Assembly: GCA_023621995.1 (NCBI GenBank)
Contig: JAMOAB010000003.1
Coordinates: 1-61,680, forward strand
Source: Bacillota bacterium
GTDB lineage: Bacteria > Bacillota > Clostridia > Caldicoprobacterales > Xylanivirgaceae
Length of the DNA stretch: 61,680 nt
Direction of reading: 5' to 3'
This document shows positions 1 through 61,680 of the stretch, one piece after another. How positions within the stretch are numbered: the stretch's first letter is position 1; each line of letters opens with the position of its first letter. The notes beneath the pieces are model-generated. The model was not told the origin of the DNA. It did not search any database and saw only the letters and a list, made by a program, of their open reading frames with translations. The position numbers and the translations under genes are program-made.

Positions 1-1
1 T

Positions 2-349
2 CCAGCTATAGATATGATACCCAAAGACATTGTCATATGTGATTGGCACTACGATTATAGAGAAGTCTATCCTTCAGTAGAACTCTTCATGGATAAGGGC
101 TTTAGAGTATTTCCGGCTTGCTGGAAGGACACAGATGCTGCCCTTTCATTTTTAAACTATTCAAATGAAGTTGCTAAAAAGCATGAACATTCTGAAAGGA
201 TGCTAGGTATGCTAGTCACCGGTTGGAATGCCTGGGCTGGAGGTATGGTGGCTGCTCTCTTCGGGGATGGGGATTTAGGTGACGATGAAGGGGATATAAA
301 GGGTATAGCTCGAACTTTAAGAGTCATAATGGAAGAGATGGCAGATTAA
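2..349 (+). CDS. C-terminal part of a glycoside hydrolase (GH20-like), 5' end outside window
   Basis: The reading frame is open from base 2 to the stop at 347-349 and has no start of its own with a ribosome-binding site, so this is the last ~115 residues of a gene that begins before the window. The residues IPKDIVICDWHYDYREVYPS followed by a GF-V-P-W-like segment and a terminal tryptophan-rich stretch (TGWNAWAGG) recall the end of the TIM barrel in GH20-like beta-N-acetylhexosaminidase proteins of Clostridia. Family assignment is by memory of the motif only. A carbohydrate role fits the fucosidases at 17-19.6 kb, but they are not linked in one operon. Confidence 0.5.
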   Translation, partial: PAIDMIPKDIVICDWHYDYREVYPSVELFMDKGFRVFPACWKDTDAALSFLNYSNEVAKKHEHSERMLGMLVTGWNAWAGGMVAALFGDGDLGDDEGDIKGIARTLRVIMEEMAD

Positions 350-444
350 TGTGTAATAAAGATAAATGGAGACTCCTCTAAATATTAGATAGATAAAGTT
401 TAGATTTGATTGGATAAATAATCAATATATTGGGGGGATGTTCT

Positions 445-1446
445 TTGTCATTATGTAAGAAAACAATTGCAATAGTTTATTATATTCTTATTATATGTCT
501 TCTGTGTGCGTGTAGCTTAATACCAGAAGAGGAAGAAGAACTTGCTCCTCCATTAGTAAAGCCTGAGCGAGAGGAATATGAGCTATATAGAGTAGTTAGA
601 AAGGATATTACTAACTATGTGAAGGGTAGCGGAACTTTGGTGGCATCTAAAGAGGTCCCATTATATTTTAGAGAATCAGGTCAAAGACTGAAGTCTATTG
701 AAGTCAGAATAGGAGATCAGGTCCAAAAAGGGGATATACTAGCTGAAGCTGATACAGGGAATTTGGATAGTCGTATAAAATTGCAAGAATATTCTTTAAA
801 AAAAGCGGAGCTTAAGTTAGCACAATTAAAAGAACAAGATGCAGATAAATACTCTATAGAATCAGCAGAAATAGATGTCTTAAGCAATAAAGTAATACTT
901 GAGGATCTTCAAAAAGAAAAATATAATTCTTTTCTTATAGCCCCCATGGATGGTATAGTTACTTTTATCGATAATTTGAGTGAAGGAGATGTAATTGAGG
1001 CATATAAAAGGGTTATAACCATATCTGACCCTACAAATTTGCAAGTTTATCATCAATCAAATAATGCTATTGAGATTCAGACGGGTATGGATGCACAGTT
1101 AAAATATAAGGGCCATATGTATACCGGTAAAGTGATTTTATCACCTAAAGATGTGCCCAAAGATGCTGATGAAAGCCTCAAAAATGCTATACTGATTGAT
1201 GCAGAGGGTCTACCCAAGGATGTACAAATAGGGGATTTAGTAGAGATATCTATTGTTATAGAGACTAAAGAGAATGCTATAGTTATTCCCAAAAGAGCCC
1301 TTAAGCAATATATGGGTAGTAATACAGTTCAAATAATGGAAGGGGATAGTAAAAAAGAGCTAGATATTGAGATAGGTATAGAGACCCCTACCGAAGTAGA
1401 AGTAGTTTCAGGTCTTGAAGAGGGACAAAAGGTAATCTTAAGATAA
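445..1446 (+). CDS. Lipoprotein membrane-fusion (HlyD/RND-like) adaptor
   Basis: Predicted extracytoplasmic adaptor that works with the FtsX-type permease encoded 11 bp downstream. From TTG 445 the protein begins with a Lys pair, a hydrophobic segment and a lipobox-like LCAC, so it is probably a lipoprotein. After an acidic linker (EEEEE) comes a split biotinyl-lipoyl domain (first half around VRIGDQVQKGDILAEAD, second half around APMDGIVTFIDNLSEGDVI) with a short alpha-helical hairpin between, then beta-barrel and membrane-proximal domains. TTG 445 is chosen because GGGGGG at 432-437 is its ribosome-binding site; an ATG at 438 opens a frame that stops at once. The arrangement resembles MacA-type adaptors, but no ATPase gene sits next to it. 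Confidence 0.8.
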   Translation: MSLCKKTIAIVYYILIICLLCACSLIPEEEEELAPPLVKPEREEYELYRVVRKDITNYVKGSGTLVASKEVPLYFRESGQRLKSIEVRIGDQVQKGDILAEADTGNLDSRIKLQEYSLKKAELKLAQLKEQDADKYSIESAEIDVLSNKVILEDLQKEKYNSFLIAPMDGIVTFIDNLSEGDVIEAYKRVITISDPTNLQVYHQSNNAIEIQTGMDAQLKYKGHMYTGKVILSPKDVPKDADESLKNAILIDAEGLPKDVQIGDLVEISIVIETKENAIVIPKRALKQYMGSNTVQIMEGDSKKELDIEIGIETPTEVEVVSGLEEGQKVILR

Positions 1447-1457
1447 GGGGGATAGAT

Positions 1458-4409
1458 ATGGCGTTACTGTCAATGGTGCTTAAAAAGATGTTAAAGAACA
1501 AGTGGTTGGTAATATCATTTTTATTAGGACTTATTATATCAGTAGCCCTTATCACGAGTATCCCTTTGTACACTAATGGAGTCTTACAAAAGATGCTTAT
1601 AAAGGAACTTGAAAATTATCAATTAGAAGAAGAAAAATTTCCAGGTGACTACTTAGTTTCTATACATTTAGACGAACAATCTATAAATGACGCTATAAGG
1701 GATGCCATAGATAGAGATCAGCCCTATTTTAAAGATGAAAAGGTACTCAGCCTTTATCAAAAATGGTTTGATAACTTTGATTATTTAGATAGTTATATGG
1801 ATACGATGGTCAAACAAAATATAGATATACCCGTTCTAGATAAGGTATTTAATTATTCCACGGATGTATGTGGTATGGTAAGGGAAGGTATGGATGGTTC
1901 AAGTGATCCTTACGGTAGGAGATATGTCAAGATACAATCCCTTACTGATCTAGAAAAGCATATTAAATTGATAGACGGAAGAATGCCCTCCACCGATATA
2001 GAAGATGACATATATGAAGTTTTAGTCTCTGAGCAAGCATTAAATAAGCTTAAGATATTGGTAGATAAAACATATGAAGTTTCAGACCTCAATAAAAAGG
2101 GTATGTCATCTATAAAAGTAAAACCTGTAGGGGTTTTTACTGTAAAGGATGAGAATGATCCTTATTGGGCTTTCTTTAAACCCCAGAACTTTAGTGAGGA
2201 TTTAATCATACCAGAAAACTTAATGAGAGAGCACTTTATAGAAGCTCACCCTGTCACACTTCTTTATAGTGCTAGATGGTATTATGCTCTTGACTACCAT
2301 GCTTTAAATATAGCTAAGCTATCCAAAATAGTAAGTGGGCATAATAAATTTGTGAGGGCTATTAAATCGAGGAATAAAGACGCTTACATAGATGCACCTA
2401 TCATAAAGACTATAGGGAAATATTTTGATACTGAAAGACAATTACATACAATGATGTGGATTCTTAATATGCCAGTAATTGTAATGTTAGGTCTATATCT
2501 ATTTATGGTATGTCAACTTATAATAAATAGAGAAAAAAATGAGATTGCTCTTATGTCAAGTAGGGGAGCATCAAGAACTCAAATAACACTAGGATACCTA
2601 TTGCAAGGGCTCATACTGGGAGTAATTGCCCTTATATTGGGTCCTCAATTAGGTCTATTAATGTGCAGATTATTAGGTTCCTCCAGCGGCTTTTTGGAAT
2701 TTGTACAGAGGAAAGGCCTGCCAGTTTCCATAAATAATAGTACGTATATATATGCTGCTTTTACAGTGGGAGTGTCTATGATTATAATAGCTATACCAGC
2801 TTATAGAGCTAGTAGGGTTAGTATTGTAGATTATAAGCGCAATATTACAAGACCTTCTAAAATGACAATTTGGGAAAAGATAGGCCTTGATTTTATACTA
2901 TTGGCCATATCTGCATATGGTTTTTATTCTTTTACCCAGAGACAGACATCTGTTCATAAGATAGGCATATCGGGAGGCGATATAGCAGTTGACCCCTTAT
3001 TTTTTTTTATACCTGCATTATTCATATTGGGAACAGGGTTACTATGTATTAGATTATATCCTTATATGATGAAGTTCATATATTGGCTAGGAAAAAAGAT
3101 ATGGCCAGCCCATCTATATAATTCTCTAATAAAGGTAAGTAGGTCAATGTCTAGCTACCATTTTTTAATGATATTTTTGGTGATGACCTTATCTATAGGA
3201 CTATTCAGTGCTACTGCTGCTCGTACTATAAATAAAAATGCTGAAGAAAGGATAATGTATGACGTAGGATGTGATATGGTACTCCAGCCCGTATGGCAAA
3301 GCTATACACCTTCTACATATATGTCTTTTAGTATAGAAACTTCTAAAGAAAGTGCACTGGATGGAAGGGGAAATATTTCCAAAAATGTACAGTATTCAGA
3401 ACCTTCCTTTTTGCCATATACTGAACTACCTGGTGTAGAGCATGCTGCAAAAGTTTTTGTAAAAGAGGATGTATGGCTTGAGAGTAGTGGCTATAGTGTG
3501 GAAGGTATAGATTTTATGGGAATAGAGTCATATGATTTTGGGAATGTAGCGTGGTTTAGAAGTGATTTGCTAAGTCACCACATTAATGAATATCTAAATC
3601 TTTTGGGAAGTGAATCTAGTGCATGTTTAATATCTCGTTCTATCAGTGAAAATTTTGATATAAAGCCAGGGGACCAGGTGCGATTAGGATGGCACGGTAG
3701 TAATGGGACGCTATTTACGGTATATGCTATTATAGATTATTGGCCATCTTGGAATCCCAATAGACATTCTAAAGATAAAATAGATCCAATGCTAGTAGTG
3801 GCTAATTTATCTTATGTTCATGATTATATGGGATTAGAACCGTATGAAATATGGTTAAAACTGAAACCTGATGCAAAGAGTAGCCAGGTATATGAAGGAA
3901 TAAAGGATAAAAAATTACCAGTGCTTAGTATGACAGATGCAAATCAACGACTAATAAAGATGAGAAATGATCCTTCTAAACTGGTTATAAATGGCACAAT
4001 GACATTAGGATTTATAATAAGTGGTATAATATGTTTTCTAGGCTTTTTGCTATATTGGGCATTATCACTAGGATCACGTACAATGGAGTTCGGCGTATTG
4101 AGAGCTATGGGACTATCGTTAAAGCATCTTATATTTATGATAATCTGGGAACAGATATTTACATCTGGGGCTGCCGTGATTATGGGAATATTTATAGGGC
4201 TGGTAGCTAGCAACATATTTGTGCCGTTATTTCAAATGACAGATAGTGCAGTATCCCAAGTTCCACCTTTTAGGATAATATCATATGCAAATGATAGAAT
4301 AAAAATATATATTTTTATTATAGTAACATTGTGTATTGGTATAACAATATTAGGCTATCTATTATCTAGCATTAAAATAGATCAAGCTATAAAACTAGGA
4401 GAGGATTAA
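1458..4409 (+). CDS. Large FtsX/MacB-like ABC transporter permease
   Basis: A 983-residue membrane protein with an N-terminal transmembrane helix (about residues 15-38), a ~300-residue extracytoplasmic region, a first FtsX block (about 335-450, including SSRGASRTQITLGYLLQG), more helices near 480-580, a second extracytoplasmic region and a C-terminal FtsX block (about 845-975, containing EFGVLRAMGLSLKHLIFMI). The 'SRGAS' and 'LRAMG' turns are typical of FtsX permeases that couple to a separate MacB/LolD-type ATPase. The ribosome-binding site AAGGGGG lies just ahead of ATG 1458, and the gene is translationally close to the adaptor upstream. No matching stand-alone ATPase is encoded here, so the energising subunit is elsewhere or the pair borrows one. 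Confidence 0.82.
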   Translation: MALLSMVLKKMLKNKWLVISFLLGLIISVALITSIPLYTNGVLQKMLIKELENYQLEEEKFPGDYLVSIHLDEQSINDAIRDAIDRDQPYFKDEKVLSLYQKWFDNFDYLDSYMDTMVKQNIDIPVLDKVFNYSTDVCGMVREGMDGSSDPYGRRYVKIQSLTDLEKHIKLIDGRMPSTDIEDDIYEVLVSEQALNKLKILVDKTYEVSDLNKKGMSSIKVKPVGVFTVKDENDPYWAFFKPQNFSEDLIIPENLMREHFIEAHPVTLLYSARWYYALDYHALNIAKLSKIVSGHNKFVRAIKSRNKDAYIDAPIIKTIGKYFDTERQLHTMMWILNMPVIVMLGLYLFMVCQLIINREKNEIALMSSRGASRTQITLGYLLQGLILGVIALILGPQLGLLMCRLLGSSSGFLEFVQRKGLPVSINNSTYIYAAFTVGVSMIIIAIPAYRASRVSIVDYKRNITRPSKMTIWEKIGLDFILLAISAYGFYSFTQRQTSVHKIGISGGDIAVDPLFFFIPALFILGTGLLCIRLYPYMMKFIYWLGKKIWPAHLYNSLIKVSRSMSSYHFLMIFLVMTLSIGLFSATAARTINKNAEERIMYDVGCDMVLQPVWQSYTPSTYMSFSIETSKESALDGRGNISKNVQYSEPSFLPYTELPGVEHAAKVFVKEDVWLESSGYSVEGIDFMGIESYDFGNVAWFRSDLLSHHINEYLNLLGSESSACLISRSISENFDIKPGDQVRLGWHGSNGTLFTVYAIIDYWPSWNPNRHSKDKIDPMLVVANLSYVHDYMGLEPYEIWLKLKPDAKSSQVYEGIKDKKLPVLSMTDANQRLIKMRNDPSKLVINGTMTLGFIISGIICFLGFLLYWALSLGSRTMEFGVLRAMGLSLKHLIFMIIWEQIFTSGAAVIMGIFIGLVASNIFVPLFQMTDSAVSQVPPFRIISYANDRIKIYIFIIVTLCIGITILGYLLSSIKIDQAIKLGED

Positions 4410-4542
4410 AAGCATAAGAATGTATTGAGTAGTTATAATGCTAGTAACATTATACTTTTGGGATGACAGCATATGCAATACTATTCATATAAGTCCATAT
4501 GGGTTTTAAAAAATGAATTAGTTATTATGGAGGTAATACCTT

Positions 4543-6711
4543 ATGTGCGAGAAGGCTGATGTACCGGAACATATTTTAAAGATTATTCAAAAGGAAATAC
4601 ATAAAGAGCCTAGTATACAACTGTCTACCATGGGAGATATATCCCATGATGGACAGTTTTCCGATGTTTGGCTGATTATAACCGATGAGGAATTTATCAC
4701 ATCATATAATGATAAAGTGCATGTCTACTACTTAAATGAAATTTCCGAACTAAAAATTGAGAATTTACCAACTGGAGGTATGCTAATTGCAGCAGTACAG
4801 GGAGAAGAAGAGATTGTATGTAGGTTTAGTAATAAATATGCCAAAGAACTAGGAGAGTTTGTCAAAAGTTTTGCTAAAATTAAAGAAGGCAAATTGGAGA
4901 GGGATGATGCTTCATCAAAGGATGTTGATGATAAAGAGGAAGACAAGATAGATAAGCGTTCAACGTTTAAGCGCCTTCTAGGATATGTATTTGAGTATAG
5001 GTGTGTAGTTTTAGTAGTATTCTTATTCATGGTATTATCTTCTCTCTTCTCCCTCATTACACCATATATGGAGGGGCGTATATTATTTGATGAGGTACTG
5101 AAAAAAGGGGGAAAATATTATGGTAAACTGGGCTGGGCTGTGTTACTCATATTTCTATCACAACTACTTTCCCTCATATTGAATATAATAAATGGAAGAT
5201 TAACCTCAAAGATGTCGGCAAAGATAGTATATGATATAAAGGTGCAGGTATTTGAAGCATTACAAAGATTACCCCTCAGTTTTTTTATAGACAATAGGAC
5301 AGGCCATCTCATGAATAGGGTCAATCATGATGCTAATGCAATACAGTATTTCCTAATAGATGGAATTACGTATTTTATAGTCAATTTGCTCACCATGATA
5401 GGTATATTATATGTGATGTTTAATATGCACTGGAGACTTACAATGGTGATTATCTTACCCCTCATTGTGATTACCTATAGTACAAAGAGGATATTTCCAA
5501 AGATATCAAGAAATTACTCTGAAAGATGGAGAAGATCTAGTATCTTAAACTCACTTATAAATGATAATTTGACAGGCATAAGGGTTGTAAAGGCATTTGG
5601 GAAAGAGAGTTTGGAGATAGATAGGTTCAATGGTGTAAATAGGGATTTGGCTGATATAGAGAGTTATACTGCAAAATATTCTTTAACGGTATTTCCAATG
5701 TATGGTTTAGTTATAGGTATTTCTAGTCTAGCTGTCTGGGGATTGGGTATATGGGAGGTATTTGAAGATAGGATTACGTTTGGTACACTTGTCACATTTA
5801 CCGCATATTTGGGAATGCTGTTAGGTCCTATTCAGTTTATGGTTAGGACAGTAGATTGGTGGTCAAATACTATGAATTCTGCCCATAGAATTTTTGAAAT
5901 CCTAGATTTTGAGAAAGAGATGAAAAGGCCCACTTCTCCCATAAAAGTAACCTCCCTAAAGGGTAATATAGAATTTAAAGATGTGACTTTTGCCTATATT
6001 GTAAATAATCCTATTTTACATAATATCAATATGACTATAAATGAAGGAGAGATGGTGGGTTTAGTAGGACATTCAGGTGCCGGCAAGTCCACAATTACAA
6101 AACTTATCACCAGACTCTATGATGTAGAAGAAGGGAATATATATATAGATGGTATACCTATAGATAATATAGATGAAAAGACTTTAAGGGAATCTATTGC
6201 AGTGGTGCCCCAAGATACCTTTCTCTTTACAGGAACTATAGCAGAGAATATAGCGTTTGCAAAGCCAGAGGCACTACCAGAGGAGATAATTGGAGCGGCC
6301 AAGATGGCAAATGCCCATGAATTTATATTAGACACACCTGATGGCTACGATACTGTAATTGGCAGCCAAGGCTATGATCTATCAGGGGGTCAGAGGCAGA
6401 GAATATCTATTGCACGGGCGCTGCTAGTAGAACCTAAGATACTCATACTCGATGAAGCCACATCTTCCTTGGATACCGAGACAGAACTTAAGATACAAGA
6501 GGCAATAGAAAGGCTTATTGAGGGCAGAACTACTATTGCAATTGCCCACAGGCTATCTACATTAAGAAATGCAGATAAGATAGCCGTGATTGAAAATGGT
6601 AGAATTATAGAGCAGGGAGAGCATGATGAGCTATTTGCCAGCAAAGGTGCTTACTATAACATGATAGAGATGCAGCAGAGAGCTTTAAAGATTGGAGGTA
6701 GGGTATTGTGA
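4543..6711 (+). CDS. ABC exporter half-transporter with N-terminal PH-like domain
   Basis: Membrane-spanning domain fused to a nucleotide-binding domain, preceded by ~130 extra residues. The N-terminal part (about 30-115, with ITDEEFITSYNDKVHVYYLN and a following strand-rich segment) looks like a bacterial PH-like beta domain. Six helices follow at ~150-440 and an ATPase at ~475-715 with Walker A GHSGAGKST, signature LSGGQRQRI, Walker B ILILDEATSSLD and H-loop IAHRLS, all intact. The stop overlaps the start of the next gene by 4 bases (GTGA), implying translational coupling. It probably pairs with the half-transporter at 7220. NCBI family names link this pair plus DUF1854 to cyanophycin metabolism in Proteobacteria; substrate here is unknown. 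Confidence 0.9.
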   Translation: MCEKADVPEHILKIIQKEIHKEPSIQLSTMGDISHDGQFSDVWLIITDEEFITSYNDKVHVYYLNEISELKIENLPTGGMLIAAVQGEEEIVCRFSNKYAKELGEFVKSFAKIKEGKLERDDASSKDVDDKEEDKIDKRSTFKRLLGYVFEYRCVVLVVFLFMVLSSLFSLITPYMEGRILFDEVLKKGGKYYGKLGWAVLLIFLSQLLSLILNIINGRLTSKMSAKIVYDIKVQVFEALQRLPLSFFIDNRTGHLMNRVNHDANAIQYFLIDGITYFIVNLLTMIGILYVMFNMHWRLTMVIILPLIVITYSTKRIFPKISRNYSERWRRSSILNSLINDNLTGIRVVKAFGKESLEIDRFNGVNRDLADIESYTAKYSLTVFPMYGLVIGISSLAVWGLGIWEVFEDRITFGTLVTFTAYLGMLLGPIQFMVRTVDWWSNTMNSAHRIFEILDFEKEMKRPTSPIKVTSLKGNIEFKDVTFAYIVNNPILHNINMTINEGEMVGLVGHSGAGKSTITKLITRLYDVEEGNIYIDGIPIDNIDEKTLRESIAVVPQDTFLFTGTIAENIAFAKPEALPEEIIGAAKMANAHEFILDTPDGYDTVIGSQGYDLSGGQRQRISIARALLVEPKILILDEATSSLDTETELKIQEAIERLIEGRTTIAIAHRLSTLRNADKIAVIENGRIIEQGEHDELFASKGAYYNMIEMQQRALKIGGRVL

Positions 6712-7205
6712 ATTATGAGGATATCAGCTATATATCTCCTGAAAGAACCATATTTAAACGGGCAAGAGGTGGATTTTTGAGCCTTCAGTTAGATGATAGA
6801 TTATATCCACGTGTAGATCTATATATGGCATTCCCGTTTACACATGCCAGAGAATATATAAGTGTTAGAAAGCCTAGTGGTGAGGAGATTGGATTTATAA
6901 GGCGGTTAGATGATTTTCCCAAAGAGACTGTAGATCTACTGGAAGAAGAACTTAAAAAGAGATATTTTATCCCTAAAATATTGAAGATAGAAAAGCTTAA
7001 GGAAGAGCTTGGTGAATATAGGTGGGAGGTTAAGACTGATTCAGGGGTAACAATTTTTAATACTATGAGGGGACATGGGAATATAACGCTGATAAAAGAT
7101 GATAGGGTACTTATAAAAGATAAGTTTGGAAATAGATATGAAATACCCAATTTAAAAGATGTAGAGGGGAAATATAGAAAGATAATTGAATCTTTACTAT
7201 CTTAA
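6708..7205 (+). CDS. DUF1854 family protein, exporter-associated
   Basis: A 165-residue soluble protein starting at GTG 6708, overlapping the previous stop. Its body carries the pattern of DUF1854: an early YPRVDLYMAFPFTHAREYIS segment, then S-V-R-K-P-S-G-E-E-I-G-F-I with a 'DDFP' helix start, and a C-terminal beta segment (RGHGNITLIKDDRVLIKDKF). The function is unknown; in other bacteria DUF1854 genes are found between or next to ABC half-transporters, exactly as here. Its position in a tight three-gene operon suggests a cytoplasmic accessory subunit. No transmembrane helix or signal peptide is visible. Confidence 0.8.
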   Translation: MNYEDISYISPERTIFKRARGGFLSLQLDDRLYPRVDLYMAFPFTHAREYISVRKPSGEEIGFIRRLDDFPKETVDLLEEELKKRYFIPKILKIEKLKEELGEYRWEVKTDSGVTIFNTMRGHGNITLIKDDRVLIKDKFGNRYEIPNLKDVEGKYRKIIESLLS

Positions 7206-7219
7206 TGTAGAGGGGAATT

Positions 7220-8980
7220 GTGATGAAGTTTGGTTCTGATATGGGGGAACAAAATAGATATAAGCTATATTCTATTGTAAAAAAGCAGGGCTCTAGACTA
7301 TGGATATCATTTCTATTATTTGTAGGAATAACATTTTTCTCACTTATAGAGCCCCGTTTTTATAGGATATTGATAGATGACCACGTAATGCCTAAAGAAG
7401 GTAATATGGGCATAGTGCTTAAGTATATGCTCATCATATTAGCTTTAAAGTTTAGTGTAAATCTCTTCTCAGTTGTTCGAAATCATATAATGGCAGATAT
7501 GGGAAGTGAGCTATCTAAAGATTTAAGGCAGCTTGTATATGAAAAACTTCAAAATCTATCTGTCCAGTATATAATGGAGAGAAAGACTGGAGATCTCATG
7601 AACAGGGTGACAGGTGATACTAACCATATAAGAGATTTTATTCAAGGTCAATTTAGCCAAGTACTCAATCAATTATTTATACTGGTGGGTGCAAGTATAA
7701 TACTTTTTAGTAAGAATTGGAGAATGGGTCTTCTTATAGTATTGCCAGCGCCATTTATTGTAATGGTAAGTATGCACACACGTAGACATATATACTATAT
7801 GTATGGAAGACAGAGAAGACAGTGGGATAGGACAAATTCATTTCTGCAGGATATATTAAGTGGTATACAGGTGGTTAAGATATTCGGCAAAGAAGATATG
7901 GCAGTTGAGAGATTTAAAGAAGATAGTAAAGAACTCATGGATATTACAGTTGAGAACGAGCGGCTATATGCCACCTTATATCCCATATTAAACTTTATAA
8001 CCAGGATAGGTAGTATTTTTATACTCTACTATGGAGGGGTCCTTATATTAGATCAGAGACTCAAGGTAGGTGAGCTGATAGAGTTTATGCAATATGGGTT
8101 TATGGTATATGGACCACTACAGTGGATGAGCTTTTTTCCTAGAATACTTGCCGATGCCACTGCCTCAATGAATAGGATATTGGAGATATTGGAGGAAGAA
8201 CCCAAGGTAGAGGAACATCCAAATGCAATCTCACATGATATACAAGGTGCTATATCCTTTAAAGATGTTACATTTAGCTATACTGATGGGGATAATGTGT
8301 TAGATGGTATATCTCTAGACATAGAACGTGGTGAAATGATAGGTCTAGTTGGCCGCTCCGGCGCCGGCAAATCTACATTTATCAACCTAGTCATGCGCTT
8401 TTATGATCCAGATGAAGGCGATATATTCCTAGATGGAATAAACTTAAAGGAAATATCCCAAGATAGTTATAGGAACCAGTTAGGGGTTGTACTGCAGGAG
8501 ACTTTTTTATTTGAGGGAAGCATACTAGAGAACATAAGGTATTCAAAGCCAAATGCAACCCTGGAAGAGGTAATTATAGCTGCAAAGATTGCAAATGCCC
8601 ACGACTTTATAATGGAGTTTCCCGACGGTTATGATACAACGGTAGGAGAGAGGGGACAGCGATTATCAGGTGGAGAGAGGCAGCGTATAGCAATCGCCAG
8701 GGCAATCCTATGTGATCCTAAGATATTGATACTAGATGAAGCTACAGCATCTGTGGATACCGATACAGAGCAGAAAATACAAGAGGCCCTATCTAGAGTC
8801 ATAGAGGGGAGGACTACTATAGCCATAGCCCATAGGCTATCTACTCTGAGAAATGCAAATAGATTAGTTGTAATTGATGATGGGAAAATAGCTGAAGTAG
8901 GCTCCCACAGTGAGCTCATGGCAGCGGGAGGAATATACCATAATATGGTGACTATTCAAAATGAAATAAATCGTCTATAG
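7220..8980 (+). CDS. ABC exporter half-transporter (ATPase-permease)
   Basis: A 586-residue half-transporter of the MdlB/BmrA type: six helices in ~25-310 and an ATPase domain in ~345-575 with Walker A GRSGAGKST, signature LSGGERQRI, Walker B ILILDEATASVD and H-loop IAHRLST. All catalytic motifs are intact, so a heterodimer with the 4543 product would have two competent ATP sites. It lies 14 bp after the DUF1854 gene. GTG 7220 is followed at once by ATG 7223, and either could be the start; AGGGGAA at 7211-7217 serves both. It lacks the PH-like N-terminal extension of its partner. Confidence 0.9.
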   Translation: MMKFGSDMGEQNRYKLYSIVKKQGSRLWISFLLFVGITFFSLIEPRFYRILIDDHVMPKEGNMGIVLKYMLIILALKFSVNLFSVVRNHIMADMGSELSKDLRQLVYEKLQNLSVQYIMERKTGDLMNRVTGDTNHIRDFIQGQFSQVLNQLFILVGASIILFSKNWRMGLLIVLPAPFIVMVSMHTRRHIYYMYGRQRRQWDRTNSFLQDILSGIQVVKIFGKEDMAVERFKEDSKELMDITVENERLYATLYPILNFITRIGSIFILYYGGVLILDQRLKVGELIEFMQYGFMVYGPLQWMSFFPRILADATASMNRILEILEEEPKVEEHPNAISHDIQGAISFKDVTFSYTDGDNVLDGISLDIERGEMIGLVGRSGAGKSTFINLVMRFYDPDEGDIFLDGINLKEISQDSYRNQLGVVLQETFLFEGSILENIRYSKPNATLEEVIIAAKIANAHDFIMEFPDGYDTTVGERGQRLSGGERQRIAIARAILCDPKILILDEATASVDTDTEQKIQEALSRVIEGRTTIAIAHRLSTLRNANRLVVIDDGKIAEVGSHSELMAAGGIYHNMVTIQNEINRL

Positions 8981-9126
8981 TCTGTATATTTTTTTCAAAA
9001 ATTCCTTTATTTTTTCTGCAATCTAGTGTAGAATAATAAAAAGTCGAAGTAGTATGGTCAGTATGGTAGAATTGCTTCGGTTTTAACTTACACAATATCA
9101 TATTAGTATGGAAGGATGGTAGTATT

Positions 9127-10641
9127 ATGGAATTTGTGTTATTAGGCATTTATTTTGTCATTTTATTGGCTGTAGGCTTTTACAGCATGCGTCGAACGTC
9201 GTCACTTCAAGATTTTTTCCTAGGTGGGCGGAATGTAGGTCCTTGGATGTCAGCTTTTGCATACGGAACTACCTATTTTTCTGCTGTTATATTCATAGGA
9301 TATGCTGGAAGAATAGGTTGGGACTTTGGTATTTCGGCCCTGTGGATTGCCATTGGCAATGCATTTTTAGGGAGTTATCTTGCATGGCGCGTACTTGCAA
9401 AACAAACAAGAAGTTTAACCCATCGTCTAAATGTCTCAACTATGCCAGAGTTTTTCGAGAAGCGATATGATAGTAGGTCCCTTAAGGTATGCTCTGCAAT
9501 TGTCATATTCATATTTTTAGTCCCCTACTCAGCTTCAGTATATCAGGGGCTTAGCTATTTGTTTGAGCAAATATTTGGTATTTCATTTATCTATTGTATG
9601 ATAGGTATGGCAATGGTTACAGGACTATATCTCACAATGGGTGGATACTTTGCCATGGCCCTTTCCGATTTCATACAGGGCATAATAATGATAATAGGGA
9701 TAGTATTGATGGTGGGCTATGTGCTTGTCCATCCCAATGTGGGTGGTTTAACTCAAGGCCTAGATAGGCTTAGGCAGATAGATCCTAAGCTTGTATCACC
9801 TGTAGGTCCAGGCGGTTTTAGGTCACTTTTTTCCTTAGTGCTCTTAACCAGTCTTGGAAGCTGGGGGCTTCCACAGATGATCCACAAATTTTATGCAATA
9901 AAAGATGATCGATCTGTTAAGCGTGCAACAACAATCTCATCTATATTTGCCCTATTAGTTGCAGGTGGTGCATATTTTACTGGTGCCTTTGGAAGACTAT
10001 TTCTAGAGAATACTATGCCTGTGGATATGGTAACAGATATACCTAACGCGGACATGATAATGCCAAAGCTTCTTCAGATGGCGCTTCCTGAGCCCCTCAT
10101 GGGTATTATACTCATATTAGTGCTATCGGCGTCCATGTCTACGCTTTCGTCTTTGGTGCTTGTCTCTAGTTCTGCAATATCCATGGATCTCATAAAGGGT
10201 GTACTAGCACCTAATATGGAAAAAAAGAATGTAATGTTTATAATGCGTATTTTATGTATATTGTTTGTAGCATTGTCGTTTGTGATGGCCACTACAAACA
10301 AAGCTGGTATATTGACGTTAATGTCGTTTTCATGGGGAACGATAGCAGGTTCATTCCTTGCTCCATTCTTATATGGACTGTACTGGCGAGGAGTTACAAA
10401 GGCCGGTGCATGGGCAGGTCTTCTATCAGGCTTTATAATATCTATCTTATTGGCTATTGCTAAGGGACTTAACGCTGCCCATGCTCCATTGATAGGAGCT
10501 ATATCGATGATAGTATCTCTCATAGTAGTTCCTATTGTGAGTCTTGTGACGCCTAAGTTTTCAAAGGAACATATAGATGCCATATATGGTAAAGAAGAAG
10601 ATACGGCTAAATTCAAATGGGGATTAGAGCTTGATACCTAA
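9127..10641 (+). CDS. Sodium:solute symporter (SSS family)
   Basis: A ~504-residue polytopic membrane protein with about 13 helices. The N-terminus has the family pattern: helix, then DFFLGGRNVGPWMSAFAYG, and the sixth-helix region contains SLGSWGLPQMIHKFYAIKDD, both typical of the SSS family that imports sugars, proline, pantothenate or other acids with sodium. The substrate cannot be told. The gene stands alone, preceded by AAGGATGG at its start and followed by a long gap, so it is probably monocistronic. Confidence 0.88.
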   Translation: MEFVLLGIYFVILLAVGFYSMRRTSSLQDFFLGGRNVGPWMSAFAYGTTYFSAVIFIGYAGRIGWDFGISALWIAIGNAFLGSYLAWRVLAKQTRSLTHRLNVSTMPEFFEKRYDSRSLKVCSAIVIFIFLVPYSASVYQGLSYLFEQIFGISFIYCMIGMAMVTGLYLTMGGYFAMALSDFIQGIIMIIGIVLMVGYVLVHPNVGGLTQGLDRLRQIDPKLVSPVGPGGFRSLFSLVLLTSLGSWGLPQMIHKFYAIKDDRSVKRATTISSIFALLVAGGAYFTGAFGRLFLENTMPVDMVTDIPNADMIMPKLLQMALPEPLMGIILILVLSASMSTLSSLVLVSSSAISMDLIKGVLAPNMEKKNVMFIMRILCILFVALSFVMATTNKAGILTLMSFSWGTIAGSFLAPFLYGLYWRGVTKAGAWAGLLSGFIISILLAIAKGLNAAHAPLIGAISMIVSLIVVPIVSLVTPKFSKEHIDAIYGKEEDTAKFKWGLELDT

Positions 10642-10831
10642 TCTATTGTAAGTGATCTTTTGAAAATTCAAAACGCTGGGTATATGGCCATAATAATCCA
10701 ATATATACATATATACGGCCTATATATTACCTAACTATACAATTGATACAGATATATGAATATATTACCTGATATAAATTTTTATATAACGGTTAAAGTA
10801 ATAACAGACCGTATATAGGAGGTGATATATT

Positions 10832-11068
10832 ATGGCAACTAACAGAAATAGCAACAGAACTTTGGTTCCTGAGGCAAGACAGGCACTTGACAATATGAAG
10901 TATGAAGTTGCAAGTCAGCTTGGTATCAATCTTAAGCAGGGTTATAATGGCGATCTAACAGCGAGAGAGGCTGGATATATCGGCGGTTATATGGTAAAAC
11001 GTATGATAGAAGATGTTCAAAATCAGATGAGTGGACAGCCGATGAATCCTCAGCAACCAGGTCGATAA
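10832..11068 (+). CDS. Small acid-soluble spore protein, alpha/beta type
   Basis: DNA-binding protein that coats and protects spore DNA. The 78-residue product has the family hallmarks: VPEARQALDNMKYEVASQLG, the GPR-protease-type region, and the second conserved block TAREAGYIGGYMVKRMIED. A very strong ribosome-binding site (AGGAGGTGAT) precedes ATG 10832, as usual for these abundant proteins. A TGAATA at about 10757 resembles a sigma-G -35 element, but no convincing -10 was found at the right distance. A perfect palindrome starts at the stop codon. This gene is direct evidence that the host forms endospores. Confidence 0.95.
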   Translation: MATNRNSNRTLVPEARQALDNMKYEVASQLGINLKQGYNGDLTAREAGYIGGYMVKRMIEDVQNQMSGQPMNPQQPGR

Positions 11069-11119
11069 TATATTATAAAGATAGCGAGGTATGCATACCT
11101 CGCTATCTTTATAATATAT
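11068..11119 (+). terminator. Perfect 52-bp palindrome, terminator of the SASP gene
   Basis: Each of the 26 bases on either side of the centre (between 11093 and 11094) pairs, with a GC-containing core around AGCGAGGTATG and AT-rich outer arms. In RNA this gives a very stable stem starting on the last base of the stop codon. It is symmetrical, so it could act in both directions; there is no opposite gene. Confidence 0.8.
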
Positions 11120-11194
11120 ATCTACTATTTTAGGGTTTTATAACTATACATTAATAAGAGGAAGACAACTTTTATCTTGTCAGGTATGTTCTAA

Positions 11195-11223
11195 TTGACA
11201 TCTACTTATGCATTTGATAAAAT
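11195..11223 (+). promoter_or_regulatory. Sigma-A type promoter for pfp
   Basis: TTGACA at 11195-11200, a 17-base spacer, then TAAAAT at 11218-11223. It lies about 90 bp ahead of the phosphofructokinase start and matches the housekeeping consensus in both boxes. Confidence 0.7.
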
Positions 11224-11315
11224 GTGATAAACATATGTAAAAATGTTTAAAGCTATCATTAAAATGTTAACTACAAACAAATTTATAACATAAATGTAAG
11301 GGAAGGTGTATAGAT

Positions 11316-12575
11316 ATGGGGAACAAAAAGACAAATGTAATTTTAGCCCAATCTGGTGGGCCTACAGCAGTTATAAACTCTAGTATTGTGGGGGCATTTG
11401 ATCGTGCAATAGTTGCTCCTAATATAGATAGGGTGTATGGGGCAAAAAATGGCATCGTGGGGGTATTGCAAGAAGAACTTATAGATCTCACAGCACAACA
11501 TGAGGAGACTATGGAAGGGCTTAAATACACTCCTTCATCGGCGTTGGGTTCGTGTAGATACAAATTAGATAAGAACTTGGACAGTCCAGTATATGAGCGT
11601 ATATTTGAGGTGTTTGATGCACATAATGTGGGATATTTTTTCTATAACGGGGGCAATGACTCTATGGATACTGCCCTAAAACTTTCCCAATATGCTGAAA
11701 AAATAGGATATCCTATCAATATAATGGGTATACCTAAAACTGTTGATAATGACCTTTGTGGTACTGATCACTGTCCTGGGTTTGGAAGTGCTGCCAAGTA
11801 CATAAATACATCTCTGGTAGAATTGTCATATGATATAAATGTATATACCTCAGGGACAGTATTACTGTTTGAAGCAATGGGTAGACATGCAGGTTGGCTT
11901 GCTGCCTCAGCAGCTCTATCTAGTTTGGAGATATATGACGGGACGGTACTTATATATATGCCTGAGGTACCATTTGACAGGGATACATTTCTATCCCAGG
12001 TAGAAGAGGCATACAGAAAACATAATCAAGTATTAGTTGTGGCCTCTGAGGGCATTCGGGATACTAGTGGTGAACTTTTGGCTGCTCAGGCAGGTAAGGT
12101 AGATCAATTTGGTCACAAGCAGTTAGGTGGTGTATGTATACAATTAAAAGAACTGATAGAGGAAAATATTACAAAGCGAGCAAAGCTCATAATACCAGAT
12201 CTGCTTCAGCGAAGCGCGATGCATAGTGCCTCTAGGACTGATATTGAAGAGGCATATTGGATGGGGTATAAGGCGGTAGAGTTTGCACTACAGGGCAATA
12301 CTGCCCATATGCCAGCCATAAAGAGACTATCCAACAACCCCTATTCATGGCAGGCCACATTTGTACATCTTGAGGAAGTTGCAAATCATGAGAAGGTATT
12401 TCCTGCTGAGTGGATAACTCCTGAAGGAAATTTTGTGACACAAGAAGCAATAGAATATGTAAAGCCCCTTGTAGAAGGAAATGTATCCATTCCTACTCGA
12501 AATGGTCTACCTAGGTACTACAAATTAGATAAGACCATAATTCCTCAAAAGCTAGATAGATATGATGTAGAATAG
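11316..12575 (+). CDS. pfp: Diphosphate-dependent 6-phosphofructokinase
   Basis: Transfers phosphate between PPi and fructose 6-phosphate, reversible glycolytic step. The 419-residue protein has the phosphofructokinase fold: N-terminal ILAQSGGPTAVINSS, then YNGGNDSMDT and PKTVDND. In ATP-dependent enzymes the first motif is GGDGS and the second PGTIDND; the Asp in GGNDS and Lys in PKTVDND are the marks of PPi use, so PPi specificity is inferred. 'MGRHAGWLAA' binds the sugar phosphate. Start ATG 11316 follows AAGGGAAGGTG. A DeoR regulator follows 25 bp after the stop and may control it. Confidence 0.9.
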   Translation: MGNKKTNVILAQSGGPTAVINSSIVGAFDRAIVAPNIDRVYGAKNGIVGVLQEELIDLTAQHEETMEGLKYTPSSALGSCRYKLDKNLDSPVYERIFEVFDAHNVGYFFYNGGNDSMDTALKLSQYAEKIGYPINIMGIPKTVDNDLCGTDHCPGFGSAAKYINTSLVELSYDINVYTSGTVLLFEAMGRHAGWLAASAALSSLEIYDGTVLIYMPEVPFDRDTFLSQVEEAYRKHNQVLVVASEGIRDTSGELLAAQAGKVDQFGHKQLGGVCIQLKELIEENITKRAKLIIPDLLQRSAMHSASRTDIEEAYWMGYKAVEFALQGNTAHMPAIKRLSNNPYSWQATFVHLEEVANHEKVFPAEWITPEGNFVTQEAIEYVKPLVEGNVSIPTRNGLPRYYKLDKTIIPQKLDRYDVE

Positions 12576-12600
12576 ATGAAACATGCAGGGAGTGGACAGT

Positions 12601-13359
12601 TTGCATATAGATAGAAGAGAGATGGTAAATGCCTACATTCAAAATAAGGGTGAGGCAACTATAAAAGAATTGGAGAAGATGTTCCCTGAAGTATCTACTA
12701 TGACCATACGGAGAGATCTTGCACAACTGGAAGAGGAAGGATATATAGTAAGGGTTAGAGGCGGGGCAAAATCGATAGACAGTCTCACAAACATTAGAGA
12801 AGATGCCTACAGTCTAAGGCTTATGGAGAACGTGGATGGGAAGACCAAGATAGCTAAAAAGGCAATTGAATTTATGGAAACAGGCAGGGCTATATACATG
12901 GACTCTGGCACCACTATGATGTGTCTTGCCAATATGCTGCCTGATAATCACTTCTCCATTTTAACCAGTGGGCCCAATATTGCCTTGGAGATAATCAAAA
13001 GGCATAAGCCATCTGTTACCCTTCTTGGCGGACAGGTAAATAGGGATAATATCTCTATATCGGGAATAAGTGCCCTAAATTTCATAAAAAATATAAATAT
13101 AGATATTGCTTTTATGGCTACATCTGGGTTTTCTCTTGAAAATGGCTTTACAGGAGGAAACTTTGGTGAGTGTGAGATTAAAAAGGCAGTGATGGAGAAG
13201 GCCAATAGGAGAATTATGCTTATGGATCTTGTAAAAATAGATAAGGATATGCCCTATACATTTGCCACCCTTGAAGATATAGATATTCTAGTATGCGATG
13301 GAGAGCTTCCAGAGAGTGTAGAAAAGGCTGTCAAGGAATATGCTATCAAGATAGTTTGA
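12601..13359 (+). CDS. DeoR-family transcriptional regulator
   Basis: N-terminal DeoR helix-turn-helix (IKELEKMFPEVSTMTIRRDL, then LEEEGYIVRVRGGA) followed by the C-terminal sugar-phosphate sensor domain (MDSGTTMMCLANML, TSGFSLENGFTGGNF). Such regulators sense phosphorylated sugars, which suits its place just behind the phosphofructokinase gene. The start is uncertain: TTG 12601 has CAGGGAG eight bases upstream and gives a normal N-terminus (LHIDRREMVNAYIQ), whereas ATG 12583 or GTG 12592 would add up to six residues without a good site. It is probably cotranscribed with pfp. Confidence 0.85.
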   Translation: MHIDRREMVNAYIQNKGEATIKELEKMFPEVSTMTIRRDLAQLEEEGYIVRVRGGAKSIDSLTNIREDAYSLRLMENVDGKTKIAKKAIEFMETGRAIYMDSGTTMMCLANMLPDNHFSILTSGPNIALEIIKRHKPSVTLLGGQVNRDNISISGISALNFIKNINIDIAFMATSGFSLENGFTGGNFGECEIKKAVMEKANRRIMLMDLVKIDKDMPYTFATLEDIDILVCDGELPESVEKAVKEYAIKIV

Positions 13360-13385
13360 TAGAATACTGATATGAAAGAATATAA

Positions 13386-13505
13386 ATTAGACAGATAGTA
13401 AAAGAAATATTTCAATACATGGTCTTTTCTTATACGTTGGACTATAGGATGCTTGGCGGGGCTCTGGCAACTAAACTTCTCATCGATGCCAAAGACAGCT
13501 TATAA
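13386..13505 (+). pseudogene. Remnant of the C-terminus of a 2-oxo acid dehydrogenase E2 gene
   Basis: An open stretch between in-frame stops encodes VKEIFQYMVFSYTLDYRMLG and then GALATKLLIDAKDSL, ending in TAA. This lines up with the very end of E2 acyltransferases, where a beta strand leads into DHRxxDGA and the last helix (AAKFLxxLKxLL). Here DHRVVDG reads DYRMLGG, so both the catalytic His and Asp are gone, and nothing else of the E2 (lipoyl, binding or core domain) is present upstream. It sits 41 bp before lpdA, where an intact E2 gene usually lies. Similarity was judged by eye over ~35 residues. Confidence 0.5.
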
Positions 13506-13546
13506 GGCCTTTACACTACTAGCCAAATGGGAAAGGAGCTAAAGAT

Positions 13547-14911
13547 ATGATCTACGATTTAATAGTTATAGGCGGTGGACCAGCTGGATATTTAGGTGCC
13601 ATAAGGGGAGGTGAAGCCGGCCTCAATACACTCTTAATAGAGAAGAGGGTATTAGGAGGTGTATGTCTCAATGAAGGTTGTATACCATCTAAGACAATTC
13701 TAAACTCAGCAAAGATATATGATTATGCCAGATTTAGTAAGCGATATGGAGTTACCACTGAAGGAGCCCATCTAGATCACGGAGCAGTGGTCAAACGTAA
13801 GAAGAAAGTAGTAAGGACTTTAGTTGCAGGTGTTAAAATGCAGCTTAGGGAAGCCAATGTAACTACTGTAGAAGGTAGTGGCTATATACAAGGCAAGGAC
13901 GAAGATGGATATAAAGTGGTAGCAGGAGATGATGTTTATATTGGTCGAAATCTTCTCATTGCAACAGGTTCTGAAGCTTTAATACCTCCAATCGATGGAG
14001 TTGACGAGGCTTTAGACAGTGGCTATGTGGTTACAAGTAGGGAGATATTTGATCTAAAAGAAGTGCCCAAATCCTTTGTTGTGGTAGGTGGAGGTGTTGT
14101 TGGGCTTGAGATGGCCTCCTACTTCAATTCAGCTGGTAGCAATGTCACAGTCATAGAGATGCTCGATCATATTGCAGGTAATACTGATACAGACGTATCA
14201 GGGATTCTCATGAAGAACTACGAGAAGAAGGGAGTAGAGTTTGCCCTATCATCAAAGGTTATAGCCATAGGGGATGGGAAGGTTATATATGAAAAGGATG
14301 GAAGCACCTACGAGGTAGAGGCGGACAGAGTACTCATGAGTGTTGGACGCAGGCCTGTTACCGCAGGCATAGGGCTCGAAAATATTGGTGTTGAACTGAA
14401 TAGAGACGCCATAGTTGTAGACGAACGGGGAAGAACCAATGTTCCAAATGTATATGCGGCAGGAGATGTAAATGGACATTCTATGTTAGCCCATACTGCC
14501 TATAGAGAGGCAGAAGTATGTATAAACAATATATTGGATAAGGATGATTTAGTGCATTATGAAACCATTGCCTCTGTCATATATACAAACCCTGAGGTAG
14601 CGACCATCGGTGAGACTGAAAAGACTGCTAAAGAAAAAGGTATAGCATATGATGTGGTTAAGCTACCTATGCAATATAGTGGAAGATATGTTGCAGAAAA
14701 TGACAGGGGAGACGGCATATGCAAGCTTCTAGTGGATAGAAATCATAAAAAACTCATAGGTGTACACATGATTGGAAGTTATGCCTCAGAGATCATATAT
14801 GGTGTGGCAGCTATGATGGAGATGGAAATGGGGGTAGAAGATATAAAGAAGATTGTATTTCCCCATCCTACTGTATCAGAGATAATAAGGGAAGGCATCT
14901 TTAGATTTTAG
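13547..14911 (+). CDS. lpdA: Dihydrolipoyl dehydrogenase (E3)
   Basis: FAD enzyme that reoxidises dihydrolipoyl groups of 2-oxo acid dehydrogenase or glycine cleavage complexes. Seen are the FAD dinucleotide fold (IGGGPAGYLGAIRG), the redox disulfide GGVCLNEGCIPSKT, the NAD fold (VVGGGVVGLEMASYF), the second FAD motif (NVYAAGDVNG) and the C-terminal dimerisation motif HPTVSEI with the catalytic His. Length 454 is normal for the form without an extra lipoyl domain. AAAGGAG precedes ATG 13547. No E1 or E2 gene is present nearby apart from the remnant upstream, so its partner complex is encoded elsewhere. Confidence 0.93.
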   Translation: MIYDLIVIGGGPAGYLGAIRGGEAGLNTLLIEKRVLGGVCLNEGCIPSKTILNSAKIYDYARFSKRYGVTTEGAHLDHGAVVKRKKKVVRTLVAGVKMQLREANVTTVEGSGYIQGKDEDGYKVVAGDDVYIGRNLLIATGSEALIPPIDGVDEALDSGYVVTSREIFDLKEVPKSFVVVGGGVVGLEMASYFNSAGSNVTVIEMLDHIAGNTDTDVSGILMKNYEKKGVEFALSSKVIAIGDGKVIYEKDGSTYEVEADRVLMSVGRRPVTAGIGLENIGVELNRDAIVVDERGRTNVPNVYAAGDVNGHSMLAHTAYREAEVCINNILDKDDLVHYETIASVIYTNPEVATIGETEKTAKEKGIAYDVVKLPMQYSGRYVAENDRGDGICKLLVDRNHKKLIGVHMIGSYASEIIYGVAAMMEMEMGVEDIKKIVFPHPTVSEIIREGIFRF

Positions 14912-14923
14912 TATTTCTTAACA

Positions 14924-14958
14924 ATTCATCTCCCACCTTTTACAAGTGGGAGATGAAT
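14924..14958. terminator. Hairpin between convergent lpdA and lplA
   Basis: ATTCATCTCCCAC (14924-14936) pairs perfectly with GTGGGAGATGAAT (14946-14958) around a 9-base loop. No long T-run follows on either strand, so it may be a shared terminator or 3' stabilising hairpin. Confidence 0.6.
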
Positions 14959-15004
14959 AATGTTCTAGAAAGCAGGAAGCTACCTTTTCATAAGTGGTGA
15001 CAGC

Positions 15005-15982
15005 TTACAGGCAGGTAGATACTATATCTTCCAATGAAATGTTTGCAAAATACTCATCTAGAGGATATGGTGATAGGGCTGATCTTATATCTTCTTCACT
15101 ATGACGTATGCCATTTAAAGCCTTTTCAATATCTGATACATCTCGCTTTCCGAAGAAATCTCCGTAGATCTTAGCGCTTTGAATAATACCATTTTGCACA
15201 TCGAAATTTATCTCTATACTTCCTCCAGCAAAACGGGTTTGCTTTGTAAAGTTATATTTGGGGGAGTGACCATAGTTCCACTCCCAAGTGGAATACTTTT
15301 CTTGTACCATTTTCTCTACATTGTTTATGTCTTTATCACTTAATATATATTCCACTCCACCATATCTCTCCATTACATGTTTCATTACCATGTTTTTAAA
15401 TTCTTCTATGGAAAGATTAGTTTTAAGGTGATTTTCTATGTTGGTAACCCTACTGGCAACAGATTTTATGCCCTTCCCTTTTATCTTATCAGGGTTGACC
15501 TTGAGGGCATTTACTAGATGGGACATATTGGATGAAAACAAAAGTGTGCCATGGTGGAGGATACGATTTTTATGTATATACTGTGCATTACCCGAAAACT
15601 TTCGTCCATCTATGGTGAGGTCATTTCTTCCAGAGAGTTTAGCATCTATACCTAAATCTGCCAATACATCGATAATAGGTCTTGTATATTTTTTAAAATT
15701 GGTAAAGCTATCATCAGTATTTGGCATTATAAATGTAAAGTTTATGTTTCCAGGGTCGTGAAACACAGCACCTCCACCAGATAACCTTCTAACTACTGGA
15801 ATGTTGTGTTCTTTTACATATTCTATATTTATCTCAGCAAGGGTATTCTGGTTTTTACCCACTATTATGGCAGGATTATTTATCCATAGCATAAATATAT
15901 CATCATCAAAATGGGTTAACACATATTCTTCAAGTGCTAGGTTGAAATATGGATTTTTATTAGTATTATCAATACAGATCAT
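15005..15982 (-). CDS. lplA: Lipoate--protein ligase
   Basis: Activates free lipoate with ATP and attaches it to a lysine of lipoyl domains. Reading the minus strand, the 325-residue product starts MICIDNTNKNPYFNLALEEY, has the ligase motif VRRLSGGGAVFHDPGN and GRNDLTIDGRKFSGNAQY with the substrate-contacting Lys, and the C-terminal accessory domain (from about residue 245). Start ATG 15982 is backed by GGAGG just upstream. It is convergent with lpdA, so lipoate salvage and E3 cluster here. No lipoate synthase (lipA) or octanoyltransferase (lipB) is present in the window. Confidence 0.92.
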   Translation of the reverse strand: MICIDNTNKNPYFNLALEEYVLTHFDDDIFMLWINNPAIIVGKNQNTLAEINIEYVKEHNIPVVRRLSGGGAVFHDPGNINFTFIMPNTDDSFTNFKKYTRPIIDVLADLGIDAKLSGRNDLTIDGRKFSGNAQYIHKNRILHHGTLLFSSNMSHLVNALKVNPDKIKGKGIKSVASRVTNIENHLKTNLSIEEFKNMVMKHVMERYGGVEYILSDKDINNVEKMVQEKYSTWEWNYGHSPKYNFTKQTRFAGGSIEINFDVQNGIIQSAKIYGDFFGKRDVSDIEKALNGIRHSEEDIRSALSPYPLDEYFANISLEDIVSTCL

Positions 15983-16178
15983 AACATGCCTCCTATATTT
16001 GTTGTATGTGGTTCATTTGCATATTATTTCAAAGATTATTATAGCACAGTATTTGGTTTAGTACATTTTTTCTATAAAATCTTTTACTAGGAAATGTTTA
16101 TGTGCATATTATAATGGTAAAAAGGTATAGACCACTAGATACAATATAGACAATGGGGTTATAAGGAGTGAGTTTAAT

Positions 16179-16991
16179 ATGTTAAGTCATGACATACATG
16201 TACATACTATCATATCAGAATGTTGTCATGAACCTGATGCCACACCAGAGAACTATATAAGACTTGCAAAGGACCTAGGTTTAAAAGTTATAGGCTTTTC
16301 AGATCACCTCTGGGACTCAGCTGTTGATGGAGCATCTAAATGGTATAGTACACAGAATTTTGACCATATAATGCAGATAAAAGATATGATACCTGTAGAT
16401 ACACAGGGTATTAAGGTACTAATAGGCTGTGAGACAGAATATTGTGGGAATGGCAAGATTGGTATAAGTCCGAAGGTAGCAAAGCAACTTGATTTTGTAC
16501 TTGTGCCAATATCACATGTCCATATGAAGGGCTTTGTGTTGCCATCGTGGATGAATACACCTGAAGACATAGCTAATACTATGGTTAAATACTTTAAAGA
16601 TGTGACGAATTTTGATTTTATAACGGGTATTGCCCATCCTTTTTACCCCTTAGGACATGAAAATATCGATGGTATAATATCTTGTATTCCAGATGATGTA
16701 TTCATGGAATGTTTTAGTATGGCTGCTGAGAAAGGGATTAGCATAGAGATCAATGCATGCCATTTTCCGAGTATAAAGGGTGTGGAAACGGAGACTTACA
16801 ATGATGAAACTTTCTTAAATATGTTTTTAATTGCAAAGGCTGCAGGCTGTAAGTTTCATCTTGGATCTGATGCCCATAGTATAGATGTGCTGCCACGCAT
16901 TATTAAGCTACAAAAAATAGTTGAAGATTTAGGCTTTACCGATGAAGATATTCATCCCATAGTTACAGACAATGCTATAAAAAATAGTTAG
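16179..16991 (+). CDS. PHP-domain phosphoesterase (histidinol-phosphatase-like)
   Basis: Metal-dependent hydrolase of the PHP superfamily, 270 residues. Metal-binding signatures are in order: HDIHVHTI near the start, GFSDHLW (about residue 40), GCETEY (about 88), SHVH (about 112), GIAHPFYP (about 150) and LGSDAHS (about 228). The substrate is unknown; it lacks the surrounding his genes, so histidinol phosphate is not implied. It reads in the same direction as the fucosidases but is 105 bp apart from them, and could be an independent unit. Confidence 0.82.
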   Translation: MLSHDIHVHTIISECCHEPDATPENYIRLAKDLGLKVIGFSDHLWDSAVDGASKWYSTQNFDHIMQIKDMIPVDTQGIKVLIGCETEYCGNGKIGISPKVAKQLDFVLVPISHVHMKGFVLPSWMNTPEDIANTMVKYFKDVTNFDFITGIAHPFYPLGHENIDGIISCIPDDVFMECFSMAAEKGISIEINACHFPSIKGVETETYNDETFLNMFLIAKAAGCKFHLGSDAHSIDVLPRIIKLQKIVEDLGFTDEDIHPIVTDNAIKNS

Positions 16992-17096
16992 CTCCAGGAC
17001 ATTTTTATCTATGGATCTGATAAATTTATCTATGGAATATACTACAGATATGGGATAACTTATTGGTAGTCAGATCGATAGAGAGGAGTATTTAAT

Positions 17097-18383
17097 ATGA
17101 TGCAACAGTGGTTTAAAGATGCTAAGCTTGGGATATTTATACACTGGGGAATTTATTCAGTGTATGGAATAGCTGAATCTTGGTCTTTTTATCACGGTGG
17201 GATATCCTATGAAGACTATATGAAACAGCTAGATGGATTTACAGCTAAAAACTATGATCCAAGGGCTTGGGCTAAGCTCTACAAAAAAGCTGGAGCTAAA
17301 TACGCAGTTATTACCACAAAACATCACGATGGTGTTGCACTATGGGATACCAAACTAAGCGACCTTAGTGTAGTGAAGAAGACTCCAGCTGGTAGGGACC
17401 TTATTGCCCCGTGGGTAGAGGCAGTAAGGGCTGAAGGATTAAAGGTTGGACTTTATTATTCACATTTAGATTGGTCCCATCCTGATTATGCTTCCATATA
17501 TAGGGAAGATGAACGTGAAAACCTTGAAAATTTAAATAGAAATAAGTTTACCCATCCTGAAGGAGAAGAGGATTTTGAAGCTTGGGAGAGATTTTTAAAG
17601 TTTCATAGGGGTCAGCTAAGGGAGCTTATGGAAAACTTTAATCCTGATCTCCTATGGTTTGATGGAGATTGGGAAAAAAGTGCAGAGCAGTGGCGAATGG
17701 CAGAGCTTAGAGAATATCTACATAGCTTTAATTCAAAAGTCGTATTAAATTCTCGTATGTGGGAATATGGAGACTATAAGACGCCGGAGCAAGGTATTCC
17801 CATAGTGAGGCCTAGTGGTCCATGGGAATTTTGTGTGACGATAAACGACTCATGGGGCTATCAGCCTGATGATAAAAACTATAAGTCTACAAGGCAAATT
17901 ATAAGGATGTTTGCAGAGTGTATTGGGATGGGTGGAAATATGCTTTTAGATATTGGACCAATGGAAGATGGGACAATAGATCCAGAGGAAGAAAAGAGAC
18001 TATTAGGTCTAGGAGAATGGATTAACAGACATGACGAGGCTATCTATGGAACAGATGCAGGACTTCCACCAGGGCATTTCTACGGACCAACTACACTTTC
18101 AAAGGATAGGGAGACACTATATCTGTTTTGTTTTGACAGGCCTTACGACGACATTCCACTTAAAGGCATAAGAAATAAAATCAAGAGGATAACTGTTTTA
18201 GGTAGTGGTATAGAGCTCAAGGCAAAAAAAATGGGCGGAGCTCCGTGGCTGAATATTCCTGGAATATTGTGGATTGATGTTCCGGAAGAGGCAATCGATA
18301 GGGATTGTACTGTGATAAAAGTTGAACTAGATGGAAAGTTAGATCTCTATAGAGAAGCAGGACAAAATATAGAGGTCAACTAA
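17097..18383 (+). CDS. Alpha-L-fucosidase (GH29), first of a pair
   Basis: Removes alpha-linked L-fucose from glycans. GH29 features: WFKDAKLGIFIHWGIYSV, the substrate-binding AVITTKHHDGVALWDTK, the nucleophile strand DLLWFDGDWE, and NMLLDIGPMEDGTI before a C-terminal beta-sandwich. No signal peptide is present, so it acts in the cytoplasm on imported fucosylated oligosaccharides. Length 428 is on the normal, short bacterial side. ATG 17097 follows GAGAGGAG; ATG 17100 is directly adjacent. It is 16 bp ahead of a second, diverged fucosidase, forming an operon with an AraC regulator. Confidence 0.92.
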   Translation: MMQQWFKDAKLGIFIHWGIYSVYGIAESWSFYHGGISYEDYMKQLDGFTAKNYDPRAWAKLYKKAGAKYAVITTKHHDGVALWDTKLSDLSVVKKTPAGRDLIAPWVEAVRAEGLKVGLYYSHLDWSHPDYASIYREDERENLENLNRNKFTHPEGEEDFEAWERFLKFHRGQLRELMENFNPDLLWFDGDWEKSAEQWRMAELREYLHSFNSKVVLNSRMWEYGDYKTPEQGIPIVRPSGPWEFCVTINDSWGYQPDDKNYKSTRQIIRMFAECIGMGGNMLLDIGPMEDGTIDPEEEKRLLGLGEWINRHDEAIYGTDAGLPPGHFYGPTTLSKDRETLYLFCFDRPYDDIPLKGIRNKIKRITVLGSGIELKAKKMGGAPWLNIPGILWIDVPEEAIDRDCTVIKVELDGKLDLYREAGQNIEVN

Positions 18384-18399
18384 AAGGAGTGAATTTGCG

Positions 18400-19638
18400 A
18401 TGCCTAAAGGAGTTATAGCAAAGCCGACAAAAGAACAGCTTTCATGGCAAGACTTGGAGCTTGGGATGTTCTGTCATTTTGGGATGAATACATTCTGCAA
18501 TAGGGAATGGGGAGATGGCACCGATTCTCCAAATAAGTTTAATCCCCAGTCCTTAGATGCAAAGCAGTGGGTATCTATAGCAAAGGAAGCAGGATTTAAA
18601 TATTTTATACTTACAGCTAAACATCATGATGGATTCTGTCTATGGCAAACAAATACTACCGATTATTCTGTTAAATCTAGTCCATGGAAGGATGGAAAGG
18701 GAGATGTGGTAGCAGAGTGTGCTAGAGCATGTGAAGAACTTGATATGCCCTTTGGAATATATCTATCTCCATGGGATAGACATGCGCTATGTTATGAAGA
18801 CAAAGAAGCCTATGATGATTTCTATTGTGACCAATTGACTGAACTTCTTACACAGTATGGACCTATGGTTGAGGTTTGGTTTGATGGCGCCGGCTCAGAG
18901 GGCAGAGAGTATGACTGGAGACGTATTATAGACCTTGTAAGGAAGTATCAACCAAAGGCTATGATCTTCAACATGGGTGCTCCCACCATAAGATGGGTAG
19001 GAAATGAAGACGGTGTAGCCCCATATCCATGCTGGAATACTGCTACAGAGGCACGGCAGAGTATGTTCACACAAGATACGACAAAATGGCTACCAGATAC
19101 TCCCCTTTGGCTCCCTGCAGAGTGTGATGTACCAATACGCAAGGGAAGCTGGTTTTGGCATCCTGATGATGAAGACTCTATTCGTTCTCTTGATGAGTTG
19201 ATGGATATATATTATAGATCAGTGGGACATGGTACTAATCTTCTATTGAATGTGGCACCAGATGATAGGGGTCTCATCCCAGAAGCTGATAGAAAGAGGG
19301 TATTGGAATTTGGAGATGAGATAAGAAGACGTTTTTCAAGGCCTATTGCTAAAACCCATGGCACGGGAGATATTTTAGAACTTAAATTTCCAGACAAGAC
19401 ATATGTAGATCATGTAATATTAATGGAGGATATAGCCCATGGTGAGAGGATAAGGGCATATGAACTTGCTGCATATATACAAGGCAAGTGGAGAAACTTG
19501 GTAGTTGGCAGTGCCATTGGGCATAAGAAAATAGACAGCTTTAAAAAAGTTTACACCAATAGACTTAGGCTTACTGTAGATAATGCCGATGATATACCTC
19601 TCATACGAAGCTTTGAGGCGTTTTATGTAGGGGACTAG
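18400..19638 (+). CDS. Alpha-L-fucosidase (GH29), second of a pair
   Basis: A second GH29 enzyme, clearly diverged from the first. The catalytic barrel has GMFCHFGMNTF, FILTAKHHDGFCLWQT, the nucleophile strand MVEVWFDGAGSEG and LLLNVAPDDRGLI. Its last ~90 residues form a beta-rich region, typical of the subfamily with narrower linkage preference (alpha-1,3/1,4); this is inferred. No signal peptide. It starts at ATG 18400 after AAAGGAG and follows the first fucosidase after 16 bp. Two enzymes of different subgroups side by side suggest that the host degrades more than one fucosyl linkage. Confidence 0.9.
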   Translation: MPKGVIAKPTKEQLSWQDLELGMFCHFGMNTFCNREWGDGTDSPNKFNPQSLDAKQWVSIAKEAGFKYFILTAKHHDGFCLWQTNTTDYSVKSSPWKDGKGDVVAECARACEELDMPFGIYLSPWDRHALCYEDKEAYDDFYCDQLTELLTQYGPMVEVWFDGAGSEGREYDWRRIIDLVRKYQPKAMIFNMGAPTIRWVGNEDGVAPYPCWNTATEARQSMFTQDTTKWLPDTPLWLPAECDVPIRKGSWFWHPDDEDSIRSLDELMDIYYRSVGHGTNLLLNVAPDDRGLIPEADRKRVLEFGDEIRRRFSRPIAKTHGTGDILELKFPDKTYVDHVILMEDIAHGERIRAYELAAYIQGKWRNLVVGSAIGHKKIDSFKKVYTNRLRLTVDNADDIPLIRSFEAFYVGD

Positions 19639-19747
19639 AATATTATTATTTTAAGTGATAACTCACTCTAAACAAACATATGGTTTTTATTTGGAACGGA
19701 ATGGACTATATGCTATAATATTATCCAAGATAATAAAGGTTGTTAGG

Positions 19748-20587
19748 ATGAGCGAGTTGTTACTTAAAGATAAGCATCTATGGCATGAATATCTTTCAAA
19801 TATGCAAGTAAATGTGTTAGTTGCCGATTATACCCATTGTCCTAGGACTTGGAGGGAAATTGACTATATACCTAATTATAATAAATTTTATTTTGTACAA
19901 TCGGGAGAAGGATGGCTAAAAATTGGCGAGAATGAATATTATCCCTCTACCAATCAATTATATATAATGCCAGAAGGAGTAGTACAATCTTATTCTGTAG
20001 TAAATCCTGGAAACACTCTGACAAAATACTGGTGTCATTTTACTGCTACCGTTGGAGGAATGCCTTTTTTTCAATTAATAGAATATCCCCATTATGTGGA
20101 GGTAGACAATCCGGAGTTATTATGTCATAAATTTGATAGACTTATTGAGTGTATGGAATGTGAAGCTATTACAGATTCACTAGAGGCTAAGATACTCATG
20201 TACCAAATTATATTGGATTTTATAACTATGGGAGAGGAAAGTGTAGATATATTGCCTACATCTACACCTGCTATTAGGCTTATGCCGGTGCTTGAATATA
20301 TAGAGGAAAATATTGATAGGGAAATATTTGTATCTGATCTTGCAGACATAGCTCATCTATCGCCAAGCTATTTCACTAGATATTTCCAAAATGTTATGGG
20401 AATTCCTCCTAAAGATTATATAACTCAAAAGAAATTAGAGAGGGCCAAGACCCTTTTAGATATGACTGATTATACAATACTGGAAATTGCCAATAAAGTA
20501 GGCTATAAGGATCCATTTCATTTTTCTAACATCTTCAAAAAATATATGGGTATGGCTCCCATTGAGTATCAGAAGAGACGTAGGTAG
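19748..20587 (+). CDS. AraC-family transcriptional regulator
   Basis: N-terminal cupin sensor (about residues 30-130, with NKFYFVQSGEGWLKIGENEY) and a C-terminal AraC double helix-turn-helix (HLSPSYFTRYFQNVMGIPPK, then ILEIANKVGYKDPFHFSNIF). It lies 109 bp behind the fucosidase pair on the same strand and is a good candidate to activate it in response to a sugar. Start ATG 19748 gives a normal cupin onset (MSELLLKDKHLWHEY); an in-frame ATG at 19655 would add 31 residues not usual for the family. A hairpin follows at 20741. Confidence 0.85.
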   Translation: MSELLLKDKHLWHEYLSNMQVNVLVADYTHCPRTWREIDYIPNYNKFYFVQSGEGWLKIGENEYYPSTNQLYIMPEGVVQSYSVVNPGNTLTKYWCHFTATVGGMPFFQLIEYPHYVEVDNPELLCHKFDRLIECMECEAITDSLEAKILMYQIILDFITMGEESVDILPTSTPAIRLMPVLEYIEENIDREIFVSDLADIAHLSPSYFTRYFQNVMGIPPKDYITQKKLERAKTLLDMTDYTILEIANKVGYKDPFHFSNIFKKYMGMAPIEYQKRRR

Positions 20588-20740
20588 TATAATCTACACC
20601 ATTAAATCACAAACTTTCTACATTCACTATTATATAATTATATTACAAGGAAATTGGATTTACTTTATCTGTAGAGATTTATCAATAAAAGTGAATGAGT
20701 AAGATCGGCATATAAAATAAAAAAATATAGTGAAAACAAG

Positions 20741-20775
20741 ACGGTGGACTGAGTTTTATAGTCTGCCGTTTCTCT
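20741..20775 (+). terminator. Terminator-like hairpin after the AraC gene
   Basis: ACGGTGGACT (20741-20750) pairs with AGTCTGCCGT (20760-20769), 10 pairs including two G-U, and is followed by TTCTCT. The T-run is broken, so strength is uncertain. Confidence 0.5.
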
Positions 20776-20901
20776 ATGTATTACTATTGGGAATGGCAAT
20801 ATTCTATCATAATAGTGCTCAGTACTAAATACATATTGAAGGCTAAAGCTATCTTTTTTTTATGATCCAAAGAAAAATAAAATTTCAGGTGCAAAATGCT
20901 A

Positions 20902-20929
20902 TTGACAGAATCTTTAAAAACATTATAAT
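20902..20929 (+). promoter_or_regulatory. Sigma-A promoter of the Rrf2-metA-iscS-iscU-mnmA operon
   Basis: TTGACA at 20902-20907, 16-base spacer, TATAAT at 20924-20929: perfect consensus boxes. It lies ~150 bp ahead of the Rrf2 start, leaving a long leader. Confidence 0.75.
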
Positions 20930-21041
20930 ATAATTAATCATATCAATTTACTAGGAATTAAACATACAGAGAAGATTGGCGATTGTAGATGGTATGATTA
21001 GGCTATTTATTGAATTATAACAATATACACTATCTAGACCA

Positions 21042-21062
21042 AGCACTTGATGAGGCAGTGCT
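21042..21062 (+). promoter_or_regulatory. Leader hairpin next to the Rrf2 ribosome-binding site
   Basis: AGCACT (21042-21047) pairs with AGTGCT (21057-21062) over a 9-base loop, ending 5 bases before AGGAGG (21068-21073). The stem could block or pace ribosome loading on the first gene of the operon. Confidence 0.35.
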
Positions 21063-21082
21063 ATGACAGGAGGAAAGTATAG

Positions 21083-21514
21083 ATGAAACTATCTACTAGG
21101 GGTAGATATGGACTTAGGGCAATGCTAGACTTGGCTATTCATTACGATGAAGGATATATTCCTTTACGCCACATTGCAGAGAGGCAAGACATATCAGAGG
21201 GATATTTAGAGCAAGTCTTTGCAATGCTCAAGAAAGAAGGGTTGGTCAAGAGTGCGAGAGGTGCCCAGGGTGGGTACAAGCTTTCTGATCGTCCAGAGAA
21301 TATAACTGTGGGGATGATACTAAGAACCTTAGAAGGGTCCTTGGCCCCTGTTGATTGTATTGCCGAGAGCAATCCTACAACCTGCTCCAGATATGACAGG
21401 TGTGTTACAAAACTCATATGGGAAATGATGAGGGATAGCATAAATGATGTTGTGGACTCTATGAATTTAAAACATCTTGTATTAGAATATGAAAATATAG
21501 ACAGTAATAGATAG
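21083..21514 (+). CDS. Rrf2-family regulator with IscR-like cysteines
   Basis: A 143-residue winged-helix regulator beginning MKLSTRGRYGLRAMLDLAIH, the family signature, with SARGAQGGYKL as the wing. Three cysteines at 92, 101 and 107 have nearly the same layout as those of IscR that hold an Fe-S cluster, so it probably senses Fe-S status; a cysteine-metabolism sensor of the CymR type is the alternative, but CymR lacks such cysteines. It is first in an operon for methionine, Fe-S cluster and tRNA thiolation genes, and is likely their regulator. AGGAGG precedes ATG 21083. Confidence 0.85.
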   Translation: MKLSTRGRYGLRAMLDLAIHYDEGYIPLRHIAERQDISEGYLEQVFAMLKKEGLVKSARGAQGGYKLSDRPENITVGMILRTLEGSLAPVDCIAESNPTTCSRYDRCVTKLIWEMMRDSINDVVDSMNLKHLVLEYENIDSNR

Positions 21515-21535
21515 AATAAGGGGGTAGTAAACAAA

Positions 21536-22489
21536 GTGCCAATTAAGATACCAGATACTCTTCCAGCTAAGGAAGTACTTATTCGAGAGAACATATTTGT
21601 AATGGATGAATCAAGGGCATATGCACAAGATATAAGGCCTATAAAGATGGTAATACTCAATTTAATGCCTACTAAAATAGTCACCGAGACCCAGCTTTTA
21701 AGACTTCTCAGTAATACACCACTACAGGTCGATGTGACACTACTTCATATGGCAACCCATGAGTCGAAGAATACGCCTAAGGAACATCTCATAAAATTTT
21801 ATAATGTCTTTGATGATATACGACCTCAAAAGTTTGACGGAATGATAATAACAGGTGCACCTGTCGAACTTTTAAACTTTGAGGATGTAGACTATATTGA
21901 TGAACTCAAGGATATAATGGACTGGACATTGGAGAATGTATATTCAACTATGTTCATATGTTGGGGTGCCCAGGCGGCACTATACCATTTCTATAGGATA
22001 CCTAAGGTTCCTTTAGAAAAGAAGATGTTTGGGATATTTCCCCATACTATAGCCCATAAAGATTATGTGCTACTTAGGGGGTTTGACGATATATTCTATG
22101 CTCCCCATTCAAGGCATACCGGTATTGACAGGAAAGCAGTAGAAAATTCCAGCGAAATAGAGATACTGGCAGAGTCTGAGGAAGCGGGGATATATCTTAT
22201 GTCGGCCCAGGAAGGACGTCAGATATTCATAACTGGACATCCTGAATATGATCCTCTGACATTAAAACAAGAATATGACAGGGATATATCAAGGGGCCTC
22301 CCCATAGATATACCTAAGAATTATTTCCCTGGGGATGATCCAAGTAAACCACCTATAGTGAATTGGAGAGGACATGCGAATCTTCTATTTTCAAATTGGC
22401 TAAACTATTTTATATATCAGGAGACTCCATATGATCTGAATGAGCTCCCAAAAATTTCGTTAAAAAAAGAAGGGAAAGAAAATGAGTGA
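21536..22489 (+). CDS. metA: Homoserine O-acetyltransferase, MetA type
   Basis: Acylates homoserine, the first committed methionine step. Starts at GTG 21536 giving [20 protein letters not shown], the family N-terminus. The catalytic Cys is residue 142 ([10 protein letters not shown]); the His and Glu of the triad fit the [10 protein letters not shown] region. Residue 111 is Glu (ITGAPVE), which in MetA proteins marks acetyl-CoA use; Gly there marks succinyl-CoA, so annotation as succinyltransferase would be misleading. It overlaps the cysteine desulfurase gene by 8 bp, implying coupled translation, an unusual neighbour for metA. Confidence 0.9.
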
Positions 22490-23666
22490 GAGATTTATAT
22501 ATTTTGATCATGCAGCTACCACACCTGTAAGGCCTGAGGTATTAGAGGCAATGCTTCCCTACTTTGACAAAAAATATGGTAATGCATCATCTATATATTC
22601 CATTGCTAGAGAGAGTAGGGCTGCAGTAGATGAGGCAAGGGAGATGGTGGCAAACGCTATAGGAGCAAAATCCGATGAGATCTATTTTACAAGTGGAGGT
22701 ACAGAGGCAGATAATTGGGCGATAAAGGGTATTGCCCGTGGAAGTGCAGATAAGGGTAAGCATATAATAACTACTTCCATAGAGCATCATGCAGTACTCC
22801 ATACTTGCCAGTATTTAGAGAAAGAGGGTTTTGATGTCACCTATTTGCCGGTAGATGAGAAAGGACTAATATCACCAGCTCAGGTAGAAGAGGCTATTAG
22901 GGAAGATACTATACTTATATCAGTGATGTTTGCAAACAATGAAATAGGCACTATACAGCCCATAGAAGAGATAGGAGAAATTGCAAAACGCCATGGAATA
23001 GTCTTTCATACAGATGCAGTTCAGGCAGTGGGTAATATCCATATAGATGTGAAAAAATTAGGTGTTGATCTTTTATCCATGTCGGCCCATAAATTTTACG
23101 GACCTAAGGGTGTAGGTGCACTGTATATAAGAAAGGGTACAAAGCTAGCTTCCTATATCCATGGTGGCGCCCAGGAGAGGGGCAAAAGGGCTAGTACAGA
23201 AAATGTACCTGGTATAGTAGGTATGGGAAGGGCAATAGAGATAGCTACTCAAAACATGGATAGCTATAACAAAAAGCTATTGGAACTTCGGGAGATGACT
23301 ATAGACAAGGTATTGGCTACCATACCATATACAAGGCTCAATGGAGACAGGGACAAGAGGCTACCTGGGAATGTGAATTTTTCGTTTGAATTCATAGAGG
23401 GAGAGTCACTTTTATTGTTACTTGATATGGCAGGTATTGGTGCATCTAGCGGTTCTGCATGTACATCAGGGTCACTTGATCCATCCCATGTACTCCTTGC
23501 CATAGGTCTACCCCATGGGATAGCTCATGGATCTTTAAGGCTTACCTTTGGGAAGGATAATACTAGGGAAGATGTAGAGTATCTACTAGAGGTATTGCCA
23601 GGTATAGTGGAGAGACTAAGACGTATGTCGCCCCTCTATGAACGTGTAAAGAACAGAGAAGAATGA
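22482..23666 (+). CDS. iscS: Cysteine desulfurase (IscS/NifS type)
   Basis: PLP enzyme that takes sulfur from cysteine and passes it to IscU and MnmA. The protein starts [20 protein letters not shown], binds PLP through the Lys in [12 protein letters not shown], and has the active-site loop [15 protein letters not shown] with the persulfide Cys. Length 394 is standard for IscS. The start lies inside the end of metA; iscU follows after 18 bp. Group I (IscS-like) loop length fits supply to both Fe-S assembly and tRNA thiolation. Confidence 0.95.
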
Positions 23667-23684
23667 GGAAAAGAGGTAGAGGTT

Positions 23685-24056
23685 ATGTATAGTGAAAAGG
23701 TAATGGATCATTTTATGCATCCAAGGAATGTAGGCGAGATAGAAAATGCCGACGGCATAGGTGAAGTTGGCAATGCAAAATGCGGTGATATAATGAAGGT
23801 CTATCTCACAATAGAAGATGATATAATAGTAGATGTAAAATTTAAGACCTTCGGTTGTGCTGCTGCTATTGCTACAAGCAGCATGGCAACAGAGCTTGTC
23901 AAGGGAAAGCATATAGACGAAGCTTTAACTATTACTAACAAAGCTGTTGCCCAGGCTTTAGATGGTCTACCGCCTATTAAGATGCATTGTTCCGCCCTTG
24001 CGGAGCAGGCTATTAAAGCTGCCATAGAAGATTATTTACAAAAAAGCAATGACTAG
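23685..24056 (+). CDS. iscU: Fe-S cluster scaffold protein IscU/NifU
   Basis: Scaffold on which Fe-S clusters are built. A 123-residue protein with the three cluster cysteines in their expected settings: [16 protein letters not shown] and KMHCSALAE. It starts [20 protein letters not shown], the usual N-terminus. It follows iscS by 18 bp and runs into the mnmA region, so the sulfur donor, scaffold and tRNA thiolase are made together. Confidence 0.94.
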
Positions 24057-24075
24057 GATTTTTGAGGTGAAGTGT

Positions 24076-25164
24076 TTGAATAAAAAGGTGCTAATTGGGA
24101 TGAGTGGTGGCGTTGATAGTTCTGTTGCTGCCGCCCTTCTCAAAGAACAGGGTTATGAAGTAATAGGTGTTACCATGCGTGTTTGGGAAGAGGAAGATCC
24201 GTGTGCCGTCACAGACGGTAAGGGATGTTGCTCCCTGTCTGCTGTGGAAGATGCAAGGCGAGTGGCAGCAATGCTACAAATTCCCTATTATGTAATGAAT
24301 TTTAAAGATATATTTAAAGAAAGGGTAGTGGATTATTTCAAAAGAGAATATCTGCTAGGCAGGACGCCAAACCCTTGTATTGCATGTAATAGATATATAA
24401 AATTTGATGCCCTACTCAATAAGGCACTCTCTATGGGTATAGACTATGTGGCAACGGGACACTATGGAAGAATTGAGTATGATCCAGTGTTGGATAGATA
24501 TATACTTAAGAAGGCTGCAGACACCCATAAAGACCAGACATATGTACTATACAATCTGACCCAAGGACAACTTAAGAGGACATTATTGCCATTAGGAGAC
24601 TATACCAAGGATGAGGTACGGCAAATGGCAGAGGAATTAGGACTTAAGGTGGCATCTAAGCCTGATAGTCAAGAGATTTGCTTTATACCGGACAATGACT
24701 ATTCACGGTTTATAGAGAATAATGTAGAAGATAAAATAGAGCCAGGATATTTCGTAGATGTCCATGGCAATGTACTGGGAGAGCACAAGGGCATAATAAA
24801 CTATACCATAGGGCAGAGAAAGGGGCTTGGTGTCTCTCTTGGCAAGCCTGTCTATGTAGTTCATATAGATCCCTATACGAACACAGTTGTATTGGGAGGC
24901 AATGACGATGTGTTTTCTAGAGGTCTCATTGCAAGTGATTTAAACTTTATAACCATAGATAAGTTAGAATCTAGTATGGATGTGAAGGCTAAGATTCGCT
25001 ATTCTGCCAAAGAAGCTCCGGCTACTATAACCCCCATTGATATGGAGCGGGTAGAAGTGGTATTTGAGGAGCCGGTACGAGCAATAACTCCAGGTCAATC
25101 AGTTGTGTTCTATGATGGAGATATGGTCGTTGGCGGTGGAATCATAGATAAGGTTAATCGATAG
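24076..25164 (+). CDS. mnmA: tRNA-specific 2-thiouridylase MnmA
   Basis: Makes 2-thiouridine at position 34 of tRNAs for Lys, Glu and Gln. PP-loop [15 protein letters not shown], first catalytic Cys in TPNPCIACN, second in [13 protein letters not shown], and the C-terminal beta-barrel with FDEP-like end ([21 protein letters not shown]). TTG 24076 is preferred as start: GAGGTGA lies six bases before it and it gives [11 protein letters not shown], the family N-terminus; ATG 24049 would overlap iscU and add nine residues. Last gene of the operon; a terminator follows directly. Confidence 0.93.
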
Positions 25165-25195
25165 AGGAGGCTAGATAATCTGGCTTCCTTTTTTA
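25165..25195 (+). terminator. Intrinsic terminator of the sulfur operon
   Basis: AGGAGGCTAGA (25165-25175) pairs with TCTGGCTTCCT (25179-25189), two G-U pairs, a TAA loop, then six T. It starts at the base after the mnmA stop codon. Confidence 0.85.
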
Positions 25196-25502
25196 TTGAA
25201 TTACATATAGCGTAATGATATATTTGCCATCAAATTGATGAATGTTTGAAGTTCAATTATAAAAATATAGGCATATGAATCCTATTAGCTTTATAAATTT
25301 ATTTTAAAAAATGCATAGTGGTTATCCATACATAAACTATTGAAAAAGTTCTTCATAGATATGGGCAAGGTAAGGCTTCATACTAGTTGATTTAAAACTA
25401 CATATAATGTATCATTAAGATGACAATATATGTATAAATATGTGGAAACTTCCGTGATGACTGTATATTATAAATTGTATATAAGAGACAGGTGATAGAT
25501 AT
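25196..25502. other. AT-rich gap before the YhaO/YhaN pair
   Basis: About 300 bp with no gene, RNA or repeat that I can recognise. Promoter of the following operon must lie here, but no pair of boxes stands out. Confidence 0.4.
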
Positions 25503-26777
25503 ATGAGATTTCGCTTTGTACACATTGCCGATGTACACTTAGATACACCATTTCAAAATAGAGATGGAGAGCTTAGGGAAGTTCTTGGAAGGTGCCTTAG
25601 GGATACTTTTTCTGCTGCCATAGATCTTACCATTGAAAGAGATGCCCATGCCCTTCTGATAGCCGGAGATTTGTTTGATGGTGATACTTTAAGCTATAGA
25701 ACAGTAAAATTTCTGCAAGATGAATTACGTCGTCTAGAAGAGAGAGGCATTAGGGTGTTTTATTCGCCAGGTAATCACGATCCTGCTGTACGCAGAAAGG
25801 GAAGTCCATGTATAGAGTGGACTGAGAATGTACATATATTTTCCACTTCAAAACCAGAGGTCATACCTATTTTAGATGAAGATGGCAAGGAACTTGCATA
25901 TGTAGTAGGTGCTGGTCATGAAGCCCATGCTGAAGGAAGAAACCTTGCAAAGGAATTTCCTGAGGCTACAGGGCATATCCCTTATATAGGGCTACTTCAC
26001 TGTCTCTTGCTTGAAGGGGAAGGTGCTAGTGCTCATGAGCGTTATGCCCCATGTACCAGGCAAGACTTAGAAGAAAAGGGCTATTCATACTGGGCCCTTG
26101 GTCACGTACACAGTCGAGTAGAGTATACGAGTGATTCATATATAGTCTATCCAGGTAATATATGTGGTCGTAGCTTTAGAGAGACTGGTTTAAAGGGGGC
26201 CTATTATGTAGAGGTAGGGGGGAAGGATACTATAAAAACTGAGTTTATTCCCTTATCTTCAGCCCTTTGGATAGATATGGATATATATGAACTATATGAT
26301 ATAGAGAACTTTACAAGCCTTGAGGTATTTTTGAGGGACTGTCTAGGCAAAAAAATAGATAAAATAAAAGGGGACTCAAAAGGAGAGATAGATATAATTC
26401 TTGCTAGGTTAAATCTTAAAGGAGCCTGTCCCATATATAGGGAACTTACACAAAAGGAAGATATGGAAGTATTAGAGGAGGATATAGGATCTGACCTTGG
26501 ATTAGAAAAGTTGGAGATAGATACCCATTCTGTACATCCCCCTATACGTGTACAGGACTATATGGAAGGTCCCCATCTTGCAAGTTACGTATTAAAGCTT
26601 ATAGCTGCTGCAAGAAAAGATGAAGAACTCCTCTTATCTCTGGCAGCTGATCCCGTAGCTAGAGTTATGGGAGGAAGGGACAGGGATGAGCTTGTTAAAT
26701 ATCTCTATGGCCTCTTAGAGGACATTGAATATGAAGCACTTACTTACCTTATTGAGGATGATATCTATGAGATTTGA
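25503..26777 (+). CDS. DNA repair metallophosphoesterase (YhaO/SbcD-like)
   Basis: Nuclease subunit of an SbcCD-like pair. Calcineurin-type motifs in order: HIADVHLDTPF (residue ~7), AGDLFDGDTL (~52), SPGNHDP (~85), LLHCLL (~161) and LGHVHSR (~197). The C-terminal ~180 residues form the cap and the region that would contact the ATPase. It overlaps the next gene by 11 bp, so both subunits are likely coupled. Length 424 and the neighbour's form point to YhaO rather than canonical SbcD. Confidence 0.87.
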   Translation: MRFRFVHIADVHLDTPFQNRDGELREVLGRCLRDTFSAAIDLTIERDAHALLIAGDLFDGDTLSYRTVKFLQDELRRLEERGIRVFYSPGNHDPAVRRKGSPCIEWTENVHIFSTSKPEVIPILDEDGKELAYVVGAGHEAHAEGRNLAKEFPEATGHIPYIGLLHCLLLEGEGASAHERYAPCTRQDLEEKGYSYWALGHVHSRVEYTSDSYIVYPGNICGRSFRETGLKGAYYVEVGGKDTIKTEFIPLSSALWIDMDIYELYDIENFTSLEVFLRDCLGKKIDKIKGDSKGEIDIILARLNLKGACPIYRELTQKEDMEVLEEDIGSDLGLEKLEIDTHSVHPPIRVQDYMEGPHLASYVLKLIAAARKDEELLLSLAADPVARVMGGRDRDELVKYLYGLLEDIEYEALTYLIEDDIYEI

Positions 26778-29466
26778 AAAATTTAAAGCAGAAGGGTTTG
26801 GCTGTTTAAAAGGTTGGGAGAGCCCAGATATAGATAAGGGATTGGTGGTAGTGTGTGGTAGAAATGAATCGGGAAAGTCTACCCTCTTCAAAATGGCAGA
26901 AACTATCATATATGGTTTTTCACCAGCCACTGCTCAGAAACATTCTTATGTCCCCTGGGATAGTAACTATGCTCAATGTGGTGCTTCCCTCCTATTAAAT
27001 GGTGAAAGATACATAATAGGACGAAAACTCATGAGTAGACCTTCGGCATTTTTGAAGATAGGCGATGATGATCCAATGGATATAGGAAATAATTCCATAC
27101 CTATGGTGGATCATATGCCTAAGGAGGTATTTAAAGAGATATATGCTCTTACATCAGATGAACTCAATCTTCCTAGCCAGGCCCTATGGGAAAAGCTTAA
27201 AGACCAACTATTGGCAGGACAATATTATTCGTTTATAAGGCCGGCAGGCAAGGTGATAGAAGAGCTAGAAAAGGAGGCAAATTCCCTATGGCGTCCTGAC
27301 AGAAGAGGCAAACCTAAGTCTAAGCTTCTCAATAGGGAACTTGGAAGGCTTAGACGGGAGCTGACGGCGTCGGAGGAGAATGACAAGAGGCTATATGAGC
27401 TCGAGGCTAAATTACATCAAGAGAAGGCCACATTAGAAGAGTTAACCGATGAGAAGGTTAAACTTACTGCCTATATAGATTGGTGTGATAAGATATTGCC
27501 AATAGAGAATAAGAAAGAGCAGATAGAAAGACTTATGGAGGAGGCGGGAGATGATGCCCCCTTTGACCATATACCATCTGATGTTGAAGACCAACTCCTT
27601 TCTAGAGAAAAGGAGATAGAAACTTTAAGGGAAAAAATTAAAGAGGCAAAACTTGCGATAGAAGAGTTTGACAAAAAATCGAAAGAACTGACTGATGTAG
27701 ATGTTGCCCTATGTGCACACGAAGACCAGATTGATAAATTGGTTAGATTCTATGGAAAGACAGCAGAAGAGTTAGATAGAAGAGAAAAGCTGAAGGGGGA
27801 GATAGACAATATACAAGCTATATTAAAAAGAGATGGAGATGAACTTATAATTGGGGGATGGAAAGATATATACATGGACCCCCTAAAATCTATAGATGAG
27901 GCTAAATTAAGGCAGAAAGTATCCAACTACAGCGATGTGAAAAAAGAGATAGAGTATAAAAGAGCCCAGGTATCGGCCCTAAATGTGGAGGACCCTTCCA
28001 AATTAGATAGGAGTAAACTTATGCCATCAGGTGCTGTATTTAGTGCTCTTGGTATTATTGGACTCTTTCTCAAAAATACACTTGTAAAATTTGGAGGAGT
28101 GCTCTTTTTAGTTGCAGGTATTGTATCCATAGTATTTGGTGTAGCTACTTTAGAGGGGGAGAGACAGCGTAGAGAATTGGCTCAAAGGGCAGATGGAGAC
28201 TTAAAGAGATTACAGAATAGGCTTGGAGAAGTACAAGAAGATATACACAGATGTCTACAGGGGATTCCCCTTGCCTCTGTGGATGAGGCATATATGGGTG
28301 AGGCTATAATAGCAGATGTGGATAGATTAAAGATGCATATGGAAAAACTGTCTGCACTGCGTATGGAATATACATACATAACACATAGTATAGAAGAAAA
28401 GATCCATACTACAGACATGCTAATGTCTGCTTGTATGTTAGAGCCGGCGCAGGATATATTGGCAAATATAGATTATTTAAATAAGAGCTTAAAGGTAGCT
28501 AAAGATCGGAGATATAGGAAAGAGGAAGCTGAGAAAAAAGTAAAGAGCCATATGGCTTCAATGGAGGACATGAAAGATACTCTTAAAAAAGTAGAGGAAG
28601 AGAGGAATACACTTTTATTAAATTTGGAAAAATTTAATGGAAACACTGTAGAAGAAAAGGTGCAAGATTTGTCCAGGCGTCGGGAATTATATCTAAAGGC
28701 ACAGATACTTACAGAACAATTAGAAATAGAAAAAAGTAGTCTTCCATCTAATTGTTTCGATTCTTACAATAAGGGTTATATTGGAGATAGGGAAATAGAT
28801 AAAAACGTGTTAAATTTTCAAGAATTGGCACATGCTAAAGTAAGAATAGAAGAAATAGATAGGGAGTTGAATGACTTAAGTGCTAGTATTGGTGCTTTAG
28901 AAAGTGAGCTAGAATATGGACAAGGGCAAAAGACAGCATATCAAATAAAAGGTGAGATAGAAGCAGTAAAAAAAGAACTTGACGATGTAGCCTATAGGCG
29001 CGATAGACTCATGCTTCTTAGAAATATAATAGATAAGGCAGACAGACAATTTAAGGATGAACATCAGCCAGATGTATTCAGTAGGGCAGGAGAATATCTA
29101 AGTATTATAACTGGAGGTAAATATACAAGGATATTTATTTCTGAGGAGGATGGGGATCAGATATCAATATTACAGAGGGATAATCCATATCCTATAGAGG
29201 TAGGAGAGACCATTAGTAGGGGGACTCAAGAACAGATCTATCTTTCCCTTCGTCTAGCCCTCATGGATCATCTCGATGGAGAACAACCAATGCCTGCATT
29301 TTTAGATGAGGTATTTATAAATTGGGATAATATACGTATTCAAAATAGCATGGAGCTTATCCGTGAAATAGGACGAAGACGACAAGTCTTTATATTTACT
29401 TGTCACAGATGGCTAGTCGATTTGCTGTCTCATAATCTTGATGTCCAGATAATAATTATGGGTTAG
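26767..29466 (+). CDS. SMC-like ATPase (YhaN/SbcC-like)
   Basis: Large coiled-coil ATPase, ~899 residues, partner of the upstream nuclease. N-terminal MRFEKFKAEGFGCLKGWE and Walker A CGRNESGKSTLF; long charged coiled coils from ~190 to ~370 and ~600 to ~790, broken by a hydrophobic pair of segments (~415-455, ALGIIGLFLK and FLVAGIVSIVFG) as in YhaN, which suggests membrane association; C-terminal signature-like ISRGTQEQIYLSLRLALMD and Walker B MPAFLDEVFINWD. ATG 26767 is chosen since it yields the family N-terminus; ATG 26725 would add 14 residues inside the previous gene. Role in DNA-end processing is inferred from the family. Confidence 0.85.
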   Translation: MRFEKFKAEGFGCLKGWESPDIDKGLVVVCGRNESGKSTLFKMAETIIYGFSPATAQKHSYVPWDSNYAQCGASLLLNGERYIIGRKLMSRPSAFLKIGDDDPMDIGNNSIPMVDHMPKEVFKEIYALTSDELNLPSQALWEKLKDQLLAGQYYSFIRPAGKVIEELEKEANSLWRPDRRGKPKSKLLNRELGRLRRELTASEENDKRLYELEAKLHQEKATLEELTDEKVKLTAYIDWCDKILPIENKKEQIERLMEEAGDDAPFDHIPSDVEDQLLSREKEIETLREKIKEAKLAIEEFDKKSKELTDVDVALCAHEDQIDKLVRFYGKTAEELDRREKLKGEIDNIQAILKRDGDELIIGGWKDIYMDPLKSIDEAKLRQKVSNYSDVKKEIEYKRAQVSALNVEDPSKLDRSKLMPSGAVFSALGIIGLFLKNTLVKFGGVLFLVAGIVSIVFGVATLEGERQRRELAQRADGDLKRLQNRLGEVQEDIHRCLQGIPLASVDEAYMGEAIIADVDRLKMHMEKLSALRMEYTYITHSIEEKIHTTDMLMSACMLEPAQDILANIDYLNKSLKVAKDRRYRKEEAEKKVKSHMASMEDMKDTLKKVEEERNTLLLNLEKFNGNTVEEKVQDLSRRRELYLKAQILTEQLEIEKSSLPSNCFDSYNKGYIGDREIDKNVLNFQELAHAKVRIEEIDRELNDLSASIGALESELEYGQGQKTAYQIKGEIEAVKKELDDVAYRRDRLMLLRNIIDKADRQFKDEHQPDVFSRAGEYLSIITGGKYTRIFISEEDGDQISILQRDNPYPIEVGETISRGTQEQIYLSLRLALMDHLDGEQPMPAFLDEVFINWDNIRIQNSMELIREIGRRRQVFIFTCHRWLVDLLSHNLDVQIIIMG

Positions 29467-29699
29467 ATTGATGAAATTTGGTCATATCACCAATTAATAC
29501 ATTCAAATATAAAGAAATATAGGGCAATACTATATTTGAGAGCAACTAGAAATAGTGCATTGCATATAATAATGTATGTACAGTGTAGAATTTCAGCAGT
29601 GAATTTTGTCAATTATAAAAGCGTTTGTATGTAAAATTAGTAGTCATACGAGCATTAGATATAGCACGATGGATGTGCGATGGAAGGAGTGTTGGATAT

Positions 29700-30533
29700 A
29701 TGCAGTTTTTTTCCATCGGGATTGAAAAGCAAAACTGGCAGTTTAAAGATAAACTGCTAAATAGATTACAAAGTAATATACCAGAGGGATTTGATATAGA
29801 TGAAGAACAATACGACACAATATCATATATAAACTTTGTATATGACTACAGACATGGGCTAGAGAATCTTACTGATGTAAATGATATGCTTTCCCACGGT
29901 ATTGGCAGTGCATTAGCCCAGTTTTTATTGTATGATGTAAAAGAAAAACTTATAGCCCATATAATGAAAAGAGAGTATTTTTACTTTGACGGAGTTGATA
30001 GTGAAAAGATATATGAAAACGCAGTGAATGAAAGTTTAAACTGTGATGAGAGAAAGTGGGCAGCCTATATTCATGCCAAACTCACAGAATGTTTTAAAGA
30101 GGGTAAAAACCTTTCTCTAGAGGGATTTATTCGATTTAGGATAAAGGAGTATATAGGTGAGCTTAAATCTATAATAGATAGGTCTGTAGATGAACTACTC
30201 ATAGACAAGGAATATAATGAGTTTATAAAGTTGTTACGATATTTTGTAGAAATTCAGGAACCTAAGATTGAGGAGGTACATGTGCTTCTTGAAGGAGATA
30301 AGAAGTATACTCTTCTTGATTCAGGGTTTAGGGTGATAAATAACGATATGCTAGAAGATTTAGCAAGGGAGATATCAGATAATGATATAAGTTATGATGA
30401 TCTTCTCATAAGTTCTTTGATTACTATTGCACCAAATAAGATTATCATACACGATTCAAGCAAGATAAAAAACACTGAACTTTTGAATACTATTAAAAAT
30501 GTATTCTGCGGAAAAGTGGAGATGAAAAATTAA
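29700..30533 (+). CDS. ytxC: YtxC-like putative sporulation protein
   Basis: A ~277-residue protein of the YtxC family, found in endospore formers and of unknown biochemistry. Typical parts are the central ERKWAAYIHAKLTECF-like helix region, LEGFIRFRIKEYIGELKSII and the C-terminal DLLISSLITIAPNKIIIHDS. ATG 29700 is chosen since GGAAGGAG lies ten bases ahead; ATG 29625 has no site. It is followed by a terminator, so probably a single-gene unit. Its presence agrees with the SASP gene in pointing to a spore former. Confidence 0.78.
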   Translation: MQFFSIGIEKQNWQFKDKLLNRLQSNIPEGFDIDEEQYDTISYINFVYDYRHGLENLTDVNDMLSHGIGSALAQFLLYDVKEKLIAHIMKREYFYFDGVDSEKIYENAVNESLNCDERKWAAYIHAKLTECFKEGKNLSLEGFIRFRIKEYIGELKSIIDRSVDELLIDKEYNEFIKLLRYFVEIQEPKIEEVHVLLEGDKKYTLLDSGFRVINNDMLEDLAREISDNDISYDDLLISSLITIAPNKIIIHDSSKIKNTELLNTIKNVFCGKVEMKN

Positions 30534-30544
30534 CCCATATTGTC

Positions 30545-30575
30545 AGGCAAAGCGTCGTCCTTTGCCTTTTTATTT
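30545..30575 (+). terminator. Intrinsic terminator after ytxC
   Basis: AGGCAAAG (30545-30552) pairs with CTTTGCCT (30560-30567) and is followed by TTTTATTTTT. Confidence 0.85.
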
Positions 30576-30628
30576 TTCTGTGGTGTATAATATGTTTGAG
30601 TTGTAATTGAGATTTTGGAGGGCTTACC

Positions 30629-31303
30629 ATGGATTATAAGGACATAAATATAATATATGAGGATAACCATCTCCTTGTTGTAGAAAAACCACCAAATATG
30701 CTAACACAGGGAGATATAACAGGAGATGTAGATCTTCACACTCTCATGAAACAATATATAAAGTATAAATATAATAAGCCTGGTAATGTATATCTAGGGC
30801 TAGTTCACAGGCTCGACAGACCTGTAGGAGGTGTGATGGTATTTGCTAAGACATCTAAATCAGCTTCCCGGCTATCAGCACAAATACGGGAGGATAGATT
30901 CTTTAAATACTATTTAGCTGTCATTGAGGGTATGCCAGCTAAAGCAGAGGGGGAGCTTTTTCACTATCTTTTGAAAGATAGAAGGAGCAATATGACAAGG
31001 GCGGTTGATCAAGGGACTAAAGGGGCGAAGCCGTCAATACTGAGATATAAGACGTTAGGTTATAAGGAAGGTTTGAGTCTTGTAAAGGTAAATCTTATAA
31101 CTGGTAGACCTCACCAGATAAGAGTACAGTTTAGCACTGAAGGCTATCCTATATATGGTGACCAGCGTTATGGAAAGACAAGTAAAGTGGGAAAACAGAT
31201 CGCTCTGTGGGCATATAAATTGGAGTTCTACCATCCTACCAGAAAAGAACTTCTTACGTTTAAGATTGAGCCTCCCACGACTTATCCATGGAATCTATTT
31301 TAA
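30629..31303 (+). CDS. RluA-family RNA pseudouridine synthase
   Basis: Isomerises uridine in rRNA or tRNA. The catalytic Asp is in LVHRLDRPVGGVMVFAKT (about residue 62), and the C-terminal motif TGRPHQIRVQFS is present. At 224 residues it lacks an N-terminal S4 RNA-binding domain, so it belongs to the short RluA group; target position cannot be deduced. Preceded by GGAGGG and a terminator of the previous gene, so it has its own promoter. Confidence 0.9.
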   Translation: MDYKDINIIYEDNHLLVVEKPPNMLTQGDITGDVDLHTLMKQYIKYKYNKPGNVYLGLVHRLDRPVGGVMVFAKTSKSASRLSAQIREDRFFKYYLAVIEGMPAKAEGELFHYLLKDRRSNMTRAVDQGTKGAKPSILRYKTLGYKEGLSLVKVNLITGRPHQIRVQFSTEGYPIYGDQRYGKTSKVGKQIALWAYKLEFYHPTRKELLTFKIEPPTTYPWNLF

Positions 31304-31358
31304 ATAAGCTTATTTGGATGGAAACCCCAAAAATGAGACAAAGGTTTTTAAAGAGAAA

Positions 31359-31399
31359 AATAAGCCTGGTTAGATGAAAGGTCATCTAGCCGGCTTATT
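31359..31399. terminator. Bidirectional terminator between rluA-like and rodZ-like genes
   Basis: A 18-pair stem (31359-31377 with 31382-31399) with one bulged T and an AAGG loop; A-rich upstream and T-rich downstream flanks let it work for both convergent genes. Confidence 0.75.
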
Positions 31400-31436
31400 A
31401 TTGTTACTGTTATAACTTTAGTATCAGTTAGAGTGA

Positions 31437-32291
31437 TCATCTTTGTATAGTAAAATCATGTGGATTTTTACTATCTATATGAGGTAGTTTTTGTTCTTCA
31501 ACCTCTATATTTGCATTTTGTGGCAATCCCATCCTTATAGTCAATTCATTAGTTGCTTGCGCCGTATGTGTATCGTCGACTTGCATAGTACCTTCCCATA
31601 TCTTTTTGCCATCAGCTGTTATACGGACCCAACAAGGGCCGTTAATAGTGCTTATGGTAGCTGTGAATAGTTCTTTATCGGTATCTATTGTATAGATAGT
31701 ACTGTTAGCTTTTTGTTCTAATAGAGTTAGTTGCGTTTCAGGAGGTATAGGCTCTGGTTCTGGTTCTACCTCAACTTCTGGATCCACTTTTGATTCTGCT
31801 TTAGACTCTGGCTCTGACTCGGAAGGTTGTTGTACTACAGGTGGTTGTTCTATAGAATCAGGGTTTTGCCTATCATGAGGAGGTGCCCAATTAGACGAAA
31901 AGTGTACAATGGCAATTACGACCACTATGCAGACTAGAGCGACTATTCCCCAAGTTCCACTTCTGGATTCTGATACATCCTTTAGAAGGCGGGTATAAGA
32001 TTTGCGCTTTTTATCATATAATTGTTCTTCCTGTTTCACCATATTATTAGATGTCTTTAATATCTCATTAAATAATTCAATGAGATAGTCGCCGTCCACT
32101 TCTACTACTTCAGCATAGCTTCTTATATATCCCTTGGCATATGCCGTACCTGGCAGTAGATCCCATTGTCCTTCTTCTATAGCTTCTAAGTATCTAGGCA
32201 TTATTTTGGTGACCTCATGCACATCTCGGATGGTCATATTTTTATCAATTCGGGCCTGCTTCAAAATATTTCCAATATCGTCCATATTCAT
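31437..32291 (-). CDS. rodZ: RodZ-like helix-turn-helix membrane protein
   Basis: Cell-shape protein linking the MreB cytoskeleton to the membrane. N-terminal HTH (MDDIGNILKQARIDKNMTIR, then PRYLEAIEEGQWDLLPGTAY, AKGYIRSYAEV), one transmembrane helix (about residues 114-131, IVALVCIVVVIAIVHF), a Pro/Glu-rich linker with EPEPEPIPPE repeats, and a C-terminal beta domain (DUF4115) with GPCWVRITADGKKIWEGTMQ. Stand-alone on the minus strand, between two terminators. Family membership is clear; shape function is inferred. Confidence 0.87.
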   Translation of the reverse strand: MNMDDIGNILKQARIDKNMTIRDVHEVTKIMPRYLEAIEEGQWDLLPGTAYAKGYIRSYAEVVEVDGDYLIELFNEILKTSNNMVKQEEQLYDKKRKSYTRLLKDVSESRSGTWGIVALVCIVVVIAIVHFSSNWAPPHDRQNPDSIEQPPVVQQPSESEPESKAESKVDPEVEVEPEPEPIPPETQLTLLEQKANSTIYTIDTDKELFTATISTINGPCWVRITADGKKIWEGTMQVDDTHTAQATNELTIRMGLPQNANIEVEEQKLPHIDSKNPHDFTIQR

Positions 32292-32428
32292 GTCAGGTCA
32301 AATCCAATCAAATACGATTGGAATTACCTTACCTCCTTTCCTACTTACCTATACTTAAATTCTAATACTTTTTAGCATTATTTTCAAATGAATTATTTTT
32401 TGTGCCAAGAGAGACTATATATATAAGC

Positions 32429-32454
32429 AAAAAGCCGGGGGAAACCCCGACTTT
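32429..32454 (-). terminator. Terminator of folT
   Basis: AAAGCCGGGG (32431-32440) pairs with CCCCGACTTT (32445-32454) with one mismatch; on the minus strand the stem is followed by TTTTTGC. It lies 10 bp beyond the folT stop. Confidence 0.75.
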
Positions 32455-32463
32455 TAAATATTT

Positions 32464-33000
32464 CTATTGTTTATTTGGCATATCTAAAACAGTGGAAAAT
32501 CTGTCTATAATGACCTTTGTCATATAGGCATAGAGTGGGACGTGTATGGCCTGATTTAATATATTGCCTGGTAGTGAAGCGATCATTGGTACGCTAAACA
32601 ATTTATCTAGAAAGTATGGTACCATTATTATAGAGGTAATAGTTTGCCCTATGCCTATGGCTAAAAATAGCTGCCCAAAACTATATTCAGATTTCTTAAA
32701 GGCTTTAATCAAAAACCCAGGAATAATGCCTGTCAGGGCAGCTGATATGGTGAAATGGGGCATATAAGCTCCCATGGGATTTAGCCAATAACCAATTACA
32801 TCTCCTACCCCTCCTACAATGCCACCTGCAAGAGGTCCTAGCACTATACCAGAAAATATTATAGGAAATCCTCCAAAACCTATTCTGATAGTTTCCACTC
32901 CACCTACGGGAATTTTAATGCTAGCCATACGGGAGAGTACTATATTTAGGGAAATCATCAGTGACATATAGGCCATGTCTTTTATAGAATACTTTTTCAT
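32464..33000 (-). CDS. folT: Folate ECF transporter S component FolT
   Basis: Membrane substrate-binding subunit for folate uptake. From ATG 33000 (site AAAGGAGG upstream) the 178-residue protein has six helices and the FolT pattern MASIKIPVGGVETIRIGFGG, then PLAGGIVGGVGDVIGYWLNP and the PHFTISAALTGIIPG segment. A THF riboswitch sits directly upstream, which independently supports folate as substrate. The EcfA-EcfA'-EcfT module is not present, as usual for group II systems that share it. A longer frame reaching 33087 is not real since it runs into the riboswitch. Confidence 0.92.
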   Translation of the reverse strand: MKKYSIKDMAYMSLMISLNIVLSRMASIKIPVGGVETIRIGFGGFPIIFSGIVLGPLAGGIVGGVGDVIGYWLNPMGAYMPHFTISAALTGIIPGFLIKAFKKSEYSFGQLFLAIGIGQTITSIIMVPYFLDKLFSVPMIASLPGNILNQAIHVPLYAYMTKVIIDRFSTVLDMPNKQ

Positions 33001-33074
33001 ACAAAAAACCTCCTTTACTTTTATGGTGACAGTACTGCCACACTCAATAAAGAAGGCCAATTCTTCTTGATGTG

Positions 33075-33170
33075 ACAGCGAACGCAACGGCTTACCGCAA
33101 GCTCAAGGAGCTTTTCGTCTAAGGGCAACGTCCCATCCCTTAGCACTTAACGCAAGACCGCCTACTCTGT
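33075..33170 (-). ncRNA. THF (tetrahydrofolate) riboswitch upstream of folT
   Basis: Read on the minus strand: ACAGAGTAGGCGG, then TTGCGTTAAGTGCTAAGGGA, TGGGACGTTGCCCTTAGACG, AAAAGC..GAGCTTGCGG and a closing CGCTGT. The GAGTAG start, GCGTTAAGTG, GGGA-GGGACGTTGCCC and ACGAAAAGC blocks are the conserved parts of the THF riboswitch, and the ends pair to form P1. It is ~75 nt before the folT start. No clear terminator separates it from the gene, so control at ribosome binding is more likely; the expression platform was not resolved. Confidence 0.88.
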
Positions 33171-33197
33171 CTTTAAAACCATATTTGATTATGTATA

Positions 33198-33233
33198 TAG
33201 TAGCCACTTGTCCGTATGGATAAGTGGCTACTA
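33198..33233. terminator. Strong hairpin between tRNA-Pro and the THF riboswitch
   Basis: TAGTAGCCACTTGTCC (33198-33213) pairs with GGATAAGTGGCTACTA (33218-33233), 16 pairs with one G-U and a GTAT loop. On the minus strand it lies after the tRNA and would end its transcript before the riboswitch. Confidence 0.7.
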
Positions 33234-33305
33234 TACTTAAAATATTTAGTAATACATATATTAGTGTGACTTAAAAAATATCTTGCTACATATAATACTG
33301 TATAT

Positions 33306-33382
33306 TGGTCTGGGTAGAGGGATTTGAACCCCCGACCTCTTGAACCCCATTCAAGCGCGCTACCAAACTGCGCCATACCCAG
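33306..33382 (-). tRNA. tRNA-Pro, anticodon GGG
   Basis: On the minus strand a 77-nt cloverleaf: acceptor CTGGGTA with TACCCAG and encoded ACCA end, D-stem GCGC pair, anticodon stem CTTGA/TCAAG around loop ATGGGGT (anticodon GGG), T-stem GGGGG/CCCTC with TTCAAAT loop. The anticodon-loop context is the same as in known Pro(GGG) tRNAs. It is not part of a tRNA cluster. Confidence 0.95.
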
Positions 33383-33610
33383 TCATTCTTACAACGTTAT
33401 ATATAATACTATAATTCTAATAAAAAATCAATAGCATTTTGCAAAGTTTTTTAGAAAATTTGTAGAGAAGTCAAACATATGTGACACAGACCTCTGAAAA
33501 TTCCCTCTGAATAATGCTGTGAGTTTTTTACTTTTATATTTATGTAGATTGGAAATTGAAACTGCAAAGGGTATATATAATAGATGAGATATAGGGAGGG
33601 AGATGTGTTT

Positions 33611-35887
33611 ATGTCAGAAAACAACAATAAACAAATTCGAGATATAATAATTCCCATAGAGGGAATGACTTGTGCTGCCTGCTCTAGAGCCGTTGAAAAG
33701 GCCATTGAAAAGCTAGATGGCGTGTCAGAAGTCAGTGTAAACTTGGCAACTAATAAAGCTAAAGTACAATATGATCCAGATAGGATAAGGCTTTCACAGA
33801 TCAAAGAATCAATAGATAAGGCAGGCTATAAAGCGCTAGATATAGAGAGTGAAAAACAGGGTGACACTGATAGAGAGAGACGGGATAGGGAACTGAAAAC
33901 TATGTGGACTAAATTTATAGTATCCCTTATATTTGCAGTGCCTCTCTTCTATATATCAATGGGGCATATGATTGGACTGCCAATACCAGCTATTATCGAT
34001 CCAGAGCATCATCCTATGTCATTTGCCCTTGTACAATTTCTTTTGACCTTGCCTATAATAGCTGCAGGAAATAGATTTTATACGGTTGGGTTTAGTACGC
34101 TCTTTAGGGGTAGTCCCAATATGGATTCTCTGGTTGCAATAGGTACGTCAAGTGCTCTTATATACAGTATATATGCCATGTTTATGATTGGTGAGGGACA
34201 CAGCGAGTATGCTATGCAACTATATTTTGAAAGTGCTGGAATTATAATAACCTTGGTAATGCTTGGCAAGACTTTGGAGGAGGTTGCCAAGGGTAAGACA
34301 TCTGAAGCCATAAAAAAACTTATGGGACTTACGCCTAAGGAAGCCACAGTCATCGATGAAGAAGGAAGGGAAGTTATAATTCCGGTGACAGATGTGGAGG
34401 TAGGTGACGTAATATTAGTCAGACCAGGGGAGAGAATTCCTGTAGATGGCAAAGTGATAGACGGATATACAACGATAGATGAATCTATGTTAACTGGTGA
34501 GAGTATACCTGTAGATAAAGGAATAGGAGATATTGTAGTTGGAGGTAGTATAAATAAGACTGGTACTATAAAATTTAAGACCACTCAAGTAGGTAGCGAT
34601 ACAGTCTTGGCCCAGATTATACAGATGGTGGAAGATGCTCAAGGAAGCAAGGCACCTATTGCCAGGATGGCTGATGTCATATCTGGCTATTTTGTGCCGG
34701 CAGTTGTAATAGTTGCCATAGTGGCAGCTGTCCTATGGGCAATTAGTGGTAAGCCAATTGGGTTTGTATTAAAGGTGTTTATATCCGTACTGGTAATTGC
34801 TTGCCCTTGTGCCCTTGGCCTTGCCACACCTACTGCTATAATGGTGGGGACAGGAAGGGGTGCTGAGCACGGTATACTTATAAAAAGTGGTACTGCCCTT
34901 GAAACTGCCCATGTGATAGACACCGTAGTCCTGGATAAGACTGGTACAATTACAAAGGGGGAGCCAGAGTTTAAAGAGATTGTTGCCTACGATGAAATAG
35001 ATGAAGATGAATTGCTAAAAATTGTGGCATCGGCAGAGTACTCTTCTGAACATCCATTAGGTCAAGCGATTGTAAAGGAAGCACAAGATAGGGGATATGA
35101 TCTTTACAATGCACAGGGGTTTGAGGCCATACCAGGACATGGTATTAAGGTTATTATAGATGATAGAGAAGTCTTGGTAGGCAATGCTAAACTAATGGAT
35201 ATGTATAATATCTCTGTAGATAAAGGTCAAGGTGACATAGAGAGATTAGCTAACAAGGGAGAGACTCCCATGTATATTGCCATAGATAGTAGCTTGGCAG
35301 GAGTAATATCTGTGGCTGATGTATTAAAACCAAATAGTAAGAGGGCAATAGATGTGCTCCATAGATCTGGTATAAGAGTCATCATGATAACTGGAGACAA
35401 TGAAGCAACAGCAAGGGCAATAGGAGATCAAGTGGGTATACCCAAAGAAGATATACTTGCAGAGGTCTTGCCACCAGATAAGGCAGAAAATATAAAAATG
35501 CTTCAAGATAAGGGATTGAAAGTTGCTATGGTGGGAGATGGTATAAATGATGCGCCGGCCCTTGTACAGGCCAATGTAGGAATGGCAATAGCGTCGGGAA
35601 CAGATATTGCCATGGAATCGGCTGATATAGTGCTTATGGGCAATGATCTCATGGATGTGTATACTGCAATAGAGCTAAGTGACAAGACAATTGTGAACAT
35701 AAAGCAAAATCTCTTCTGGGCATTTGCCTATAATACAATTGGAATACCCATTGCAGCCGGAGTCTTGTATATATTTGGCGGACCTCTTTTAAACCCTATG
35801 ATTGCCGCTGCTGCAATGGCTTTAAGTTCGGTATCGGTTGTAACAAATGCCTTGAGACTTAGAAGTTTTAAACCTAGTTATAAGTAA
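33611..35887 (+). CDS. copA: Copper-exporting P-type ATPase CopA
   Basis: Pumps Cu(I) out of the cytoplasm. One N-terminal metal-binding domain with GMTCAACS, eight helices, the transport site [10 protein letters not shown] in helix 6, phosphorylation site [11 protein letters not shown], the SEHPLGQAI motif in the nucleotide-binding domain, and hinge [13 protein letters not shown] 33611 ([11 protein letters not shown]) is preferred; GGGAGGGAGATG at 33594-33605 is the site, whereas the upstream ATG 33584 has none. A CopZ chaperone follows 25 bp downstream. No CsoR or CopY regulator is encoded beside it. Confidence 0.95.
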
Positions 35888-35912
35888 AAAAGATATGGGA
35901 GGAATCAGATTT

Positions 35913-36122
35913 ATGAAGAAGATATTAACTATAGAAGGTATGAGCTGTGAACACTGTGTAGCTAGAGTCACTGATGCTATTGAGAAGGTGAATGGTGTAA
36001 AATCTGTAAAGATAAAATTAAAGAATGGAACGGCCAAAGTCAAACTAGACAGGGAAGTGGAAGATAAAATATTAAAAGAGGCAGTGGAAGATGCAGGATA
36101 TGAGGTAACAGATATCAAATAA
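35913..36122 (+). CDS. copZ: Copper chaperone CopZ-like
   Basis: A 69-residue heavy-metal-associated domain with the metal site GMSCEHC near the N-terminus and the usual beta-alpha-beta-beta-alpha-beta pattern (VKSVKIKLKNGTAKV, EAVEDAGYEV). It would hand Cu(I) to CopA. ATG 35913 is preferred over ATG 35895, since GGGAGGA lies ten bases before it and the domain starts at MKKILTIEG. Operon with copA, ended by a bidirectional terminator. Confidence 0.92.
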   Translation: MKKILTIEGMSCEHCVARVTDAIEKVNGVKSVKIKLKNGTAKVKLDREVEDKILKEAVEDAGYEVTDIK

Positions 36123-36152
36123 AAATAGGGCTGAATATTCAGCCCTATTTTT
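36121..36152. terminator. Bidirectional terminator between copZ and rubrerythrin
   Basis: Perfect 32-bp palindrome with core TAGGGCTGAAT/ATTCAGCCCTA; A-run on one side and T-run on the other, so it serves both convergent genes. It begins within the copZ stop codon. Confidence 0.9.
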
Positions 36153-36158
36153 GTGATA

Positions 36159-36755
36159 TTAATAAGTCTCTTTAAACACTTCAAAGAAGGATTGTGGATG
36201 CAAGCATGTTGGGCAAGTTTCTGGAGCTTTTTTACCAACATGTATATATCCGCAGTTTAGGCATATCCAAGATACTTCCTCATCTTTTTCGAATACCTTA
36301 TTATTTTCCATATTCTCGATGAGTTTACGATAGCGCTTTTCATGGTTTACTTCTGCCTTGGCCACCATTCGGAAGCAATTTGCAATTTCTTTAAAACCCT
36401 CTTCGTCAGCAACATCTGCAAAAGCAGGATATAACTCAGACCACTCTTCGTTTTCACCATCTGCAGCTGATCTTAGGTTATCTAAGGTAGAGCGCATTTC
36501 AACTGGATATGTAGCACCGTTGATTTCAACAGTTGCAGGTAGCTCTCCGTCGAAACCTTCAACTAAGAACTTGAAGAATCTCTTTGCGTGTTCCTTTTCA
36601 TTTTCAGCTGTCTCGAGGAATATATTTCGTATCTGTTTATAGCCTTCCTTGTCTGCAATAGAGGCATAGTAGGTATATCTCATCCGAGCCTGTGATTCAC
36701 CTGCAAAAGCCTTCATTAGATTTTCAGCAGTTTTAGTACCCTTTAAATTTTTCAT
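36159..36755 (-). CDS. rbr: Rubrerythrin
   Basis: Non-haem di-iron peroxidase that protects anaerobes from peroxide. Ferritin-like domain with the di-iron ligands in GESQARMRYTYYA, ENEKEHAKRFF and KAEVNHEKRY, then a C-terminal rubredoxin domain with WICLNCGYIHVG and PETCPTC (two CxxC knuckles). 198 residues, standard. ATG 36755 has GGAGG nine bases upstream; a longer frame to 36791 lacks a site. Single gene on the minus strand. Confidence 0.95.
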   Translation of the reverse strand: MKNLKGTKTAENLMKAFAGESQARMRYTYYASIADKEGYKQIRNIFLETAENEKEHAKRFFKFLVEGFDGELPATVEINGATYPVEMRSTLDNLRSAADGENEEWSELYPAFADVADEEGFKEIANCFRMVAKAEVNHEKRYRKLIENMENNKVFEKDEEVSWICLNCGYIHVGKKAPETCPTCLHPQSFFEVFKETY

Positions 36756-36902
36756 AATAATAACAACCTCCAATATAAAATAATAATGCACATATATATA
36801 TAATACCCTTTTGCACTAAAATAAAACAAAATTTTAGTTGAAATGTCAATTGATTTGTAATAATAATAATTATAAACTAGATCTAAGAGAAAAAAAGGAA
36901 AG

Positions 36903-38624
36903 ATGGGCATGAATGATATAAAGAGAATTTTAAAGAGTTATTTTGGATATGATGATTTTTTGCCAGGTCAAAGAGAGGCAATGGAGAGCATATTAGAGGG
37001 CAATGATACGATGGCAATATTCCCCACAGGTGGAGGCAAGTCACTCTGCTATCAGGTACCTGCCATATTATTCGAAGGTACTACAATAGTCATATCTCCC
37101 CTCATATCCCTTATGAAGGATCAGGTAGACGAGCTTGTGGAACGGGGAATACCTGCCACGTATATAAGTAGTGCTGTGCCCGATTCAGAGATAGATAGAC
37201 GCATTGGACAGATGAAAAACAATAGATATAAGATCGTATACATTGCACCAGAGCGTTTTTTTTCAGATGAGTTCATTGATGCCCTTTCACACATCAATAT
37301 TCCATTTGTAGCCATAGATGAGGCCCATTGTATATCCCAGTGGGGCCATAACTTCAGGCCTGCATACTTAAAAATAAGAAAATTTGTAGAACATATAGGT
37401 GATCCCATATTAGCTGCATTTACAGCCACTGCCAACAGCAAAGTTCAAGAAGACATTGTATCCCTTTTAAATATGAAAGATTGTAAAATTTATATAAATA
37501 GCTTTGATAGACCTAATCTTCAATTTAGGGTGGAAAATAGGATTAATAAAAAGGGATATGTACTACGATATATAAGGAGCCACCCAGAACGTTCAGGCAT
37601 AATATATACAGGAACCCGTAAAAATGTAGAAGAGCTATTTGTCTTTCTTAAGGATAGAGATATAAAAGTTGGTATGTATCATGGGGGACTTAGTAACACT
37701 ACTCGAAATAATATGCAAGAGGCCTTTATCTCCGGAGATATAAATGTTATGGTGGCAACAAATGCGTTTGGCATGGGGATAAACAAAGGAGATGTAAGAT
37801 ATGTCATTCACTATAATATGCCAAAGTCTGTAGAGGATTATTATCAGGAAGCAGGTAGGGCAGGGCGGGATGGTAGACAAGCCCAGTGTATACTTCTATA
37901 TTCTGAAGAAGACATGTCTTTAAATAAATATATTATAAGTGCCAATTATCCATCAATAAAGCTAGTAAAGGCCATACATAATAGGATACATGCAAGGGGT
38001 AAGGACGGTATACATATAGATACACTTATAAATAGTTATAGTATTAGTAGATATACTGTTGAAAGTGCTATAAGGAAGTTGGTAGAGCATAACTATATAC
38101 AGATAAGGGGTGGATTTGCCTATATAGACTCAGATAGACCCTTTGAGCTGACCCAACAATCCATAGACAGTCATAAATTGGTGGAGCTAGACAAGCTAGA
38201 TAAGATGCAAGAGTATTGTGAGAGCAAGGAATGTCTTAGAAGATATATACTAAAATACTTTAATGAGGAACCAAACTTTGAAATATGCTATAATTGTAGT
38301 GTATGTGGCATTGGCATAACTGAGAAGGAGAATGAGAAGATAGATAAGTTTTTAGATAATCTGTTTAGTAATGATGAACAATCAAATGGAGGGGCAGACA
38401 AGGCCCTTCTAAACAAACTTAAATTGTGGCGAAAGGATTTAGCTAAAAAGTCGGGTAAGCCTGTCCAGATATTTTTTGATGATAAAATGCTCATGGACAT
38501 AGCCACCTTAAAACCAATGAACAAGAATCAACTTCTGAGAGTGGATGGTTTTACTGATAAGGATATAGAATATTATGGCGATGCCATACTCCAAGAGATA
38601 CATCGTCATATAAAAGAGGGATAA
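36903..38624 (+). CDS. recQ: RecQ-family ATP-dependent DNA helicase
   Basis: 3'-5' helicase for recombination and replication restart. Walker A FPTGGGKSLCYQ, DEAH box AIDEAHCISQWGHNFRP, motif VI QEAGRAGRDG, the RecQ zinc site (CESKECLRRYILKYF followed by CYNCSVC), and a C-terminal HRDC-like helix set. At 573 residues the winged-helix part between zinc site and HRDC is short. ATG 36903 and ATG 36909 are both possible starts. The nitroreductase and NUDIX genes follow on the same strand with 20-30 bp gaps. Confidence 0.9.
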   Translation: MGMNDIKRILKSYFGYDDFLPGQREAMESILEGNDTMAIFPTGGGKSLCYQVPAILFEGTTIVISPLISLMKDQVDELVERGIPATYISSAVPDSEIDRRIGQMKNNRYKIVYIAPERFFSDEFIDALSHINIPFVAIDEAHCISQWGHNFRPAYLKIRKFVEHIGDPILAAFTATANSKVQEDIVSLLNMKDCKIYINSFDRPNLQFRVENRINKKGYVLRYIRSHPERSGIIYTGTRKNVEELFVFLKDRDIKVGMYHGGLSNTTRNNMQEAFISGDINVMVATNAFGMGINKGDVRYVIHYNMPKSVEDYYQEAGRAGRDGRQAQCILLYSEEDMSLNKYIISANYPSIKLVKAIHNRIHARGKDGIHIDTLINSYSISRYTVESAIRKLVEHNYIQIRGGFAYIDSDRPFELTQQSIDSHKLVELDKLDKMQEYCESKECLRRYILKYFNEEPNFEICYNCSVCGIGITEKENEKIDKFLDNLFSNDEQSNGGADKALLNKLKLWRKDLAKKSGKPVQIFFDDKMLMDIATLKPMNKNQLLRVDGFTDKDIEYYGDAILQEIHRHIKEG

Positions 38625-38654
38625 TTAGAAATAAAAGATGGGAGGTTTTTTAAT

Positions 38655-39185
38655 ATGCTAGATCTTCTTAAGAAGAGGAGAAGTATTAGAAAATATAAGG
38701 ATAGAGAAGTAGAAGAAGAGAAGGTTGATTCTATAGTGAAAGCAGCGCTACTATCACCTTCCTCAAGGGGAATATGCCCATGGGAATTCATAGTGGTTAG
38801 GGATAAGGCACTACTTAAAGAGCTATCTAAATGCAAGGAACATAGCTCTAATTTTTTGAAGGATGCTCCCCTTGGTATAGTTGTATTAGCTGACAGTGAA
38901 AAGAGTGATGTATGGATAGAGGACGCCTCTATTGCCTCAATAATAATACAGATAGAAGCTGAGGCTTTAGGCCTTGGTTCATGTTGGATACAGATAAGAA
39001 ATAGAATGCACGATAAGGACAAGACTGCAGAGGAATATATAAGAGAGTTATTATCTATCCCCAACAATATGTGTGTGGAGTCGATAATATCTTTAGGATA
39101 TCCAGATGAAGATAAAGCCCCCCATAGTCTAGATGATCTTCATTATGACAAGGTACACAGTGATAGATATGGAAATAGGTGTTAA
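38655..39185 (+). CDS. Nitroreductase-family FMN oxidoreductase
   Basis: A 176-residue protein starting MLDLLKKRRSIRKYKDREVE, the FMN-binding family start, with LLSPSSRGICPWEFIVV and a C-terminal GLGSCWIQIR. Function (nitro, quinone or other substrates) cannot be told. Preceded by GGGAGG. It forms a run with recQ and the NUDIX gene. Confidence 0.87.
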   Translation: MLDLLKKRRSIRKYKDREVEEEKVDSIVKAALLSPSSRGICPWEFIVVRDKALLKELSKCKEHSSNFLKDAPLGIVVLADSEKSDVWIEDASIASIIIQIEAEALGLGSCWIQIRNRMHDKDKTAEEYIRELLSIPNNMCVESIISLGYPDEDKAPHSLDDLHYDKVHSDRYGNRC

Positions 39186-39207
39186 ATGAATATACGATGG
39201 AGGGGGT

Positions 39208-39759
39208 ATGACTATGGTGGAAAAATTGGAGAGCAAAAAAGTATATGAAGGAAAGATAATTGATGTCTATAGCGATAAGGTAAAACTAGAAAATGGCAGG
39301 ACTACCTATAGAGATGTTGTGAGGCATAGGGATGCAGCTGCCATTCTAGCAATAGACGATGAAAATCAGGTCTTAATTGTCAAACAGTACCGGTATCCCG
39401 TTGGAAAGGGGCTTATAGAACTCCCTGCAGGTCTAATAGACCAAGGTGAGGCACCCCTGGAGGCAGCTAAGCGGGAGCTTAGAGAAGAGACAGGTTATAT
39501 AGCTAACAAATGGACTGAGCTTACATCTTTTTATACATCTGCAGGATGTCACGATGAGAAGCTTTTTTTATATCTTGCCCAAGACATAGAGAAGGTAAGT
39601 GGTCAAGACCTAGATAGGGGGGAGGTACTAACCTATGATAAGATACCTTTCTCGGATCTATATGATATGGTTAAGGTAGGAGAAATAGAAGATGGAAAGA
39701 CCATAATAGGGGTTCTTTTTACTTTCAACAAAATACTTGGTAGACAATATACTTGGTAG
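39208..39759 (+). CDS. NUDIX hydrolase (ADP-ribose pyrophosphatase-like)
   Basis: Hydrolyses nucleoside-diphosphate derivatives, most likely ADP-ribose. The NUDIX box is intact: G-x5-E-x7-REL-x-EETGY in the stretch from [10 protein letters not shown] to REETGYIA (about residues 76-97). N-terminal [20 protein letters not shown] and [20 protein letters not shown] are the ADPRase-type substrate regions. Start ATG 39208 follows GGAGGGGG. Confidence 0.9.
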
Positions 39760-39818
39760 ACAAAATACTCCTAGCAAAAGGAGCCTTAGTATGAAATAGA
39801 AGGAAGAGGAATGTAAAA

Positions 39819-40553
39819 ATGAAGGCATATACAGATACAAAAGTAGAAAATGTACAGAACGTAAAAGGCACAGAAGGGAATATAAAAGAGACGCTATTTT
39901 TTAAAGGTGAAAGAGCATATTCTAGAGTAAAGATGTTTAACCGAATATTTGCCCTAATAGTTGCTCTGTTTCCCATAGTAGTAGGCATGTTCGACTTTTA
40001 TTTTCCGTATTTTGTCGTATATGTTGTGTGTGCAGTTGGGATATATTCGCCATATATACTGGAACATAAATTTAACCTCATAATATTAGAAGAGGTACGC
40101 TTCCTCATCACATTCCACACCATGTTACATACTTTTTTTGGCAAATTATTTGAGTTCTACCGTAAATATTCATGGTATGATGATGTATTACATGTATTAG
40201 GAGGTATGCTTCTTGCCTTCATAGCTATGCCCCTTTTCTATTCAGTTGAACTCAACTATTCTACTTTTACAAAAAAAGGAATGCGATTAAAAGTAGATAT
40301 AGATACATTTAACTTTGTAAATGCAGCAGGAGTGATGTGGGAGATAGCTGAGTTCATGGCAGATCTTGTATTTGTAGATGTGCCAGGTTATAGACTGGCT
40401 CAAGAGGGAAGTCTGTTTGATACTATGACTGATCTCATTGAAAATAACATAGGTGCTTTAATCGCAATATTTATATTTTGGAAACTATTAGATATGGAGA
40501 AGATGAAGAAACAAAATAAGGACGAGCTTATGAAGAGCCTTATAGTTAGTTAG
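39819..40553 (+). CDS. Membrane protein, DUF2238/YjdF-like
   Basis: A ~244-residue protein with about six helices (from residue ~43). The pattern YDDVLHVLGGMLLAF, then VMWEIAEFMAD and GYRLAQEGSLFDTMTDLIEN recalls the YjdF/DUF2238 family, where a Trp-Glu pair and a D-x3-D motif lie in the second half. Function unknown. Site GGAAGAGGA precedes ATG 39819. It stands 59 bp after the NUDIX gene. Confidence 0.65.
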   Translation: MKAYTDTKVENVQNVKGTEGNIKETLFFKGERAYSRVKMFNRIFALIVALFPIVVGMFDFYFPYFVVYVVCAVGIYSPYILEHKFNLIILEEVRFLITFHTMLHTFFGKLFEFYRKYSWYDDVLHVLGGMLLAFIAMPLFYSVELNYSTFTKKGMRLKVDIDTFNFVNAAGVMWEIAEFMADLVFVDVPGYRLAQEGSLFDTMTDLIENNIGALIAIFIFWKLLDMEKMKKQNKDELMKSLIVS

Positions 40554-40737
40554 CTCAATACTAAAAATATTAGCTTATACATTTATAAATATACAAACAA
40601 AATCAAAATATAAAAACTAGTCAAATACGCCTATTGAAAAATATGAAATAAATGTTAAAATAAGAGTAGTGTTGTCATATTTAGCCTATTAATGCAAGAC
40701 CCTTTAATACTTTATCTGTAGAATGGGGAATTAAAAT

Positions 40738-42048
40738 ATGAGACGACTGTTCACACACGACAGCTTGACAGGGCTACCTAGGGGTAGATGGTTTATAAAG
40801 AAATTACAAGGAAATTTAAAACGAAGTCAAGGCAATATAAGCTTTGCTGTTTTTTATATAGATGTTGACAATTTCCAAATTATAAATGACATATATGGAT
40901 ATATATTCGGTGACAGGGTTCTAAAGCAGGTTGCACAGCGATTGGAAAAATATATTACTTCCAAAGACGGAATAGTATCGAGAATAGGAAGTGATGAATT
41001 TTTAATCTTTTATCCCATGATAAGGGATAGGGAGAAGATCTATGAGTTGGCAAACGGTATACTAGCTGAGTTCAACAGACCTATCATATGTGATAATAAT
41101 AAGCTCTATATAGGTCTGAGTATGGGAATAGCTTTTTATCCAGATCATGGGCGGGAGGCCCACGAACTTCTTAGAAATGCCAATATAGCAATGTACAATG
41201 TAAAAGATGAGGGGAAGAACAGTTTTGCCATATATGATAAATCTATGTGTAAAGAGGTCATTGATGCAGCTATAATTAAGAGAGATTTAAAAAAAGCTGT
41301 GAAACATTCTCAATTTAAACTACATTATCATCCCCAAATAGATTTAAAATCGAAAGAAGTGGCGTGCTTAGAAGTTTTGACCAGATGGGAACATCCAGAA
41401 AAAGGTCTTATATATCCTAACAATTTTATACCCATAGCAGAGGAGAATGGGCTCATTGTTCCTCTAGGTGATTTTATATTATATTCTGCATGTAAACAGC
41501 TTAAGGAGTGGCAGAATAATGGATTTACTGGTTATGGAATATCTATAAATATATCTCCCATACAACTACAGCATCGTAATTTTATAGATAAAGTCCGAGA
41601 TATTCTAGACGAAACAGGCATAGATCCATGTTACCTAGAGTTTGAGATAACAGAAAATAGCCTTATAAGATATATAGATCAAACAAATGACATTCTGGCC
41701 GAGTTACGCAATATGGGTATAAGGATATCACTAGATGACTTTGGTACAGGCTATTCCTCACTTAGCTACTTAAAGGATCTGCCTGTAGATATAATTAAAA
41801 TTGATCGAACATTTATAAAGAGTATTGAGAATGGAGTAGAGAGGGCAATTACAAACGCCATTATAGATCTTGGCCATGAGATGGATCTATGTATAACGGC
41901 TGAAGGTGTAGAGACAAAAGATCAGCTCAATATTTTAAGAGATCAGGGCTGTGATAGAGTGCAAGGTTTTTTATTTAGTAAACCTCTAAACAATATAGAA
42001 ATTGAGAATAAAGTTACCGAAATATATCAACAAATTAATGCCATTTAA
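40738..42048 (+). CDS. GGDEF-EAL cyclic-di-GMP protein with degenerate GGDEF motif
   Basis: N-terminal diguanylate cyclase domain (HDSLTGLPRG, NDIYGYIFGD) with GSDEF instead of GGDEF at residues 84-88, followed by an EAL phosphodiesterase domain with EVL (212-214) and intact DDFGTGYSSLSYLKDLP and later TAEGVET. No sensor domain precedes the GGDEF domain; an in-frame stop lies just upstream, so it is complete from ATG 40738 (site GGGGAA). Likely role is c-di-GMP breakdown with the GGDEF domain acting as regulator; this is inferred. Confidence 0.88.
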   Translation: MRRLFTHDSLTGLPRGRWFIKKLQGNLKRSQGNISFAVFYIDVDNFQIINDIYGYIFGDRVLKQVAQRLEKYITSKDGIVSRIGSDEFLIFYPMIRDREKIYELANGILAEFNRPIICDNNKLYIGLSMGIAFYPDHGREAHELLRNANIAMYNVKDEGKNSFAIYDKSMCKEVIDAAIIKRDLKKAVKHSQFKLHYHPQIDLKSKEVACLEVLTRWEHPEKGLIYPNNFIPIAEENGLIVPLGDFILYSACKQLKEWQNNGFTGYGISINISPIQLQHRNFIDKVRDILDETGIDPCYLEFEITENSLIRYIDQTNDILAELRNMGIRISLDDFGTGYSSLSYLKDLPVDIIKIDRTFIKSIENGVERAITNAIIDLGHEMDLCITAEGVETKDQLNILRDQGCDRVQGFLFSKPLNNIEIENKVTEIYQQINAI

Positions 42049-42102
42049 ATATAATATATGAGACCTAGTTTGTGGAGCATCGAAAAAGGAAGTGGATAGA
42101 TC

Positions 42103-42375
42103 ATGGCTTACAAGGAAACTTTTGATATTGTTGCCTTTCGCTCCCGTAGCCATGCTTTACGATTTAGCCAGATACTAAAAGATTCTGGCTATTCCAATCA
42201 TGTGATCTCCACACCTAAGGAGGTCTCTATAGGGTGTGGGCTTTCAGTGAAGTTTTCACCTGCTTTGACTCCCTATGTTGTTCGTATATATTCTATATAT
42301 AGATACCCCATATCAGGTTTTTATCATATAGAGAGGATAGGGAGTACAGTTCAAGTTACACGTATACCTGTTTAA
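42103..42375 (+). CDS. DUF3343 protein (putative Se/S carrier-like)
   Basis: A 90-residue protein with the DUF3343 pattern: FRSRSHALRFSQILKDSGYS near the start and a conserved cysteine in SIGCGLSVKFS. Family members are annotated as putative selenium or sulfur carriers because they neighbour such genes. Here the closest candidate partner is OsmC downstream, which also carries a reactive Cys. Function is unproven. Confidence 0.75.
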   Translation: MAYKETFDIVAFRSRSHALRFSQILKDSGYSNHVISTPKEVSIGCGLSVKFSPALTPYVVRIYSIYRYPISGFYHIERIGSTVQVTRIPV

Positions 42376-42395
42376 AGCATGACATTGCCGTATTA

Positions 42396-42430
42396 TTATG
42401 TTTATTCTATCTAATTTATGTTTATTCTAT
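42396..42430. repeat. Tandem 15-bp direct repeat before osmC
   Basis: TTATGTTTATTCTAT occurs at 42396-42410 and again at 42416-42430, with a 20-bp period, in the ~100-bp gap before the OsmC gene. It may be an operator or just a duplication. Confidence 0.6.
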
Positions 42431-42474
42431 AAGTAAGCTGTAAATACTATAAATAAGAAGGGAGCATAAAGAGT

Positions 42475-42909
42475 ATGGCCAAGGTCAAATATTCATTGAA
42501 AGCAAGGAGTGAAAGTCCAGCTAGGCTAATTGCAGACACTGGCGAATTTAAAATAGTTATAGATGAACCTACTAACCTAGGTGGAACCAATGAGGGACCT
42601 AATCCGGTCCAATATGTCCTTGCAGCGTTATGCGGATGTTTAAACGTGGTAGGACATATGATCGCTAATGAGATGGGGTTTGAGCTTAAGGGGTTGGAAT
42701 TTGAGATAGAAGGAGATATAAACCCTGCTAAGCTATATGGCAAACCTGGAGGCAATAGGGCAGGCTATGAGGAGATACGGGTAGATATAATACCCGATAC
42801 AGATGCTGATGAGACCACGTTGGAAAAATGGCTAGAGCTTGTAGAAGACAGATGCCCTGTAAGTGATAATTTAGCAAATATAACTCCTGTCAAGATATCT
42901 GTAAAATAA
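42475..42909 (+). CDS. OsmC-family thiol peroxidase-like protein
   Basis: A 144-residue OsmC/Ohr-type protein: N-terminal beta strands, NLGGTNEGPNPVQYVLAAL with the first redox Cys pair region (LCGCLNVV) and a second Cys in EDRCPVSDNLAN, as in organic-hydroperoxide reductases. It may reduce hydroperoxides or process persulfides. GGGAGC precedes ATG 42475. Confidence 0.88.
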   Translation: MAKVKYSLKARSESPARLIADTGEFKIVIDEPTNLGGTNEGPNPVQYVLAALCGCLNVVGHMIANEMGFELKGLEFEIEGDINPAKLYGKPGGNRAGYEEIRVDIIPDTDADETTLEKWLELVEDRCPVSDNLANITPVKISVK

Positions 42910-42922
42910 GTTTTAGACTTAT

Positions 42923-42950
42923 AAAAGAGACGGCAAAAGCCGTCTCTTTT
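42923..42950. terminator. Bidirectional terminator between osmC and thiT
   Basis: AAAAGAGACGGC (42923-42934) pairs perfectly with GCCGTCTCTTTT (42939-42950) around an AAAA loop. Confidence 0.9.
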
Positions 42951-42968
42951 ATATTATAGGCTTTTTCT

Positions 42969-43523
42969 CTATTTTGTCTGTTTGGAGAATAGATGACCAC
43001 CATATTGTACCAAAGACCAGGATATAACCAAGGCTATCACCATATCTACTCCTAAAAATCCGCCATTATATCGTATAGAATGTACAAGAGGATTTACTCC
43101 CTCAGGAAATGTACTTCTAAAGAATATCATACCTGAGATTACATGGGTTAAAAATCGACAAAAAGTACCTAATAGGATACCAGAGAATACGTTTTTGAAA
43201 TCTTTGGATTTTTTGGCGAACAAGCCTGCAAGCCCTAGACAACCATAGGCTACAGGATAATCCAATATTATGGATATGGGATGGGCTGCCCACTTGGAGC
43301 CTAATAAGTAGTGAATTATTCCATAGAGTGCTCCTACAATAAACCCCTTGCCTGCGCCCCAGCGTATGGCAAATATAAATATAGGCACCATAGAACCTAG
43401 TGTGACAGAACCACCATAGGGCATTTTAAACAACTTAAGGTAGCTTAGAGCTTGTGCCATGGCGATCATTATTCCACCTTCTACCAACATTCGTGTGTTT
43501 GACATACTTGTCTCATTTTTCAT
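42969..43523 (-). CDS. thiT: Thiamine ECF transporter S component ThiT
   Basis: Membrane subunit that binds thiamine for ECF-type uptake. A 184-residue protein with about six helices, MLVEGGIMIAMAQALSYLKL at the start, VTLGSMVPIFIFAIRWGAGK, and the ligand-contact region AHPISIILDYPVAYGCLGLA. A TPP riboswitch with terminator precedes it and supports thiamine. No EcfAA'T genes are nearby, so the shared module lies elsewhere. AAGGAGG precedes ATG 43523. Confidence 0.93.
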   Translation of the reverse strand: MKNETSMSNTRMLVEGGIMIAMAQALSYLKLFKMPYGGSVTLGSMVPIFIFAIRWGAGKGFIVGALYGIIHYLLGSKWAAHPISIILDYPVAYGCLGLAGLFAKKSKDFKNVFSGILLGTFCRFLTHVISGMIFFRSTFPEGVNPLVHSIRYNGGFLGVDMVIALVISWSLVQYGGHLFSKQTK

Positions 43524-43550
43524 TATAAATTTTCCTCCTTATATGGGGAC

Positions 43551-43589
43551 AAATAAAAGGCTATATACCAACGAAAGGTATATAGCCTT
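43551..43589 (-). terminator. Riboswitch-controlled terminator of thiT
   Basis: On the minus strand AAGGCTATATACC pairs with GGTATATAGCCTT (13 pairs, plus-strand arms 43557-43569 and 43577-43589) followed by TTATTTG. Position between TPP riboswitch and thiT start marks it as the expression platform. Confidence 0.8.
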
Positions 43590-43599
43590 ATAATCAAAA

Positions 43600-43692
43600 T
43601 TTGCTAAAATTCCTACGCTGGCATTATCCAGATCAGGTTTTTAGGGTCGGAGTACGATAAACTCCCTCTCAGCCAAATTGATTTAGCTCCCC
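43600..43692 (-). ncRNA. TPP riboswitch upstream of thiT
   Basis: Minus strand reads GGGGAGCTAAATC, then GGCTGAGAGGG, ACCCT, and AACCTGATCTGGATAATGCC with AGCGTAGG: the near-invariant thi-box core. GCTAAA and TTTAGC close P1. Repression by thiamine diphosphate through the downstream terminator is inferred. Confidence 0.95.
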
Positions 43693-43769
43693 ATTTATTA
43701 TTTAATTAACACGGTTTAAAACCAGTGAACTTTGCTAATTATAGCACTTATACATATATATGTCAAACA

Positions 43770-44960
43770 CTATGTCCTAAATATAACTTCCTCTTTACTG
43801 AACATATATCGGGCAAAAGCTATAGACAGACCGATATATATGAACATCCATATAAAGACAATGGCAAGATGGGTGATATTGAATATACCTAGTGTCAATT
43901 CCTTTATAATAGCTACCGTATTCACTATAGGTATATGCAAAAATACTGTAGACATATTCTTTGGCTCTATAAAATAAGAGGTAAATCCAATCATACCTAT
44001 AAAACTCAAGGGAGTTAGATAGGTTTGGGCTTCCTTAAATGAACGGGCATATATACTTATAGCAAGTGCCAATGCTCCGAATACCATGGTTAAGAGTATT
44101 GTTATTACTGCTATTATAATAAGTGCTTTAGGTTCGAGAGCAAACGTTGTACCTTCTACACCATAGCCAAATGCCTCAGGTGAAGTTTTCATAGATATGG
44201 CCAGTCCCCCTATGAAGGCTAGGGACGTTATGATCCCCATAGTTGTTATAGCCAGGAATTTACCCCAAAGAAGTGACATTCTACTAGCTTGCGTGGTTAG
44301 TAGTGGCTCTAACGTTCCCCGTTCCTTTTCTCCAGCACCTAAATCTACAGCTGATGCAATAGGACCTGAAGAGGCAAATATTACAAGCATCATAGGGAGC
44401 ATCAAAGAGAGCATGAGCTTACCAAAGCCACTCTCCTCTTTTTCAGGTGATTTAGTGACAGTGTTTATAGGGTTTAGGATGTTAGTATCTATCTTTTTAT
44501 TCTCTAGGCGCCTTGTAACTATGTCCTTAGAGTATTGATCTATTATTTCATTTATATATGACATCACCATATTAGATTTTTGACTAGTATTGTCAAAGAC
44601 TATGGTGATATTTGCTTCTTGTTCAGTGGCAATATTTTCGTCAAATCCCTGGGGAATCTCTATACCTAGAAGGAGTTTTCCTGCCTTTACGTCTTCTAAC
44701 ATATTATCAGATTCCTTAATCTTTATATTCTTTTGGGCTTTTATAATCTCTCCTATTTCGCTGTCATCATTATCTATCATGGCGATCTCTATTCCATCTT
44801 CTTTTTCCATAAAACTTGTAGTACCCTTTATTCCCTTACCCATAAATCCAAACATTATAGGATATAATAAAAAGGGGATTAGTATGGCAGCCACTAAAGT
44901 CTTCTTATCTCTAAATATATCTAATAGCTCTTTTTTATACACAATTGAAGTTATACTCAT
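43770..44960 (-). CDS. ABC-2 type permease (NatB-like)
   Basis: A 396-residue membrane subunit with one helix near the N-terminus (KELLDIFRDKKTLVAAILIP), a ~150-residue extracytoplasmic region and five to six helices at ~180-385 including VDLGAGEKERGTLEPLLTTQ, typical of the NatB/YhaP permease group for sodium or drug export. It overlaps the ATPase gene by 4 bp (start at 44960, ATPase stop at 44957). Substrate is not certain. Confidence 0.85.
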   Translation of the reverse strand: MSITSIVYKKELLDIFRDKKTLVAAILIPFLLYPIMFGFMGKGIKGTTSFMEKEDGIEIAMIDNDDSEIGEIIKAQKNIKIKESDNMLEDVKAGKLLLGIEIPQGFDENIATEQEANITIVFDNTSQKSNMVMSYINEIIDQYSKDIVTRRLENKKIDTNILNPINTVTKSPEKEESGFGKLMLSLMLPMMLVIFASSGPIASAVDLGAGEKERGTLEPLLTTQASRMSLLWGKFLAITTMGIITSLAFIGGLAISMKTSPEAFGYGVEGTTFALEPKALIIIAVITILLTMVFGALALAISIYARSFKEAQTYLTPLSFIGMIGFTSYFIEPKNMSTVFLHIPIVNTVAIIKELTLGIFNITHLAIVFIWMFIYIGLSIAFARYMFSKEEVIFRT

Positions 44961-45706
44961 CTTTTTTCACCTACCAATTGAATAAAAATGTCTTCCATAT
45001 TATCTTTTTCGTATTTTTTCTTAAAATAGTCAATAGTACCTTCGTCCATAATTGATCCCTTATGGATTATTATGATTCTATCAGAAAGCCTCTCTACTTC
45101 TTGCATACTATGACTAGAAAATATAATGGATTTGCCCTCTTCTCTACATTGTAATATAAAATCATGTACAATCTTAGCTGCTGTAACATCTAGGCCTGTG
45201 GTAGGCTCATCGAATAACATGACTGTAGGTTGGTGCACTATAGAGCGGGCAATAGCTACCCTCTGTTTCATGCCCCTTGAAAATTTACCTACCCTTCTAT
45301 CTATATATTCTTCCATCTGAAACTTGTCTATGAGCTCATTTATACTGTCCTTCATATCTTTTTCATCCATGCTATTGAGTTTTCCAAAGTATTCGATATT
45401 TTCCCTTGCTGTAAGCCGGTCATATAGTCCTACTTCACCACCAAATAATATGCCGATCTCTTTTCTAACTTTTTGTGGCTCTTCTATAATGCTATAATCG
45501 TTTATAAATGCTGTTCCTTTAGTAGGTTTTAGCATAGTGGCAAGCATTCTAAGTGTGGTTGTCTTGCCAGCTCCATTTTCCCCCAAGAGTCCTACTATTT
45601 CACCATCATTCACAGTAAAGCTTATATCTTTTACTGCTTCTACGTCTTTGAATTTTTTGCTTAAGCCTTTGACAACAATCATATCTTTCTGACCTTTAAA
45701 TTCCAT
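44957..45706 (-). CDS. ABC transporter ATPase (NatA-like)
   Basis: Walker A GENGAGKTTTLRMLATMLK, signature FSRGMKQRVAIARSI, Walker B PTVMLFDEPTTGLDVTAAK, H-loop SSHSMQEVERL: an intact ATPase of the NatA type, partner of the permease encoded after it. The start is unusual: the only strong site (GGAGG near 45733) is ~29 bases ahead of ATG 45706, and no other in-frame start lies between; ATG 45682 gives the common N-terminus MIVVKGLSKKF but has only a weak site. Confidence 0.88.
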   Translation of the reverse strand: MEFKGQKDMIVVKGLSKKFKDVEAVKDISFTVNDGEIVGLLGENGAGKTTTLRMLATMLKPTKGTAFINDYSIIEEPQKVRKEIGILFGGEVGLYDRLTARENIEYFGKLNSMDEKDMKDSINELIDKFQMEEYIDRRVGKFSRGMKQRVAIARSIVHQPTVMLFDEPTTGLDVTAAKIVHDFILQCREEGKSIIFSSHSMQEVERLSDRIIIIHKGSIMDEGTIDYFKKKYEKDNMEDIFIQLVGEKR

Positions 45707-46140
45707 GTTTAAAGGATTTTAAAGACCAGTGTGCACCTCCTTTTTCTAGAATTCAGAAAATAATCCACTATATTATACCATAAACCTATATACTTTAGAG
45801 ATAACAAAAATAACTACTTCAATCTGCAATTTAGTAAATGTACTAGTATAAAGCTATGCATCTTTCATTTCGCCATTGAATATATTTTGACGATATGCTA
45901 GATATACTATATCTATTTTATAAATCTATAATTTGAGATATGCTTTTGTTATTATAAAAGGAAGACAAAGCATGGGAGTATTATGATCTGGCATTAGATA
46001 GAGGATTTTTTAAAAGTTTAGCGAATAAGATAATAGGTATTCAAGTTACCTAGACTTGACCAATTTTATGGATAATCTGCTTATCTATATTCAGTATTGA
46101 TGACAATTATCCATACTATCATATCAAAAGGAGTGTTTCA
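45707..46140. other. Intergenic region between natA-like and nagD-like genes
   Basis: About 430 bp, AT-rich. It must hold two divergent promoters but none is clear. A short open stretch near 45965-46050 encodes ~28 residues without a start codon and matches nothing I know. AAAGGAG at its end is the site of the next gene. Confidence 0.4.
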
Positions 46141-46926
46141 ATGCTCAAAGATATAAGATGTTTTGTATTGGATATGGATGGAACTTTTTATCTTGGTTAC
46201 ACATTGATAGATGGCTCACTGGAATTTATTGACACAGTAGTAAAACAGGAAAAGGATTTTCTATTTCTTACCAATAATTCCTCGCGAAGTGGGTCATACT
46301 ATGTAGAGAAGCTAGCTAATATGGGTTGTAACGTAGGTAAGGAAAAGGTTTTTACATCAGGTGAGGCAACTGCCATATACTTGAGTAGGGAGAGAAAATC
46401 AGATAGAATCTATGTACTTGGCACCGAATTTTTAAAGGATGAGCTCTCAGAATATGACATTAAAATTGTAGAAGATGAGCCTGATCTAGTGGTAGTAGGT
46501 TTTGATACTACACTAACTTATGATAAACTCTCTAAGACCTGTACATATATACGAGAAGGTATACCTTTCATAGCTACCCATCCTGACTATAATTGTCCTA
46601 CTGAGGATGGAATGATACCTGATATTGGCGCCATATTGGCATTTATAAAGGCGTCCACTGGCAAGGAGCCAGAGCTAATAATAGGAAAACCCCATGGAGA
46701 GATTGTAAATAGTCTCCTTGAGAAGACTGGTTGTAGAAAAGATGAATTAGCAATAGTGGGAGATAGGTTATATACAGATATTGCCACTGGAGTAAATCAT
46801 GGCATATTGTCCATATTAGTACTTACAGGCGAGACTTCCCTCGAAGACGTAGAAAAGTCTACAATAAAACCCCATATGATATTTGACTCTTTAAAAGATA
46901 TATCAGATGCGCTAAAGGAACTTTGA
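46141..46926 (+). CDS. HAD-IIA phosphatase (NagD-like)
   Basis: A 261-residue HAD hydrolase. Motif I LDMDGTFYLG, motif II FLTNNSSRSG, the C2-type cap between, Lys in GKPHGEIV and motif III VGDRLYTDIATG are all present. Substrate is a phosphorylated sugar or nucleotide, not determined. ATG 46141 follows AAAGGAG. It is ~118 bp ahead of purL, and the gap contains its own promoter elements. Confidence 0.9.
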   Translation: MLKDIRCFVLDMDGTFYLGYTLIDGSLEFIDTVVKQEKDFLFLTNNSSRSGSYYVEKLANMGCNVGKEKVFTSGEATAIYLSRERKSDRIYVLGTEFLKDELSEYDIKIVEDEPDLVVVGFDTTLTYDKLSKTCTYIREGIPFIATHPDYNCPTEDGMIPDIGAILAFIKASTGKEPELIIGKPHGEIVNSLLEKTGCRKDELAIVGDRLYTDIATGVNHGILSILVLTGETSLEDVEKSTIKPHMIFDSLKDISDALKEL

Positions 46927-46929
46927 CTA

Positions 46930-47026
46930 TATAGGTAAACATTTTTTTGTTAAAGACTTTTTTCATTTAGGTATTTATCCAAACCCAAAAAGCTGTTATA
47001 ATAAGCATATAAAGTGTTTACCTATA
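46930..47026. repeat. 12-bp inverted repeat flanking the purL promoter region
   Basis: TATAGGTAAACA (46930-46941) and TGTTTACCTATA (47015-47026) are perfect inverted copies, 73 bp apart. TATAAT at about 46997 and a TTATCC 16 bp upstream form a possible promoter between them. It is not a purine riboswitch or a known PurBox. Confidence 0.55.
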
Positions 47027-47043
47027 ATTAAGGAGGAAATGAA

Positions 47044-50000
47044 GTGGAAGATAGGATTAGACGATTGTTCGTAGAAAGACGGGAAGACCTAAACGTAGAA
47101 GCTACCAACCTCTTAAATGATCTTAAGAAAAATTTAAAGATAGATGGGCTGGAAGCTGTCAGAATAATAGACAGGTATGATATAGAAGGAGTTACAGACG
47201 AAGAATATGAACTTGCCTGTACCACTGTATTTTCACAGCCCAGTATTGACCTTCTGTATGATGAAGATATAGATTTGCCTGAAGGAAGTAGAGCTTTTAT
47301 GGTAGAGCTCTTGCCAGGACAATATGATAGCAGAGCGGGTCTTGCAAAAGAAGCATTGTATATTATGACAAAGGGAAAGGACGTAGAAGTAAAATCGGCA
47401 ACTCTCATTGTGCTTGAGGGGAATATAACCGATGGGGATTTTGCCAATATAAAAACTTACCTCATAAATCCTGTGGAGTGTAGGGAAGCCTCCTTGGATA
47501 AGCCATCTACTCTCAATATGGAAACAGAGGCTCCTAGAGCCGTAGAGATACTGCACGGCTTTATAAATATGGATAGGGAAGAACTTGAAACATTTCTAGA
47601 GGATAGGGGTCTTGCCATGAGCATGGCAGATCTCATGTTATGCCAAAATTATTTTAGGGATACGGAAAAACGGGATCCAACTATAACGGAAATTAGAGTA
47701 TTAGATACCTATTGGTCAGATCATTGTCGCCATACTACATTTTCTACCCATATAGACAAGATAGATATGGAAAGTGGTAAATTTACACAACCCATAAAGA
47801 TGACCTATAAAAGCTACCTACAATCTAGGGATTATGTATATGATAAGGAAAGGCCCATAACCCTCATGGACATAGCCACTATTGGCATGAAGGAATTAAA
47901 AAAGAAGGGTATCTTAGATAATCTTGATGAATCTGAAGAGATAAATGCAGCTAGCATAGTAGTTCCAGTCGAAGTAGATGGGGAAGAAGAAGAGTGGCTC
48001 ATCATGTTTAAAAATGAGACACATAATCATCCTACAGAAATAGAACCCTTTGGAGGTGCAGCTACCTGTCTAGGTGGCGCCATACGGGATCCCCTTTCAG
48101 GGAGGTCTTACGTATATCAAGCCATGAGGATAACAGGGAGTGGCGATCCTAGAACTCCCATAGAAGATACTTTGCCCGGGAAATTGCCTCAGAGAACTAT
48201 AACCACTACCGCTGCTGAAGGGTATAGTTCATATGGCAATGGAATAGGACTTCCAGCAGGTCATGTGGCTGAGGTATATCATGATGGTTTCGTAGCCAAA
48301 CGTATGGAACTTGGTGCAGTTATAGCTGCAGCGCCTAAAGATAATGTGGTTCGAGAGAGCCCCAAACCAGGAGATGTTGTCGTCCTGCTAGGTGGAAGAA
48401 CCGGCAGGGACGGATGTGGTGGTGCAACTGGTTCATCAAAGGCCCATACAGAGACTTCCATAGAGACCTGCAGTGCAGAGGTTCAAAAGGGTAATCCTGT
48501 AGAAGAGCGAAAGATACAGAGACTTTTTAGAAAGAGTCATATAGCACGTATGATAAAAAAATGTAATGACTTTGGTGCAGGAGGAGTGTCTGTAGCCATT
48601 GGAGAGCTGGCCCCAGGCCTTGACATAGATTTAGATAAGGTGCCTGTAAAATATGAAGGACTAGACGGGACAGAGCTTGCCATATCTGAATCACAAGAAC
48701 GCATGGCAGTTGTACTAGATAGAAAAGACGTAGAGAGCTTTATAAAAGGGGCTAGGGATGAGAATCTAGAGGCAACAAAAGTAGCTGTAGTGACAGAGGA
48801 AGAACGACTAGTAATCAGATGGAGGGGCGAGGCAATTGTAGATATATCTAGGGAATTTTTAGATACCAATGGTGCGACCCAAACAGCTAATGTATATATA
48901 AAGGCTCCCGGCGAAGATGACATATATTTTGAAAGGGCGACAAATAGTGACCATGATATATGTGTTGCTTGGCTAGATAAGCTATCTGATCTAAATGTAT
49001 GCAGTCAAAGAGGTTTGGTTGAGAGATTCGATAGCACAATAGGCGCTGGCACCGTCCTTGCTCCCTTTGGTGGTAAGTATCAGCTTACCCCTGCCCAGGC
49101 AATGGTAGCCAAAGTACCTGTTTTAGACGGTGAAACTAACACGGCAACTATTATGAGCCATGGTTACAATCCATATTTATCAGAGTGGAGTCCATTTCAT
49201 GGTGGAGTATATTCCATAGTGGAGGCAGTTTCAAAGATAGTAGCTGTAGGAGGCGATTATAGACGGACCCGTCTATCTCTGCAAGAATATTTTGAGCGTC
49301 TGGGAGACGATCCCACAAAGTGGGGTAAACCCTTTGCAGCCCTACTTGGTGCATATAAAGCCCAAACTGCCCTCGGACTTCCATCCATAGGAGGAAAGGA
49401 CAGTATGTCAGGAACATTTAATGGTATTGACGTTCCTCCTACTGTCGTGGCATTTGCTGTAAATACAGTGGATATAAGGACTGCAATATCACCAGAGTTT
49501 AAGAAAGCAGGAAGTAGAGTTGTACTGCTAAGCCTACCTATGGACGATAAATATCTGCCAGATTTTAGTGAGTTGGATAAAAACTATACGCTAGTTAAGG
49601 AGCTCATAGATGGGGGCAAGATACTCTCTGCCCATACAGTGGGGAGTGGTGGTCTATGTGAAGCCCTATCTAAGATGTGCTTTGGAAATATGTTAGGTTT
49701 TGTATTTGATGGTATTCCTAAGGCTAGGGAAGTATTTATGCCAGCTTATGGATCCCTTGTGCTAGAGATAGCTGAAGATGATAATATAGAAGAACTATTT
49801 AAGGGTACCAATTATAGGGTAATTGGTCGCACCCAAACAGATAGACGAATTGTCATAGGTGATGTGAGTATATCCTTAAATGAGGCTTTGGCTACATGGC
49901 AAAAACCTTTAGAAGATGTATTTCCAACTGAGCCCCAAATACAAAGTGGAGCTACTCCTAAGGAATATATCTATAGAGAGACAAATAGAAGACTGGCCAC

Positions 50001-50808
50001 TACGAGTGTGAAGCCTAGAGTCCTCATTCCTGTGTTTCCTGGAACTAATGGCGAGTATGATGCGGCAAGGGCATTTCTAAAGGCAGGAGCAGCTGTGGAT
50101 GTGGAGATATTTAAAAACATGTCACCTTCTGACATAGAAAATTCATTAGATGCCCTGGCAAAGAGCATTAAAAATGCTCATATTATTATGCTGCCAGGGG
50201 GAATTGGTGTGTGTAACGAGCCAGAGAGTGGTGCAGCTTCACTGGTAGCTACATTTATGCATGATAAAATCTGTGATGCAATTATGGAATTTTTAAATAG
50301 ACGAGATGGTCTCATACTTGGAGTTGGCAGTGGTTTTTCTGCACTTATAAAATTAGGACTCTTACCATATGGCGAGATTAGAAAACCCAATAAGGTAGAA
50401 GTGGGACTTGCATGTAGTAGCCTTGGACGACATGTATCTAGTATTGTACACACAAAAGTAGTGTCTAATAAGTCGCCTTGGCTCATGTTTACAGAACCAG
50501 GTGATATATATACTCTGCCTGTGTCCCATGCTGGAGGAAGGTTCATTGCTTCAAAAGAGGCCATAGATACACTGGCTGAAAATGGGCAGATAGCTACCCA
50601 ATATGTAGATTTAGAAGGAAGAACTACAATGGATGTGCCCTTTAATCCAAATGGATCTATGGAAGCAATAGAAGGTATAACTAGTCCAGATGGAAGGATA
50701 TTAGGTAGGCTTGGACATCCAGAGAGGTTAGACAAGAATACACTTATAAATGTACCAGGGAATATGGATATGTCCATATTTAAAGGAGCAGTAGCATATT
50801 TTAAATAA
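47044..50808 (+). CDS. purL: Phosphoribosylformylglycinamidine synthase, single-chain, with degenerate glutaminase domain
   Basis: Converts FGAR to FGAM in purine synthesis. GTG 47044 follows AGGAGG and gives MEDRIRRLFVERREDLNVEA, the family start with its PurS-like part. Two AIRS-type halves follow (KNETHNHPTEIEPFGGAATC; PSIGGKDSMSGTFNG) and a C-terminal GATase-like domain from ~980. In the latter the usual GICNGFQ reads GVGSGFS, so the catalytic Cys is Gly1095, and SHGEGRF reads SHAGGRF, keeping His1162 but losing the triad Glu (Gly1164). GTNCEYD is GTNGEYD as well. Synthase half looks intact; glutamine hydrolysis looks lost. Confidence 0.92.
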   Translation: MEDRIRRLFVERREDLNVEATNLLNDLKKNLKIDGLEAVRIIDRYDIEGVTDEEYELACTTVFSQPSIDLLYDEDIDLPEGSRAFMVELLPGQYDSRAGLAKEALYIMTKGKDVEVKSATLIVLEGNITDGDFANIKTYLINPVECREASLDKPSTLNMETEAPRAVEILHGFINMDREELETFLEDRGLAMSMADLMLCQNYFRDTEKRDPTITEIRVLDTYWSDHCRHTTFSTHIDKIDMESGKFTQPIKMTYKSYLQSRDYVYDKERPITLMDIATIGMKELKKKGILDNLDESEEINAASIVVPVEVDGEEEEWLIMFKNETHNHPTEIEPFGGAATCLGGAIRDPLSGRSYVYQAMRITGSGDPRTPIEDTLPGKLPQRTITTTAAEGYSSYGNGIGLPAGHVAEVYHDGFVAKRMELGAVIAAAPKDNVVRESPKPGDVVVLLGGRTGRDGCGGATGSSKAHTETSIETCSAEVQKGNPVEERKIQRLFRKSHIARMIKKCNDFGAGGVSVAIGELAPGLDIDLDKVPVKYEGLDGTELAISESQERMAVVLDRKDVESFIKGARDENLEATKVAVVTEEERLVIRWRGEAIVDISREFLDTNGATQTANVYIKAPGEDDIYFERATNSDHDICVAWLDKLSDLNVCSQRGLVERFDSTIGAGTVLAPFGGKYQLTPAQAMVAKVPVLDGETNTATIMSHGYNPYLSEWSPFHGGVYSIVEAVSKIVAVGGDYRRTRLSLQEYFERLGDDPTKWGKPFAALLGAYKAQTALGLPSIGGKDSMSGTFNGIDVPPTVVAFAVNTVDIRTAISPEFKKAGSRVVLLSLPMDDKYLPDFSELDKNYTLVKELIDGGKILSAHTVGSGGLCEALSKMCFGNMLGFVFDGIPKAREVFMPAYGSLVLEIAEDDNIEELFKGTNYRVIGRTQTDRRIVIGDVSISLNEALATWQKPLEDVFPTEPQIQSGATPKEYIYRETNRRLATTSVKPRVLIPVFPGTNGEYDAARAFLKAGAAVDVEIFKNMSPSDIENSLDALAKSIKNAHIIMLPGGIGVCNEPESGAASLVATFMHDKICDAIMEFLNRRDGLILGVGSGFSALIKLGLLPYGEIRKPNKVEVGLACSSLGRHVSSIVHTKVVSNKSPWLMFTEPGDIYTLPVSHAGGRFIASKEAIDTLAENGQIATQYVDLEGRTTMDVPFNPNGSMEAIEGITSPDGRILGRLGHPERLDKNTLINVPGNMDMSIFKGAVAYFK

Positions 50809-50823
50809 TTGTATTAGAAAAAC

Positions 50824-50873
50824 AAAAATATGGGGAGCTTGGGGTTTTAACCCCATTGTGCTCCCCATATTTT
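50824..50873. terminator. Nested hairpin between purL and the HxlR gene
   Basis: AAAATATGGGGAGC pairs with GCTCCCCATATTTT, and inside it TGGGGTTTTAACCCCA forms a second stem. It ends inside the 3' part of the opposite hxlR-like gene and can stop both. Confidence 0.8.
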
Positions 50874-51176
50874 CATTTCTTTTATTATATTTTTTAAACT
50901 CTTGCCCTTTTCCGTCAAGGTATATTCAACAGTAGGTGGAACAGTGGGATAGGCAGTACGAGTAACTACACCATGCTTTTCCAATTCTTTAAGTCGTTCG
51001 GACAGTGTTTTAGGGCTTATGCCCTTAAGGGACTTACGCAGTTCTCCAAACCTTTTGGTGCCTTCAAATAGATCGCGTATGATAAGGAATGTCCATTTAG
51101 CTCCGAGAATATTAAGAGTTTTTTCTATGGAACATTCTGATCCATCGCTATATTCTAATGTGGTTTTCTGCTTCAT
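50847..51176 (-). CDS. HxlR-family transcriptional regulator
   Basis: A 109-residue winged helix protein: CSIEKTLNILGAKWTFLIIR near the N-terminus, with the conserved Cys often used as a redox sensor, RFGELRKSLKGISPKTLSER as the recognition helix and VEYTLTEKGKSL at the wing. Target unknown. Single gene; its last codons lie in the purL terminator hairpin. Confidence 0.9.
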   Translation of the reverse strand: MKQKTTLEYSDGSECSIEKTLNILGAKWTFLIIRDLFEGTKRFGELRKSLKGISPKTLSERLKELEKHGVVTRTAYPTVPPTVEYTLTEKGKSLKNIIKEMKIWGAQWG

Positions 51177-51253
51177 CAGTCAACTCTCCCCCCAATATAA
51201 CAATTTATAAAAAACATACCTACTATCAATAGTATACTCATCCCAATTATACT

Positions 51254-51287
51254 ATAAAAAAAGGGACTTATCAACAGATAAGTTCCC
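51254..51287 (-). terminator. Terminator of the MCP gene
   Basis: GGGACTTAT (51263-51271) pairs with ATAAGTTCCC (to 51287) with one bulge; the minus strand then runs into TTTTTTT. Confidence 0.75.
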
Positions 51288-51312
51288 ATATAATTATCCA
51301 TGGTGGAAAGGG

Positions 51313-52581
51313 TTAAACTTTATATAGGTCTGTGTACTTTTTAAGTTCTAAGGCAAGCCTATTGAGATCCTTAGCTGAACCTACCATCTCTTCTATGAAC
51401 TCTTTCTGTGCTTGAGTGCTAGCAGCTACTTCCTCGCTTGCGGCAGCAGCTTCTTGTGATACCGCAGATATGTTCTGTATGGCATCTATTACGTCGTTTT
51501 TGTCCTTCTCCATGATTTCTGCTGCCCTAATGGCTTCGTCTATCTTGATAAGGATTTCATCTATGCTATTAGCAATTTGTACAAACACTTGGGAGGTATT
51601 GTCCACAGCCTTTGTCTGCTCTTCAACTACATAATCTAATGCCGTCATGACACTGGTTACTGTATCTGCATCCTTCATTATATCTTCTACGAGTTGCTCT
51701 ATCTCTTCTGTTGCCCTTTTACTATTATCTGCCAGTGTGCGTATCTCATCAGCCACAACTGCAAATCCTCTTCCAGCATCGCCGGCTCTAGCTGCTTCGA
51801 TGGCAGCGTTAAGTGCCAATAGATTGGTCTGCTCAGCGATGGTATTTATAGCAGATACAAACTCTCCAATATTGTTAGTCTTTTCGACGAAATTGTTTAT
51901 AAATTGTAAGACCTCTTCTGTAGCCTTTTCGTTTTCTACGCTTACATCCTTGAGACTATTTAAAGTCTTCATACCCTCTTCATTCATTGTCTTCATATGT
52001 TCTGAGGATATCCCTACATCTTCGGCGTGCTTTGCCACATTGGCAATTTGATTGGAGAGATTTGTTATAAGTCCTACTCCTCTTTCGGCCTCGGCTGCCT
52101 GTTCAGATGCTCCGTGTGCAATTTCATTTGTGGTGGTGGCAATATCGTCTATGGCCTCATTTAATTTACCAGAATTGCTACTTAACATTTCCGATGAGTC
52201 TACCAAACGTACTGAAAGATCCTTAAGAGAAGCCATTATAGATTTTAGATCGGCAATCATGTTGTTGAGACTAGAGGATACTGCTTCCAAACCTTCAAAT
52301 TGGGAAATGTCTAAAGTGTGTTTTAGATCCTTATTTTTGATCCTATCCATCATATAGACAATAGAATTTATCTTATTGTCTGCACTTTTGGATACTAAAT
52401 ATATTAGTCCTTCAACTAATAAAAGCTTAAATATGAGTACTATAGCAAATTGAGATCCTGAAAGCCTTGCAATGGACTTTACTATTATAGATATGACGAG
52501 AGTGAGCACAGCTCCAGTAATCAAAGGTTGTTTGAGTAGTAAGCCAGTAATTTTTTGACCAATAGTCTTTTTATCTTCCAT
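51313..52581 (-). CDS. Methyl-accepting chemotaxis protein without an external sensor domain
   Basis: A 422-residue receptor with two closely spaced helices near the N-terminus (about 18-38 and 45-62, leaving only a few residues outside), a short HAMP-like linker and the coiled-coil signalling domain with the hairpin tip [20 protein letters not shown] followed by [19 protein letters not shown]. With no ligand-binding domain it may sense the membrane, or energy state, or another protein. No che genes are nearby. Start ATG 52581 follows AGGAGG-type sequence. Confidence 0.9.
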
Positions 52582-52815
52582 TTCCCCATAAAACCTCCTT
52601 GTCGAAAAATATGTATATATGTCATATTATAACATCTGATGACTAAAATGGCAAAAATAAAGGGCTAAATAATGCTAAATACCTACTAGCGTTATGATAA
52701 TCTATATCTTTCTTTGTGTTATTGAATACATTTTGCCAATATATTAAAATATTATGTGTTTTTTTATATTATTTGCATTTTTAGGAGTATGTAATTGAAG
52801 ATATGGAAAGGAATA

Positions 52816-52844
52816 TTGACACCTAATAGACAATTGTATACAAT
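52816..52844 (+). promoter_or_regulatory. Aconitase promoter with overlapping GntR-type operator
   Basis: TTGACA at 52816-52821, 17-base spacer, TACAAT at 52839-52844. A perfect 12-bp palindrome ATTGTATACAAT (52833-52844) covers the -10 box. Its core GTATAC with flanking T-x-GT...AC-x-A fits the consensus of FadR/FCD-type GntR regulators, and such a gene follows aconitase. Confidence 0.65.
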
Positions 52845-52882
52845 AATACTGAAGATATATGATAATTAAAGGAGGAAGGGTA

Positions 52883-54808
52883 TTGGGGAAGAATATAGTA
52901 GAAAAGGTAATAGAGAATCATCTCATATCAGGTGAGATGAAGGCTGGTGAGGAAATAGCCATAAAAATCGACCAAACTTTGACCCAAGATTCTACAGGTA
53001 CAATGGCATACCTACAATTTGAAGCCATTGGCGTACCAGAGGTAAAGACTAAGAGGTCGGTAGCCTATATCGATCATAACACACTACAGGCAGGGTTTGA
53101 AAATGCCGATGATCATAGATATATACAGACAGTTGCATCAAAACATGGCATATATTTTTCCCGTCCTGGCAATGGTATATGTCATCAGGTTCATCTAGAG
53201 AGATTTGGACGCCCAGGTTTTACACTTTTAGGTTCTGACAGCCATACACCTACAGGTGGAGGCATAGGCATGCTTGCCATAGGTGCAGGGGGCCTAGATG
53301 TAGCAGTTGCAATGGCAGGTGGCCCCTACCATTTGACTATGCCCAAGGTATGCAAAGTAGTGCTTAAGGGCAGGTTAAAACCATGGGTTACTGCAAAGGA
53401 TATAATTTTAGAACTCTTAAGACGACTTACTGTAAAGGGCGGTGTAGGCAAGGTATTTGAATATTCAGGTGAAGGGCTTCAGTACCTTACGGTGCCAGAG
53501 CGGGCGACCATAACCAATATGGGAGCCGAGCTTGGCGCAACCACATCCATATTCCCAAGTGATGAAATGACATATGCCTTTATGAAGGCACAGGGCAGGG
53601 AAGATGAATGGATAGAACTAAGATCAGATGAGGATGCTACTTATGATGAAGAAATTGTAATAGATCTCAGCACATTAGAGCCATTGGTTGCTAAGCCACA
53701 TAGTCCAGATAATGTGGATACAGTAAAGAATGTAGGTCCAATTAAGGTAGACCAGGTATGTATTGGTAGCTGTACCAACTCATCTTATCTAGATCTTATG
53801 AAGGTTGCTCAAATATTAAAAGGTAAGACAGTACATCCAGATGTGAGCCTTGTAATATCCCCTGGGTCTAAGCAGGTATATACCATGCTCGCTCAAAATG
53901 GTGCCTTGGCACACCTAATAGATGCAGGAGCTAGAATATTAGAATCGGCATGTGGTCCTTGCATAGGTATGGGTCAGGCGCCGGCCACAGATGCAGTTTC
54001 AGTTCGTACTTTCAACAGAAACTTCTACGGCAGGAGTGGTACCATGAGTGCAAAGGTATATCTGGCAAGTCCAGAAGTGGCGGTGGCAACTGCACTATCG
54101 GGAGTACTTACAGATCCTCGGGAGCTTGGAGAATATCCCAAGGTAGAGATGCCAAAGAGTTTTGTAATAAATGATAATTCCATAATTCCGCCATCTGAGA
54201 CTCCGGAAGAAGTAGAGGTTGTTAGGGGTCCGAATATAAAGCCCTTCCCTATAAATAAGGAACTTGCAGACAGGGTAGAGGGGGAAGTGCTTCTTACTAT
54301 GGAAGACAATATAACTACTGACCATATAATGCCATCTAATGCAAAGTTACTTCCATATAGATCTAATATACCCCATCTATCTGATTACTGCTTAGCTCCT
54401 GTAGATCCGACTTTCCCCGGGAGGGCAAAGAAGGCGGGAGGCGGCTTTTTGGTAGCAGGACACAACTATGGCCAAGGCTCTAGCCGTGAGCATGCTGCCC
54501 TTGTTCCGTTATATCTTGGAATAAAGGGTGTTATAGCCAAATCATTTGCCCGTATACATGAGGCAAATTTAATAAATTCAGGTATACTCCCCCTTGTATT
54601 TGAAGATGAAACAGATTACCATCGAATAGATAAGGGTGACGTACTTGTGATAGATAATGCTAGGGAACAGGTTAGTGGTGGTAATATTATAACTGTGAGC
54701 AATATGACAAAGGGCTATGATTTTGAGGTTCGATTAGCAGTATCACCAAGGCTTAGAGACGTGTTACTTGCAGGAGGACTTCTCAACTATACAAAGAAGA
54801 ACGCATAG
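52883..54808 (+). CDS. acnA: Aconitate hydratase
   Basis: Interconverts citrate and isocitrate. The 641-residue protein is the short clostridial type: LTQDSTGTMAYLQFEAIG, LLGSDSHTPTGGGIGMLAIG, cluster cysteines in CIGSCTNSS and ESACGPCIGMGQAP, and the swivel domain with GHNYGQGSSREHAAL. The start is TTG 52883: AAAGGAGG lies at 52868-52875, and MGKNIVEKVIENHLISGEMK is the family N-terminus; the earlier ATG 52859 contains that ribosome-binding site. A GntR gene follows 37 bp later. Confidence 0.93.
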   Translation: MGKNIVEKVIENHLISGEMKAGEEIAIKIDQTLTQDSTGTMAYLQFEAIGVPEVKTKRSVAYIDHNTLQAGFENADDHRYIQTVASKHGIYFSRPGNGICHQVHLERFGRPGFTLLGSDSHTPTGGGIGMLAIGAGGLDVAVAMAGGPYHLTMPKVCKVVLKGRLKPWVTAKDIILELLRRLTVKGGVGKVFEYSGEGLQYLTVPERATITNMGAELGATTSIFPSDEMTYAFMKAQGREDEWIELRSDEDATYDEEIVIDLSTLEPLVAKPHSPDNVDTVKNVGPIKVDQVCIGSCTNSSYLDLMKVAQILKGKTVHPDVSLVISPGSKQVYTMLAQNGALAHLIDAGARILESACGPCIGMGQAPATDAVSVRTFNRNFYGRSGTMSAKVYLASPEVAVATALSGVLTDPRELGEYPKVEMPKSFVINDNSIIPPSETPEEVEVVRGPNIKPFPINKELADRVEGEVLLTMEDNITTDHIMPSNAKLLPYRSNIPHLSDYCLAPVDPTFPGRAKKAGGGFLVAGHNYGQGSSREHAALVPLYLGIKGVIAKSFARIHEANLINSGILPLVFEDETDYHRIDKGDVLVIDNAREQVSGGNIITVSNMTKGYDFEVRLAVSPRLRDVLLAGGLLNYTKKNA

Positions 54809-54845
54809 GAGGGTACGACAAATATAAGTTTTAGGAGGGAGCATC

Positions 54846-55520
54846 TTGCCAAAGAGCATTTGGGAAATGGATGTGTATACACAAGGTTCTCTACGTGCCC
54901 AGGTATTTAACAAGATACAGGACGATATAATAAATGGGAGATACGAACCAGGGGACAGCTTGGTTGAGACAAAGCTGGCAGAGGAGCTTGGGGTTAGCAG
55001 AACACCAGTTAGGGAAGCTATACGACAGCTAGAGCTCGAAGGGCTTGTGACATATGTTCCCAATAAGGGTGTGTATGTCACAGGTATTACTGAACAGGAT
55101 ATAGAAGATATCTATACCATAAGGTCATTGGTTGAAGGATTAGCAGTTAGGTGGGCTATAGAACGGATAGAAGCACATCAGCTGAAAGAATTGGAAGAGA
55201 TAGTAGAGCTGATGGAATACTATACAGCTAAAGGTGATATGGAACAGGTTACAAAGCTAGATACACGCTTTCACGATGTAATATACGATGCGTCTAAGAG
55301 CAAGGTACTCAAGAACACTTTAAAAAACCTTCTACGATATATAAAAAAAGCCCGTCTAAGCTCCCTTAAAGTCCCTAAGAGGGCACATAAAGCGTTGGAG
55401 GAGCATAGACAGATATTAGAGGCCTTTAAAAATCATGAGCCGGCAAAGGGAGAGAGGCTCATGATTCGCCATATATCAAGTGCTAGTTCAAATCTACATG
55501 AGAGCATGGGTAATGGATGA
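54846..55520 (+). CDS. GntR-family regulator (FCD type)
   Basis: N-terminal GntR winged helix (QVFNKIQDDIINGRYEPGDS, LAEELGVSRTPVREAIRQLE) and a helical FCD ligand domain with metal-type residues (DTRFHDVIYDAS, EEHRQILEAF). Start TTG 54846 has AGGAGGGA just upstream. Placed directly after aconitase, it probably controls the pair in response to an organic acid such as citrate; the ATTGTATACAAT palindrome on the acnA -10 is its likely site. A further TGTGTATACACA occurs at 54872-54883 inside its own first codons. Confidence 0.88.
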   Translation: MPKSIWEMDVYTQGSLRAQVFNKIQDDIINGRYEPGDSLVETKLAEELGVSRTPVREAIRQLELEGLVTYVPNKGVYVTGITEQDIEDIYTIRSLVEGLAVRWAIERIEAHQLKELEEIVELMEYYTAKGDMEQVTKLDTRFHDVIYDASKSKVLKNTLKNLLRYIKKARLSSLKVPKRAHKALEEHRQILEAFKNHEPAKGERLMIRHISSASSNLHESMGNG

Positions 55521-55538
55521 AGATGGATGAAGCAGGAA

Positions 55539-57458
55539 TTATACCCCATCTATAAGGGCGATCCAATCATCGTATAGTCTATCCAATAGCTCCTTGTTTT
55601 GGGCATATTTGAGTTGAATGTCCTGTATTTTATTACTGTCTTCATAGAGCTTAGGGTTTGCCATCTCAAGCTCTAGATTATTTAATATACTTTCAAGCTC
55701 TTGTATAGATTGTTCAAGAGCTTGAATTTTATCCCTTTGTTTTGCCTTTTGCTTCTTTATATGGCGCATCTTTTTCTTTTCTTCCTGGATTTGAGTCTTG
55801 GTCTTTTTATTAGGAGTATCATCGTCTTCCATCTGTTTTAAAAGTTTTTCCTTTTTTTCGACATAGTAGTCATAGTTGCCAAGGTATTCGACTATACCAT
55901 CATTTTTTAATACGAGTATACGATCTACTGTTTTGTTTAAAAAATACCTATCATGTGAAATGACAAGCATTGTACCAGGATAATCTTTTAGAGCTTTTTC
56001 TAGCTGTTCTTTACAATCTAAGTCTAGGTGATTTGTAGGTTCGTCCAATATGAGGAAGTTATCTCGAGCTAGGGCAAGCTTTGTGAGGAGCACTTTACCC
56101 CTCTCCCCTCCACTTAGGGTTCCTATTGTCTTAAATACGTCATCGCCTGTAAAAAGAAAAGATGCTAAGGCATTTCGTATCTGTGTTTGAGTAAGATCTG
56201 GAAAGTGCCTCCAGACCTCTTCTATGACTGTATTTTGCTCAATAAGGCTCATCTGTTCTTGATCATAGTAGCCTATAGACAGGTTTGTGCCCAGTTCAAT
56301 CCTACCTGACGATGGTTCAACCATACCCATTATTATCTTTATGAGTGTAGATTTTCCGACGCCATTGGGCCCAATAATGGCTACCCTATCACCCCTTTTG
56401 AGTGTAAACGATACATTGTCAAATATAAGGCGATGGTCAAAACACTTGCTCAAACCTTCTACTTCAAGGACTTTATATCCACTTTGCCTCTCTATGTCAA
56501 AGGATATATATACCTCTCTATCTGTGTGGGGACTATCTATAAGCTCCATTCGCTCGAGCATCTTTTCCCGACTTTCTGCAGCCCTTACACTCTTTTCCCT
56601 ATTGAAAGAGCGGAAGCGTTCTATAATTTCCTTCTGCCTTTTTATCTCCCGTTGTTGATTATCATATGCTCTTTGGTGATTGTCTAGCCTTTCAGCCCTA
56701 CGCCTTAGATAATTAGTGTAATTACCACTATAGACATAGCTCTTGCCAGCTTCAATTTCTATTATAGTAGTACATACATTATCCAAGAAGTATCTGTCAT
56801 GGGATATGACCATAACAGTGCCTGTATAGGCTATTAGATACTGTTCTAGCCATTCCATAGCTTCCAGGTCCAGATAGTTGGTAGGCTCGTCAAGTAGTAG
56901 AAGGTCGGGACCTTTAAGGAGAAGTTTTCCAAGGGCTACACGGGTCTTTTGCCCACCGCTCAGTTGGGATATGGGCTGATTATATTCGTGTTGGGAAAAT
57001 CCAAGACCATTAAGTACGCCCCTTATATTGCTCTCATAGCTATATCCACCTCCCTCTTCGAACTCGTGGATAAGGCGATTATAGTCATCGGCAAGTTTGC
57101 TATGTTCTAAGGGTTCCTCTTCAGCGAGGTCTGCCATCTGCCTTTCCATATCCCGAAGCTGCCTTTCTATATTAAAGATTGGAGCATAGGCTTCCATCAG
57201 TTCATCCCATATAGTTTTTTCAGAATCAAACTTATGATTTTGGGGAAGATAGCCTATACTCATATCTTTAGCCTTAAATATTTGTCCACTATCAGGTGTG
57301 TATTCTCCCGTAAGGAGTTTGAAAAGAGTCGATTTGCCAGCACCGTTTGGGCCAACTATACCGACACGTTCTTGTTCATTTATGGTAAAAGATATATTTT
57401 CAAGTACTGTATTTATACCAAATGTTTTTTTAAGTTCGCTACACGATATTAATGCCAT
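55539..57458 (-). CDS. ABC-F family ATPase (YdiF/Uup-like)
   Basis: A 639-residue soluble protein with two ATPase domains: Walker A GPNGAGKSTLFKLLTG and GPNGVGKSTLIKIIMG, signatures LSGGQKTRVALG and LSGGERGKVLLT, Walker B LLLLDEPTNYLD and FLILDEPTNHLD, the linker PtIM region between, and a charged C-terminal coiled coil (~540-635) as in Uup/YdiF. These proteins act on the ribosome; an antibiotic-resistance role is possible but not indicated. Convergent with the GntR gene, 18 bp apart, without a visible terminator. Confidence 0.92.
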   Translation of the reverse strand: MALISCSELKKTFGINTVLENISFTINEQERVGIVGPNGAGKSTLFKLLTGEYTPDSGQIFKAKDMSIGYLPQNHKFDSEKTIWDELMEAYAPIFNIERQLRDMERQMADLAEEEPLEHSKLADDYNRLIHEFEEGGGYSYESNIRGVLNGLGFSQHEYNQPISQLSGGQKTRVALGKLLLKGPDLLLLDEPTNYLDLEAMEWLEQYLIAYTGTVMVISHDRYFLDNVCTTIIEIEAGKSYVYSGNYTNYLRRRAERLDNHQRAYDNQQREIKRQKEIIERFRSFNREKSVRAAESREKMLERMELIDSPHTDREVYISFDIERQSGYKVLEVEGLSKCFDHRLIFDNVSFTLKRGDRVAIIGPNGVGKSTLIKIIMGMVEPSSGRIELGTNLSIGYYDQEQMSLIEQNTVIEEVWRHFPDLTQTQIRNALASFLFTGDDVFKTIGTLSGGERGKVLLTKLALARDNFLILDEPTNHLDLDCKEQLEKALKDYPGTMLVISHDRYFLNKTVDRILVLKNDGIVEYLGNYDYYVEKKEKLLKQMEDDDTPNKKTKTQIQEEKKKMRHIKKQKAKQRDKIQALEQSIQELESILNNLELEMANPKLYEDSNKIQDIQLKYAQNKELLDRLYDDWIALIDGV

Positions 57459-57865
57459 GGTAACTCCCCTTATTTAGAATATTGTGTACCTTATTATATC
57501 ATAATAGGGATCTCCTTAAAAGAAGAGAACATTACCTTATCCAATTTACAAAGATATAAATAGTGCAAAGTTATATAGACATTGAGCCATTGGCAAAATG
57601 CGTTCAATGGAGAAATGAGAGGATGTAGACTTTACGCTATTGGATATGTAGTAGTAGGGAATATGAAAGAGAAGAATGGCCACTTGTACCTCTCACCATA
57701 GAATGTTATAATATAATATGGAGTACCATAATTGTCTAAACTATATATCCATTTTACAATATTAAGGTTTAAGTGATATGAGAGTCAATATAGACATTGA
57801 CAATATTGAATAGTAAATGGTACCATATAGTTGAATTGTTAAATTTTTAACTTATTTAATTTGAC
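57459..57865. other. Divergent intergenic region between ABC-F gene and rex
   Basis: About 400 bp without a gene. It holds the rex promoter and operator at its right end and the ABC-F start region at its left end; the middle (57560-57720) shows nothing recognised. Confidence 0.5.
57797..57853 (+). promoter_or_regulatory. rex promoter with Rex operator
   Basis: TTGACA at 57797-57802 with TACCAT 18 bases downstream forms a fair promoter. At 57836-57853 lies TTGTTAAATTTTTAACTT, which fits the clostridial Rex site TTGTTAA-N4-TTAACAA with a perfect left half and 5 of 7 in the right half. Confidence 0.7.
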
Positions 57866-57883
57866 ATGGTTGGGGGGCGTAGA

Positions 57884-58522
57884 ATGTCAAAAGAAAATAA
57901 GAGAGTATCTGAGGCTGTTATCCGCAGAATGCCCAAATACTACAGATACCTAAAAGAGATGAAGGCTAGCGGCATAAAGCGAATTTCATCAAGGGAGCTC
58001 AGTAAGAAGATGGGGCTTACCGCATCGCAGATTCGCCAAGATTTCAACTGTTTCGGCGGTTTTGGTCAGCAGGGCTATGGTTATAATGTGGAAGAACTTT
58101 GTGACGAGATACAGAAGATATTGGGGTTGCATAAGGAATACAATATGATAGTTATAGGCGCGGGGAATTTAGGTCAGGCCCTTGCAAATTATAGCGGCTT
58201 TGAACAGGAAGGATTTAATATAAAAGCTCTTTTTGATATAAATCCACGTTTAGTAGGCATATCAATAAGGGGTATACCTATATTAGATATTGACCATATT
58301 GAGGGTTTCTTATCTCAATGTGAAGTGCACATTGCAGCTATATGTACACCTAAGAAAACTGCTCAAGAAATGGTTGATCGGCTTATTGAATGCGGTGTAA
58401 AGGCCATTTGGAATTTTGCACCTATTGATGTAAATGCACCTGATGATGTAGTAGTAGAGAACGTACATCTAAGTGACACATTATATACTATCTCCCTTCG
58501 TATGAACGAAGATTACAATTAA
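57884..58522 (+). CDS. rex: Redox-sensing repressor Rex
   Basis: Represses fermentation and electron-transfer genes when NADH/NAD+ is low. N-terminal winged helix (VSEAVIRRMPKYYRYLKEMK, LSKKMGLTASQIRQDFNCFG) and C-terminal Rossmann domain with VIGAGNLGQALANYSGF binding NAD(H). ATG 57884 has GGGGGG seven bases ahead; the earlier ATG 57866 lacks a site. The operator upstream points to self-regulation. Terminator follows at 58562. Confidence 0.95.
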   Translation: MSKENKRVSEAVIRRMPKYYRYLKEMKASGIKRISSRELSKKMGLTASQIRQDFNCFGGFGQQGYGYNVEELCDEIQKILGLHKEYNMIVIGAGNLGQALANYSGFEQEGFNIKALFDINPRLVGISIRGIPILDIDHIEGFLSQCEVHIAAICTPKKTAQEMVDRLIECGVKAIWNFAPIDVNAPDDVVVENVHLSDTLYTISLRMNEDYN

Positions 58523-58561
58523 ACATAGGATATTGTGGAGTTTTTTGTTGTTTCGTTGTAG

Positions 58562-58601
58562 AATAATAGCGGATGGTAAAGATTGCCGCTATTATTTTTT
58601 T
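58562..58601 (+). terminator. Intrinsic terminator of rex
   Basis: AATAATAGCGG (58562-58572) pairs with CCGCTATTATT (58586-58596), followed by TTTTT. Confidence 0.9.
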
Positions 58602-58634
58602 ATATAAATTCAAAGCTTAGGGAGGTTTAGTGCT

Positions 58635-59348
58635 GTGAAAAAGAGAAATGATGTGCTAGATCTATCAGTAATATGTATAGACGAGGGAATGGAATATGGG
58701 AAAGTAAGGGAATTAATAATCGATCCAGAAGATGGCAAAGTGGTATATCTTATAATAGACGATGGAGAATGGTATCTAGGTGCCAAACTTTTGACATTTG
58801 AAGATATCCTTGGAATAGGTAGAGATGCAGTAACCACACAGACAGCAGATAATATAAAGGGAATTAGGGAAGATGATGAAGTTTTAGAGTTGGTTAAAAA
58901 GGGTATAAGGATAATAGGCTCTAAGGTATATACGCAAAGCGGTGAATATGTGGGCTTAATAGATGAATACTACATAGACGAAGACGATGGGACTATAATT
59001 AAATGCCAATTGGAAGGAGGAGATGTGATATCATCTTCAAGTGTTATTACATATGGCAAGACTGTCCTTGTTGTGGAAGACGATATACAAAAAGGCATAT
59101 TGGATAGTGATGACAAGCGAATAGAACCCTATACTTTGACTGAATTACAAGATAAAAAATCCAAGCCCTTTTCAAATATATTTGAAGAGAAGCAGCGACA
59201 GTTTTTACTTGGAAAGAGGGCCACTAAAGATATAAGGGACAAGACTGGGATAGAGATAGTTTCAGCGGGGCAAATTATAGATGAAGGCATAATAGAAAAA
59301 GTGGATGCCGCTGGAAAACTTGTAGAACTTACTATGAATATAGAATAG
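58635..59348 (+). CDS. PRC-barrel domain protein
   Basis: A 237-residue soluble protein with two PRC-barrel-like segments: YGKVRELIIDPEDGKVVYLI and GEYVGLIDEYYIDEDDGTII. The family includes YlmC/YmxH-type proteins of spore formers and RimM-like barrels; function here is not known. Start is GTG 58635, with AGGGAGG upstream. Single gene, preceded by the rex terminator. Confidence 0.78.
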   Translation: MKKRNDVLDLSVICIDEGMEYGKVRELIIDPEDGKVVYLIIDDGEWYLGAKLLTFEDILGIGRDAVTTQTADNIKGIREDDEVLELVKKGIRIIGSKVYTQSGEYVGLIDEYYIDEDDGTIIKCQLEGGDVISSSSVITYGKTVLVVEDDIQKGILDSDDKRIEPYTLTELQDKKSKPFSNIFEEKQRQFLLGKRATKDIRDKTGIEIVSAGQIIDEGIIEKVDAAGKLVELTMNIE

Positions 59349-59642
59349 CTTAAATGCCAGGGACAGCCTTCTTTTGATTATTTAAGGTAAAAGCTAGAGA
59401 TACTATAAACTTGCCGTCGGTTATCCATGCTAAAAGTTAAAAAACTATTAACAATTTTTAAATATCTATTATATTTTGCCTTTTATATTTACTTTTTTTA
59501 GGGATTAAACTATCATAAAAATATATCATGAGAGTTAGAGCTATATTAAATTATTCATTTTTGTTACTCTACATAAGAGATGACAGTTAGTATAGGAGTA
59601 AATATTGGATAATGATTTATTAGACTATCAGGAGGAGTTGCA

Positions 59643-61097
59643 ATGCAGGCAAGTACACAATCTAAGAAGGCTACTGCGAAGGGTAAAAGACAACGGGCAG
59701 GTAAGGTTGCCATAATAATACTTACTACTGTTTTGATTGTTGCAATAGTAGTTATGTGTATCTATATCTATAATATTCTAAATCTAGAGTGTTTTTACGC
59801 AGGGGTAGTTATAGATGATTTATCGCTTGAGGGTATGTCCAAGGAAGAAGCTATTAATGTTCTAAAAGACAAGCATCAACCTAAAATAGATGAAATCAAT
59901 ATAGTCCTACAGATAGACGATAAGAAGTGGACGTTTGATCACAGCGATATAGGAACCTATATAGATATAGAAGAGGTGGTGGAAGAGGCATATAAAGTAG
60001 GTAGGGAAGGTACTATCATAGATAGGCTAAAGGAGATAAGGGAGACTGGTGAAAATGGTAAATTTTTTAATACTACCCTCACCTATAATGTAGATCTCCT
60101 GCGAGATAAGATAGAGGCAATTGCCCATGAGATAAATATACAACCAGTAGATGCAACTATAACATTTAACCCTGACAACAAACAGAAATTTTCATTCACA
60201 GAGGAAAAGATAGGGCGAGGTATGTTAGTTGACCAAACTATGGCCGATCTTAAGGAAAAGGTAGATGCATGGGATTTTTCTCCCTACGACATCCCAACAC
60301 AAGAGTTAGTCCCCAAATATAGATTGGCAGAGCTTAAGACATGGACCAGTAAGATAGCCCAGTTTTCTACAAAGCTCACTGGATCTGACGAGAGAAAATA
60401 TAATATTGCCCTATCGGCAAAGGGATTTAGGGGCGCTCGTATAGATCCGGGGCAGATATTTTCATTTAATGATGCAACTGGCCCTAGAGATGCTAAACAT
60501 GGATATAAAAATGCACCAGTCATAAAGGAAGGTAGGGTCTTAGTAGAGGAACCTGGTGGAGGTAACTGTCAAACATCTAGCACTCTCTATGGTGCACTGA
60601 TTAGGGCAGATCTAGAAATAGTCGAAAGATACCCACATTCATGGCCTTCTTCGTATATAGAAATTGGTCAGGATGCGACGGTCAACTATCCTAATGTGGA
60701 CTTAAAAGTCAAAAACAATAGAGATTCTGCAGTGTTTTTAAATAGCTATGTATATAATGATCATATAGTAGTAGAAGTATATGGCAAGGCACCTGAAGAC
60801 TATGATAGGATAGATGTAGTATCTACTGTCCTAGAAAATACACCAGCGCCACCAGAAAAGATAGTAGAGGATCCAAACTTATTTATAGGGCAAGAGGTAA
60901 TAGAATATAGATCAAGGCCAGGCTACAAAGTTCAATCATACAGAGTGTATTACAAAAACGGTAAAGAGATAAAGCGGGTAAAGGAGTCACGTAGCAACTA
61001 TCCTGTCATAACCGGTAAAAAACGGGTGGGCACTAGACCAAGGCCTGTAGAGGTTCCAAGGAATGATGAACACAATGAAGAACAGCCAACGACTTAA
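59643..61097 (+). CDS. VanW-family protein with peptidoglycan-binding-like domain
   Basis: A 484-residue protein anchored by one helix (about residues 24-48). Outside are a repeat like PG-binding-4 (VVIDDLSLEGMSKEEAINVL), a linker, the VanW domain (about 240-370, with SAKGFRGARIDPGQIFSFND, GGNCQTSSTLYGAL and ERYPHSWP) and a G5-like C-terminal segment ending in Pro/Arg-rich residues. VanW is found in vancomycin-resistance clusters but most homologues, like this isolated one, have no resistance role known; cell-wall association is inferred. AGGAGG precedes ATG 59643. Confidence 0.88.
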   Translation: MQASTQSKKATAKGKRQRAGKVAIIILTTVLIVAIVVMCIYIYNILNLECFYAGVVIDDLSLEGMSKEEAINVLKDKHQPKIDEINIVLQIDDKKWTFDHSDIGTYIDIEEVVEEAYKVGREGTIIDRLKEIRETGENGKFFNTTLTYNVDLLRDKIEAIAHEINIQPVDATITFNPDNKQKFSFTEEKIGRGMLVDQTMADLKEKVDAWDFSPYDIPTQELVPKYRLAELKTWTSKIAQFSTKLTGSDERKYNIALSAKGFRGARIDPGQIFSFNDATGPRDAKHGYKNAPVIKEGRVLVEEPGGGNCQTSSTLYGALIRADLEIVERYPHSWPSSYIEIGQDATVNYPNVDLKVKNNRDSAVFLNSYVYNDHIVVEVYGKAPEDYDRIDVVSTVLENTPAPPEKIVEDPNLFIGQEVIEYRSRPGYKVQSYRVYYKNGKEIKRVKESRSNYPVITGKKRVGTRPRPVEVPRNDEHNEEQPTT

Positions 61098-61203
61098 ACA
61101 GACGACTTTATAATTATTCAAGATTAATACTAAAAATAAAATTAGCTGTTAGCGTAAAATTACCGTAGGGATTTAGAGTAAGAAATTACCAATAGAATTG
61201 AAA

Positions 61204-61267
61204 AGAAGATGCCATCCTGTTAAAGTATTAGCTATACAAACAACTTAACGAAAGGATGACATCTTCT
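61204..61267 (+). repeat. Hairpin directly before the transposase start
   Basis: AGAAGATGCCATCCT (61204-61218) pairs with AGGATGACATCTTCT (61253-61267) with one mismatch, and GTTAA/TTAAC extends it inward around a GAA bulge. The stem covers the likely ribosome-binding site (AAAGGA) and ends next to the ATG. Confidence 0.7.
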
Positions 61268-61680
61268 ATGTATAATAGTATACACCATTTTAATGAGTTT
61301 GGGGTAAAAAAGATTGAAAAAACGATAAAAGAGTTCATAAAAGAAGGAAAAGATCTAGCTGATTTGGTATTTGGGTTGGAGGATAGCCTGTTCGAATTAG
61401 GCCGAAATATACTAGTTGAAGTATTGGAAGATATGGATCAACACTTACGTAATTCTGGTCTTAGAAAAAATAATTGGGAAATAGTTAGAAACGACACTAC
61501 ACAGCTTTTAACGAGCTTTGGAATGATTAAATACAACAGAACATATTTCAAGCCTAAGAAGGGAGGAAAGAGACGTTATCTCGTGGATGACATTGTAGGT
61601 ATAGAGCCTCATGATAGGGTAAGTGCTGATGTAGTTATAAATGCAGTTGAAGAGGCTGCAGATAGTAGTTATAGAAAAGC
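61268..61680 (+). mobile_element. ISLre2-family transposase, 5' part (runs off window)
   Basis: An open frame from ATG 61268 to the window edge, ~137 codons. It begins MYNSIHHFNEFGVKKIEKTI and contains GLEDSLFELGRNILVEVLED, RNDTTQLLTSFGMIKYNRTY and DDIVGIEPHDRVSADVV, the N-terminal pattern of the ISLre2 (UPF0236) transposases that are common in thermophilic and other Clostridia. The IS left end must lie between 61098 and 61204, but I could not place its inverted repeat. Whether the element is whole cannot be seen. Confidence 0.85.

What the first reader, a model, noticed from the sequence alone, without database searches (positions are those of the whole stretch)
13386..13505. Fossil of an E2 acyltransferase gene next to lpdA
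Thirty-eight codons before a stop resemble the extreme C-terminus of E2 (strand, DHRxxDGA motif, last helix), but the motif reads DYRMLGG and no other part of E2 remains. Intact operons have E2 directly before E3. This suggests loss of a 2-oxo acid dehydrogenase while E3 and lipoate ligase were kept, perhaps for glycine cleavage.
Basis: partly seen in the sequence, partly recalled or inferred. Interest (0 to 1): 0.55.

Follow-up and report, generated by a model that had tools for sequence, protein, structure and literature searches.

The report
Leftover tail of an E2 gene
A 117-base scrap before a dihydrolipoyl dehydrogenase gene is the broken end of an E2 enzyme gene whose operon was deleted, leaving the dehydrogenase to serve, most likely, glycine breakdown; this is ordinary gene decay, clearly documented.

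Summary
Window 13386-13502 reads as 39 codons matching the end of E2 (2-oxoacid dehydrogenase acyltransferase). A profile of 15 E2 proteins encoded directly before the orthologous E3 in relatives ranks it first of 2306 window ORFs (12.0 bits; next 1.7); 0 of 5000 shuffles of the spacer reach that score. The DNA lines up with intact E2 genes up to the E3 start: DHRxxDG reads DYRxxGG, a stop cuts the last codons, and the remainder is frameshifted. It is a pseudogene scrap.

In relatives the intact operon is DeoR, zinc dehydrogenase, sorbitol-6-phosphate-type dehydrogenase, E2, E3, fused E1. The window keeps DeoR (64-65% identical), the E2 tail and E3; the middle and E1 are gone. One relative (G013) shows an independent E2 scrap at the same place.

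E3 and lplA were kept; gcvT-H-PA-PB lie elsewhere without an E3, and four E2-less relatives keep this E3 plus glycine cleavage genes. But the assembly also holds one intact PDH-like set on a 4.6-kb contig, possibly foreign. Use of E3 by glycine cleavage remains inferred. Known kind; low interest.

The parts
13386..13502 (+). Open stretch of 39 codons homologous to the C-terminus of E2 (strand, DHRxxDG motif, last helix); catalytic His->Tyr and Asp->Gly
13503..13505 (+). Premature stop TAA where relatives have a Glu codon (GAG/GAA)
   Evidence: DNA alignment with intact E2 genes
13506..13530 (+). Frameshifted last codons of E2 (a two-base gap in the alignment, then CTAGCCAAATGG aligned with the relatives' final codons and stop)
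   Evidence: a short stretch, so less certain than 13386-13502
13533..13538 (+). AAGGAG, likely ribosome binding site of E3
   Evidence: read from the sequence
13547..14911 (+). E3, dihydrolipoyl dehydrogenase, intact
   Evidence: TIGR01350 469 bits over a cut-off of 408.8
15005..15982 (-). lplA, lipoate-protein ligase, convergent to E3
   Evidence: TIGR00545 461 bits over a cut-off of 280
12583..13359 (+). DeoR-family regulator, 64-65% identical to the DeoR at the head of the intact operon in G004 and L052
11316..12575 (+). Diphosphate--fructose-6-phosphate 1-phosphotransferase (PFP), the gene upstream; in G001 and G003 it has become the direct neighbour of E3
   Evidence: NF010675 558 bits

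Best explanation
13386-13530 is the decayed 3' end of the E2 gene of a former DeoR, MDR, SDR, E2, E3, E1 operon. Deletions removed everything between the DeoR gene and the last ~40 codons of E2, and also E1 downstream of E3. The scrap cannot work as an acyltransferase: it lacks the catalytic His and Asp, the lipoyl domain and the E3-binding domain. E3 and lplA were kept, most likely because E3 (with lipoate loaded by LplA) is the L-protein of the glycine cleavage system, whose T, H and P subunits are encoded elsewhere without an E3. Shown: homology, position, decay, synteny, gene content. Inferred: the order and number of deletions, and that glycine cleavage is the reason E3 stayed.
For: Top of 2306 window ORFs with a local E2 profile, 0 of 5000 shuffles. 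DNA alignment with 11 intact E2-E3 junctions runs through the motif to the E3 start. 69 of 80 E3-bearing loci carry E2 (>=300 of 462 residues) directly upstream, and 69 of 80 carry the fused E1 downstream. DeoR of the window is 64-65% identical to the DeoR at the head of the intact operon. G013 has an independent E2 fragment at the same place, 36.4 bits, also without E1. gcvT-H-PA-PB next to serine-dehydratase-like genes without E3 in G000, G001, G003. G001, G003, G006 and G013 have gcvH and gcvP, keep this E3 and lack any E2; their PF00364 matches lie in frames of 134-152 aa, or weakly in 335-341 aa frames, none of E2 size with an acyltransferase domain.
Against: C43 carries an intact E1a-E1b-E2-E3 set in the same assembly, so the window's E3 is not the only E3 on file. 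Pfam's own E2 model does not see the scrap. Identity to each E2 is only 10-12 of 39 residues in the ungapped register. No close relative with the same scrap could be read: in G001 the place reads N, in G002 the contig begins inside E3. G008 and G028 have gcvH and GDC-P matches but no E3 match better than 1e-70, so in them glycine cleavage, if complete, does without this E3 or the assemblies miss it.
Confidence: 0.88

Rival explanations
1. The resemblance is a chance translation of an intergenic spacer.
For: Short; not found by Pfam; 10-12 of 39 identical residues; best E in the window-wide tblastn only 0.043.
Against: First of 2306 ORFs, 0 of 5000 shuffles; right strand, right register and exactly the place where relatives have the end of E2; DNA alignment continues to the E3 start.
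Confidence: 0.03
2. The scrap is retained as a short translated leader (ATG at 13419, 28 codons) or spacer that couples expression of E3 to the DeoR gene.
For: The frame is open for 39 codons and ends 41 bases before the E3 start; the E3 ribosome binding site lies just behind it.
Against: No ribosome binding site is evident before 13419; no + strand promoter-like site between 13290 and 13546, and the region has no more such sites than shuffles; no second genome in which to test constraint; G003 has E3 directly behind PFP without such a stretch.
Confidence: 0.05
3. E3 here is kept for the PDH-like complex on C43 rather than for glycine cleavage.
For: An intact E1-E2 set exists in the assembly.
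Against: That set has its own E3 at C43:21-1259 and its composition lies outside that of 69 own chunks; E2-less relatives G001, G003, G006, G013 keep the E3 all the same.
Confidence: 0.08

Closest known systems
E2 component of 2-oxoacid dehydrogenase complexes (PF00198 catalytic domain)
   Same: Sequence register of the last strand, DHRxxDG motif and last helix; position directly before E3 as in relatives
   Different: Only the last ~40 codons remain; His and Asp of the motif replaced; no lipoyl or E3-binding domain; premature stop and frameshift
Gene remnants (pseudogene fragments) left by operon deletion in bacteria (general knowledge)
   Same: Decayed end of a gene between intact neighbours, with an intact copy in relatives
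   Different: Nothing unusual in kind; the neighbouring E3 survived, and the same kind of loss recurs around this E3
Glycine cleavage system L-protein (dihydrolipoyl dehydrogenase)
   Same: Intact E3 with invariant C40, C45, H440, E445 (that these are the active-site residues is recalled); gcvT-H-PA-PB elsewhere without E3
   Different: Not in the gcv operon; sits at the former E2-E3-E1 locus next to lplA; activity with GcvH not tested

Membership tests
E2 acyltransferase (as ancestor of the scrap) | Homology to the C-terminal part of the catalytic domain | tested here: met
E2 acyltransferase (as working enzyme) | DHRxxDG with catalytic His and Asp | tested here: not met
   DYRMLGG
E2 acyltransferase (as working enzyme) | Lipoyl domain, E3-binding domain and rest of the catalytic domain | tested here: not met
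   No further match in the spacer or window
Pseudogene fragment | Intact orthologue at the same place in relatives | tested here: met
   69 of 80 loci
Pseudogene fragment | Absence of coding constraint among close relatives | not testable with these tools
   The only congener (G001) reads N there; G002's contig starts inside E3
Dihydrolipoyl dehydrogenase (E3) | Curated model and active-site residues | tested here: met
   TIGR01350 over cut-off; invariant columns
L-protein of glycine cleavage | gcvH and gcvP present in the genome, no E3 in the gcv operon | tested here: met
L-protein of glycine cleavage | Oxidises dihydrolipoyl-GcvH | not testable with these tools
   needs an enzyme assay

The most novel reading that the evidence does not exclude
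In Clostridia this E3 is a repeatedly re-used part: E1/E2 operons are deleted again and again around it while E3 (and lplA) stay as the glycine cleavage L-protein, so that the locus is a natural series of the same reduction. On the E3 tree E2-less copies lie in several separate places (G003; G000/G001; G013; G006/G015; L106/L112; L117/L119; possibly L054), though only G000 and G013 carry a scrap that proves a former E2.
Probability: 0.45. Interest if true: 0.3.

Novelty: new member of a known kind. Interest (0 to 1): 0.2.

Why it matters
It shows where a 2-oxo acid dehydrogenase operon once stood and explains an orphan E3 next to lplA, which helps to annotate the glycine cleavage L-protein in these genomes. 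The intact operon in relatives (DeoR, two sugar-alcohol-type dehydrogenases, E2, E3, fused E1) got no substrate from the models searched and is a better target for study than the scrap itself.

Tried and rejected
Pfam on the 39 residues gave nothing; a profile from local relatives was needed. Searches for remnants of E1, of the zinc dehydrogenase and of the SDR in the window and in the two spacers gave only weak matches of the chance kind. Promoter and terminator scans of 11000-15100 found no more sites than shuffles. Paper searches: two found nothing, three gave listings in which I saw nothing on this locus; only listings with the starts of abstracts were seen and no paper was opened, so no claim is made about what is in print. 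Chance resemblance was considered and rejected. A foreign origin of C43 was considered: its tetranucleotide distance (0.26) exceeds all 69 chunks of two own contigs (max 0.198; the reference includes those chunks), and its E2 is 72-74% identical to three genomes of another family of the class, with matches at E<=1e-120 in 5 of 290 other genomes, none of them in its order's listed families f1-f4; recent transfer cannot be told from contamination. The tree has 36 rows: the window, 20 of the 23 relatives' E3 rows that were read (L013, L018 and L023 left out), 14 of the 80 collection loci, chosen by me, and the C43 E3 as outgroup; X letters were dropped from the relatives' rows. Some of the 80 collection loci are the same contigs as G genomes (for example L050 and G001, L051 and G013, L114 and G015, by equal contig lengths), so the two sets are not independent.

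Full report
Observation. Window 13386-13502 translates as 39 residues followed by TAA. Pfam reports nothing at E<=10. phmmer against all PDB sequences reports two hits only, both E2 catalytic domains (4ofs, 3rqc; E 0.008), aligned over residues 6-36 with the last part of the domain. To test this with local sequences, I took the E3 orthologues of 40 related genomes, read the DNA around 23 of them besides the window (three begin inside E3), and built a profile from 15 E2 proteins found directly upstream. Against all 2306 stop-to-stop ORFs (>=15 aa) of the window, the scrap is first with 12.0 bits, E 0.0078; the next is 1.7 bits. Of 5000 dinucleotide-preserving shuffles of 13360-13546, 0 reach 12 bits; the best is 4.2.

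What it is. A DNA alignment of the 200 bases before E3 with 11 relatives that have an intact E2, and with G013, runs in register through the motif to the E3 start. DHRxxDGAP of the relatives reads DYRMLGGAL here, so both the catalytic His and the Asp are gone (their role is recalled, from general knowledge of E2 enzymes). A Glu codon of the relatives is TAA here. Behind it two bases are missing in the alignment, and the end of the old gene, CTAGCCAAATGG, runs into the likely ribosome binding site of E3 (AAGGAG, 13533-13538). Nothing else of E2, and nothing of the other lost genes, is detected. This is a pseudogene scrap.

The intact operon. In 80 loci from the named genome collection that encode this E3 (the 80 best of 585), 69 have an E2 of at least 300 of 462 matched residues upstream; 1 has an E2 cut by the contig end; 1 has a fragment; 4 have no E2 but less than 1400 bases upstream; 5 have none with at least 1400 bases upstream, one of them (L050) with N runs. 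A fused E1 follows in 69 of 80; 2 are cut by the contig end with part of E1, 1 ends at once, 8 have none. In G004 and L052 the order is DeoR, zinc dehydrogenase, SDR (opposite strand), E2, E3, E1, class II aldolase. For the G004 copy, the SDR matches sorbitol-6-phosphate dehydrogenase over its cut-off (370.5 against 307 bits), the zinc dehydrogenase matches no model over its cut-off, and E1 and E2 match PDH-type models below their cut-offs. The DeoR gene of the window is 64-65% identical to the one heading this operon in G004 and L052. So the window keeps the left end (DeoR), the last E2 codons and E3, and has lost the middle and E1.

Family comparison. In G002 (same family) the order E3, fused E1 (73% identical to that of G004), lplA on the other strand is intact to the right; the contig begins inside E3. 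In G003 (same family) E3 follows PFP by some 40 bases with no E2, and lplA follows. In G001 (same genus) PFP, an N run, E3 and lplA follow each other. The E3 tree groups G003, G001, the window and G002 (97/88), with G002 next to the window (96/83), which would make E1 loss happen more than once in the family; G001's E3 lacks its first 27 residues, so that fork is uncertain. E2-less copies stand in several separate places of the tree, but only the window and G013 show a scrap that proves a former E2.

Why E3 stayed. The genome has gcvT, gcvH, gcvPA and gcvPB in a row, followed by two genes that look like serine dehydratase subunits (my reading of the translations), with no E3 among them; so have G001 and G003 (in G001 only one of the two dehydratase genes was seen). 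Of the 41 genomes, 15 have no PF00198 match better than 1e-50: G001, G002, G003, G006, G008, G013, G015, G021, G028, G030, G033, G034, G035, G036, G038. Of these, 11 have a glycine cleavage marker (gcvH better than 1e-30 or GDC-P better than 1e-20), and 8 of the 11 have an E3 match better than 1e-70; two of the eight, G021 and G034, have an E3 of the other, 34-37% identical type. The misses are G008, G028 (71% complete) and G036 (GDC-P only). Of the 4 without a marker (G030, G033, G035, G038), 0 have such an E3. G002 is not a clean case because it keeps E1. This fits, but does not prove, that E3 is kept for glycine cleavage. lplA next door would load lipoate on GcvH (general knowledge of the enzyme).

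Against a simple story. The assembly also has an intact E1a-E1b-E2-E3 set on the 4550-base contig C43, whose E1a and E3 genes reach the contig ends. Its own E3 is 40% identical to that of the window. Its composition is outside that of 69 own chunks and its E2 is 72-74% identical to three genomes of another family, so it may be foreign. If it is native, this genome lost one 2-oxo acid dehydrogenase, not all.

Verdict. It is an ordinary gene fossil with good synteny support. No new mechanism is involved.

Noticed in passing
L036 (G000:C43:1-4550): Contig with an E1a-E1b-E2-E3 set whose composition and nearest relatives differ from the rest of the genome; contamination or recent transfer.
   Followed up: partly
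L039, L052 and further loci: Recurrent operon of DeoR, zinc dehydrogenase, sorbitol-6-phosphate-type SDR, E2, E3 and a fused E1 alpha-beta of about 830 residues, sometimes with a class II aldolase or lplA; substrate unknown.
   Followed up: partly
   Followed up: yes
L024, L025, L114 (G015, G006): E3 orthologues whose alignment to the window's E3 is broken near residue 124 by extra residues, without E2 or E1 nearby.
   Followed up: no
window 14924-14958: Perfect 13-base inverted repeat between the convergent E3 and lplA genes, possibly a two-way terminator; read by eye.
   Followed up: no
L054:293-1174: Gene that looks like lipoyl synthase directly before an E2-less E3 of the same kind (read by eye from the translation).
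   Followed up: no
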